Origin: Pseudomonadota bacterium | GTDB lineage: Bacteria; Chloroflexota; UBA5177 | DNA length: 38,887 bases | Direction: 5' to 3' | Assembly (NCBI GenBank): GCA_021324655.1 | Contig: JAJPIP010000110.1 | Coordinates: forward strand, 1-38,887 | In this document: positions 1-38,887 of the stretch, in pieces | Layout: each line of letters begins with the position of its first letter | Numbering within the stretch: the stretch's first letter is position 1 | Notes under the pieces: generated by a model | The model's database searches: none | What the model was told of the DNA's origin: nothing | Seen by the model: the letters and a program-made list of their open reading frames with translations, nothing else | Made by a program: the position numbers and the translations under genes

Positions 1-39
1 AGATCGCCCAGTATCGAGCCTGGCCGGTCCCGCATGTAC

Positions 40-71
40 CCTCCCGTGTCCATACCCACCATACAGGGAGG
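40..71 (-). terminator. Weak inverted repeat after the debranching-like gene
   Basis: CCTCCC at 40-45 can pair with GGGAGG at 66-71, with further imperfect pairing between the arms. It lies just past the stop of the minus-strand gene ending at 105. No clear T-tract follows, so its role as a terminator is a guess. Confidence 0.2.
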
Positions 72-104
72 TGAGGGACGACGTCGCTGTCGGCGCGGTT
101 TCCT

Positions 105-2549
105 CTACCCTTTTGCCCCACCGACGAAGTCCACCGTTATCGCCCGATCGAAGGGGACCACGACCCAGACCTCGCCGTCCACCTCGGGCGCCGGCGGCGA
201 TACACGCTGTATCTGATCCTCCGGCACGGCGTGACCGGTGCAACGGACGTGGACCGCGTCGGGATCAGCGGCCCGGGCGCCGATGTGGAGCGTGTACCCG
301 TCCGGCGCTCGGTCAAGCAGCCGAACCTGGACGGAGTGGCCCCCTGTGATGGGGCGAGCGCTGACCTCGAAACGCGTCTCCCCGATCTTGCGGCGACAGG
401 TGATTGTTGGGAAGGAGTGAGGGCGGGCTGGGCGAATGTGCAAGTGACGGCCCTCGGCGTCGACACGGATGCCGGTGAAGGCACGAAGCGAGGTGATGAG
501 CGAGACCATACTCCAGGCCTGGAAGTCGGCGCCGAGCGGGCCGCGGAGATCGTTGAGTTCGCCGAGGCCGCCCACGCCACCCTGATCGAGAGCACGGTCG
601 ACGAGTGGCTTGACGTAGAGAGAGAACGCCGTATCGTTGTCGCCGTACCGCAACTCTCCCTGGACGAAGAACTGGTTCAGCCAGAGCCACTCGATGCCGC
701 GGTGGTAGTTGTACAGGCCAACGCTGGCCATGCCGCTCTTCGTGACAAACTGGTGGTCGGCGACGAACTCGGGACTGAGAACGTGCGCCCAGTCTCGCAG
801 AGCCAGACTGCGTATACCGCAGGCGCCGGCCAGCTGCTGTCGCGCCAGCACCACCATGCTGCGGGCCAGGTCGGGCGGCAGCGGGAAATCGAGGCCGAAG
901 GCGATGTAGGGGTTTGGGGTCAGCTCGGGGCGCGGTTGCCAGCCGTAGGTGAGGCTGTCGGCCAGGTAACCATCCAGCGTGAAGAGGTCGAACGTTTTCA
1001 TTCCCTCCGCCAGGGTTTGCTCCAGGCGCGTGGCGAGGGCGGGGTTTCGGGACCGAATGATGGGGATGAAGTGGCGCAGGTTCGTGAGCCAGAGGAGCTC
1101 GATCTCCACGGGGTAGCCGTCCCGGGGCGTATAAGGAGTATCTTCCCAGGTCTCCCACAGGTAGCTTCGGTCGATGATCCCGCCGGACGGCAGCAGGCCT
1201 CGCTGCACGAAATTGAGGCTGGCCTCGAAGAAGTGCTCGACCATGTCGTACTTCGCGTCGAGCAAGCTCGTGTCACCACTGGCATGGGTGTATTGCCAGA
1301 GGCGCTGCAAGGCCCACAGCGTGCCGTCACTCGAGTAGTAGACGAGCGGCTCGCCGAGACGGATGATATGTGGCAGCCGGCCGGTGCGCTCATCCTGGAA
1401 CTGCCAGGTTTCGTTGAGGATGGCGCGCATCGTGACGTAGTCGTCGGTGTCGAGCAGCGCCGCCAGCGAGATGTTCTCGTCGCGCTTCCAGGCATCGAGG
1501 AAGTACTTGTTCCCGGCGAAGATGGCGTACCAGTGCGAGACCGTCCGGCCGGCCGTATGGATCGTCACGTCGCGGGCGACCAGGGCATCATTGAAGCGGA
1601 TCAGGACCTGGTTGTAGACGGTGTCGACGTCGGCGCGGTCCACGGAGAAGCAGCCCTGCTCCAACCGCTGACCGACATCGGCGCGCTTCTGATCTTCAAT
1701 GCCGCTCAAGTGGCTGATGACGTACTGTGCCGTCTTGTCGGCATCATCGGGCACGTCGCTGAAGGCGTACACGAGGGACACGGCGCCGGTGCCCCGGATA
1801 ATCGCCGGCGCGTAGACGGTCGTCTCGTAGGTGTCCCACAGCGGCGCCTCGTCCGGCACCTGGACGTGCGTCTCCGCGTAGGCGCGCTGAATCAACTCCT
1901 CGCGCATCTCGTCCTCGACATAAACATGGCGGCGCAGCCGTTTGTCGGGAGCGATGGCCTCAAAGCAAACTCGGTCGGGTGAGGCAATACAGCAGTAGAA
2001 GGTCAGGCTGCCGGCCTCCGGGCTCTCGACGCGGTTGGACACATGTAGCTTTTCTTCACTGATCGCGACGTCGTATCCGGAGAAGTCCTCGTTGAACGCC
2101 TGGTAGTACCGCATGTCGAATTCGGGCTCGATCTCGAAGCTGAGGTCACCCTCGGCTTCGAGCTTCATGATGAAGGCGCGCCACTGGTTGGGCACCAGGA
2201 ACGTCTGGCGGACGATGTGTCCCCCGACCAAAAAACTGCGCTCGACGTGATCGAGATACTGGACGAAGCCGGTTTGGTTCCGGCAATCAAGACGGGTCCG
2301 TTTCTCTCCCTGAACCACCCAGACGACGTTCGCCTCTAGATATTTGCGGCCGAATTCCGAGGCGCCGAACCACTTGATCGGAAGGAGGTTGGTGTCGGTT
2401 CGGTTCTCGGCAACCGGCTCATAGAAGACGAAGCCGCCTTCGTCGCCGAGCAGAAACGTGCGGTGTGCCAGGTGGGCGCGATCCAGGCGGATGGCATACT
2501 CGGCCCAGGGCGCATCGGGAACTGCACCGGCTCGCTCGTGGACCGCCAT
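105..2549 (-). CDS. Amylo-alpha-1,6-glucosidase / glycogen-debranching-like glycoside hydrolase
   Basis: This 814-residue protein resembles the GDE_C (GH133-like) family, which removes alpha-1,6-linked glucose branches from glycogen-type polymers. The N-terminal ~300 residues look like a beta-rich domain. The middle carries family-like segments: WKRDENISLAALL near residue 355, TPRDGYPVEIELLW near 474 and GADFQAWSM near 677, as expected in an (alpha/alpha)6 barrel. A short beta-rich tail follows. No signal peptide is seen, so it is probably cytoplasmic. I chose the ATG at 2549; an in-frame TTG immediately precedes it and neither has a strong Shine-Dalgarno. It lies 22 bp after the GNAT gene and probably shares its transcript. 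The exact substrate is uncertain, because the N-terminal half differs from classical debranching enzymes and no other glycogen gene is nearby. Confidence 0.8.
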   Translation of the reverse strand: MAVHERAGAVPDAPWAEYAIRLDRAHLAHRTFLLGDEGGFVFYEPVAENRTDTNLLPIKWFGASEFGRKYLEANVVWVVQGEKRTRLDCRNQTGFVQYLDHVERSFLVGGHIVRQTFLVPNQWRAFIMKLEAEGDLSFEIEPEFDMRYYQAFNEDFSGYDVAISEEKLHVSNRVESPEAGSLTFYCCIASPDRVCFEAIAPDKRLRRHVYVEDEMREELIQRAYAETHVQVPDEAPLWDTYETTVYAPAIIRGTGAVSLVYAFSDVPDDADKTAQYVISHLSGIEDQKRADVGQRLEQGCFSVDRADVDTVYNQVLIRFNDALVARDVTIHTAGRTVSHWYAIFAGNKYFLDAWKRDENISLAALLDTDDYVTMRAILNETWQFQDERTGRLPHIIRLGEPLVYYSSDGTLWALQRLWQYTHASGDTSLLDAKYDMVEHFFEASLNFVQRGLLPSGGIIDRSYLWETWEDTPYTPRDGYPVEIELLWLTNLRHFIPIIRSRNPALATRLEQTLAEGMKTFDLFTLDGYLADSLTYGWQPRPELTPNPYIAFGLDFPLPPDLARSMVVLARQQLAGACGIRSLALRDWAHVLSPEFVADHQFVTKSGMASVGLYNYHRGIEWLWLNQFFVQGELRYGDNDTAFSLYVKPLVDRALDQGGVGGLGELNDLRGPLGADFQAWSMVSLITSLRAFTGIRVDAEGRHLHIRPARPHSFPTITCRRKIGETRFEVSARPITGGHSVQVRLLDRAPDGYTLHIGARAADPDAVHVRCTGHAVPEDQIQRVSPPAPEVDGEVWVVVPFDRAITVDFVGGAKG

Positions 2550-2571
2550 CAATCCATGCTATACCGCGGAA

Positions 2572-3168
2572 TCAGGCAGGTCGGTATCCCAAACGGTGAA
2601 TGAGCCCTTCTCGGACCGCCGGCCACTCCTCTGCCGTGATGCTGAACATCACTGTATCGCGAATGAAACCGTCCGGCAGGATGATGTGTTTTCGTAACGT
2701 CCCCTCATAGACAGCACCCAGCTTGCGAATGGCAGCCTGACTGTGCAGATTGCGGCCGTCCGTTTTGAGCTGGACACGGACGGCCCCGAGATCGTCGAAG
2801 GCGTGCCGCAGCATGAGGAATTTGGCCTCCGGATTGACAAACGTGCCCTGATAGGGAGGGCCGATCCAGGTGCTGCCGATCTCGAGGCCACGGTGGGAAG
2901 GCCGAATGTCCAGGTATGTGCTGACGCCGATCGCCTCGCCGGTATCCTCACGTACCATGGCGAGCGCGACCTGGTTCTCCATTGCCGCCAGCCCACGAAT
3001 GTAGGTCCGGAAACCCTCTTCATTCCAGGAAGGAGGCGCGCTGAACATGTAATCGAAGGTGCGCCTGTCACCGGCGACGCGCAAGAGATCGGCGGCATGG
3101 AACGCCGCGAGCGGCTCCAGCCGCAATGAGCGGCCCTGTAAAGTGACCGGACCTACCTCCATCGCCAT
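2572..3168 (-). CDS. GNAT family N-acetyltransferase (RimJ/RimL-like)
   Basis: This 198-residue protein has the layout of RimJ/RimL-type acetyltransferases, which move an acetyl group from acetyl-CoA to an amine. It shows an early LRLEPL segment, a central STWIGPPYQG stretch where the acetyl-CoA loop would be, and a late NLHSQAAIRKLGAVYEG segment matching the family's N-x-x-S-x-x-x-x-x-K-L-G-F-x-x-E-G signature. The start is the ATG at 3168, whose A overlaps the TGA of the upstream gene (TGATG), so translation is probably coupled. A longer in-frame reading to 3249 exists but runs inside the upstream gene. The target amine is unknown. Confidence 0.85.
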   Translation of the reverse strand: MAMEVGPVTLQGRSLRLEPLAAFHAADLLRVAGDRRTFDYMFSAPPSWNEEGFRTYIRGLAAMENQVALAMVREDTGEAIGVSTYLDIRPSHRGLEIGSTWIGPPYQGTFVNPEAKFLMLRHAFDDLGAVRVQLKTDGRNLHSQAAIRKLGAVYEGTLRKHIILPDGFIRDTVMFSITAEEWPAVREGLIHRLGYRPA

Positions 3169-4625
3169 CAGCCGATCCCGACAATCTGGCCGCGCACTCC
3201 CAGGGCAAGGACGTGCCAGGTGAGGTGCGCCGGGGCCGCGATCGTCCAACCGTCCTCCGCGCTTCCGGTCACGCCGTCGAGGCTCGTGTCGCCGAAGGTG
3301 ACGGATAAAGCCGAACCGGACCAGACGTAGGCCGGCGCGCCACCGGAGAGGGCAACGGCCACGTAGCGGACGGCGCCGGAGACGGACTTCCAGGTAACGG
3401 TATCGCCGCTGGAGGAGAGTTGGATGGAAGCGATGCCGGCGTGCAAAACTGCGGAAAACGAGCGCTTCCGGGAAGGGTGGGGAGTGATCGTGACCAGCCG
3501 CTGCACCGCGGCCCGGGCGTCTGCCGAATCACCAAACGTGTAGGCAGCGCGCGCCGTCTTCCGCAGGGACCCGGCGGTGGTCGCACTTAAGCGGCTCGCG
3601 AGTCCGGCGTCGAGACGACCCTGCAGAACGGTCGTTTCGCTCTCCCCTTCCAGGAGCAGAATCTCGCGGGCCATCAGCGCGGCCTTGCTCCAGTCGCCGG
3701 CGGTCAGAGCGGCATCGATGGCCGCGCCGTCGCGCGTCGCGACAATCGTCCCCTGCGCTGTGACCGACGGATCGAGCGCGTCGGACAGACGCACCGCGTC
3801 GCCGGCCTGGCGGGCCTCGGCCGGAGAGCTGCCCGTGGGGAGGGACGCCAGGAGATTGGAGGCGGCGTGCGTGCGCCAGGTCGTGAGGCGAGTCTGCAGG
3901 CAGGCCCCGACCGAGTTCTGCAGGGCGGAGAGCGGAGCGAGAATGGCAGACTGGGCCCGAGCGAAGGACAGTGGGGCGGCCAGGAGAGCGTTACTCTGCG
4001 CGATGAACTGGTCGACCTGAGCGCTCTGCGCGGAATAGGCGGCGGCCGAGGCGCCGTGGACAGACCACTGGCCGTCTGCCGTCCCGGTGCCGGGTGCGCT
4101 CATCATGTGTCCCTGCCCGTCATCCACGATCTGCTCGGTGGGGAAGCCCTGTTCGGCGATCGTGCCGGAGGCCGAGACGCAGTCATAGCCGGCAGCGGAG
4201 AAGGTGTAATCCGGCATGGTGATGAACTGCTCGACGGTATACCCGCCGCCGACGTAGGTTCCCCAATGCATGTCGATGACGGGGGCGCTGAGGGTGAGGG
4301 AGGAATCGAGCCGGCCGGTCAGCGTACCCGAGATGCTGCCCGTCCCACTCGACACATCCTGCCCGCCGCAGTCGGTGACGGGCGCGCCGACCGTCCCGCT
4401 CACCGAACCGGTTGCCTGCCCGTGGCTGTCCACCACGAGGGTCATGGTGCCCTGGATCGTCACGTCAAGATCGACTCCGGTGCAGTAGGGGACATCAAAG
4501 TGGTAGTGAGCGCTCGACTGCCAGGTGCCGGTATAGGTGTCGGCGGCCGGAGAGTCCGCGGACGTGACCGAGGGGAGCGCGGGCACGGCCACCGCCAGGA
4601 CGAGCGCGAGGATCAGCCGTCTCAT
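3168..4625 (-). CDS. Secreted protein of unknown function with Sec signal peptide
   Basis: This 485-residue protein begins MRRLILALVLAVAVPALPS, a clear Sec signal peptide with cleavage probably near residue 23 (TSA-DS). The mature part opens with a beta-rich, Gly/Thr/Ser-rich region of about 180 residues (many SGT/GTV patterns). An Ala-rich helical part follows at about 200-370 and a beta domain closes the protein at about 385-485. I recognise no family. A strong Shine-Dalgarno, GGGAGGACC, directly precedes the ATG. The gene heads a minus-strand unit with the GNAT and debranching-like genes. Secretion beside a polysaccharide-type hydrolase may hint at glucan handling, but that is only a neighbour-based guess. 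Confidence 0.75.
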   Translation of the reverse strand: MRRLILALVLAVAVPALPSVTSADSPAADTYTGTWQSSAHYHFDVPYCTGVDLDVTIQGTMTLVVDSHGQATGSVSGTVGAPVTDCGGQDVSSGTGSISGTLTGRLDSSLTLSAPVIDMHWGTYVGGGYTVEQFITMPDYTFSAAGYDCVSASGTIAEQGFPTEQIVDDGQGHMMSAPGTGTADGQWSVHGASAAAYSAQSAQVDQFIAQSNALLAAPLSFARAQSAILAPLSALQNSVGACLQTRLTTWRTHAASNLLASLPTGSSPAEARQAGDAVRLSDALDPSVTAQGTIVATRDGAAIDAALTAGDWSKAALMAREILLLEGESETTVLQGRLDAGLASRLSATTAGSLRKTARAAYTFGDSADARAAVQRLVTITPHPSRKRSFSAVLHAGIASIQLSSSGDTVTWKSVSGAVRYVAVALSGGAPAYVWSGSALSVTFGDTSLDGVTGSAEDGWTIAAPAHLTWHVLALGVRGQIVGIG

Positions 4626-4928
4626 GGTCCTCCCGAATCCCAGATATTGTTCGCTCCTACGGTATCACTGCGCGGCGTGCACGCGCCGAAATCTCTCCGA
4701 CGACCTCCGTCTTCGCGTCGGCGTGTTGCGACGTGTGCTTCCACGTGAGAGCCGCCAGATCACGTGTAGTCTCTTGCCGAGGCGGCAGTCAGAATCGCGG
4801 CGCAGGTGATCGCGGGAGAGCAGCATCGTGTCGATCTCTGGATAGCCGGCCTGTTGGAAGTTAACCGTCGGCCCTGGCGTCCGCCGAGACCTGGCGTCCC
4901 CGACCGGGCGCTCCTCCCTCCCGTCGGG
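4626..4928. other. Intergenic region, about 300 bp
   Basis: No convincing gene lies here. It holds the ribosome-binding site and presumably the promoter of the secreted-protein gene starting at 4625. A 10-bp direct repeat, CCTGGCGTCC, occurs at 4873-4882 and 4890-4899. A weak CCCGAC/GTCGGG inverted repeat near 4899-4927 could end transcription of neither gene convincingly. Confidence 0.4.
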
Positions 4929-5498
4929 TTAATGGCAACTGCCGGCTGCCGGAATGCTGCTGGCGGCTGGTCCACGCGTAGAGCCGAACTCGGGTGCGGA
5001 GGTGCCATAGGAGACCGAGTAGATGGCGTGGATTGTCCCGCGCGTCTTCACGTCGAACCCAAACGTCGCGGCCTTGCCGGGCTCGATCGGCGTGCTGTTG
5101 GTCGACCAGTAGATCAGCAGACCGGGATGCTTCTGGCCGCAGACGCCGCTGCCGAAGAAGATCCATCCCGGGTTGACGATGTGATACAGATTGGCGGTCG
5201 GACCGTTGACCTGGAAGCCGGCGATCGGCAAGGTGCCGGTGTCGTGGACCGTGTAGCGGAAGCGCCAGGTGCCGGCGGCCAGCCGTTGCACCGACAGCGT
5301 CACGCGTCCCTTCACCTGGCCGGTCGGCTGGGTGGTGGGAGGAGCCGTCTTCGGCGTCGGCAGGACGGTCACGACGGCGATGCTGGATGGACTGGTGATC
5401 GTCACGCCCCCCATGGCGATGACCAGTCCAAACAAGACGGCCGCTGCGATGAGGGCAACCACGATGAGGCGCCGCGTGCTGGGCAGGTGCTCCTCCAT
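4929..5498 (-). CDS. Membrane-anchored or secreted hypothetical protein
   Basis: This 189-residue protein has a basic start (TRR), one hydrophobic segment at about residues 10-30, and a Pro/Thr-rich linker (PTPKTAPPTTQPTG) typical of a tether outside the membrane. A beta-type domain follows, containing two cysteines (GVCGQ and the final SCH) that could form a disulphide. I see no lipobox. The pattern fits an extracellular domain held by an N-terminal anchor. I do not recognise the family. The gene is divergent from the one at 5531 with only 32 bp between start codons, so the two share a very short promoter region. Confidence 0.6.
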   Translation of the reverse strand: MEEHLPSTRRLIVVALIAAAVLFGLVIAMGGVTITSPSSIAVVTVLPTPKTAPPTTQPTGQVKGRVTLSVQRLAAGTWRFRYTVHDTGTLPIAGFQVNGPTANLYHIVNPGWIFFGSGVCGQKHPGLLIYWSTNSTPIEPGKAATFGFDVKTRGTIHAIYSVSYGTSAPEFGSTRGPAASSIPAAGSCH

Positions 5499-5530
5499 AG
5501 CTTCTTATCGTAGAGTATGGGTCCGATGCC

Positions 5531-5881
5531 ATGTCTTTTCACGTGACCCGGGCGATGCTCGATCGCCCCAAGCAGACCATCCACGCCGCCGAGCTGTTCC
5601 ACTCCGCCGCGGCCGTCATTGCCCGCGCCTGTGAGGAGGCGTCCCCCCGTGAGGTCGTGGTGGCCGTCGTCGATTGGGAGGACATGATCTTCACCGGCTG
5701 CCATATCGTTCCAACCGCGGAACTCCAGGTGCGGGTTCCGGATCTCGAGGGGCGCGGCTACGCCTTGATTGTGGCACCGGGGACACGCCGTGCGGAGATC
5801 GAAGAGCGGGCGCTCGAGATGGCGCACCTGGCCTTTCGACGGTGGGAGGCGCTGACCCGGTGGACGAGCCGCCACGCGTAG
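5531..5881 (+). CDS. Hypothetical 116-aa protein
   Basis: A small soluble protein with no membrane segment or signal peptide. It has a helical start (AAELFHSAAAVIARACEEAS), a central beta-rich part (REVVVAVVDWEDMIFTG) and a helical, basic C-terminus (AEIEERALEMAHLAFRRWEA). I do not recognise the family. The reading frame has the high-GC third-position bias of its neighbours and is flanked by genes on the other strand, which supports it as real. The ATG is preceded by another ATG 5 bp upstream in a different frame, and there is no clear Shine-Dalgarno, so the start is only probable. Confidence 0.55.
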   Translation: MSFHVTRAMLDRPKQTIHAAELFHSAAAVIARACEEASPREVVVAVVDWEDMIFTGCHIVPTAELQVRVPDLEGRGYALIVAPGTRRAEIEERALEMAHLAFRRWEALTRWTSRHA

Positions 5882-5918
5882 CCGGAGGGAGTTTCGGTCT
5901 CCTGGGCCGCTGCCGGAC

Positions 5919-6413
5919 CTAGCCTTCGTCTTGATCCCCGCCAGGATCGATGCGGATCAGTTGCTCCTCATCCGGGGAGATGACGATGGCCGGCAGCTCC
6001 GCGATGCCGAGCCGGGATGCCCGATAGATACGGTGCCAGCCGTCAATGACTCGTCCCCGGCTGCCGTCGAGCTCGTCACGGCCCGCGACGACCAGGACCG
6101 GATAGGAGAGATCAACCGTCTCGGCGCGCGCCGGGTCGATCTGCACCTTGTCGTCGGGCAGCTCCCCGGCGTCGCGCGGGTGAATCAACTTCGCGCGCTC
6201 CGCGACGTTGACGGTCGTCTCCGGCTGACGCCCCTCGATCAGTTCAAAGGCCCTGGTGATGTTGTAGAGGTAGAGCTCGTCGCCTTCCTGCATGACACAG
6301 ACGTGCGTCCCGCGCGGCAATGTCCGTAGCACCGGAGCCATAGCCTGAATCCGGTCGCGGAGTTTGTCCGGCTCGGTGCCCTCGTCGGCAGGCGGCTGCT
6401 CGTTATCTGCCAT
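5919..6413 (-). CDS. ParB/sulfiredoxin-fold-like protein
   Basis: A 164-residue acidic protein. Near its end it carries GRVIDGWHRIYRASRLGI followed by a beta strand (LPAIVIS). This matches the I-D-G-x-H-R-x-x-A-x-x-x-G pattern of the ParB/Srx-like fold, used by ParB CTPases, sulfiredoxin and some nucleases. The N-terminal part (RGTHVCVMQEGDELYLYNITRAF) lacks a recognisable DNA-binding helix-turn-helix, so a chromosome-partition role is unlikely. The ATG at 6413 has a good Shine-Dalgarno (GGGGAG, 5 nt spacer) and lies inside the end of the upstream small membrane gene, an 11-bp overlap that suggests coupling. The biochemical role is unknown. Confidence 0.65.
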   Translation of the reverse strand: MADNEQPPADEGTEPDKLRDRIQAMAPVLRTLPRGTHVCVMQEGDELYLYNITRAFELIEGRQPETTVNVAERAKLIHPRDAGELPDDKVQIDPARAETVDLSYPVLVVAGRDELDGSRGRVIDGWHRIYRASRLGIAELPAIVISPDEEQLIRIDPGGDQDEG

Positions 6414-6657
6414 GTCCACTCCCCGGATCGCGCCGAATCGTCCGCCGGGAAATCGATCCGCTGTAGTCCACATAGGACTTGCCGGCTCTGACGTCCCGCC
6501 AGGAGTGCGCGGAGGCAGCCGGGGGTAGAGTCGGTCCTGAGGGAGATTCTGGACCTGGCCGGCGGAGATAGGGCGTGATGATATCCCAGATGCCGAGGAG
6601 GTAACTCGCGACGGCCAGCAGCGCGGCCAGAAGACAGAAGGGGATGACCATCTGCAT
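6403..6657 (-). CDS. Small single-pass membrane protein
   Basis: An 84-residue reading frame with one strong hydrophobic helix at about residues 3-23 (VIPFCLLAALLAVASYLLGI) and a Pro/Ser/Arg-rich tail that would be soluble. It overlaps the start of the ParB-like gene by 11 bp. The start may be either of two ATGs two codons apart. The upstream match to a Shine-Dalgarno is weak (ATAGGAC). The helix and coupled arrangement argue for a real gene, but I know no homologue. Confidence 0.45.
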   Translation of the reverse strand: MQMVIPFCLLAALLAVASYLLGIWDIITPYLRRPGPESPSGPTLPPAASAHSWRDVRAGKSYVDYSGSISRRTIRRDPGSGHGR

Positions 6658-7024
6658 GTCCTATGGTAGTGCCGCGCGTCAAGTCCTCGCCGCCGTAGTG
6701 GCCGCCTCCAATGGCGGCCAGCCCCGAGGGCCTTCTCGCAGGGTGCAGCTATCGTCACCAGGGCTGGTGGCCACTCGGGGCCACCACTACAGGGCCACCG
6801 CGACAGAGCCACCACTACAGGGCCATCGCTACGGGATCACCACGGTGGGGCCACCGGGATGGAGCCACCACGATGGGGTCACTACGGCCGGGCCACTACC
6901 TATCGGCACGCCAATCCGGGCAATCGCGCCGGTTCTCGGCAAGGGCGGCGGGGATGTGGATGCTGGAGTCGTTCAAGGAAGGGGCCTGGGTGTTGCCGGC
7001 TGCTCGCCATCACGGCGGCACCTG
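6658..7024. other. Intergenic region carrying a tandem repeat
   Basis: No credible gene lies in these 367 bp. The middle third is the 14-bp tandem repeat described separately. Long reading frames that cross it are low-complexity (His/Gly/Thr/Pro) and lack ribosome-binding sites. Confidence 0.6.
6778..6900. repeat. 14-bp tandem repeat, eight full units and a partial ninth
   Basis: Units keep an exact 14-base period from 6778 to 6889 and a partial unit follows to 6900. The consensus is about GGGCCACCACTACA. The best conserved part is G-R-G-C-C-A-C at the start of each unit. Units differ by several substitutions but no insertions, so the array is old yet phase-stable. The period is not a multiple of three. 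Confidence 0.9.
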
Positions 7025-7417
7025 TCAGGAACTGGAGGGCGGGGAGATCGAGAGGCCCTTTCCCCCGACCGGACGCATCTCCGTGCCGGTGATGCCGGCG
7101 ATCAGCGGACGGGCCTGCCGGATGGTCGCCTGCACCTCCTCTCGCTGCAGTGATGCGTCATGCGCCTCCTGGCTGCTCCACGCCTCTGTCACGTAGATGG
7201 TGTCGGGATCGTCCGGGGCGCGACTGACGACGTAGAGGAGGCAGTCGGCATTGCTCTCCAGGGCCCGCGCCGCGGCGAGCAACATCTCGGTGAGCGTATC
7301 CGCGTCGCCGGTCTGAGCCGTGAAGCGGGTGTGCACGCCGTACGCCGCTTGCCCCGCCGCCTGGTTCAGCACGGCCTTCTCGTGCTCGGCTCGCGCATCC
7401 GGGATCTCCTCGGCCAT
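7025..7417 (-). CDS. Antibiotic biosynthesis monooxygenase (ABM) domain protein
   Basis: A 130-residue protein with one ABM dimeric ferredoxin-like domain at about residues 27-105. It shows the strand-helix pattern of the family (VHTRFTAQTGDADTLTEML, then CLLYVVSRAPDDPDTIYVTEAW). Members act as cofactor-free quinol or polyketide monooxygenases or are uncharacterised stress proteins. W79 falls where the family has its conserved E-x-W. The ATG at 7417 has a good Shine-Dalgarno (GGAGG, 4-5 nt away). The substrate cannot be read from sequence. It stands between the repeat region and a small membrane gene on the same strand. Confidence 0.8.
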   Translation of the reverse strand: MAEEIPDARAEHEKAVLNQAAGQAAYGVHTRFTAQTGDADTLTEMLLAAARALESNADCLLYVVSRAPDDPDTIYVTEAWSSQEAHDASLQREEVQATIRQARPLIAGITGTEMRPVGGKGLSISPPSSS

Positions 7418-7460
7418 GACCGCCTCCGCCTCGTGCTACGCCATTGTCGCTGCTTGATCT

Positions 7461-7799
7461 CTAAGCGACGTACAAGACCAGGGCGATCACCAGCAGGACA
7501 ACAGCGCCGACGGACAGTGCGATCCAGCGCTGGGCCATCGTTCGGTCCAATCCATCGGATCTCAGGAGCCGGAGGGCCCTTCCCACCGTCATCGCCGTGC
7601 GGCCCATCTCCCGGCGTTTCAGGTTGACGAGCTGCCCAAACGCTCCTGCGGCGAAGCCAACCGCCGCCACAAGATGGGCCGCCACGAGGCGACCGTCCGG
7701 CGCATCGACGAGTGCCTGGAGCAGCTGGAGCGCGGCCAGCACAAAAAACATGCCGACCAGCAGCCGCAGCATTCCGGGACGCTGTGTCGACTTCTCCAC
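7461..7799 (-). CDS. Small membrane protein, three hydrophobic segments
   Basis: A 112-residue protein from the GTG at 7799, which places it 16 bp after the lipoprotein gene. It has hydrophobic segments at about residues 10-27 (MLRLLVGMFFVLAALQLL), 38-57 (LVAAHLVAAVGFAAGAFGQL) and at the extreme C-terminus (LSVGAVVLLVIALVLYVA). Short basic stretches (NLKRREMGR) lie between them. The frame stays open to 7925, but that part runs inside the upstream lipoprotein gene and does not look coding. An ATG at 7772 is an alternative start. No family is recognised. Confidence 0.55.
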   Translation of the reverse strand: MEKSTQRPGMLRLLVGMFFVLAALQLLQALVDAPDGRLVAAHLVAAVGFAAGAFGQLVNLKRREMGRTAMTVGRALRLLRSDGLDRTMAQRWIALSVGAVVLLVIALVLYVA

Positions 7800-7815
7800 C
7801 CCCGACACTACTCCA

Positions 7816-8745
7816 CTATGCGGTGATGTGGATAAGACCGGCGTGATCGAGGCGCCGGACCGTGTCGTAGATGCCGCCGGGCTGATCTTGGAGTAAGCGA
7901 GAGTGTCCGACGCGAACGATACCACCGCACGCCGGAATGTCGGTGACGAGGATGGAATGACCGTGGCGCGGGTAGAAGATGAAGTCGACGTTGGGATCGG
8001 GAGGCATTCGCATGCAGAGGAATGACGGACCGTTCGCGCTAACAGGGAGGTGATTCACGGCTCGGACCAGAGCACGGACAGCTGCGGCATTCGTGATGGT
8101 GCCTGACTTGGGGAAGCCGGGCCAATCGCCGCTCAGCGAGATGCGGACGATGTCCCCGGGCAGGTACGACCCGGCCGGCCGGGGCGGAAGAACGATCTCC
8201 TCCGCCTCATAGAGCACCAACACGCCTTGCCGGATGTGGTCGTAGGCTAACTCGACCTTGAGGAGCGGGTTGCGCAGAGATGTGTATCCGACCATGCCGT
8301 TGCCATAGTTCAGGTCGGCCGCCGCGTCGATGCCTGTGGTGACGGAGAGTCGATATCCACAGGTGTGAAAGGCCCTGCGGTACCAGGAGTTGATCCGAGT
8401 CACGGAGGCGTGACTCAGGAAAGTGGCCGGGGCGGTCTTCAGGTAGCCGGTTGCCGGATAGTCGATGCCCTGAGGAAAGGGCAGCGGCCGCGAGGAGCGG
8501 TGCAGACCCGGGTAGAGGGGCAGACGGACGATGGTGGGGCGCCGCGGAATGTCCGGCGCCGACTTGAAGTGCGCACCGTACCACTGGGAGTTCGGCATGT
8601 GGAAGCCGGGAATCAAGGTGAGGGTCAGGGGCGTCCGGCAGACGCCGGCTCGTTTTGCCGCCGATCGCACCGCCCCGCACCCGGCCGCCATGATTGCGGC
8701 CGTCACCAGCGTTGCCATCATCAGGACTCGCGCCAGCATCGCCAT
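7816..8745 (-). CDS. Putative lipoprotein of unknown function
   Basis: A 309-residue protein starting with a hydrophobic signal that ends in a lipobox-like MAAGC, with the lipidated cysteine at residue 23. It should be anchored to the outer face of the cytoplasmic membrane. The rest is a mixed region with several aromatic-rich segments (PGFHMPNSQWYGAHFK) and cysteines at about residues 36, 129, 244 and 274. A good Shine-Dalgarno (GGAG, 5-6 nt spacer) precedes the ATG. The downstream small membrane gene begins 16 bp after its stop, so the two may act together at the membrane. I do not recognise the domain. Confidence 0.65.
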   Translation of the reverse strand: MAMLARVLMMATLVTAAIMAAGCGAVRSAAKRAGVCRTPLTLTLIPGFHMPNSQWYGAHFKSAPDIPRRPTIVRLPLYPGLHRSSRPLPFPQGIDYPATGYLKTAPATFLSHASVTRINSWYRRAFHTCGYRLSVTTGIDAAADLNYGNGMVGYTSLRNPLLKVELAYDHIRQGVLVLYEAEEIVLPPRPAGSYLPGDIVRISLSGDWPGFPKSGTITNAAAVRALVRAVNHLPVSANGPSFLCMRMPPDPNVDFIFYPRHGHSILVTDIPACGGIVRVGHSRLLQDQPGGIYDTVRRLDHAGLIHITA

Positions 8746-8846
8746 CTCTACTCCGGGAACGATGACGAGACGCGAATGTCACACATAAGGGGGAATATTC
8801 GACCATGCCCGCTTGGGTGCGACCAGTGGCTTCGGGGTGGATCTAG

Positions 8847-9689
8847 CTAGAAGTCGCCCTGCCCCCCGACGAGGGTGCGTGCCTGCCCGCCGACCCAGAT
8901 TTCACCCTCATCGTCACGCGTGATCTCGATGCGTCCCTGGCGGCCGAGGGCGGTTCCCTGAGAGGCCATGTAGGGTGCCTGCGCCCGTCCCGTACCGAGT
9001 AGCCACTGCGCAACCGAGGCGTTGAGACTGCCCGTCACCGGGTCTTCGCGGATCGTGCCGAGATGATCGCTGAAGAAGGCGCGCAGCTCGAAGGCGGCCG
9101 GACGTCCCTCCGGATACGGACCCACCACGCCGATATCGACGCGTGACGCGTGCCAGCGCTCCGGCTCGAGCGCCAGAACGGCATCGGCGGACCGGAGGAG
9201 AACGGCGACCCAGCCCGGACCGTTGTCCGCCCAGGCGATGTCGACGACGGTGTCGCGGGGGATACGCAGAACACTCAATGTCTCGGCGATTTTCGGCTCA
9301 TCGAGCGGACCGGAGCGGATCAGCGGCGGCGCGGCGAAGGCGAGGCCGGAGTCGCGCCGCGCCACGGGAACCAGCCCGGCGCCGCATTCCTGGACGATGG
9401 TCGAGCGGCCAGGAGGGTTCACCCGCGCCGCGAGCCAGGCATGGCAGGTCCCGAGTGTCGGATGGCCGGCGAAGGGTAACTCGCGCTCCGGGGTGAAGAT
9501 GCGGACGCGATAGTCGGCCTCACTGACGGTGGGGCGGAGCAGAAACGTGGTCTCGGAGAAGTTCAGCCAGCGGGTGATGCGCAGCATCTCCTCCGTGTCC
9601 AGATCATCGGCGTCATGGACCACGGCAAGCGGATTGCCGGAGAATGCCTCGATGCCGAAGACGTCGACGAGGGTAAAGTTATGGGCCAT
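8847..9689 (-). CDS. PhzF family isomerase/epimerase
   Basis: A 280-residue protein of the PhzF family (DapF-like fold), small-molecule isomerases named after the phenazine enzyme. It starts MAHNFTLVDVFG and has the family hallmarks: FSGNPLAVV near residue 14, NFSETTFL (the catalytic-type Glu) near 42, ELPFAGHPTLGTCHAWL near 67, and EDPVTGSLNASVAQWL near 218. The ATG at 9689 has a strong Shine-Dalgarno (GGAGG, 5 nt away). The open frame runs far upstream, but the family N-terminus fixes this start. The gene is divergent from the HAD phosphatase gene with 80 bp between. No phenazine genes are nearby, so the substrate is unknown. Confidence 0.9.
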   Translation of the reverse strand: MAHNFTLVDVFGIEAFSGNPLAVVHDADDLDTEEMLRITRWLNFSETTFLLRPTVSEADYRVRIFTPERELPFAGHPTLGTCHAWLAARVNPPGRSTIVQECGAGLVPVARRDSGLAFAAPPLIRSGPLDEPKIAETLSVLRIPRDTVVDIAWADNGPGWVAVLLRSADAVLALEPERWHASRVDIGVVGPYPEGRPAAFELRAFFSDHLGTIREDPVTGSLNASVAQWLLGTGRAQAPYMASQGTALGRQGRIEITRDDEGEIWVGGQARTLVGGQGDF

Positions 9690-9769
9690 ACAGTCCTCCG
9701 TACGGGGCGGCCTGACACGCGCTGCCGGCGCGCGCCGGCATGAGTCATTGTGACCCGGGGACGTCGCGC

Positions 9770-10468
9770 ATGATTCTCTACCTCTTCGATATCGACGGGA
9801 CGCTCCTGCGCGGAGCCACGGCCGTCCATCAGGACTCCTTCGGCGTGGCCATTCGGGAGGTCTACGGCGTGGAGGGCTCGCTGGCCGGCATCTCGGCGGC
9901 AGGACGGACCGACGCGTGGCTGCTGGTGGAGGCGTTGCGGCGGGCCGGCGTGCCTGATGGCGCAATCGAGGAGCGCATGCCACGTGCCTATGCCGTGATG
10001 GAGCGCTACGTCGCGGAGAATCTGGGCGATCTCCGCTCCATGGTCTTGCCCGGCGTCCCGGAGACGCTGGACGGCCTGCACGCTGCCGGCGGAATGCTCG
10101 CCCTGCTCACGGGGAATGTGGAAGGCGTGGGCTGGGCCAAGATGCGGTCGGCCGGTCTGTCCGGCTACTTCGACGTCGGCGCGTTCGGCACGGAATCGGT
10201 GACACGGAGTGATCTGGTACCCGCGGCGCTGGCCAAGGCGAGTGATCAGGTGGGGCAGCTTGTCCTGCCCGACCGCACGGTCCTCATCGGCGATACGCCG
10301 CTGGACATCGAAGCCGGCCGCGTGCATGGCACCAAAACCGCCGGCGTGGCGACGGGGCCGTTCAGCGAGGTGGAGCTGAAGGAGGCGGGAGCGGATCTCG
10401 TCCTGCCCTCGTTTGCCGACGTAGAGGCCGCCGTGGTCGGATTATGCCGGCTGGGACGAGGCGGCTAA
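9770..10468 (+). CDS. HAD-superfamily phosphatase (PGP/beta-phosphoglucomutase-like)
   Basis: A 232-residue HAD hydrolase. Motif I is FDIDGTLL at residues 6-13 (the nucleophile is the first Asp), motif II is LLTGN near residue 116, and motif IV is IGDTPLDIEAG near 175. A cap domain of about 90 residues follows motif I. The layout resembles phosphoglycolate phosphatase-type enzymes, which dephosphorylate small metabolites. I took the ATG at 9770, ten codons into the longest frame, because motif I then sits at the usual distance and GGGGA lies upstream. It is divergent from the PhzF gene. Its substrate is not predictable from sequence. Confidence 0.85.
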   Translation: MILYLFDIDGTLLRGATAVHQDSFGVAIREVYGVEGSLAGISAAGRTDAWLLVEALRRAGVPDGAIEERMPRAYAVMERYVAENLGDLRSMVLPGVPETLDGLHAAGGMLALLTGNVEGVGWAKMRSAGLSGYFDVGAFGTESVTRSDLVPAALAKASDQVGQLVLPDRTVLIGDTPLDIEAGRVHGTKTAGVATGPFSEVELKEAGADLVLPSFADVEAAVVGLCRLGRGG

Positions 10469-10518
10469 CGGCGTCAGACGGCGTTGTACACCCCAACATC
10501 GTGGCGACCGAGAACGCA

Positions 10519-10646
10519 GGGACTGAGGGCACTGCGCTACACCGGCATCGTGGTGATCCCGGACACGGTTGGTCGGGAACCGGCAACGTCAGGATCTCCC
10601 ACCATGGAGCGGAGGTCCTCAGTCCCGACGGTGTCACCGCAGTGCC
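10519..10646. repeat. Imperfect inverted-repeat element with two block pairs
   Basis: Block A (GGGACTGAGG, 10519-10528) has an exact reverse complement at 10617-10626. Block B (10528-10544) has a near-exact reverse complement at 10629-10646 (CGGTGT and CGCAGTGCC conserved). Both pairs keep the order A-B then A'-B', so the stems cannot nest and would cross. The element sits between the convergent HAD and marR-type genes. Confidence 0.6.
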
Positions 10647-10712
10647 GTGCCATTCTTCACCCAGAGTCTCGCGGCACGGGCCATCTTGTGCCCGAGTTCT
10701 CGGTGGCCCCTG

Positions 10713-11186
10713 TCAGTCGGGGCAGCCCACGTCGTCCGGGATACCGCCGGCTCGCAGGCCATCCATGCAGCGACTCAGCAGCGCGACCAGCGTGTCGCGC
10801 TCGGGCTCGTCCAGAGCACTCATCATCTGCGTCTGGACCGCCTCCACGCGCCGGGTGGCCTCCTCGAAGCGCTCGCGTCCCTGCGGCGTCAGGCGGGTCA
10901 GCAGGACCGTTCCGTTGGTGGGATGGTGCTCGCGGACGATGAGGTCGCTCTGTAGCAGGTTGTGCAGGATAGTATTCATGGTTTGCGGCGTCACATGGTG
11001 GATGCGCGCCATGTCGGCCCCGGACAGGCATTCGGCTTTCGCCAGACAGCCAAGGACGGCCCACTGCGGGGTCGTCAAACCAACCTGACGCAGAGCATCG
11101 TCGGTCGCGTGGCGAAGCATGCGATAGACCTGGAGGATGGCGTAGCCCGCCGCCGTCTTTTCCGTCGCGCCCCGATATCCGATCAT
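10713..11186 (-). CDS. MarR family transcriptional regulator
   Basis: A 157-residue winged-helix repressor. The DNA-binding part spans about residues 35-100: TPQWAVLGCLAKAECLSGADMARIHHVTPQTMNTILHNL (recognition helix near TPQTMNTIL), then a wing ending LTPQGRERF. Flanking helices form the dimer interface. MarR proteins dimerise on palindromes and release DNA when they bind small phenolic or drug-like ligands. The ATG at 11186 has GAGG upstream. The gene is divergent from the DHA2 exporter, and two matching palindromes lie between them. It most likely represses that exporter and possibly itself. Confidence 0.9.
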   Translation of the reverse strand: MIGYRGATEKTAAGYAILQVYRMLRHATDDALRQVGLTTPQWAVLGCLAKAECLSGADMARIHHVTPQTMNTILHNLLQSDLIVREHHPTNGTVLLTRLTPQGRERFEEATRRVEAVQTQMMSALDEPERDTLVALLSRCMDGLRAGGIPDDVGCPD

Positions 11187-11227
11187 CTCGTCGCCTCTGT
11201 CTAGCGGATTATTGCCGAATGGTGACC

Positions 11228-11255
11228 TTGTCTGCATTATCAGCATTCTGATAAT
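11228..11255 (+). promoter_or_regulatory. Putative sigma70-type promoter of the DHA2 exporter
   Basis: TTGTCT at 11228-11233 and GATAAT at 11250-11255 are separated by 16 bp, a fair match to -35/-10 boxes. The first palindromic operator covers the spacer and -10, and the second covers the expected start of transcription, as expected for repression by occlusion. Confidence 0.45.
11237..11254. promoter_or_regulatory. MarR-type operator 1
   Basis: TTATCAG-CATT-CTGATAA is a perfect 7+7 inverted repeat with a 4-bp spacer, typical in size for a MarR dimer site. It lies between the divergent regulator and exporter genes. Confidence 0.75.
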
Positions 11256-11262
11256 GTGATTC

Positions 11263-11278
11263 TATCAGGGTGCTGATA
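11263..11278. promoter_or_regulatory. MarR-type operator 2
   Basis: TATCAG-GGTG-CTGATA repeats the same half-site and spacer length as operator 1, with centres 25 bp apart. Two sites on nearly successive helical turns suggest binding of two dimers. Confidence 0.7.
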
Positions 11279-11301
11279 AGTCGATTTCGGGAGTGGAACG
11301 T

Positions 11302-12792
11302 ATGGCGGTACAGGCACCGGCGCGGCTCGAGGCGCGTCACATCAATCCCTGGGCGGTCTTCGCGGTGGCCGCCCTGGCCCAGGTCATGGTCATTCTCGAC
11401 GCGTCCATCGTGAACGTCGCCTTGCCCTCGATCCAGCGGGGTCTGCACTTCTCGCAGGCCGACCTGCAGTGGGTCATCAATATCTATGTCCTGATGTTCG
11501 GCGGCTTTCTGTTGCTGGGGGGACGGGCCGGCGATCTGTTCGGCCGGCGTCGCATGCTGATGATCGGCCTCTTCCTCTTTTCCGCGGCCTCCCTCGCCGG
11601 TGGGCTGGCGCACTCCGCCGCCTGGCTGGTGGCGGCACGTGCCGCGCAGGGCCTGGGTGGCGCCATCCTCTCGCCGGTCGCGCTGGCGATCGTCAGCAGC
11701 ACCTTTGAGGAAGGCGCCGCGCGCAATCGCGCCGTGGGCATCTTCGGCTCGCTGGCAGGAATCGGCGGTGCGATCGGCGTCCTGCTGGGTGGGGTTCTCA
11801 CGCAGTACCTGGGCTGGCAGTGGGTTCTGTTCGTGAACGTGCCGATCGGCGCTGCCGCGATTATCGGCGCGACGCAGCTCATTCCCAACGATCGGTTGCC
11901 GGAGATGCGGGCAGGTTTCGATCTGCCTGGCGCCTTCCTGGTCACGGCCGGCCTGGTCTCCCTGGTCTACGGGGTCGTCAAGGCGCCGTCCGCCGGTTGG
12001 GGCTCGGCGACCGCTCTCGGTTTTCTCGCCGCCGCGGTTGTTCTCATCGCGGCCTTCATCGTCCGGGAGTTGCGGACGGCAGATCCGCTGGTCCGTCTTG
12101 ACATCTTCAAGAAGCGGAACGTGACCGTCGCCGATATCGCGGGTGGGCTCTCCGCCGCCGGCATGTTCAGCATGTTCTTCTTCCTCTCGCTCTACATGCA
12201 GATCGTCCTGCGCTACGATGCCCTCCAGACCGGCATTCGCTATCTGCCTCTGGCCCTCAGCATCATGGTCTCGGCCGCGCTCACCTCTCAGCTGGTGACG
12301 CGCTTCGGCTACAAGTACATCATGGCGCTGGGTCTGGCCGTCGCCGCCGGCGGCCTGTACTGGCTGACCCGCATCCACGTACACGGCAGCTTCGAAGGAG
12401 ACGTGCTCTTCCCCATGTTGCTGCTCGCCTTCGGTCTGGGCATGACCTTCGTCCCGCTCCAGATCGCCTCCGTCTCCGGCGTGCCACCGGACGACATCGG
12501 TCTCGCCTCGGGGTTGGTCAACGCCTTCCTCCAGGTGGGGGGAGCGATCGGGTTGGCTGTTCTCTCGACGATCTCGACGACCGAGTTCAACGGGGTGGTC
12601 CGCACCATCCACAGTCCGCTGGCCTATCCCACCGCGCTGGTGGACGGTTTCCAGCATGCGTTCGCGGCGGGCTCCATCCTGATGCTGGCCGGTGCGGCGG
12701 TGGTATTGCTCCTTCTCCCGCAGGGCGGAGCCGGCGCGGCGCAGGCGGTGGTGGACGAGAGCGAGGAGATGGAGCCCGTCACCGTCGCGTAG
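11302..12792 (+). CDS. MFS drug exporter, DHA2 (EmrB/QacA-like) family
   Basis: A 496-residue membrane protein with about 14 hydrophobic segments, the layout of DHA2 proton-drug antiporters. TM1 carries LDASIVNVALPSI, the family's motif D1 region (LDxTIVNVALP). The loop after TM2 has GGRAGDLFGRRRML, motif A of the MFS. The fifth segment region holds GIGGAIGVLLGG, resembling the antiporter motif C. The Ser/Glu-rich C-terminus is cytoplasmic. I chose the ATG at 11302 with GGGAG 8 nt upstream; a GTG three codons earlier is possible. The adjacent MarR gene and operators point to induction by a toxic compound. Confidence 0.9.
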   Translation: MAVQAPARLEARHINPWAVFAVAALAQVMVILDASIVNVALPSIQRGLHFSQADLQWVINIYVLMFGGFLLLGGRAGDLFGRRRMLMIGLFLFSAASLAGGLAHSAAWLVAARAAQGLGGAILSPVALAIVSSTFEEGAARNRAVGIFGSLAGIGGAIGVLLGGVLTQYLGWQWVLFVNVPIGAAAIIGATQLIPNDRLPEMRAGFDLPGAFLVTAGLVSLVYGVVKAPSAGWGSATALGFLAAAVVLIAAFIVRELRTADPLVRLDIFKKRNVTVADIAGGLSAAGMFSMFFFLSLYMQIVLRYDALQTGIRYLPLALSIMVSAALTSQLVTRFGYKYIMALGLAVAAGGLYWLTRIHVHGSFEGDVLFPMLLLAFGLGMTFVPLQIASVSGVPPDDIGLASGLVNAFLQVGGAIGLAVLSTISTTEFNGVVRTIHSPLAYPTALVDGFQHAFAAGSILMLAGAAVVLLLLPQGGAGAAQAVVDESEEMEPVTVA

Positions 12793-12816
12793 CGGACCGC
12801 TCCTGCCGGCAACCGG

Positions 12817-12858
12817 GCGCGCCCTGTCCTGCTCACGAGCCGCCAGGACAGGGCGCGC
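12817..12858 (+). terminator. Strong hairpin after the DHA2 exporter
   Basis: GCGCGCCCTGTCCTG (12817-12831) pairs perfectly with CAGGACAGGGCGCGC (12844-12858), a 15-bp stem with a 12-nt loop. No T-run follows on the plus strand, so it may be a factor-assisted terminator or an mRNA-end stabiliser. It also faces the convergent response-regulator gene. Confidence 0.6.
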
Positions 12859-12897
12859 TCTGTCGCCTCCGGTTCGAGAGTGACCCGGATCTCTGAC

Positions 12898-13329
12898 TCA
12901 GTTCGCCGCCGCCGGGCCCAGTCCGATAACCGGCGGCCGGCCCGTCAGTGAGTCCTGCACGGCGCGCAGGAGATCGTCCAGGTCAAACGGCTTGGTGAGC
13001 GCACCAACGCCGTGCTCCTGCAGCCATGTCATCTTCTGCCGCAACTCGTCGACCGCTGCCGAGCAGAGGATGATGGGGATGTGCTTGGTCTCGGGGTCCA
13101 GAGTCAGGCACTCGGCGATCTGCCAGCCCTCGTTGTCGCCTCCCATGCGGATATCGAGAACAACGAGGTCGGGATGCTCCGCCTTGAGCCGGTCGTATGC
13201 TCCTGGCGCTTCTCGCACGACGAGGGATCCGTACCCCTCCATCTCCAGCAGTTCATTCATCAGGTCGAGAAACGCGGGATCGTCGTTGACCACGGCGACT
13301 GTAACCACGGGCACCTCTTGACGGACCAT
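12898..13329 (-). CDS. Single-domain response regulator (REC only)
   Basis: A 143-residue protein that is only a receiver domain. It shows the acidic pair NDDP near residues 15-17, the phospho-acceptor in VVLDIRMGG near 58, the conserved Ser/Thr position in LCSAAV near 90, and the Lys of LTKPFD near 113. There is no output domain, so it probably signals by protein contact or passes phosphate along a relay. No histidine kinase is nearby. The ATG at 13329 lacks a Shine-Dalgarno, whereas the in-frame GTG at 13308 has AAGAGG about 6 nt upstream and may be the true start. Confidence 0.85.
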   Translation of the reverse strand: MVRQEVPVVTVAVVNDDPAFLDLMNELLEMEGYGSLVVREAPGAYDRLKAEHPDLVVLDIRMGGDNEGWQIAECLTLDPETKHIPIILCSAAVDELRQKMTWLQEHGVGALTKPFDLDDLLRAVQDSLTGRPPVIGLGPAAAN

Positions 13330-13458
13330 ATCATACCGCCGGGGTCGTGGTAATCCCCAATATCAGATGGCGTAGCGGAGAAGAGCGCCGAAGCGGGACG
13401 TCCTAACCAGGGCAGCGGCGGTGGCTGGATAGGCATATGGTGTGGCGGGGTACGGTCG

Positions 13459-13632
13459 TCACTGTGCGCTCCTGGGAGCGACGAGGTGCAGGAGCCGGCG
13501 TGTCACGGCAAGGACCGGTTCGTGTTCGATCCGCTTCGCGCGTCTCAGCTGCCGCTCCTCCGCGACCTCCTGGCGAAGTTCCTTCTGGTGCTGCTTCGCT
13601 CGCATGTAGAGAGTCTCGTCATGTTGATACAT
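13459..13632 (-). CDS. Small 57-aa basic helical protein
   Basis: A 57-residue protein starting MYQHDETLYMRAKQHQKEL, followed by a highly charged helix rich in Glu, Gln and Arg. It has no signal or membrane segment. The Shine-Dalgarno is very good (GGAGGG, 4-5 nt before the ATG at 13632), which makes this short frame credible. I recall small proteins with a similar N-terminus in Chloroflexota-type genomes but know no function for them. Upstream lie three copies of TCACCG spaced exactly 11 bp apart, which may be a regulator binding site. The longer frame to 13731 is rejected because the ribosome-binding site marks the shorter one. Confidence 0.65.
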   Translation of the reverse strand: MYQHDETLYMRAKQHQKELRQEVAEERQLRRAKRIEHEPVLAVTRRLLHLVAPRSAQ

Positions 13633-13715
13633 CTTGCCCTCCGTGTCCCCGGCGTACCCGGGATTTCTTGTGAGGTCCAGTCTGCGCCCCCATCGGCCCG
13701 TGTACCACGAAGAAG

Positions 13716-13755
13716 TCACCTTCCAGCTCACCGATTGCTCACCGGATAGTCACCG
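13716..13755 (-). promoter_or_regulatory. Direct repeats with 11-bp period upstream of the 57-aa gene
   Basis: TCACCG occurs at 13728-13733, 13739-13744 and 13750-13755, and a variant TCACCT at 13716-13721. Read on the minus strand they are CGGTGA copies. Direct 6-bp repeats every 11 bp are the usual site form of OmpR/PhoB-type regulators. Confidence 0.45.
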
Positions 13756-14077
13756 AGTGGCGCGAGTCGGCGCGGGTGCTATGATCCCGAGACGCAGGAC
13801 ACTGTCTGGACCCAGAGTGGGGACCCGGACCGGGGGCGCTCATCTCGCCCCGGCGAGATCGACCGAGCCGAGCGCATCGTAGAGAACCAACTCGTCACGA
13901 TGGCTGCCCGGGACGATCGGGATGCTGACACAGGCGACCCGGCGGGCGCACGGCGTCTCCGCGACGGGGCGCCGGCGGCATTTCGTACCGTCCGGGTGCA
14001 GCGCCTCGTCGAGGAGACGGAGCGCACGCTGGCCGCGGTGCCGTAAGAGGCGGTTCCATCCCGCCGAAACGTTCACC

Positions 14078-14106
14078 TTGCATCGCTCGGTTAGTGAGTG
14101 TACACT
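14078..14106 (+). promoter_or_regulatory. Possible promoter of the second DHA2 exporter
   Basis: TTGCAT (14078-14083) and TACACT (14101-14106) are spaced by 17 bp and give a moderate match to a sigma70-type promoter. The palindrome at 14090-14109 covers the spacer and -10. Confidence 0.35.
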
Positions 14107-14109
14107 AAC
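14090..14109. promoter_or_regulatory. Operator-like palindrome A for the second exporter
   Basis: GTTAGTG-AGTGTA-CACTAAC is a perfect 7+7 inverted repeat, typical in size for TetR-family operators. Its inner part, GTGAGTG-TA-CACTAAC (14094-14109), recurs in inverted orientation at 14179-14194. Confidence 0.6.
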
Positions 14110-14178
14110 TACATGCGGATGGAACTGCGCACGACGTCGGCCGCAGCCGGCTGTTAGGCCCCTTTTTTACCCCGGTAT

Positions 14179-14194
14179 GTTAGTGACCACTCAC
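14179..14194. promoter_or_regulatory. Operator-like site B for the second exporter
   Basis: GTTAGTGACCACTCAC is the reverse complement of GTGAGTGGTCACTAAC and matches 14 of 16 positions of site A. It ends 21 bp before the exporter start codon, so a protein bound here could block leader transcription or translation. Confidence 0.5.
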
Positions 14195-14215
14195 GATCGA
14201 GAAAGGATCGCAACC

Positions 14216-15619
14216 ATGACGACTCGTTCCCGCGTCTGGACCTTCGCCATCGTCTCCCTCGCCCTCTTCATGGCCATGCTCGACAACCTGGTGGTCATTA
14301 CCGCCTTGCCCGCCATCAAGCGAGCGCTCGGGGCGTCCGTCTCTGACCTCGAATGGACCGTCAACGCATACACTCTCGCCTTTGCCGTGCTCATGATGAC
14401 CGGCTCGGCCCTCGGCGACCGCTTCGGGCGCAAGCGCGTGTTCCTCGCCGGGGTCGCCGTCTTCTCTCTGGGCTCGGCCCTGGCCGCCCTCAGCGATTCC
14501 TCAACGCAGCTTCTCATCAGTCGTGCCTTTCAGGGCCTGGGCGCCGCCTTCGTGACCCCGCTGACACTGACCATCCTGGCCCGCGCCTTTCCCCCGCACC
14601 AGCGGGCGGCCGCCATCGGCCTCTGGTCCGGTATTTCCGGTCTCGGCCTGGCCATTGGCCCATTGGTCGGCGGCGCCATCGTCAACGGCGTCGCCTGGAA
14701 TGCCATCTTCTGGATCAACGTGCCGATCGGCGCCCTGGTCGTTCTGCTGGGCGTGCTGCGCCTGGAAGAATCGCACGGCGATCGGCAGCCGCTGGACTTT
14801 CCGGGCCTTCTTCTCGCCGGTACCGGCCTCTTCGGCATCACCTTCGGACTGATTCGCGGCAACGCCCTCGGCTGGACGAGCGCGGCCATTCTCGCCTCCT
14901 TTGTGGCCGGTGCCCTCTTGCTGGCGGCTTTCATGTGGCGCGAGCGTCGGGCGGCGTCGCCCATGCTCAATCTGCATCTCTTCGCGGCGCGCGGCTTCTC
15001 CGTCTCCAACGGCGTGGGCTTCCTGATGAGCGCCGGAATGTTCGGCTCCATCTTCCTGCTGACTCTCTACATTCAGCAGATCCAGGGCGCTTCCCCGCTC
15101 ACCGCCGGCATCCGCACCATGCCGTGGACCGGCACCATCATGCTGGTGGCCCCGGTGGCCGGGATCATTGCCGGGCGGATCGGCTCGCGTCCCGTGGTGC
15201 TGCTCGGCATGACGCTGCAAGCGGCGGCCCTGCTCTGGATCGGCGCCGTGGCGCAGATCAGCACGCCCTACAGCACGCTGCTGCCTGCCTTCATCCTGGG
15301 TGGCGTCGGCATGGGCCTGACCTTCGCCCCGCTCTCCGCCGCCGTCATCAACGCCATCGCCCCGAACCTGGAGGGTCAGGCCTCCGGCGCCTACAACTCG
15401 ATCCGTGAGTTGGGCGGCGTGTTCGGCATCGCCATTCTCGGCGCCGTCTTCCAGCACATCGTCACCGTCCCCACCGCTGCCTCCTTCATGGCCGGCTTCC
15501 GGGTCGCCGTCTTCGCCGGTGCCGGGATCGTGACCGCCGGTGTGCTGCTCAGCGTGCTCCTGCCCGCTGCGTCGGCAGCACGCTCACAAGCGGCGGTCCC
15601 CGCCGAGGCGGTCGCCTGA
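14216..15619 (+). CDS. MFS drug exporter, DHA2 family (second copy type)
   Basis: A 467-residue membrane protein with about 14 hydrophobic segments. TM1 has MLDNLVVITALPAI, a DHA2-like motif D1, and the following loop has GSALGDRFGRKRVF (MFS motif A). GLGLAIGPLVGGAIV matches the antiporter motif C area. It differs clearly from the exporter at 11302, so it is not a recent duplicate. The ATG at 14216 has AAGGA about 8 nt upstream; the open frame runs further upstream but is not coding in character. Two inverted-copy operator sites precede it, but no regulator gene is adjacent. Confidence 0.9.
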   Translation: MTTRSRVWTFAIVSLALFMAMLDNLVVITALPAIKRALGASVSDLEWTVNAYTLAFAVLMMTGSALGDRFGRKRVFLAGVAVFSLGSALAALSDSSTQLLISRAFQGLGAAFVTPLTLTILARAFPPHQRAAAIGLWSGISGLGLAIGPLVGGAIVNGVAWNAIFWINVPIGALVVLLGVLRLEESHGDRQPLDFPGLLLAGTGLFGITFGLIRGNALGWTSAAILASFVAGALLLAAFMWRERRAASPMLNLHLFAARGFSVSNGVGFLMSAGMFGSIFLLTLYIQQIQGASPLTAGIRTMPWTGTIMLVAPVAGIIAGRIGSRPVVLLGMTLQAAALLWIGAVAQISTPYSTLLPAFILGGVGMGLTFAPLSAAVINAIAPNLEGQASGAYNSIRELGGVFGIAILGAVFQHIVTVPTAASFMAGFRVAVFAGAGIVTAGVLLSVLLPAASAARSQAAVPAEAVA

Positions 15620-15668
15620 GCGAACCGGAACTGGCGTCTCTCTTGTGAGCCGCGGGCTGACAAGCGTG

Positions 15669-15721
15669 GTAGCAGAGGCCTTCAGGCCGCCGCACCCGGC
15701 CGGCCTGAAGGCCTCTGCTAC
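15669..15721. repeat. GTAG-headed perfect hairpin, 21-bp stem
   Basis: GTAGCAGAGGCCTTCAGGCC (15669-15688) plus one more G pairs perfectly with 15701-15721, leaving an 11-nt loop. Both ends read GTAG 5' to 3' on their own strand. There is no T-run. It may end transcription of the exporter, or be a REP-like interspersed element. The GTAG head is also seen at 29698 and 31216. Confidence 0.7.
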
Positions 15722-15786
15722 GGGTGCGAACCACGGGTGTGAACCATGTGCTGCTCACGCGAAGGCGGGCTAACGAGCACAGGCGC

Positions 15787-16326
15787 TTATGGCCGCGAGT
15801 CCAGCGCTGTCTCGAGAAAGACACGCTCGTTGGGCGAGAGTGGCAGTCCCAGCACCGTATCCACCGGCATGAAGCCGGACCATCTCACAGAGCCATCGTC
15901 GACGATGCGGTCGGGACGATGGCCGGTGGGACGCGCGGTGAAGACGAGCTGGAGGAAGTCGGGATACGGATAGCGGTAGCCGTCAGGCCGGGGGGCGAGA
16001 TGGTGAAAGTGCATGAAGCCCAGCTGGGTGCCGTGCGCGAGGAGACACCCGGTTTCCTCCGCCACCTCGCGCGCCAGGGTGTCGTCCACCGATTCTCCCT
16101 GCTCCCTGCGGCCGCCGGGCAGGATCAAGTGCCGCCCCCCGTCGTCATGCAGGACCAGCACGGCATCCTCGCGGAGGACGAGGGCGCGGACCGAGGTCAC
16201 GTACTCCAACGGAGGGGTTTCGCAGGTGATGTATGAGGCGACCTGCAGAGGCATATCACCCCAGTCGACCGCCTTCTCAACGACGGCCGTGTGCCGCGTC
16301 AGGAATCTCGCGAGGCTGGCGTCCAT
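15787..16326 (-). CDS. NUDIX hydrolase
   Basis: A 179-residue NUDIX protein. Its Nudix box spans about residues 69-91 and fits G-x5-E-x7-R-E-x2-E-E-x-G exactly: G-RREQG-E, then SVDDTLA, then REVAEETG. These enzymes hydrolyse nucleoside diphosphates linked to another group, using Mg2+ bound by the REVAEE glutamates. The N-terminal ~40 residues and the C-terminal ~60 are extra and may set substrate choice. The ATG at 16326 lies 11 bp after the phosphotransferase stop. It is the last gene of the seven-gene minus-strand cluster. The substrate is unknown. Confidence 0.9.
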   Translation of the reverse strand: MDASLARFLTRHTAVVEKAVDWGDMPLQVASYITCETPPLEYVTSVRALVLREDAVLVLHDDGGRHLILPGGRREQGESVDDTLAREVAEETGCLLAHGTQLGFMHFHHLAPRPDGYRYPYPDFLQLVFTARPTGHRPDRIVDDGSVRWSGFMPVDTVLGLPLSPNERVFLETALDSRP

Positions 16327-16337
16327 CCCTTTCGAAC

Positions 16338-17303
16338 TCAAAGAGTGATGAGGTCGAGATAGTGCCGAACCCAGCGAGCGTCGGCGGGATCCTCCGCCCA
16401 TAGGTCCAGCGTCCACCAGATGTACCGCAGTCCGATGTAGTGCGCCGCCATCCGGAACTTCGCGGCAAAATCCTGGGGATCGATGCGGTCTCCCAGACGT
16501 TCTCGGGCATGAAGATACGCCGTGGCGGCGGTAAGGGTATGGAGATGGTGAGGAAGGTCGAGGTAGAAGGGTCCATAGCACGCCGCCTGCCAGTCGACGA
16601 AGTAGGGACTGCCGCCGGAAATCAGGACATTGCCGGGATTGAGGTCGCCGTGCAGGAGCGTAAGATCCCGTCCGTCGGCCGCCAGGTCCTCGACCGCGTC
16701 CGGGATCTGCCTGGTAGCCGCTTCCACGGCATCGATCGCGTCGCCGAACTCCCCGCGGAAGGCGACATTGTCGACGGCCCGCTGCCAGGCCGGCTCCCAG
16801 AGACGCGCCAGGTGCTCGCGCACGTACCGGCTGTCGACACGGGGCAGCGAGAACTCCTTGGGGTCAATGCTCGCGTTGTCGTGGTGAATCCCGGCGAGAG
16901 CAGACGCCTCGCGCCGGATCAACTCCGGAGAAATCGGATCGAGACTGGTGGGTCTCCGCACATCGCCCAGATCCTCCAGGCACAGCGGAGCCACCGCCTC
17001 AGTCAGAGTCAGGGAGTGGTTGAACGGGATGCCCGGTTGTCCCTGCTCTTGGAGCAGGGCCAGGATGCGCCGCTCGATGAGGCTCGCCTCTTTGGTCACC
17101 AGGGATACTGTGCGCCGAACGCCCTGGCTGTCGAACGTCACGCTGTGCCGAGCCACGGTTGCCCCGGACAGTCCTGGCTCAATGGGCTCGCTGCTGATCG
17201 CCACGACTTGCGCGTCACCTATGACGTGGCGCCGCAGTGTCTCGTCGATGAGTCGAGGAAGCGTGGTGCCCATCAATTCGGAGGTCACGTTAGACAATCC
17301 CAT
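16338..17303 (-). CDS. Aminoglycoside phosphotransferase (APH)-family kinase
   Basis: A 321-residue APH/choline-kinase fold protein. The catalytic loop is LLHGDLNPGNVLI near residue 220 (H-G-D-x-x-x-x-N) and the metal-binding segment is YFVDWQAACYGPFYLDL near 238. Family members phosphorylate small molecules with a hydroxyl group; only some confer aminoglycoside resistance. The N-terminal lobe has TVSLVTKEAS, the likely ATP-Lys region. I used the ATG at 17303, which overlaps the DUF402 end by 19 bp; an ATG at 17273 would give an 11-bp gap and is equally possible. No strong Shine-Dalgarno favours either. The natural substrate is unknown. Confidence 0.85.
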   Translation of the reverse strand: MGLSNVTSELMGTTLPRLIDETLRRHVIGDAQVVAISSEPIEPGLSGATVARHSVTFDSQGVRRTVSLVTKEASLIERRILALLQEQGQPGIPFNHSLTLTEAVAPLCLEDLGDVRRPTSLDPISPELIRREASALAGIHHDNASIDPKEFSLPRVDSRYVREHLARLWEPAWQRAVDNVAFRGEFGDAIDAVEAATRQIPDAVEDLAADGRDLTLLHGDLNPGNVLISGGSPYFVDWQAACYGPFYLDLPHHLHTLTAATAYLHARERLGDRIDPQDFAAKFRMAAHYIGLRYIWWTLDLWAEDPADARWVRHYLDLITL

Positions 17304-17936
17304 CCAGACGGCAGGTGGGGTAGTCCCCAGTCTGGGTTTGGCCGCCAGCTATGCCACGGATGATTGAACGGGGCAAGATTGGCGTCGAGCTGCCGGATCA
17401 CGTCGGCGGCCTCCCGCCGGACCCGGCACGCTTCATCGTTATCGATGATCCCCTGGGAGACCAGCGCCTCGAACTCGTCCTCGTCCTTCCAGCGCCACCG
17501 TCGGTCCGGCGCCACCACGATGTCCAGCATGAGATCCATGGTCTGGATGCCGGTGGGTATCCGAATCATGGGTCGCTGGAAGTTGACATACCATCCCCAC
17601 CACTCTCCGTTCTCGCGCCAGGACACCCATGTGGCGTGCCAATCTTCCGTCCGAACCAGCACGAGTGTGGAGATGTCCCAGACGAAGTCGCGCCGCACCC
17701 AATCGCCCAGTGAGAGCGAGAGTGCGAATCGCTCGGCACGGGTCGGGGCCCGCGGTCGTGTCGGCGGGGTGGACGCAGTCTTCCAGAGCGTGCCATGGGG
17801 GACACCACAGGACCAGCTCATCGCCTCGATCCTCGATGACCCTCATCGGGCGGGCCGACCAGAGCTTGCCGCGCCACACCTCCTGCCGGACGACGATGCG
17901 CCCCACCGGCCATGGAGTTTGCTCATCCGCTCTCAT
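17285..17936 (-). pseudogene. DUF402 protein, reading frame broken by a frameshift
   Basis: Two frames together make one DUF402 protein of about 216 residues. The first 47 codons run from the ATG at 17936 (GRIVVRQEVWRGKLW, then GDELVLWCPP). The rest continues in another frame as GTLWKTAS and then the family core, including MDLMLDIVVAPDRRW and WKDEDEFEALVSQG. DUF402 proteins are metal-dependent phosphatases or nucleotide-processing hydrolases, and the acidic D-I-V / D-E-D-E-F residues are the expected ligands. The shift falls at a run of five G at 17797-17801 on the plus strand. Both halves keep strong family features, so the break is recent or is an assembly error. Downstream genes remain intact. 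Confidence 0.75.
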
Positions 17937-17976
17937 AGCGTCTCGTCCGGTCGTGGCGTTCCCTCCTTGACACCAG

Positions 17977-18639
17977 TCACTTTTGCCAGATCCCCTCCCA
18001 CTGTGACCACTGCCCGGGAGCAGGGGGCTGCCGGCGAGTGGACCGCAGCCGTAGTGGGAGGACCGGCCGGAGGCCGGCGAGCAATGACTCGAGTTCAGCC
18101 CGCGCGAAGAAGTGGATATCCAGGCCGCTCTTCGCGCCTTCCCGGTAGCGCACCGAGAACCCGTCATCGGCCCCTCGCTCCGTGATGGTATGTGCCGGCC
18201 AGACATCGGTCTGGGCAGCGTTGACCCGGATGGCGAAGAGGCCGTCCGGTGCGACACGGTCCACGGCCGAGCGAATGTGCGCGTGTGCCGTCGCGCGATC
18301 GCCGTGCTGAAACACCTGAATACCGAGCACGAGGTCATAGCAGGCATCCCGAGGAAGGGCACCCAGGTCACCACAGATGAGCGAGTCGCGCCGCTCGGGG
18401 ACGCGTTCCGCAAGTTGCGCGAGGGCAATCGGAGAGATGTCGAGGCCCACGACATTGAGGCCCGCACGGACCAGCGGCACATAATTGCGGCCGTTGCCAC
18501 AGCCGATGTAGAGGCCGCTGGTGATGCCGGCCTGACGCGCGGCGGCCAGGATATCGTCGAGAAACGGCTCCGGCGGCTCGGCATCGTAACGCCCGGCCTC
18601 GTACTCTCGGTCCCAGGCGCGGGCGCTTTCACTCCCCAT
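17977..18639 (-). CDS. Class I SAM-dependent methyltransferase
   Basis: A 220-residue methyltransferase. Motif I is GLYIGCGNGRNYVPL near residue 43, the acidic end of strand 2 is VVGLDISPIAL near 63, and motif IV is CYDLVLGIQVFQH near 100. The early segment WDREYEAGRYDAEPPEPF is typical of thiopurine- or tellurite-type small-molecule methyltransferases. I chose the ATG at 18639 (MGSESARAW), which overlaps the upstream cupin gene by 11 bp; the frame is open further up but within that gene. The substrate is unknown. Confidence 0.85.
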   Translation of the reverse strand: MGSESARAWDREYEAGRYDAEPPEPFLDDILAAARQAGITSGLYIGCGNGRNYVPLVRAGLNVVGLDISPIALAQLAERVPERRDSLICGDLGALPRDACYDLVLGIQVFQHGDRATAHAHIRSAVDRVAPDGLFAIRVNAAQTDVWPAHTITERGADDGFSVRYREGAKSGLDIHFFARAELESLLAGLRPVLPLRLRSTRRQPPAPGQWSQWEGIWQK

Positions 18640-18946
18640 GCGGCTCGGCGATCTCTGCGATTGGACCGAATTCTTCCGGGACGCCGGCCAGCACCTCACT
18701 CTCGACCACGATCGCCGTCATGCCGCTCTCCGTGCCTGCCGCGTGTTCCTCGCCTGGTTGCCAGAGAGCAGCCTCGCCGGCGGCGATTGGCGCGATCATC
18801 CCATCTCCTCCCTGCACCCATCCCTCCCCGTTGACCACGATGAAGAGCTGAGGTGAGGTGGCCGGATGACGTCCGACCCCACCGCCCGGCGGGATGTGCA
18901 TGCAGCCGACGTGGATACCCCGGGTATGGGCCAGCCGTGCCATCAC
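18629..18946 (-). CDS. Small cupin-domain protein
   Basis: A single cupin barrel. GCMHIPPGGGVGRHPATSPQLFIVVNGEGWVQ matches cupin motif 1 in spirit (split here by residues: PGGGVGRH, then QLFIVVNGEG), and GEAALWQPGEEHAA matches motif 2 with its His. This would hold a metal or a small ligand. The first usual start is the GTG at 18946, giving 105 residues. However, the same frame is open further upstream and encodes 21 more family-like residues (RTFSFNAGHGRQIDAFGSN). AGGGGG lies 6 nt before an ATC codon at 19009, so the real start may be a non-standard one. It overlaps the methyltransferase gene. Confidence 0.75.
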   Translation of the reverse strand: MMARLAHTRGIHVGCMHIPPGGGVGRHPATSPQLFIVVNGEGWVQGGDGMIAPIAAGEAALWQPGEEHAAGTESGMTAIVVESEVLAGVPEEFGPIAEIAEPHGE

Positions 18947-19033
18947 GAAATTGCTGCCGAAGGCATCGATCTGCCGGCCGTGACCGGCGTTGAAACTGAA
19001 GGTTCTGATAGGCGTCCCCCTGGTCGATCCGTG

Positions 19034-19675
19034 CTACCGGCTCACGCCGGCCGGCATTTGCTCTCTGCCGAGGATGGACGCCGCCCAGGAGGCAACTTTC
19101 TCGGCGGACTGCTCGACGGTGTCGTGCGTGGTGTCGAGCAGAGTGATCCGATCCGGCTGTCGGTCCGCCAGTCGCCGGAGGGCATGAGTCACGTCGATCA
19201 TGGCGGCGATGAAGCCATCGCCGCCGGAGCGGCGCCAGTCGGGACGCGCGAGGAGGCGCTCACGCAAGACATCATCCTCGCAGACCAGAGCCAGGGTGTC
19301 GATCCGGGCCAGGTAGCGGCTTTCCGGCAGAGATGCGTACCCCTCCGGGTCGGCGGCGCCGAAGAGCATGACGGGCCGGCCGTTCTGTCCTATATGGAAT
19401 GCCGTCTGGAGCCAGAGTCGCTTGAAGCGCCGCCAGCCGTCGTCGGGCGTGTCCATCTCCGGCATCCAGATGATGTCATGGTCAAGCACGACCACCTGGT
19501 GGAGAGTGCCCGCTAGATGCTGGCAGAGCGTCGACTTGCCGGTGCCGCTCGCTCCGCAGACAAGCAGGAGAGGGAGCCGCGTGATGGCTCGCCGGTGGCC
19601 ACAGTTGCAGACGACCTCCGCTTCCACGACCAGCCGGTCCTCCGACCATTCACCGCAGCCCGGACAGATAAACAC
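19034..19675 (-). CDS. Zinc-ribbon P-loop kinase-like protein
   Basis: A 213-residue protein fusing two parts. Residues 1-28 have CPGCG and CNCGH, a four-cysteine zinc-ribbon. Residues 36-46 hold the Walker A motif CGASGTGKSTL, followed by VVVLDHDIIW, which resembles the Asp-containing strand of small-molecule kinases. A later RERLLARPDWRRSG may be the lid. It looks like a nucleoside/gluconate-kinase-type enzyme with an added metal ribbon; the substrate is unknown. The GTG start at 19675 has GGGGAG 4 nt upstream. It lies 12 bp after the VOC gene stop, so the two are probably co-transcribed. Confidence 0.75.
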   Translation of the reverse strand: MFICPGCGEWSEDRLVVEAEVVCNCGHRRAITRLPLLLVCGASGTGKSTLCQHLAGTLHQVVVLDHDIIWMPEMDTPDDGWRRFKRLWLQTAFHIGQNGRPVMLFGAADPEGYASLPESRYLARIDTLALVCEDDVLRERLLARPDWRRSGGDGFIAAMIDVTHALRRLADRQPDRITLLDTTHDTVEQSAEKVASWAASILGREQMPAGVSR

Positions 19676-19687
19676 GACGCTCCCCTG

Positions 19688-20122
19688 CTACTGGACGCAG
19701 AACTCATTGCCTTCCGGATCGTGCATGACGACCCAATGCTCGTGGCCCCCTTCGTGATCCTCGACCATCGTCGCGCCGAGGTCCGTCAGACGCTGCACTT
19801 CCCGGGCGACGGTCACGCGATGTTCCTCGTCACTCTCTCCCTCCCGGACCCCCGTGTTGATGTCGAGATGGACCCGGTTCTTCAGAGTCTTCGGCTCGGG
19901 GACACGCTGGAAGTAGACGCGCGGCAGGGTGTGACCCGGATCGACGATGGCAGACGCTTCGCCCCAGTCTTCCTCAGGAACCCCACGTGCCTGCAGAAAG
20001 TCCTCCCACGTGGCATAGCCCGGCGGAGGTGGCTGCATCTTGTAACCCAGTGCGTCGGCCCAGAAGCGGGCCAGAGAGTCGGGATCGCGACAATCGAAGA
20101 CGATTTGGAATCGCGCCGGCAT
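19688..20122 (-). CDS. VOC family (glyoxalase-like) protein
   Basis: A 144-residue vicinal-oxygen-chelate protein. Two beta-alpha-beta-beta-beta units are visible: one from FQIVFDCRDPDSLARFWADALGY, split by residue 25, and a second from NRVHLDINTG to the end, closing with MHDPEGNEFCVQ. Metal ligands of the fold are expected at His/Glu positions such as H in VHLDI and E in GNEF. Members act as glyoxalases, dioxygenases or drug-binding proteins. The ATG at 20122 has a strong Shine-Dalgarno (GGAGG, 7 nt spacer). It is the first gene of the minus-strand cluster that runs down to 15787. Confidence 0.85.
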   Translation of the reverse strand: MPARFQIVFDCRDPDSLARFWADALGYKMQPPPPGYATWEDFLQARGVPEEDWGEASAIVDPGHTLPRVYFQRVPEPKTLKNRVHLDINTGVREGESDEEHRVTVAREVQRLTDLGATMVEDHEGGHEHWVVMHDPEGNEFCVQ

Positions 20123-20230
20123 GGATAAACCTCCACGTGGGGGATGCACTGAGCGATGAAGACGACGTTGCTCATTATTCATCCATCCCGTGGCACACTG
20201 GTAGCCTATGACCTTTCTCGAGTGTGAACT

Positions 20231-20755
20231 CTGACCAGATACATCGCCTTGCTGCGCGGCATCAATGTCGGCGGGAAGAAAATCCTGATGACCGACCTCC
20301 GCGACCTCTTCACCGGTCTCGGCTACGAGAATGTGGCGACGTACATCCAGAGCGGCAACGTGGTCTTTTCGGCCGCAACCCCGGAAGCGGAGACAAGAGC
20401 TCGTCTCGAGGGCGCCATCGCCGGCACGCTGGGACTTGACGTCGCGGTCCTGGTGCGCACCGTCGAGGAGATGCGAGCCATTGCCGGGAGCAATCCCTTC
20501 CTTGCCGCCGGCGACGATCCGGCGTCGCTGCACGTGACCTTCCTGGCCGAGAGCCCCCACGTGTCCTCGGTGGACGCTCCACCGGGTGGCCATGATGAGT
20601 TCCGGATTGCCGGCCGCGAAGTCTATCTTGCCTGCCCCGATGGCTACGGGAGGACCAAGCTGAATAACAGCTTCTGGGAGCGCCGCCTGAAGATGCCGGC
20701 CACGACGCGCAACTGGCGGACGGTCATGACGCTGCTGGAGATGGCGGACCAGTGA
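20231..20755 (+). CDS. DUF1697 family protein
   Basis: A 174-residue protein of the DUF1697 family, whose function is not established. It shows the family's N-terminal signature (RYIALLRGINVGGKK), then TYIQSGNVVFS near residue 40 and the C-terminal TKLNNSFWERRLKMPATTRNW, split here as NNSFWERRL and ATTRNW. The family usually starts M-x-R-Y-I-A-L-L-R-G-I-N. Here that methionine position is a CTG at 20231, with an in-frame stop two codons upstream. The next possible start, TTG at 20249, would cut into the conserved motif. I therefore take the CTG, without a good Shine-Dalgarno. Confidence 0.8.
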   Translation: MTRYIALLRGINVGGKKILMTDLRDLFTGLGYENVATYIQSGNVVFSAATPEAETRARLEGAIAGTLGLDVAVLVRTVEEMRAIAGSNPFLAAGDDPASLHVTFLAESPHVSSVDAPPGGHDEFRIAGREVYLACPDGYGRTKLNNSFWERRLKMPATTRNWRTVMTLLEMADQ

Positions 20756-20878
20756 GGACAGTAGGAGGTTCCGTTCACATCCCGGCATGTTGCCTCTCAC
20801 CCGGCGATTGCCGTGGGATCGCCCTCCATGAGATGGGGCGGCCGCGCCGACTGCTCGTGAGAACTGGAAGACCGGTCC

Positions 20879-21805
20879 CTATAAATCAAACGCCACCGGC
20901 CACGTCACCCGGCCGGCAGGACGCGCGTCACGCTCGATAAGGGCGAAGTACCTCTCGAGGACGGGAGAACCAAGGGATGTCGCCATCGCCGCGACCCAGC
21001 GCTGGACCGACACGTCGCCGAACGCAGACGCGGCACGGGCTGAGGGATGGATGGGAAGGGTGATATCCGGCGATCCGGCAGCATGCGCGACAGACGCCGC
21101 CACCAACCGTGCCGCCTTGGGGTCTGGGGCCAGAAAGACACGCGGACGGGCCGGCTCGTCTTTGTGGATGCGTGTATATCCGACGATCCGGCCGTCGCGC
21201 TCGTAGACGCGCGATGAGATCGCCGGGTTGGGGCTGACCCACTCCAGAAGATCAAGGCCCGGGTCGAGGGAGAAGTCCACGTTCGCTTCGTCATCCTCCC
21301 AGAGCCGGTGCAGGGTCGGGATATCGGCGCCCGTGATAGGGCGCGACGACAGGATCGGCGCAGGAAGCGCGTGGGCCGAGACCGTGACCCCAGACACTCC
21401 GTAGGCACCGGTGCGGTAGCCGAAGCGCGGGTAGTACGAGGGGTGGCCCAGCAGAAAACTCAGCGCAAAACCTTTGTCACGGGCAATGCGGTGCCCCTCT
21501 TCGACGAGACGGCTGCCGGCGCCCTGACGCTGACGGCCGGGCAGGACGCCAATCGGCGCGAGGTTCACGGCCGGCACGTTCTCCCCGAGCAGACGGAGCG
21601 TGTAGGGAAAGAAGAGGACGTGGCCGACGATCTCCCCCGCGAGTTCTGCGACCAGCGACAGGTCGGGGTCGAAGCCACGTCTCTGCCGCAGGAGGGCGAC
21701 GACCGCCGGCTCGGTCGTGCGGTTGTCGAAAGCCGCCGCGTGCACGGCGGCGATGGCGGCGTAGTCCTCCGGTACTTCTGGGCGGATGATCGGTGTCTCT
21801 GTCAC
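20879..21805 (-). CDS. GNAT acetyltransferase with C-terminal extension (YhbS-like)
   Basis: A 308-residue protein. Its first ~150 residues form a GNAT domain of the YhbS type, with motif A VNLAPIGVLPGRQRQGAGSR (R-Q-x-Q-G-A-G, the acetyl-CoA pyrophosphate loop) near residue 80 and HPSYYPRFGYRTG near 121, typical of this subgroup. Residues ~160-308 make a second, diverged unit containing SRVYERDGRIVGYTRI, which may be a degenerate second GNAT domain. It starts at a GTG at 21805, only 18 bp from the divergent ATG of the YjbR-like gene. The acetyl acceptor is unknown. Confidence 0.8.
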   Translation of the reverse strand: MTETPIIRPEVPEDYAAIAAVHAAAFDNRTTEPAVVALLRQRRGFDPDLSLVAELAGEIVGHVLFFPYTLRLLGENVPAVNLAPIGVLPGRQRQGAGSRLVEEGHRIARDKGFALSFLLGHPSYYPRFGYRTGAYGVSGVTVSAHALPAPILSSRPITGADIPTLHRLWEDDEANVDFSLDPGLDLLEWVSPNPAISSRVYERDGRIVGYTRIHKDEPARPRVFLAPDPKAARLVAASVAHAAGSPDITLPIHPSARAASAFGDVSVQRWVAAMATSLGSPVLERYFALIERDARPAGRVTWPVAFDL

Positions 21806-21823
21806 GCTCTATACTGGCGCACT

Positions 21824-22216
21824 ATGCCGCGGGAAGGGCCCCCATCAACTCCGCTGGACACTTTGCGCCGGATCTGTCTGTCCTTTCCCGAGGTCACGGA
21901 GCGTCTCAGCCACGGTGAGCCCACCTGGTTCGTGCGGGACAAGAAGGTCTTTGTGATGTACGCGGATCAGCACCACGACGATCGTGTCGGATTCTGGTGT
22001 GCGGCGCCGGCCGGGGTCCAGGGCTTTCTGGTGGCGGAGAGCCCCGAACAATTCTTCATCCCACCCTATGTCGGCCACCGTGGCTGGCTCGGTGTGTATC
22101 TGGATGTGCCGGTGGACTGGGATGAGGTCGCTGCCCTGGTGCGGGATGCCTATTGTCAGATCGCGCCGAGGCGCCTCGCTGCGTTGCTCGACCAATCCGA
22201 CAGACCGGAGGCGTAG
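21824..22216 (+). CDS. MmcQ/YjbR family protein
   Basis: A 130-residue protein of the MmcQ/YjbR family (CyaY-like or double-wing DNA-binding fold). Typical features are the start LDTLRRICLSFPEVTERLSH, split by residue 20, GEPTWFVRDKKVFVMYAD near 33, and HRGWLGVYLDVPVDWDEV near 85. The function of the family is unclear. The ATG at 21824 lies 18 bp from the divergent GNAT start, so the two promoters must overlap the opposing coding regions. The frame is open far upstream, but that part lies antisense to the GNAT gene and is not coding. Confidence 0.8.
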   Translation: MPREGPPSTPLDTLRRICLSFPEVTERLSHGEPTWFVRDKKVFVMYADQHHDDRVGFWCAAPAGVQGFLVAESPEQFFIPPYVGHRGWLGVYLDVPVDWDEVAALVRDAYCQIAPRRLAALLDQSDRPEA

Positions 22217-22234
22217 CGCTGGACGTGCCCAGCC

Positions 22235-22732
22235 CTACGCCTCGAATGTAAAACGCGTCGTGTCTTCAGGAAACTGGGTCCAGGCGAAGGCTTTGCGCGG
22301 GCGGATGGCGTAGAGGCCACCGTCGTTCCACTGGTCGGCGGCCGGGTGGTAGCCGCCGGCGCCGTACTTGGCGTCCAGGGCGTCGACCAGCTTTTGCGCC
22401 AGGTCGGGGGCCGGCGGCACGACGTGCTCCGCCGTCCCTTCCAGGATCACGACGTCGTCGCCGCTTTCCAGATGCACGGCGACATTCGGATTCTGGGCGA
22501 TATTGCGCCCGCGGCGTGTTCCGGGGCCTCCCTCGACATAGAGCGTGCCGTCGACGACGGCGCCCCAGATGGGAGTGGCATGGACGCGACCCGCAGCGTC
22601 GGCGGAATCGACCCAGTAAGTGCGCGCGGCGGCCAGCCGTCCCGCGACGTGCTCCCAGGAGAGAAGCCCGTCACTGTGCTCCGGGATGCCGTAGCCGGGT
22701 GCGTGGGGCCGCGAAACCAGGGGGCCCTCCAT
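22235..22732 (-). CDS. Pyridoxamine 5'-phosphate oxidase-like flavin-binding protein
   Basis: A 165-residue split-barrel protein of the PNPOx-like superfamily, which binds FMN or F420. The features are HATPIWGAVVDGTLYVEGG near residue 51, TRRGRNIAQNPNVAVHLESG near 72 (the R-x-x-N-I-x-x-N-P-x-V pattern of the family), and a C-terminal RPRKAFAWTQFPEDTTRF. It probably reduces or oxidises a small molecule; the cofactor cannot be told apart here. It begins 8 bp after the greA stop and is likely co-transcribed with it. Confidence 0.8.
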   Translation of the reverse strand: MEGPLVSRPHAPGYGIPEHSDGLLSWEHVAGRLAAARTYWVDSADAAGRVHATPIWGAVVDGTLYVEGGPGTRRGRNIAQNPNVAVHLESGDDVVILEGTAEHVVPPAPDLAQKLVDALDAKYGAGGYHPAADQWNDGGLYAIRPRKAFAWTQFPEDTTRFTFEA

Positions 22733-22740
22733 GCGACCTC

Positions 22741-23205
22741 TCAGGAGACGTTGACGATGGTGAAACTGCGCGTGCGGCCCGGCGTGTTCGCCTCAGCCTT
22801 CTCCCCGGCCCGCTTGCCCATGAGCGCGGCGCCGATCGGCGACTGATCGGAGATCTGGCCGCCGGAGGGATTGACCTCGTGCGAGCTGACGATGCGGTAG
22901 GTCCGCTCCTTGCCGTCCTCATCACGCACCGTGACCGTTTTGCCGATGCCGACACGGTCGCCGGTATCCTGAGCGACTTCGGCGTTGCGGAGAATATACT
23001 CCAGCTCGGCGATCTGGCCCTCGAGGCGGCCCTGGTCTTCCTTCGCCTGGTGGTAGGCGCCGTTCTCGGACAGATCTCCGTCCGAAGCAGCGCGGCCGAT
23101 CTTCTCGGCAATTTCCGGACGCTTGACCGATTTCAAGAAGGCGAGCTTCGCTTCCAGCTCGTGCTTGCCCTCGGCGGTTAGCGTCACAGGTTTGTTGATT
23201 GACAT
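22741..23205 (-). CDS. greA: Transcription elongation factor GreA
   Basis: A 154-residue GreA, close to the usual 158. GreA enters the secondary channel of RNA polymerase and triggers cleavage of backtracked RNA. The N-terminal coiled coil carries the tip motif GDLSENGAYHQAKEDQ near residues 43-58, with the catalytic-type Asp and Glu of D-L-S-E-N. The C-terminal FKBP-like domain includes GDRVGIGKTVTV and SPIGAALMGKRAGE. The ATG at 23205 has GGGAG 8 nt upstream; the longer frame is discarded because GreA proteins begin this way. A hairpin and a TATAAT box lie just upstream, so it probably has its own promoter. Confidence 0.97.
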   Translation of the reverse strand: MSINKPVTLTAEGKHELEAKLAFLKSVKRPEIAEKIGRAASDGDLSENGAYHQAKEDQGRLEGQIAELEYILRNAEVAQDTGDRVGIGKTVTVRDEDGKERTYRIVSSHEVNPSGGQISDQSPIGAALMGKRAGEKAEANTPGRTRSFTIVNVS

Positions 23206-23225
23206 TGCTGTGCTCCCATAGAAAG

Positions 23226-23246
23226 ACGCCCCGGCGACCGGGGCGT
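23226..23246 (-). terminator. GC-rich hairpin before greA (terminator or leader attenuator)
   Basis: ACGCCCCGG-CGA-CCGGGGCGT on the plus strand makes a 9-bp stem with a 3-nt loop. Read on the minus strand it is followed by TCTTTCT, a T-rich tract. It could end the mntP transcript or act inside the greA leader. Confidence 0.6.
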
Positions 23247-23253
23247 GTCGCAT

Positions 23254-23259
23254 ATTATA
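23254..23259 (-). promoter_or_regulatory. Perfect -10 box upstream of greA
   Basis: TATAAT is present on the minus strand about 50 bp before the greA ATG, within TGCTATAATATG (an extended TG-like context). No good -35 box is seen 16-18 bp upstream. The start of transcription would fall just before the hairpin. Confidence 0.5.
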
Positions 23260-23290
23260 GCAATCGCAGGCACCGCTTGAGTGGTTTCTG

Positions 23291-23854
23291 TCAACCGGCG
23301 CGGGTGAGATGCTCGGCCAGCAGGAAGAGTGCCAGGGCGGAGAGAGTGACCCCGGAGAGGCGCTCGGCGCCGTGCGCGACGCGCTCGCCGAGCCGAGCGC
23401 CCAGCCCGGTACCGAGCAGAGTGACGAGCAGCGCCTGGGCGGCAATGAGAGGAATGGCGAGCGCCACCGGGATCCCGAGCAGTCCCAGGCTGAAGCCGGC
23501 CGCCAGTTCGTCAAGGCTCACCGACAAGGCGGTGAGCAGGAGGACCGGCAGCGTTGCACCGCGAAACTCGGGCTCCTCATCGCCAAACGACTCATACAGG
23601 GTGTAGAGGCCGACGGCAAGGAGCAGGATGATCGCCACCCAGGAGGCGGCCGGCCCCACCGCATGGGCCGCGGTGCTTCCCGCCAGGAAGCCGACGAGCG
23701 GCATGATCCCCTCGGCGCCGGCAAAGGCAACGCCGTAGCGCAGGCGGTCCCCCTGCTGCAGGCCGCTGATGCCGAGGGCAACCGAGACCGCAAAGGTATC
23801 GAAGCCGAGAGAGAGGACGAGACCGGCGGTCTTGGCCAGGATGGGAATAGTCAT
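23291..23854 (-). CDS. mntP: Manganese efflux protein MntP-like
   Basis: A 187-residue membrane protein with about six hydrophobic helices, as in MntP (YebN), which exports Mn2+. The two related halves each carry the family motif: LGFDTFAVSVALG near residue 16 and SVSLDELAAGFSLGLLG near 109. The acidic residues in these motifs (D near 19, D-E near 113) are the probable metal ligands. I used the ATG at 23854, since GGGGA then lies about 9 nt upstream; an ATG at 23863 is possible. It follows the TetR gene by about 18 bp and is probably the last gene of that operon. No manganese riboswitch is evident. Confidence 0.85.
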   Translation of the reverse strand: MTIPILAKTAGLVLSLGFDTFAVSVALGISGLQQGDRLRYGVAFAGAEGIMPLVGFLAGSTAAHAVGPAASWVAIILLLAVGLYTLYESFGDEEPEFRGATLPVLLLTALSVSLDELAAGFSLGLLGIPVALAIPLIAAQALLVTLLGTGLGARLGERVAHGAERLSGVTLSALALFLLAEHLTRAG

Positions 23855-23872
23855 ACTTCCCATTCCCCATCA

Positions 23873-24466
23873 TCACTTGCGGCCGAGGCCCGACAGGATC
23901 ATGTCGCTGAAGGCCGTGGCGATCTCCTCCGGGGTGTGCGCCCCGTCGGGACGGTACCAACTGTACAGCCAGTTGCACGCCGCCAGAATGAGAAGGCCGG
24001 CCAGGCGCGGATCGGGGGCGACGATCTCGCCGCGTGCGATACCGTCGGCCAGGATATCGCGAAAGATCCGCTCGTAGCGGTCACGCTTCTCCTGGATCCG
24101 CTCGCGGCGCGGTGGGCTCAGCGCTTTCATCTCGTTGAGAAACACGCTTAGCTCGTCGAGGTGATCGGCGACCGCGGTGATGTGGGCGCCCATCGCCTGC
24201 CGCAGACGATCGGCCGGGGCGGCGTCCGGATCGATCGCCGCCAGCACGCGGTCGGTCAGCACGTCGACCGCCTCGTCCATGATCCGGAAGAGAAGATCTT
24301 CCTTGCCCGGGAAGTAATAGTAGAGGGCGGCCGCCTGCCAGCCCAGGGCGGCGGCGATGGTGCGCATCGACGTGGCGTGATAGCCGCGCTCCCGGAAGAT
24401 GCGACACGCGACGCGCGAGATTTCGGCCAGACGGCCGTTGACCTCCACTCCCTCCACTGCCGTCAC
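23873..24466 (-). CDS. TetR family regulator of the fatty-acid oxidation operon
   Basis: A 197-residue TetR regulator. The helix-turn-helix is at about residues 27-55 (ERGYHATSMRTIAAALGWQA and then ALYYYFPGKEDLL, the classic TetR end). The C-terminal domain is helical with a hydrophobic pocket, expected to bind an acyl-CoA-type ligand. The start is the GTG at 24466, which overlaps the TGA of the preceding 31-codon frame (GTGA); GGAG lies 8 nt upstream. Being encoded inside the operon behind fadB, with a palindrome near the operon's first gene, it most likely autoregulates the unit in response to fatty acyl-CoA. Confidence 0.9.
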   Translation of the reverse strand: MTAVEGVEVNGRLAEISRVACRIFRERGYHATSMRTIAAALGWQAAALYYYFPGKEDLLFRIMDEAVDVLTDRVLAAIDPDAAPADRLRQAMGAHITAVADHLDELSVFLNEMKALSPPRRERIQEKRDRYERIFRDILADGIARGEIVAPDPRLAGLLILAACNWLYSWYRPDGAHTPEEIATAFSDMILSGLGRK

Positions 24467-24558
24467 CAGGTGGACTCCTCCGCCGCGATCTCATCCCAGT
24501 CAATCGCGTGCTCGACGGTCCAGAGGACGTCGGGATTGTCGATCAAGCGCTTCGTCAT
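24463..24558 (-). CDS. 31-codon ORF coupled at both ends between fadB-like and tetR genes
   Basis: A 31-residue acidic peptide that begins MTKRLIDNPDVLW and includes HAIDWDEIAAEE. It is supported by three signals: a strong Shine-Dalgarno (GGGGGAG, 4-5 nt before the ATG), an ATGA overlap with the fadB-like stop, and a GTGA overlap with the TetR start. It has no membrane segment. It may be a real small protein, a translational bridge that sets TetR levels, or the remnant of a larger gene. The segment LIDNPDVLW is faintly like the start of some acyl-CoA dehydrogenases, which are missing from this operon; this resemblance is weak. Confidence 0.6.
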   Translation of the reverse strand: MTKRLIDNPDVLWTVEHAIDWDEIAAEESTW

Positions 24559-26672
24559 GCTGCTCCCCCGTAGAAGCTCCGGCCGCGGCGCGCCATGGCG
24601 ACCAGCGCATCGGCTGGCTCGTACTGTGGTCCGTCGGCGTCGGTCATGCGGCGCAGCTCCTCGACCACGGTTGCAGGACCGAGGGCATCGGCATGACGAA
24701 ACGGACCGCCCAGGAACGGCGGGAAACCGGTGCCGAGCACGGCGCCGACATCCCCGTCCCGCGGGGAGGCGATGATGCCCTCGTCCAGGCAGCGCACCGC
24801 CTCGTTCACGAAGATCAGCGCCAGGCGCGGCGCGATGAGGTCCGCCGGGAGCGGGCGGCCGTGACCTGTTTCCAGGGTCGGGTCCGGCCGTTTCCTGCGC
24901 CCACTGTAGTCATAGAAGCCTCTCCCGCTCTTCCGTCCCAATCTCCCCGCCGCCACCATCCGGTCGACCGACGCCGAGCGTGGGAAGCGATACCCGAAGG
25001 CGGCCGCCAGGGTCGCCGAGACGTGGGCGGCCACGTCGAGGCCGACCTCGTCGATAAGAGCCAGCGGGCCGGTGGGGAAGCCGAAGGAGATCGCCGCCCG
25101 ATCGACGTCGGCGATCGGCGTGCCGTCCTCCACGATGCGCCCGGCTTCCTGCAGCATGAAGCCGAGGACACGCGTCGTATAGAAGCTCGGTCCATCGCGC
25201 ACCACGATCATCGTCTTACCCATGCGCCGTCCCACCTGCAGCGCGGCGCGCACCGTGTCATCGGAAGTCGCGGGCGCTCGCACGATTTCGAGCAGAGGCA
25301 TCTTGTGCACCGGAGAGAAGAAATGCATGCCGAGGATGCGCTCCGGATGCCGCGCCCCCTCGGCGAGCGAGGCGATGGGAAGACTCGACGTGTTGGAGGC
25401 GATCACCGCCTCGGGCGAAAGGATCTCTTCTAACTCGGCAATCACCTGCCGTTTCAGTGCTGCATCCTCGAAGACGGCTTCGATGACCAGATCGGCCCGT
25501 CTCATCCCGCTGTTGTCGGCCGCGCCGGAGAGACGGGAGAGAATAGCGGCCGCTTCTGGGCGGGTGAATCGCCCGTTGCGGGCAGCGCTGAGCGTGAGGT
25601 CACGGGCCGACTTCAGTCCGCGCGCCACCCGCTCCGGGCTGGTGTCGCGGAGGCGGACGTCCAGTCCCGCGACCGCTCCCGCCTGGGCGATGCCGGCTCC
25701 CATAAAGCCGGCGCCGATCACTCCCACGCGCTGAACTGGACGAGTCTCGCCCCGCTGTTCGCGTTTCAGCCCCTCCGCCGCCAGGAAGAGGGAGATCAGG
25801 GCGTGCGCGTGAGAGGTGCCGGCGAGCTCGCCGAAGGCGGCGGCTTCGGCCGCCAGTCCGGCTCCAAACCCCTGCTCCAGTCCGGCCCGCACCGTGTCCA
25901 GGGCACGGAGTGGCGCCGGGTAGTGCCCTTTGGTCCTGGCACGAACGGTCCTCGCTGCTTGCCGGTAGATGACGGACCGCACGAGCGCCGAGTGTGCCGC
26001 GAGCCGGTCGAGGTGAGACTGGGGAACCGGACCGCGCACCTTGGGCCGGGTGAGCCGGCTGCGTGCCGCCTCGTCGAGGTCGCGTGGGTGCACGACCTCA
26101 TCCACGATGCCGACGCGTTTGGCCCGACGCGCGGAGAGGCGCTGTCCCTCGAGAATGAGGGAGAGGGCGCGGGAGAGCCCGATCAGGCGCGGCAGGCGCT
26201 GCGTGCCGCCCCCGGCCGGCAGCAGGCCGAGTGACACCTCGGGGAGACCGATGGCCGTCACCGTCTCGGCGGCCACCCGGTAGTCGCAGGCCAGGGCCAG
26301 CTCAAGGCCACCACCCAGGGCCGGCCCGTTGATGACGGCGACGCTGGTCATGGGGAGAGCAGCCAGACGTGACAGGACGCGCTGGAAGCGTCGCGCCAGA
26401 CGCGCCACCTCCTCGGTGTCCGGCGCCGGCGCGATCTGGGTCAGGTCGGCGCCGGCCACGAACTGGCCCTCCTTGGCACTGCGAATCAGGACTCCGGTCG
26501 CGCCGGAACCGGGGAGTGCCCGTACCGCCTCTTCCAGCCCCCTGATGAAGGCAGGGTTGATCACATTGACGGTGGATCCCGGTTGGTCCAGGATCAGGAC
26601 GGCCGTTTGGCCGTCGATCTGCAGCCGCACACCGGTCTCGGCCGCGGCCGGAGTTGGGACGTCGATGGTCAT
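24555..26672 (-). CDS. fadB: FadB-like bifunctional enoyl-CoA hydratase / 3-hydroxyacyl-CoA dehydrogenase
   Basis: A 705-residue two-enzyme protein of fatty-acid beta-oxidation. Residues ~1-190 form an enoyl-CoA hydratase (crotonase) domain, with the oxyanion loop AGADLTQIAP near 66 and NGPALGGGLELALACDYRVA near 98. Residues ~305-490 form the NAD-binding domain (VGVIGAGFMGAGIAQAG), with the catalytic-type His in MHFFSPVHKMPLLE. The C-terminal ~200 residues are the 3HCDH helical part (GFPTGPLALIDEVGLDVAAH). The ATG at 26672 overlaps the thiolase TGA (TGATG). The enzyme hydrates enoyl-CoA and oxidises the product to 3-ketoacyl-CoA for the thiolase. Confidence 0.95.
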   Translation of the reverse strand: MTIDVPTPAAAETGVRLQIDGQTAVLILDQPGSTVNVINPAFIRGLEEAVRALPGSGATGVLIRSAKEGQFVAGADLTQIAPAPDTEEVARLARRFQRVLSRLAALPMTSVAVINGPALGGGLELALACDYRVAAETVTAIGLPEVSLGLLPAGGGTQRLPRLIGLSRALSLILEGQRLSARRAKRVGIVDEVVHPRDLDEAARSRLTRPKVRGPVPQSHLDRLAAHSALVRSVIYRQAARTVRARTKGHYPAPLRALDTVRAGLEQGFGAGLAAEAAAFGELAGTSHAHALISLFLAAEGLKREQRGETRPVQRVGVIGAGFMGAGIAQAGAVAGLDVRLRDTSPERVARGLKSARDLTLSAARNGRFTRPEAAAILSRLSGAADNSGMRRADLVIEAVFEDAALKRQVIAELEEILSPEAVIASNTSSLPIASLAEGARHPERILGMHFFSPVHKMPLLEIVRAPATSDDTVRAALQVGRRMGKTMIVVRDGPSFYTTRVLGFMLQEAGRIVEDGTPIADVDRAAISFGFPTGPLALIDEVGLDVAAHVSATLAAAFGYRFPRSASVDRMVAAGRLGRKSGRGFYDYSGRRKRPDPTLETGHGRPLPADLIAPRLALIFVNEAVRCLDEGIIASPRDGDVGAVLGTGFPPFLGGPFRHADALGPATVVEELRRMTDADGPQYEPADALVAMARRGRSFYGGAA

Positions 26673-27955
26673 CAGACACGCTCCAGGATGACGGCGCAGC
26701 CGAGACCCCCGGCCGCGCACACCGTGGCCAGACCAAACTGCTCGTCGCGCCGTTCCATCTCGTTGACCAGCTGCATGAGGACGCGGGCGCCGGTCGCCCC
26801 GAACGGATGCCCCAGGGCGATGGATCCGCCGTTGACGTTAAGGTGGGCCGGATCGATCTCGCCGACCGCCTCGTCCTGTCCCAGCTCCCGCTGTGCAAAC
26901 TCCCGTGAGGCGAGCGCCTGCGTGGTGGAGAGCACCTGCGCGGCGAACGCCTCGTGCATCTCGATCAGCCCGATATCGGAAAGGCTCAGGCCGGCACGTT
27001 GCAGCGCGACCGGCACGGCGTAGGCGGGGGCCAGGAGGAGTTGATCGCCGGGATCGACCGCGGCATAGGCGTAAGAGCGAATCACCGCCCGCGGCCGGTA
27101 GCCCAGCGTGCGCGCGTGTGATTCCGCCATGAGGAGGAGAGCTGCCGCCCCATCCGTGAGCGGACTGGAGTTGCCGGCGGTGATCGTGCCGTGCCGGTTA
27201 TCGAAGATGGGTGGTAGCGCGGCCAGGCGCGCCAGGGAGGTATCGGGACGCGGGTGGGTGTCGGCGGTGATCGCCCGGCCGTCGGGCCGGTACACCGGGA
27301 CGACCTCCGCGCTCGTCCGGCAGGCGTCGCGCGCGGCGATAGCGTTCTGGTGGCTGCGCAGCGCCAGCTCGTCCTGGGCGGTACGGGAGATGCCGTTGGC
27401 TTTCGCCATCAACTCGGCCGACTGCCCCATGGTGAGTCCGGTCGACGTCTCCCGGATACCGGGCGCGACCGGCGCCAGGTCGCTCATCCGTACCCCGGCC
27501 AGGTTCTCCAGCTTGGCGCGGACCGTCTTTCCCTGCGACGCGCCGACCACGGCTCGGGCGAGACGGTCGCTGTACTGGATCGGCACGTTGGAGAGCGATT
27601 CCACGCCGCCGGCGATGACCGCGCCGGCATAGCCGCGCTCGATGCTGTCGGCCGCGGACGTGACCGCCTGGCAGGCGGAGGCGCAGGCCAGCCCGACGGT
27701 AAAGGCCGGCACGGTGCGTGGCAGCGTGGCGAGCCCAATCTCCCGGGCCAGATTGTGATAGCGCACGGGACGGGACACGTTGCCGATCACGATCTCGTCG
27801 ACCTCTTGTCCATCCATCTCGGCGTGCGCCAGCACCTCGCGGACGGCGATTGTGCCCAGGGCCAGCACATCGAGGTCGGCGAGGCCGGTCCCCGCCTTGA
27901 GGAATGGCGTGCGGCGTCCGTCGATGATGGCGGCACGCCGCGTCGGTGCTGTCAT
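26672..27955 (-). CDS. Thiolase (acetyl-CoA C-acyltransferase, FadI/FadA-like)
   Basis: A 427-residue thiolase. The acyl-accepting cysteine is C91 in GLACASACQAV. The other active-site blocks are MHEAFAAQVL near residue 340, NVNGGSIALGHPFGATGAR near 376 (the base His) and CAAGGLGCA near 415. It splits 3-ketoacyl-CoA into acetyl-CoA and a shortened acyl-CoA. Its length and the long loop (about residues 130-210) are like FadI-type long-chain enzymes. Its start overlaps the acyl-CoA ligase stop by 4 bp (ATGA) and its end overlaps fadB, so the three are translationally coupled. Confidence 0.95.
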   Translation of the reverse strand: MTAPTRRAAIIDGRRTPFLKAGTGLADLDVLALGTIAVREVLAHAEMDGQEVDEIVIGNVSRPVRYHNLAREIGLATLPRTVPAFTVGLACASACQAVTSAADSIERGYAGAVIAGGVESLSNVPIQYSDRLARAVVGASQGKTVRAKLENLAGVRMSDLAPVAPGIRETSTGLTMGQSAELMAKANGISRTAQDELALRSHQNAIAARDACRTSAEVVPVYRPDGRAITADTHPRPDTSLARLAALPPIFDNRHGTITAGNSSPLTDGAAALLLMAESHARTLGYRPRAVIRSYAYAAVDPGDQLLLAPAYAVPVALQRAGLSLSDIGLIEMHEAFAAQVLSTTQALASREFAQRELGQDEAVGEIDPAHLNVNGGSIALGHPFGATGARVLMQLVNEMERRDEQFGLATVCAAGGLGCAVILERV

Positions 27956-29622
27956 GCGATCCCTTCTCCCGTTCTCTCTTCACGCAGTGAGCGCCGCAGC
28001 ACCTTCCCGATGAGGGAGCGCGGCAGGTCATCACGGAATTCGATGACGCGTGGCACCTTGAAAGCCGCCAGTTCGTCGCGGCACCAGCCGGCAAGCTCCT
28101 CGGTGGTCACCTCCATTCCCTCCTTGAGGACGATGACCGCCTTCACCGTCTCGCCCCGGTACGCATTGGGAACCCCGATGACCGCGGCGTCGCGCACCTT
28201 GGGATGGGCCAGGAGCACCTCTTCGACCTCACGCGGATAGATGTTGTAGCCACCGGCAATGATGACGTCCTTCTTGCGATCGACGATGCGGAAGAATCCG
28301 TCCTCGTCCATCACCGCCATGTCGCCGGTATGGAGCCAGCCGCCGCGCAGCACCTCGGCCGTCTCCTCGGGCCGGCGCCAGTAACCGCGCATGACCTGCG
28401 GGCCGCGCACCGTCATCTCTCCCACCTCGCCCACCGGTAGCGGCTCCCAGGTCTCGGGATCGGTGATCATGGCCTCGGTGTCGGGGAACGGGACGCCCAC
28501 CGTGCCGACCCGGCCGCCGGTGCCGACAGGGTTGCAGTGGGTGACCGGCGAGGCTTCGGTGAGGCCGTATCCCTCGACCAGGCGCGCGCCGGTGACACCG
28601 GAGAAGCGATGCTGCACGTCGGCATCGAGCGGAGCGGCGCCGCTGATGCAGACCCGAATTGAGCCGAGTTGCCGCGGTGAAACACCTGATTTCTCGGCGA
28701 GAGCAATGTACATGGTGGGCACGCCGGGGAAGAATTGCGGCTGATAGCGCTCCGCGACGTGAACCACGTCGTCGGTGATGAAGCGTGGGACCAGCAGCAT
28801 GGTGGCCCCCTCGGCGACCGCCAGGTTCATGCCGATCGTCAGCCCGTAGACATGAAAGAAGGGGGCGGCGCAGAGCACGGTGGGGTGATCGATGTCCTCA
28901 TCGACGCCGTGCTGCCACTCCAGAGCCTGGAGGGCATTGGCGATCAGGTTGCGGTGTGTCAACATGGCGCCCTTCGAGGTACCAGTGGTGCCGCCGGTGT
29001 ACTGGAGTACGGCCACCTCGTCGGGACCGGTGGGGATGGGCTCGGACAACGGCGCCGCCCGGAGCATTGCCCCGAATCGATGGACGACACCGCCGGCGGC
29101 GATCCTCCGCCCGCCGGCGCGGCGATCGCGGAGACCGTAAAAGGGCTGGAGGCGAGCCGGCAGAGCGGAGACGACATCGGTGACGACCACGCAACGCACG
29201 TCGGTGTTGGGCAGCGCGGCCTCGACACGCGGGAAGAAGTGGTTCAGCGTGACGATGGCCGCCGCGTCCGCATCGCTCAGCTGATGCTCTAACTCGTGGG
29301 CGGTGTACAGCGGATTGGTGGGCACGACGATGGCGCCGGCGCGGAGGGTGCCGAAAAAGGCAACCAGGAACTGGGGGAGATTCGGCAGCATGACGGCGAC
29401 CCGGTCGCCGGGGCGGATGCCGGCGTCAAGCAGGCCGGCGGCAAAACGATCGATGCGGCCCTTCAGCCGGCGGTAGGTGAGCTTGGCATCGTGGAACACC
29501 GTTGCAACGCGGTCACCGTACCGGCCGGCCGTCGCGTCGAAGAACGCCGGCAGGGTGAGATCCGGGTACGCGAGGGACGCGCGCACACCCGCGTCGTAAT
29601 GGGCAAGCCAGGGACGGTCCAC
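27952..29622 (-). CDS. fadD: Long-chain fatty acid-CoA ligase (FadD-like)
   Basis: A 556-residue AMP-forming acyl-CoA synthetase. The P-loop is YTGGTTGTSKGAMLTH near residue 202; the A5 motif is GYGLTEASPVTH near 340; the hinge region is GWLHTGDMAVMDEDGFF then VDRKKDVIIAGGYNIYP near 428-460; the catalytic Lys is in RSLIGKVLRRSL near the end. It activates fatty acids to acyl-CoA with ATP. The start is a GTG at 29622 with GGAG about 8 nt upstream. It is the first gene of the operon, and a 20-bp palindrome covers the region just upstream of its ribosome-binding site. Confidence 0.93.
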   Translation of the reverse strand: MDRPWLAHYDAGVRASLAYPDLTLPAFFDATAGRYGDRVATVFHDAKLTYRRLKGRIDRFAAGLLDAGIRPGDRVAVMLPNLPQFLVAFFGTLRAGAIVVPTNPLYTAHELEHQLSDADAAAIVTLNHFFPRVEAALPNTDVRCVVVTDVVSALPARLQPFYGLRDRRAGGRRIAAGGVVHRFGAMLRAAPLSEPIPTGPDEVAVLQYTGGTTGTSKGAMLTHRNLIANALQALEWQHGVDEDIDHPTVLCAAPFFHVYGLTIGMNLAVAEGATMLLVPRFITDDVVHVAERYQPQFFPGVPTMYIALAEKSGVSPRQLGSIRVCISGAAPLDADVQHRFSGVTGARLVEGYGLTEASPVTHCNPVGTGGRVGTVGVPFPDTEAMITDPETWEPLPVGEVGEMTVRGPQVMRGYWRRPEETAEVLRGGWLHTGDMAVMDEDGFFRIVDRKKDVIIAGGYNIYPREVEEVLLAHPKVRDAAVIGVPNAYRGETVKAVIVLKEGMEVTTEELAGWCRDELAAFKVPRVIEFRDDLPRSLIGKVLRRSLREERTGEGIA

Positions 29623-29633
29623 GCCGTGCTCCG

Positions 29634-29653
29634 CTTACTGAACGTTCGGTAAG
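29634..29653. promoter_or_regulatory. TetR-type operator of the fatty-acid oxidation operon
   Basis: CTTACTGAACGTTCGGTAAG is a 20-bp palindrome with one mismatched pair (18 of 20 positions). It ends 12 bp from the fadD start and adjoins its Shine-Dalgarno. Size and symmetry fit a TetR-family dimer site; the TetR gene at 23873 in the same operon is the obvious candidate binder. Confidence 0.75.
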
Positions 29654-29697
29654 TCACTTCAGAGTAGGAGGCTACGGTCATGCTGTCAAGTGCCGGC

Positions 29698-29828
29698 GTA
29701 GGGCTCGTGCATTATCCCGTCCTGGTCGCCCCGCGTGGCGACCAGCCCGGTGTGGTCTAGGCCTGCGAAGGCTGGCCGGCACGCGGGCCGGCCACGACGA
29801 CCCGGCGATGCCGATCATGCACGAGCCC
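29698..29828. repeat. GTAG-headed palindromic element with two inner hairpins
   Basis: Outer arms are GGGCTCGTGCATTATC (29701-29716) and GATCATGCACGAGCCC (29813-29828), matching 15 of 16 pairs. Inside are two hairpins: CTGGTCGCC/GGCGACCAG (29722-29745) and TGGCCGGC/GCCGGCCA (29773-29794). The whole could fold as a three-way junction. GTAG starts at 29698. Confidence 0.75.
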
Positions 29829-29882
29829 TGAGTGCCGGAGCGCCCTTGGTCGCTGCGCTGGAAATATGTGATAAGGTGTCTG

Positions 29883-30509
29883 ATGACCAGCACGGAGCGC
29901 TACGGCGCCGGCAAGATCGTCGTCCGTGAGTATGACCCGGCGTGGCCGGAGATGTTCGCGGAGGAAGAGGCGCAGATCGCCGCGGCGCTTGGGCCCATGG
30001 TGCTGTCGGTCGAGCATGTGGGAAGCACCTCGGTGCCCGGTCTGCCGGCGAAGCCGATCATCGACATGCTGGTGACGGTGCGGGACATGCCGGAAGCACG
30101 GCAGTGCGCCGTTCAGCCGCTGATCGATCTGGGCTATGTCTACTACCCCGAATATGAGCAGTGGCTTCCCGACGAGATGTTCTTCCGCAAAGGGCCCCCC
30201 GGTCCCTGGACACATCACGTGCACGTGGCCGATGCCACCAGCCCGCGCTGGGAGGAGTTCATCCTCATCCGCGATTTTCTGCGCCAGCGTCCCGAGTTCG
30301 CGCACGCCTACGGCGATCTGAAGAAGGCTGTCGCGCTCCTCTTCGAGGACGACTTCGTCGGCTACCGCGAGGCCAAGCGACCTTTCCTCAAGGCGCTCCT
30401 CGACAAGGCGCGCACCGAAGCGAACCCGGATCTCTCCCTGGGAATCCTCACCCAGGGACAGCGCACCGGCGGGGATGATCCGGTTGCCGGCGCGGTGGCG
30501 GCGGATTAG
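29883..30509 (+). CDS. GrpB family protein (UPF0157, nucleotidyltransferase-like fold)
   Basis: A 208-residue GrpB-family protein. It shows the conserved core EHVGSTSVPGLPAKPIIDML near residues 41-60 (G-S-T-x-V-P-G-L-x-A-K-P-I-I-D), the family's nucleotidyltransferase-like strand, followed by HHVHVAD near 115 and LRDxL-type helices (ILIRDFLRQRPE). The biochemical activity of the family is poorly known; in some proteins this domain is fused to dephospho-CoA kinase. The ATG at 29883 has AAGGTG about 5 nt upstream. The gene is isolated between two palindromic elements and the fatty-acid operon, with no obvious partner. Confidence 0.85.
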   Translation: MTSTERYGAGKIVVREYDPAWPEMFAEEEAQIAAALGPMVLSVEHVGSTSVPGLPAKPIIDMLVTVRDMPEARQCAVQPLIDLGYVYYPEYEQWLPDEMFFRKGPPGPWTHHVHVADATSPRWEEFILIRDFLRQRPEFAHAYGDLKKAVALLFEDDFVGYREAKRPFLKALLDKARTEANPDLSLGILTQGQRTGGDDPVAGAVAAD

Positions 30510-30660
30510 CGCTTCAAGCCAGGTTCCGCGATCCTGGCACTGGCTTCGGCCACGGCGTGGGAGGTGGTGGTCAAGCTCCTGGGCCGCGTCGCGATTGAAC
30601 GGAATCGTTCCTAATAGAGTGGATTGACTGGCGACTGTCTGGATGCGACAGTGGAGTCGC

Positions 30661-31150
30661 ATGACAGATGCTATCCGCGAGCCGGCAACGCGGCACTCCT
30701 TGCGCTTGGCGGGTTACGAGTACACTCGGGCCGGCGCTTACTTCGTGACCATCTGCATTCGGGAGCGCGTGTGTTTATTGGGTGACATCGTCGACGGTGT
30801 CATGCGTCTCTCGCCCATCGGCCAGATTGCCCAGGATCTCTGGCAGACTCTGCCGGAGCGCTTCCCCCCCTCTCACGCTTGACGTGTCAGTGGTCATGCC
30901 CAATCACGTGCATGGCATCATTCTCTTGCCGGAAGACGGGACTGTGTCGTTGGGCTCGGTGGTGCGCTCCTACAAAGCAGCGACCACCCGCACTGTTCGC
31001 CAGTCACTGCTGCTCGCTTTCGCCTGGCAAGCGAACTACTACGAGCACATCATTCGCACGCCGCATGCCTGGAACCATATTCGGGAGTACATCACAACCA
31101 ATCCCCGGCGCTGGGAGTTGGATCAGGAGAACCCCGATAGCACACCGTAG
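30661..31150 (+). pseudogene. REP-associated tyrosine transposase (RAYT, IS200-like), frameshifted
   Basis: Two frames join into one RAYT of about 162 residues. The first part has HSLRLAGYEYTRAGAYFVTI and then GVMRLSPIGQIAQDLW. The second has VVMPNHVHGIILL with the HxH metal-binding pair, and WQANYYEHIIR with the probable catalytic Tyr. The frame changes at a run of seven C at 30864-30870; one C fewer restores the frame. RAYTs cut single-stranded DNA at REP hairpins. Here the gene is followed within 65 bp by an inverted pair of REP-like hairpins. It may be inactive, or the run may be an assembly error. An ATG-like start six codons earlier (30643) is possible. Confidence 0.8.
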
Positions 31151-31489
31151 AGAATCTGTTGCGTCCTACGGTTGGGCCGAAAATGCATCCGTCGCGGAAC
31201 ACTTGCATCTGCCCTGTAGGGGCTTGATTCATCAAGCCGCTGCGCCGCAGCGCAGATTTGACGTCTGCTGCCGGATTGTCTTCCGAGGAACGATACGACG
31301 GCCGGCGATCAGAGAGCGTCGTGACGGCCCGTAGGCGAGACCGGAGACGGGAAGCTCGGCTGCGGCCGAGCGGTTCGATGAATCGAACCACTACATGCGG
31401 TCGGCGACGGGTCACCTTGGCACCTGGGATGGCGTTCGCTCTCCCGAGGTCCGCGTGATGGCTATTGGACTTGCCTATCCGATCTACGG
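31151..31489. other. Non-coding region downstream of the RAYT, mostly hairpins
   Basis: No gene is seen in these 339 bp. The first 65 bp lead from the transposase stop to the REP-like pair (31215-31395), described separately. The last ~95 bp to the end of the nucleotidyltransferase gene show nothing recognisable. Confidence 0.6.
31215..31395. repeat. Inverted pair of REP-like hairpin units (BIME-like)
   Basis: The left unit has TGTAG then GGCTTGAT-TC-ATCAAGCC (31221-31238) then GCTGCG-C-CGCAGC (31239-31251). The right unit, read on the minus strand, has TGTAG then GGTTCGAT-TC-ATCGAACC (31372-31389) then CTCGGC-CGCA-GCCGAG (31355-31370). The 41-bp ends match at 32 positions, and stem differences come in compensating pairs. 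GTAG at the head is the usual RAYT recognition tetranucleotide. Confidence 0.8.
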
Positions 31490-32302
31490 TCAGTTTTCCT
31501 CAGGCGGCCGCTCGCGGTGAAGCGCTGTGATTCGGCGGGCCATGAAGTCGGCGTAGCGCGCGAGGTCGGCGCCGGCGACGGGAGCGAAGTGATCGCCGCG
31601 GTACTCGGCCAGGGCGTTTGCCACGACGCCCCGGAGATCGGCCGGGACTCGGCTCAGCGCCCAGACGCCTCCTTCTTCCTTTGAGGACAGTGTTCCCTCT
31701 TGCAGGTGCCTCCAGACGCGGCACGGGTTGAGGACACTGTAGAGCGGATTCCCCGTGAGGTTCTCCAGGATGTCCTCGTAGTCGCCCAGGATGGAGGCGC
31801 GGTAATCCTCGAGAGGAATCGCCGGAAAGACGTCGGCGATCGGGGCGCCTCGCAGGCGAACGCCGCGATCCCGCAGGTGCGTGATGTGGGCGGCCAGGTC
31901 GACGTCGCGGCGCCTCTCGGACGGTGTGGAGAGCGGAAGATTGCTGTCACCTCGCTGCACGCGGTCGCGCACGAACTCACTGACGTGGAGATCGTAGGGG
32001 GGCGGGTAGCGCCACGGGTGGAGATCGGACCACGCCAGGACGCTCATCTCCAGGGGAATGGGAGCGCGAGACTCGGCGAGCAACGCGTCAAAAACCCTGC
32101 CCTGCGTCTCGGCGTCGAGCGGTCGGTGCGTCACGGCCAGCAGATCGAGATCGCTCCGTCTCGGATTGAAGCAGCCCATGGAGAGGGAGCCGTGCAGGTA
32201 GAGGCCGACGAGGTTCTCGCCCAGGAGGCGATCGAGCGCGGCCTCGATGCGGCCGACCTGGCCGCGTACGTCCCGGGGGGCCGTGTCCCACGAGTAAGGC
32301 AT
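31490..32302 (-). CDS. Nucleotidyltransferase, aminoglycoside adenylyltransferase-like
   Basis: A 270-residue protein with an N-terminal nucleotidyltransferase domain: LYLHGSLSMGCFNPRRSDLD near residues 34-53 gives the G-S-x(n)-S-D-x-D motif that binds Mg-ATP. The C-terminal helical half (DUF4111-like) contains NPCRVWRHLQEGTLSSKEEG, as in AadA-type enzymes that adenylate streptomycin or spectinomycin. Resistance cannot be concluded from sequence alone. The ATG at 32302 lacks a clear Shine-Dalgarno and lies 16 bp after the stop of the DinB-like gene, so the two probably form one unit. Confidence 0.82.
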   Translation of the reverse strand: MPYSWDTAPRDVRGQVGRIEAALDRLLGENLVGLYLHGSLSMGCFNPRRSDLDLLAVTHRPLDAETQGRVFDALLAESRAPIPLEMSVLAWSDLHPWRYPPPYDLHVSEFVRDRVQRGDSNLPLSTPSERRRDVDLAAHITHLRDRGVRLRGAPIADVFPAIPLEDYRASILGDYEDILENLTGNPLYSVLNPCRVWRHLQEGTLSSKEEGGVWALSRVPADLRGVVANALAEYRGDHFAPVAGADLARYADFMARRITALHRERPPEEN

Positions 32303-32318
32303 GGGCTAGCCCGCGCGT

Positions 32319-32948
32319 TCAGTCGCGATACGTCTTGATGGTTCCATCCCATTCCGACAATGGGGGCCCCTGCCAGGCCCAGTCGCGTCCCAGCCTCGCG
32401 TGCCCCGGGAGGGCGCGGCGCCCGTTGGCCCAGAGCAGGGCGTCCCACGGCGCAGCCTCCGGTGCCCAGGGAAAGAGGCGCGCCAGCACGGCACGGCACA
32501 GGTCAGGCGGCGGATGGAACGACAAGGAGAAGGCGTTCATGATGTCCTCGGTATGGACCAGCATCTCGTCGCAGCCCATGGCGGCGAACCCCTCGGGGTC
32601 GGCGAGGCCGGTGACGTGATACCCCCGAGCATCCGGCGCGGCCTCAGCCACCACGGCTCCCAGGATGGCTGCTGCCACCTCCATCGCCTGGATGAGATCG
32701 GCGGGCCGCATCGGCGTGCCATCCCGCCGAACGGGCGGACTCATCCGAAAGGGGAGCTGCTGCTGCGTGCGGGATGCCAGTGAGGCGGCGTAGTTCATCA
32801 GGCATCCCGCGACATGCGACAGCGTCTGTCCGACCGTCCAATCCAATTCGGCGGCGCGTACCGACCAGTCGTGGCCGGCGACCTGTTCCAGCGTTCGCGC
32901 GCAGATCGCGGCCGTCGATTGCAGATCAGAGTTCCCCACACCGGCCAT
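32319..32948 (-). CDS. DinB / maleylpyruvate isomerase-like helical protein
   Basis: A 209-residue protein with the four-helix bundle layout of DinB-like and mycothiol/bacillithiol-dependent proteins. Expected metal ligands include H in LDWTVGQTLSHVAGCL near residue 48 and the pair in DEMLVHTEDI near 135-142. GDW-like segments at the end (LGRDWAWQGPPLSEWDGT) close it. The function is not assignable beyond the fold. The ATG at 32948 has GGGGAGG about 9 nt upstream; ATGs at 32954 and 32969 are alternatives, with the Shine-Dalgarno too close or absent. It is divergent from the pyruvate dehydrogenase operon. Confidence 0.7.
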   Translation of the reverse strand: MAGVGNSDLQSTAAICARTLEQVAGHDWSVRAAELDWTVGQTLSHVAGCLMNYAASLASRTQQQLPFRMSPPVRRDGTPMRPADLIQAMEVAAAILGAVVAEAAPDARGYHVTGLADPEGFAAMGCDEMLVHTEDIMNAFSLSFHPPPDLCRAVLARLFPWAPEAAPWDALLWANGRRALPGHARLGRDWAWQGPPLSEWDGTIKTYRD

Positions 32949-33079
32949 CACCATGACCCTCCCCGGCATTATGCGCGCCCGCCCCGCCTTCCTGCCGTCT
33001 TCCCGCACCTTCTAGAATGAGAAAACCTCGGCCTGGTTGACCCAGTTGCGCGGCTTGGGTGCCTGGGTAGCCGTTCTGG

Positions 33080-33102
33080 CCCGTGTGCGGGACGCACACG
33101 GG
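33080..33102 (+). promoter_or_regulatory. Hairpin in the leader of the pyruvate dehydrogenase operon
   Basis: CCCGTGTGCG-GGA-CGCACACGGG is a perfect 10-bp stem with a 3-nt loop, about 38 bp before the E1 alpha ATG. It could be an mRNA leader hairpin or an operator. No T-run follows. Confidence 0.5.
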
Positions 33103-33140
33103 TTAGCGCTGCGTGGGCTGGCAAGAGAAGGACACATCCG

Positions 33141-34202
33141 ATGGTGAAAGAGGTCGAGCGAAACCGGCTGCAACCGCACACCACACAGAACGCGCCCGTC
33201 GAGTTTCACGAGAGCCGGCAGGAGTTGCACGACATGCTGGCGCAGATGATCCTCATCCGCCACTTTGAGGACAAGGTGTACGAGATGTACACCCGTGCCA
33301 AGATCGGCGGATACTGCCACATGAATCACGGCGAAGAGGCGACGATTATCGGCGCCATCCGGCCGCTGCGCCCGCAGGACTGGATCATCAGCTTCTACCG
33401 TGAGCACGGTCACATCCTCGCCCGCGGCACCGAACCGAAATACGTCATGGCGGAGCTCTTCGGACGTGAGGACGGCGTGGCACGCGGCCGCGGGGGATCA
33501 ATGCATCTCTTCGACGCGAGCCGCCGCTTCCTCGGCGGCTACGGCATTGTCGCCGGACAAATGCCGCTCGCGATCGGCGTCGGCTACTCCACGAAGTACC
33601 GCGATGCCGACGAGGTGACCCTCCTCCTGACGGGTGACGGCGCCATGGCCAACGGCGCCTCGCACGAGACGCTCAACATGATCGGCATCTACCACCTCCC
33701 GGTCATTACCCTGATCGTCAACAACCTGTACGGCATGGGCACCACCGTCGAGCGCTCCGCCGCCAACCCCGATCTCTGGAAGCGGGGTGAGATGTACAAC
33801 ATGTGGGGGACGCAGGTGGACGGCATGGACGTCATGCAGGTGCGCCGCACCATGGAAGAGGCGATGGATCGTGCTCGCCACGGCCAGCCGTCGCTCATCG
33901 AGGCCATTACCTATCGCTACCGTGGCCACTCTGTCGCCGATGCCGCGCGGTATCGCACGCCGGAAGAGGTCCAGGCCTGGCGTGGCGCCGACCCGATCGA
34001 GCGCTTCTACCGGCAGCTGCTGGAGGCCGAGGTGGTGACGGAGCAGGACCGTCAGGAGATCGAGCGGCAGGTAGATGCCACCGTGCAGCAAGCGGTCGAC
34101 TTCGCCGACGCCAGTCCGCAGCCGGACCCCTCCGGACTGTTCGACTACCTGTATGTCAATCCCCCACCAACCCTGAACGAGCCGGAGACTCCCGATGCCT
34201 GA
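33141..34202 (+). CDS. pdhA: Pyruvate dehydrogenase E1 component, alpha subunit
   Basis: A 353-residue E1 alpha. With E1 beta it binds thiamine diphosphate and decarboxylates pyruvate. The thiamine motif is GDGAMANGASHETLN near residue 165 ending with IVNNLYGMGT near 195. Earlier are HFEDKVYEMYTRAKIGGYCH (typical) and RGRGGSMHLFD near 115, with the phosphorylation-loop-like segment YRYRGHSVADAARYRT near 255. Branched-chain specificity cannot be fully excluded, but the operon fits pyruvate. The ATG at 33141 has AAGGA about 10 nt upstream. Its end overlaps the E1 beta start by 8 bp. Confidence 0.93.
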   Translation: MVKEVERNRLQPHTTQNAPVEFHESRQELHDMLAQMILIRHFEDKVYEMYTRAKIGGYCHMNHGEEATIIGAIRPLRPQDWIISFYREHGHILARGTEPKYVMAELFGREDGVARGRGGSMHLFDASRRFLGGYGIVAGQMPLAIGVGYSTKYRDADEVTLLLTGDGAMANGASHETLNMIGIYHLPVITLIVNNLYGMGTTVERSAANPDLWKRGEMYNMWGTQVDGMDVMQVRRTMEEAMDRARHGQPSLIEAITYRYRGHSVADAARYRTPEEVQAWRGADPIERFYRQLLEAEVVTEQDRQEIERQVDATVQQAVDFADASPQPDPSGLFDYLYVNPPPTLNEPETPDA

Positions 34203-35187
34203 GATGACCTATCGCCAAGCACTGCACGATGCCTTGCGCGAGGAGATGCAGCGTGATCCCAATGTCTTCCTCCTCGGCGAGGAGATCGGCATCTTCGGCG
34301 GCTCCTATAAGGTGACCGAAGGATTGATCGACGAGTTCGGCCCGCAGCGCGTACTCGAGACTCCGATCTCCGAGGGCGGCATCATCGGCCTGGCAACCGG
34401 GGCCTCCATGACCGGCCTGCGACCGGTTGCCGAGATCATGACAATCAACTTCATCGTCGTCGGCATGGACCAGCTGGTCAACAATGCCGCCAAGATCCCC
34501 TATATGTTTGGCGGTGAGGCGAAGGCGCCGATCGTGATCCGCACGCCGAGTGGTGCAGGTCATCAGCTGGCCAGCCAGCACTCGCAGGTACTGGAGAGCT
34601 GGTTTGCCTACGTGCCCGGCATGTATGTCATTGCCCCCTCCACGCCGGCTGATGCCAAGGGACTGCTCAAGGCGTCGATCCGTGACGATAATCCCATCCT
34701 CTTCGTCGAGAATGTCCTTCTCTACAACGAGAAGGGTGAGGTGCCGGAGGGCGAGCATATCCTTCCCCTGGGAAAGGCGGACGTCAAGCGCGAGGGGGAA
34801 GATATCACGCTCATTGCGTACTCGCGCGCCGTGCACATGGCGCTCGCCGCGGCCGATGCCCTGGCCGAGCAGGGGATCAGTGCCGAAGTCGTGGATCTCC
34901 GTTCCTTGCGTCCTCTCGACATCGAAACGGTGGTGTCCTCGGTCCGGAAGACGAACCACGCCATCGTCCTGCATGAAGGGTGGAAGCGGTACGGTGCGGG
35001 GGCCGAGATCGCGGCCGAGATCCAGGAGCATGCCTTTGACGACCTGGATCACCCCGTCGAGCGCATCACGGGAGCCGAGGTGCCGCTGCCATATGCCACA
35101 TCACTGGAACGCGCCGCCCTGCCGCGCGTCGAGGACGTGGTGATGCGCGCCGCCTTCATCCTGGGGCGTGACAAGGTGGGAGTCTGA
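34195..35187 (+). CDS. pdhB: Pyruvate dehydrogenase E1 component, beta subunit
   Basis: A 330-residue E1 beta. It has the family's N-terminus (TYRQALHDALREEMQRDPNV), then GEEIGIFGGSYKVTEGL near residue 28 with the Glu that activates thiamine diphosphate, TPISEGGIIGLATGASMTGL near 56, and the C-terminal transketolase part (VVDLRSLRPLDIETVVSSV near 230). It pairs with E1 alpha to form the heterotetramer. Its ATG lies inside the end of pdhA, and E2 follows after only 2 bp, which indicates tightly coupled expression of the three subunits. Confidence 0.95.
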   Translation: MPEMTYRQALHDALREEMQRDPNVFLLGEEIGIFGGSYKVTEGLIDEFGPQRVLETPISEGGIIGLATGASMTGLRPVAEIMTINFIVVGMDQLVNNAAKIPYMFGGEAKAPIVIRTPSGAGHQLASQHSQVLESWFAYVPGMYVIAPSTPADAKGLLKASIRDDNPILFVENVLLYNEKGEVPEGEHILPLGKADVKREGEDITLIAYSRAVHMALAAADALAEQGISAEVVDLRSLRPLDIETVVSSVRKTNHAIVLHEGWKRYGAGAEIAAEIQEHAFDDLDHPVERITGAEVPLPYATSLERAALPRVEDVVMRAAFILGRDKVGV

Positions 35188-35189
35188 GT

Positions 35190-36485
35190 ATGGCCACCGA
35201 GCTTGTGATGCCGCGTCTCAGTGACACGATGGATTCCGGCACGATCGCCAAGTGGCTCAAGAAAGTGGGCGACCGGGTCGAGAAGGGCGAGATCGTCGCC
35301 GAGATCGAGACGGACAAGGCGAACATGGAGATGGAGTCCTATGCCGCCGGCATCCTGGCCAAGGTCATCGTCGGCGAAGGACAGAGTACGGGAGTCGGCG
35401 AGCCCATCGGGGTGGTGGCCGCCAGCGAGGACGAGGTCAAGGAGATCCAGGGGCAAACACCGCCGACCCTCGCGGAAGGCAAGCAGGCGGCACAGCAAGC
35501 GGCCGAGCCGGCCCAGGTGCCGCCGGAGCAAGCAGGTCCGCCGGCCAAGCCGCAGATTGGACAGACCGAGCCCAACGAGCGCATCAAAGCCTCACCGCTG
35601 GCGCGCCGGCTGGCCCAGGAGCACGGTATCGACCTGGAGGATGTCGCCGGCACCGGCCCAGCGGGACGAATTACGAAAGAAGATGTGCAGTCGTTCTTGC
35701 AGCAGGTGGCTCCGATCGGGCGCACCGAGCAGCCGGCGACGGTCGTGACGGAGCGTCGCCCGGCGCACGCGCCGGAGAAACCGAGCGAGGCGGCGGAGGG
35801 GCTGCGTGGCGCCGAGCGCACCGAGATGACGCGCATGCAGCAGACGATTGCGCGCCGCATGGCCGAGGCGAAGGCAACCGCCCCCGAATTCGTGCTGACT
35901 GCCGAGTTCGACATGACCGAGGCGCGCGACCTGCTCTCCTCGCTCTCGGGGGTGGAGGGCGCACCCAAGGTCGGTCCCAACGATCTGCTCATCAAGGCCT
36001 GTGCGGGGGCGTTGGCCCGGCACCGGGACGTCAATGCCGGCTGGGAAGACGGCATCGTCCGTTACCACCGCATCAACATCGGCTTCGCCGTCGCCGTCGA
36101 GGGAGGCCTGGTCGTCCCGGTCATCAAGGATGCCGACAAAAAGACGTTGGGAGAGATTGCCCAGGAGACCAAGGATTTGATCGACAAGGCGCGGCACAAC
36201 AAGCTCGCGCTGGGCGACTACGAAGGTGGAACCTTCACCATCTCCAATCTCGGCATGTTCGGCATCGACCAGTTCACCCCCATCATCAATATCCCGGAAG
36301 CCTGCATCATGGGTGTGGGGACGATCGGGCCGAAGCCCGTGGTGGTCGATGGGGAGGTCGTGGTGCGACAGCGGATGCGCGTGACCCTCTCGTGCGATCA
36401 CCGCGTGATCTACGGCGCGGAGGGCGCCGCATTCCTCCAGACCGTCCGCCGCTTCCTCGAGCACCCGTTGCTGGCGGTTCTGTAG
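35190..36485 (+). CDS. pdhC: Dihydrolipoyl acyltransferase E2 of pyruvate dehydrogenase
   Basis: A 431-residue E2. Residues 1-78 form one lipoyl domain, with the lipoylated K43 in AEIETDKANMEM. An Ala/Pro/Gln-rich linker follows. Residues ~133-168 form the subunit-binding domain (ASPLARRLAQEHGIDLEDVA, then GTGPAGRITKEDV). A second flexible linker leads to the catalytic domain at about 205-431, with the active-site LSCDHRVIYGAEGAAF (His of D-H-R-x-x-x-G). The acyl goes from E1 to lipoyl and then to CoA. There is a single lipoyl domain, as in most Gram-positive-like complexes. Confidence 0.95.
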   Translation: MATELVMPRLSDTMDSGTIAKWLKKVGDRVEKGEIVAEIETDKANMEMESYAAGILAKVIVGEGQSTGVGEPIGVVAASEDEVKEIQGQTPPTLAEGKQAAQQAAEPAQVPPEQAGPPAKPQIGQTEPNERIKASPLARRLAQEHGIDLEDVAGTGPAGRITKEDVQSFLQQVAPIGRTEQPATVVTERRPAHAPEKPSEAAEGLRGAERTEMTRMQQTIARRMAEAKATAPEFVLTAEFDMTEARDLLSSLSGVEGAPKVGPNDLLIKACAGALARHRDVNAGWEDGIVRYHRINIGFAVAVEGGLVVPVIKDADKKTLGEIAQETKDLIDKARHNKLALGDYEGGTFTISNLGMFGIDQFTPIINIPEACIMGVGTIGPKPVVVDGEVVVRQRMRVTLSCDHRVIYGAEGAAFLQTVRRFLEHPLLAVL

Positions 36486-36519
36486 CGACAAGCCGCGCGC
36501 TACGAGTGGTCAGCCATGG

Positions 36520-36635
36520 GTCTTGAGTCTTGAGTAATGGGTTCTGAGTTCTTGAAAGGAGGGGAGGTGGGAGTGTGAGAGCGAGTTCAAGCTCACGGCT
36601 GGGAACTCATCGCTCATCACTCACAACTCACAACT
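36520..36635. repeat. Inverted heptanucleotide repeat element between E2 and lpd
   Basis: Five heptads run from 36520 to 36554 (GTCTTGA, GTCTTGA, GTAATGG, GTTCTGA, GTTCTTG). Seven more lie on the other strand at 36587-36635 (plus strand: TCAAGCT, CACGGCT, GGGAACT, CATCGCT, CATCACT, CACAACT, CACAACT). The last heptad ends at the base before the lpd ATG. AAAGGAGG at 36555-36562 lies in the centre. Confidence 0.85.
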
Positions 36636-38048
36636 ATGACTGATCAACATTTCAACGTGGTTTTCATCGGCGGTGGGTCCGGAGGCTATGTCGGGGCGAT
36701 CCGCGCGGCGCAACTGGGGATGCAGGTCGCGGTCATCGAGAAGGACAAGCTCGGCGGCACCTGCCTGCACCGCGGTTGCATCCCGAGCAAGGCCTACCTG
36801 GAGAGCGCCCACATCTTCCACCAGCTGCACGAGCTGGCCGAGTTCGGTCTCAAGGCCGACAACGTTGGGTATGACTTCGGTCAGATCAACACGTATCGCG
36901 AGAAGGTCGTCACCGCCAATTGGAACGGTGTGAAGTACCTGATGAACAAGAACAAAATCACCGTCCTGGAAGGAGCGGGGACGGTCGTCGGCCGTGGCCA
37001 GGTGCAGGTGACAGGAGGTGACGGATCGAAGCAGACCGTTAGTGCCGACAACCTGGTAGTGGCGGTGGGAACGGCGCCGCGGACGCTGGGCATTCCGGTG
37101 GATGGGAAACGGGTCTTTACCAGCGATAACGTGTGGGATGCTCAGGAGATGCCCAAGTCGGTCATCATCCTGGGTGGCGGCGTCATCGGCGTCGAATTCG
37201 CCTCCTTTTACAGCGCCTTCGGCGTGGAGGTGACGGTCGTCGAGATGATGGGCAGTTTGATCCCGATGATGGATGCCGAGGCCGGCAAGGAGTTGGGCCG
37301 GCAGTTCAACAAGCGCGGCGTCAAGGTGCTGACCAACGCCAGGGCACTGCCGGATTCGGTGCAGTCCACCGAGAACGGCGTTCAGCTGCAGGTCGAGATC
37401 AACGGCCAGGAAGAGACGTTACACGCCGATCAGCTCCTGCTGGCTGTCGCGCGCGAGGCCGAAACCACCACCAGGGATCTGGGACTGCAGAACCTGGGCG
37501 TGCAGATGGACCGCGGCTACGTCGCCGTGGGGGAGAACAACCGGAGCAGCGTCGCCGACGTCTACGCGGTCGGAGATGTGGCCGGTGGCCTCATGCTGGC
37601 GCATAAGGCCTACGCCGAGGGAATCCTGGTGGCGGAGAGCATTGCCGGGAAGAACCACCTGAAGAGCATCGACATGAACCGGGTGCCGCAGCCTGTCTTC
37701 TCCTTTCCGCAGGTCGCGGCGATTGGACTCACCGAGCAGCAGGCGCGTGACAGCGGCGCCGATGTCGAGATCGGGAAATTTCCCTTCTCGGCCAACGCGC
37801 GGGCCAAGATCGTCAATGATGCCGTCGGCTTCGCCAAAGTGATGGCGGATAAGAAGACCGGCGACATTCTGGGCGTCACGCTGGTTGGCCCGAATGTGAC
37901 CGAGCTGATCTCCGAGGCGGCGCTCGGCAAGTTCCTGGAGTCGACTCCCTGGGAGCTCGCCTACAACATCCACCCGCACCCGACCCTTTCCGAGGCCATC
38001 GGCGAGGCGGCGCACGCGGCAGAAGGTGAAGGGGCGCTGCATATTTAG
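36636..38048 (+). CDS. lpdA: Dihydrolipoyl dehydrogenase (E3)
   Basis: A 470-residue flavoprotein disulphide reductase. The FAD-binding motif is IGGGSGGYVGAIRA at residues 11-24. The redox-active pair is C43 and C48 in GGTCLHRGCIPSKA. The NAD-binding motif is ILGGGVIGVEFASFY near 174, and the second FAD motif is VYAVGDVAGGLMLAHKA near 310. The C-terminal HPHPTLSEAIGEAA supplies the catalytic His-Glu of the partner subunit. It reoxidises dihydrolipoyl E2 and reduces NAD+. The ATG directly follows a heptad repeat and has no Shine-Dalgarno at the normal distance, unlike its operon partners. Confidence 0.96.
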   Translation: MTDQHFNVVFIGGGSGGYVGAIRAAQLGMQVAVIEKDKLGGTCLHRGCIPSKAYLESAHIFHQLHELAEFGLKADNVGYDFGQINTYREKVVTANWNGVKYLMNKNKITVLEGAGTVVGRGQVQVTGGDGSKQTVSADNLVVAVGTAPRTLGIPVDGKRVFTSDNVWDAQEMPKSVIILGGGVIGVEFASFYSAFGVEVTVVEMMGSLIPMMDAEAGKELGRQFNKRGVKVLTNARALPDSVQSTENGVQLQVEINGQEETLHADQLLLAVAREAETTTRDLGLQNLGVQMDRGYVAVGENNRSSVADVYAVGDVAGGLMLAHKAYAEGILVAESIAGKNHLKSIDMNRVPQPVFSFPQVAAIGLTEQQARDSGADVEIGKFPFSANARAKIVNDAVGFAKVMADKKTGDILGVTLVGPNVTELISEAALGKFLESTPWELAYNIHPHPTLSEAIGEAAHAAEGEGALHI

Positions 38049-38069
38049 AAGTCAGGGTGAGGACGGGTC

Positions 38070-38681
38070 GTGATGTCCCTCCGCCTCGCCGCGGCAACCA
38101 CCTCACTCCGTGACTGGCGGCTCGACGATCTTCCCATCTGGCGCCACTGGTTGCTTGAACCGGGCCGCTGGAAGGAGCTCGATGCACCGTACTACCCTCT
38201 CATGCCGCCGGAGGACGTCGAGCGGATGATCGCCGCGCGGCGGCGCACTATCGAGTCCGGCACCCCTCCGGTCCCACGGCGCTCGCTGGTCATTGCCGCT
38301 GAGGACGATCACCTGATCGGGACGGTCACCTGGTACTGGGAGAGCGAGCACACCCTGTGGCCCGGCATCGGAATCGCCATCTTCGACGAGAACGAATGGG
38401 GGAAGGGGCGTGGCTCTGAGGCGTTGGGGCTGTGGTGCGAGTACCTGTTCCGGTCGCTGCCGCCGATCGTACGACTCGATCTGCGGACGTGGTCCGGCAA
38501 CGCGGGAATGATCCGCCTCGCCGAGAAGTTGGGCTTCCGCGAGGAGGCGCGATTCCGGCAGGCCCGTCTCGTCGATGGCCGCTATTACGATGCGCTGGGC
38601 TACGGCATCCTCCGCGAGGAGTGGGAGCAGCGGCAGGGGATGCGTCCGGACTCGAGCTCATCCCGACGTCAGCCGGGATGA
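38070..38681 (+). CDS. GNAT family N-acetyltransferase (RimJ/RimL-like)
   Basis: A 203-residue acetyltransferase. The pattern is LRDWRLDDLPIWRHWLLEP near residue 13, the acetyl-CoA loop ENEWGKGRGSEALGLWCEYL near 107 (G-K-G-x-G/A-x-x-A), and SGNAGMIRLAEKLGFREEAR near 145. It could acetylate a protein N-terminus or a small amine; the acceptor is unknown. The GTG at 38070 is followed at once by an ATG; GAGG lies about 10 nt upstream. The stop lies inside the terminator-like hairpin at 38653-38686. It probably continues from the lpd transcript, being 21 bp behind it. Confidence 0.85.
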   Translation: MMSLRLAAATTSLRDWRLDDLPIWRHWLLEPGRWKELDAPYYPLMPPEDVERMIAARRRTIESGTPPVPRRSLVIAAEDDHLIGTVTWYWESEHTLWPGIGIAIFDENEWGKGRGSEALGLWCEYLFRSLPPIVRLDLRTWSGNAGMIRLAEKLGFREEARFRQARLVDGRYYDALGYGILREEWEQRQGMRPDSSSSRRQPG

Positions 38682-38686
38682 GCTCG
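38653..38686. terminator. Bidirectional terminator-like hairpin
   Basis: CGAGCTCATCCCG (38653-38665) pairs perfectly with CGGGATGAGCTCG (38674-38686), a 13-bp stem with an 8-nt loop. It overlaps the last codons of the GNAT gene and separates it from the convergent gene ending at 38696. There is no strong T-run on either side. Confidence 0.6.
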
Positions 38687-38695
38687 GGCGTCCCC

Positions 38696-38887
38696 TTAGC
38701 CGGTCGTGAGTGAGGCGCACTCCCCGACGGCCTGGCCAAGCACGACATTCGGGCTGCCGCCGGAGTCGCCGATTTGGGCCGCGGGCATATTGCCCCGGCA
38801 GGCCAGATTGCCTGCTATCCAGTTGGTGACGATCTCGTTCGAGTCCGGGTCGACCGTCACGACATTCATCCACATGACGCTGCCGTA
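38696..38887 (-). CDS. C-terminus of a secreted protein (partial)
   Basis: A partial frame of 63 codons plus stop; the start lies outside the window. The tail includes IVTNWIAGNLACRGNMPAAQ and GDSGGSPNVVLGQAVGECAS, with two cysteines in the spacing C-x(n)-C typical of a C-terminal domain of secreted actinobacterial or Chloroflexota surface proteins (N-L-x-C-x-G-N-x-P and P-N-x-V-x-G-x-x-x-G-x-C). The function is unknown. Third-position GC is high, supporting coding. It is convergent with the GNAT gene. Confidence 0.6.
   Translation of the reverse strand, partial: YGSVMWMNVVTVDPDSNEIVTNWIAGNLACRGNMPAAQIGDSGGSPNVVLGQAVGECASLTTG

Follow-up and report, generated by a model that had tools for sequence, protein, structure and literature searches.

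A REPIN-like doublet of two-hairpin REP units beside a frameshifted RAYT-like gene

The 38,887-bp stretch of DNA analyzed here (the window) contains a frameshifted RAYT-like gene followed by a 181-bp inverted doublet, each end of which is made of two abutting hairpins. Our preferred reading, with a rough probability of 0.6, is that the doublet is a non-autonomous REPIN-like element, which a RAYT transposase mobilizes in trans in the form of single-stranded DNA, and that the clade of the window RAYT is its likely cognate. A first-pass annotation of the same DNA had described a RAYT-type transposase broken at a C7 run, with two inverted TGTAG-headed hairpin units downstream. Both are read directly in the sequence, the gap measuring 64 bp. 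What goes beyond that description is that the two units disperse together as one element of fixed length, 181 bp, and that the unusual part is the presence of two adjacent hairpins with a constant CGCA loop.

The RAYT-like gene and the doublet in the window

The features of the locus are the following.

30661..30882, + strand: N-terminal part of the RAYT-like gene, from ATG at 30661 to a frameshifted stop (TGA, 30880-30882); can be aligned to the corresponding part of the intact homologue G002:C213
30864..30870, + strand: C7 run, where the frame shifts by one base (direct reading)
30860..31150, + strand: C-terminal part of the RAYT-like gene, with HVH (HUH motif) at 30905-30913, the catalytic Tyr (EYI) at 31088-31090 and the stop TAG at 31148-31150
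31215..31395, no strand: inverted two-hairpin REP doublet, REPIN-like, family Z, 181 bp; six full DNA-level copies (this one included) and a decayed seventh, 180-183 bp, with single units elsewhere
31215..31256, + strand: unit A; TGTAG, one free base, stem 1 31221-31227/31232-31238 with loop TTCA, stem 2 31240-31245/31250-31255 with loop CGCA
31257..31353, no strand: spacer of 97 bp separating the units, with partial conservation from copy to copy (doublet alignment); BLAST identity is 71-80% over whole doublets
31354..31395, − strand: unit B; TGTAG, one free base, stem 1 GGTTCGA/TCGAACC with loop TTCA, stem 2 GCTCGGC-CGCA-GCCGAGC

The RAYT-like gene as a whole spans 30661-31150, and its two open parts lie in adjacent frames that change at the C7 run. 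The C-terminal part scores 24 bits against Pfam Y1_Tnp (cut-off 23). The only NCBIfam family matched by the window RAYT is REP_Tyr_transpos (E 1.6e-14 for the C-terminal part), with a score of 54.7 bits that is under the cut-off of 80, as is the score of the intact homologue in G002 (62.6 bits), a genome from another genus of the same taxonomic family. When the read-through protein is compared to E. coli TnpAREP (PDB 4er8), the match has an E value of 1.2e-4, and the HUH, catalytic Tyr and NP motifs align. As assessed by Pfam, motifs and this alignment, the window gene, though frameshifted, encodes a Y1 HUH domain with a single catalytic Tyr. It can therefore be classified, from these matches, as a RAYT-like Y1 transposase that is divergent from the curated set. 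Because the C-terminal frame contains no further stops, the lesion is either recent or a sequencing error. The proposal that slippage in the C7 run might rescue the enzyme found no support, since the closest homologue, the intact G002:C213, lacks the run, which makes programmed slippage unlikely, and no programmed slippage signal was found at C7. In a tree, the window RAYT pairs with G002:C213 with a support of just 0.46, the protein being short. Within its own genome, the broken window copy is the sole RAYT of its clade (the next best is 47% identical), and there are seven or eight other RAYT-like or Y1 loci.

The doublet is flanked by convergent genes, and 64 bp separate the RAYT stop codon from unit A; no GTAG-headed REPs were found upstream of the window RAYT. 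When the window was scanned with the consensus, allowing up to 3 mismatches, the two units were the only matches, for an expected number of 0. Unit B is the best covariance-model match of the host genome (E 2.4e-13). As a short GTAG-headed palindrome repeated between genes the unit corresponds to a REP, and as an inverted REP doublet dispersed as one unit the pair corresponds to a REPIN, but a REP is a single stem-loop of about 20-40 bp whereas each unit here consists of two abutting stem-loops, 42 bp in all. Stem 1 differs between the two units (GGCTTGAT/ATCAAGCC versus GGTTCGAT/ATCGAACC), and so does stem 2, also in a paired way (CTGCGC/GCGCAG versus CTCGGC/GCCGAG), with a CGCA loop in both.

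Copies in the host genome, compensation and local folding

A 241-bp query around the doublet was searched against the draft host genome (G000; 3.8 Mb, 114 contigs) and matched at ten places, of which six, the window copy among them, are complete doublets. A degenerate pattern gave 12 matches and its reversed control 0. A covariance model detected 14 strong units and a few weak ones; having been built from these same 14 units, the model indicates that few others exist rather than adding evidence for them. In total there are about eight to ten copies of the repeat across the genome and a low number of units, about 14-18. Family Z units share the layout TGT[AC]G, one free base, a 7-8-pair stem with a TTCA-type loop and then, directly, a 6-7-pair stem with a CGCA loop. 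Seven doublets (180-183 bp) are present, with spacers that are clearly related in four (L001-L004) and weakly in the others. The partial conservation of the spacer among copies suggests that it is copied together with the ends. All copy sites with Pfam-readable flanks are intergenic, and the flanking Pfam domains stop outside the doublets. The 14 strong units and seven doublets bear out the view that the locus belongs to a GTAG-headed REP family, present in multiple copies, that preserves its structure as its sequence drifts; an absence of further copies would have contradicted this.

Strong copies are confined to five contigs (C60, C27, C59, C79 and C84), about 0.3 Mb of the 3.8 Mb. For ten sites distributed over 51 equal pieces, the simulated probability of such clustering is about 1.5e-4, a value that becomes weaker if fewer distinct sites are counted; composition is uniform, and local spread or a single chromosomal region are possible causes. 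Contamination was rejected as the origin of the restricted distribution (see below), as contigs with and without copies are alike in GC content (0.64-0.66) and tetranucleotide profiles.

The paired stem differences noted in the first-pass annotation between the two window units are present in stem 1 as described, and they extend to stem 2 and to the whole family. Across the 14 family Z units, 93.9% of pair cells are paired, and 26 cells are changed on both sides versus 9.2 in shuffled alignments (a number reached in 0 of 500 shuffles). Shifting the partner by 1-3 columns reduces pairing to at most 40%. For hairpin 2, the comparison could be widened to 20 units from three families (see below), in which 99.2% of cells are paired and double changes affect all 6 pairs (19 cells versus 2.5).

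We also compared the two ends of 20 doublets. Counting Watson-Crick pairs only, local pairing is 259/280 for stem 1 and 228/240 for stem 2 (93-95%). Left/right stem identity is 55-67%, i.e. 80/120 for stem 2 and 77/140 for stem 1, the latter being underestimated since the comparison includes some shifted registers. Stem sequence thus differs between the ends in nearly all 20 doublets, which do not form matching terminal inverted repeats; in family X, stem 1 is identical at both ends. In the window doublet both units fold locally, and for some other copies the minimum-energy fold is mixed or long-range. Preserved local pairing in ends that differ from each other argues that what selection maintains at each end is the local fold rather than a terminal inverted repeat. 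This weighs against a MITE of the DDE type, and against the idea that the main constraint is one long hairpin.

Related families and the candidate enzyme

The covariance model gave 15 matches in G002, and reading them revealed two distinct families, X and Y, with stems that differ from those of family Z in the same layout. Family X units read TGTAG, GGCCGATT-TGC-AATCGGCC and GCTGCGT-CGCA-ACGCAGC, with variants, and family Y units read CGTAGTT, e.g. ACATCAAT-TT-ATTGATGT and CTGCAC-CGCA-GTGCAG. Among the three families stem 1 and its loop vary, and the CGCA loop of hairpin 2 is constant in nearly all units. The 3' foot of hairpin 2 ends in CT in nearly all aligned X and Y units, and in 7/14 family Z units.

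To map distribution, we scanned 400 genomes from the phylum for the pattern GTAG-N18-21-CTNNNCCGCAGNNNAG. It has 8 exact matches in G000 and 18 in G002. The remaining matches amount to 1-3 per genome, like the reversed control, and among those listed only one genome (G333) shows paired stems; the other members of the taxonomic family, G001, G003 and G004, have no matches. Among the 400 sampled genomes, none other than G000 and G002 showed the family of repeats. The sequence in the distant genome G333 (C8:51795-51832) is an isolated GTAG followed by a paired stem and a TTTGC-CGCA-GCAAA hairpin, and is either a chance occurrence or a distant relative. We also scanned, within 500 bp, about 75 other RAYT loci from named genomes and from relatives; the named homologues include many Chloroflexi MAGs, no more than a hint at the phylum of the host. 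These loci carry single GTAG hairpins, often of 8-9 pairs, or none; apparent second stems are few, weak, varied, or derived from neighboring REPs. In G002, neither a RAYT nor a nucleotidyltransferase adjoins the GrpB orthologue, and the nucleotidyltransferase was not found in that genome, so that an empty site is not readable by comparing the loci. Overall, neither an empty site nor an excision product was observed.

Which enzyme acts on family Z was judged from neighborhood and relatedness. The nearest homologues of the window RAYT, G002:C213 and the partial L090, adjoin single-hairpin REPs (GATTCTATC and GATTCATC, respectively) with a similar GATTC apex, and among the RAYT loci scanned such apexes occur beside these two only. 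No two-hairpin REP was found beside the four G002 Y1-type genes examined (C213, C171, C13 and C70), which have single-hairpin REPs or nothing, and a RAYT of this type was not detected in several genomes carrying the single-hairpin GATTCATC REP. In the host genome, four other RAYT loci (L031, L036, L033 and L035, on contigs C105, C38, C17 and C12) have their own, different GTAG hairpins, e.g. GTAGGCGCAGGGCTTGTCCCTGCG, GTAGGGACGCGGCCCCTGTCCGCGTCC and GTAGTGGCCGCCCCGAGTGGCGGCC, which makes several RAYT/REP pairs in a single genome and suggests one enzyme per REP type. Such a one-RAYT-per-REP-type rule has been stated (PMC6006769), and the four loci are in line with it. The probability that a doublet would lie 64 bp from a RAYT by chance is 1-6%, a rough estimate for one case of adjacency. 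Sequence and position thus point to the clade of the window RAYT as the likely cognate of family Z.

Two further observations concern the single-hairpin REPs. L090, from a MAG titled Myxococcales, is a RAYT gene fragment with a GTAG REP (GTAGGGGCGCAATTCATTGCGCCC) inserted just past the HUH motif, at about 1721-1744, and a tandem repeat further on. The single-hairpin REP TGTAGGGGCGCGATTCATCGCGCCC recurs across several families of the phylum (L108, L111, L112, L114, L117, L120, L124, L127, L128, L131 and L172), and in some of the genomes that carry it no close RAYT was detected.

Recognition of the doublet and alternative readings

Known TnpAREP enzymes act on folded single strands, in which GTAG selects a CT or CA cleavage site, and their recognition relies on loops or irregularities more than on the sequence of the stems (PMC8266576). 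The present families, in which GTAG and the CGCA loop are constant and the paired stems drift, fit this behavior by analogy. By the same reasoning, each doublet end would fold locally into two hairpins in single-stranded DNA, and a RAYT-type Y1 transposase would bind the GTAG tag and the hairpins through loops and stem geometry, not stem sequence. The enzyme would then cut beside the unit and move or copy the doublet. Hairpin 2 would most likely serve this enzyme as a second element to be recognized, given that it keeps a constant CGCA loop across three families with different stems. The CT at its 3' foot is a dinucleotide cut by the TnpAREP enzymes studied, and half of the family Z units lack it. 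We tentatively go one step further, at slightly less than even odds, and propose a bipartite class of REPs, in which a RAYT would read a pair of neighboring hairpins, the CGCA loop of one being invariant, so that two protein-binding folds would be present at each end. The stems would drift freely under compensation, and the ends would be kept different so as to fold locally rather than pair with one another. As the gene copy in the window is broken, family Z has probably been left immobile, unless some other RAYT of the host can act on it.

That a different Y1/RAYT enzyme moves the REPIN-like element, its position beside the broken RAYT being incidental, is the strongest competitor, though unlikely. 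It would account for G002, which has two two-hairpin families and no adjoining RAYT among those examined, and the host genome offers seven or eight other loci as candidates; against it stand the small chance of the 64-bp adjacency and the distinct GTAG hairpins near the RAYT loci of C105, C38, C17 and C12. Hairpin 2 might alternatively be a passenger, an ancient palindrome that gets copied together with an ordinary single-hairpin REP but is ignored by the enzyme. Hairpin 1 by itself does resemble a common single-hairpin REP of the phylum, and the composite repeats reported in Pseudomonas (PMC3733652) join degenerate GTAG units to unrelated stem-loops. However, a passenger would be expected to decay or to keep its sequence, whereas hairpin 2 stays 99.2% paired across families, with a near-constant CGCA loop and compensation at every pair, which makes this improbable.

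Two readings outside the REP/RAYT framework are much less probable still. A MITE of a DDE transposon, recognized by its terminal inverted repeats, would suit the inverted orientation of the ends and the length of most copies (about 165-185 bp), but a DDE enzyme that reads sequence would be expected to keep the ends alike, whereas here they usually differ in stem sequence yet stay self-complementary, and both the GTAG head and the apex match REPs. We give equally little credence to a role at the RNA level, in which the element would have spread because it affects transcripts, for instance by working as a bidirectional terminator or an mRNA-stabilizing hairpin. REPs elsewhere, as in E. coli, can act on transcripts, and the window doublet sits between convergent genes. 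An RNA-level element would account neither for the GTAG head nor for the inverted arrangement, fixed length and related spacer of the doublet, and direct reading found no T run after the stems of the window units. No Rfam match was obtained, and a known RNA family was thus rejected.

The preferred reading, a REPIN-like element moved by a RAYT, has close counterparts. Like REPINs/BIMEs (Bertels and Rainey 2011, PMC3116915), the doublet consists of two inverted REPs and a spacer, dispersed intergenically as one unit and RAYT-associated. Unlike them, it has two abutting hairpins per REP, a low copy number, a greater length (about 165-185 bp in most copies) and ends unlike enough to favor local folds over one long hairpin. 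The GTAG REP families of PMC3733652 (2013) share the GTAG head, the paired stem and head-to-head dimers, including heterodimers with different stems; those described in the part available are single stem-loops, and it makes no mention of a second hairpin with a constant CGCA loop. The same source (Fig. 8B) presents composite double inverted repeats beside the P. putida 607 and P. fluorescens 4255 transposases, in which a GTAG unit is joined to a second stem-loop, in many copies and with an adjoining RAYT-type gene, but there, going by that description, the parts joined are a degenerate GTAG unit and an unrelated stem-loop. Given this precedent in Pseudomonas, the doublet is best regarded as a variant of known REP/REPIN elements and not as a new kind. 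By its features, rather than by subclass models, it also resembles TnpAREP subclass 2.4 (PMC6006769), with REPs that have a GC-rich stem foot and that can insert in the gene between HUH and Tyr; the homologue L090 likewise has one after the HUH motif. The window protein shares the HUH, catalytic Tyr and NP motifs with E. coli TnpAREP, but the REPs of the latter are single imperfect hairpins with a bulge (PMC8266576), and the window gene is frameshifted.

The biochemistry of REP recognition and doublet movement by RAYT enzymes, as treated in PMC8266576, covers three enzymes and single-hairpin substrates. The three families, with a constant hairpin 2 loop, free stems and unequal ends, amount to a natural mutagenesis set. 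They predict that the enzyme would read GTAG, the CGCA loop and geometry, and would ignore stem sequence.
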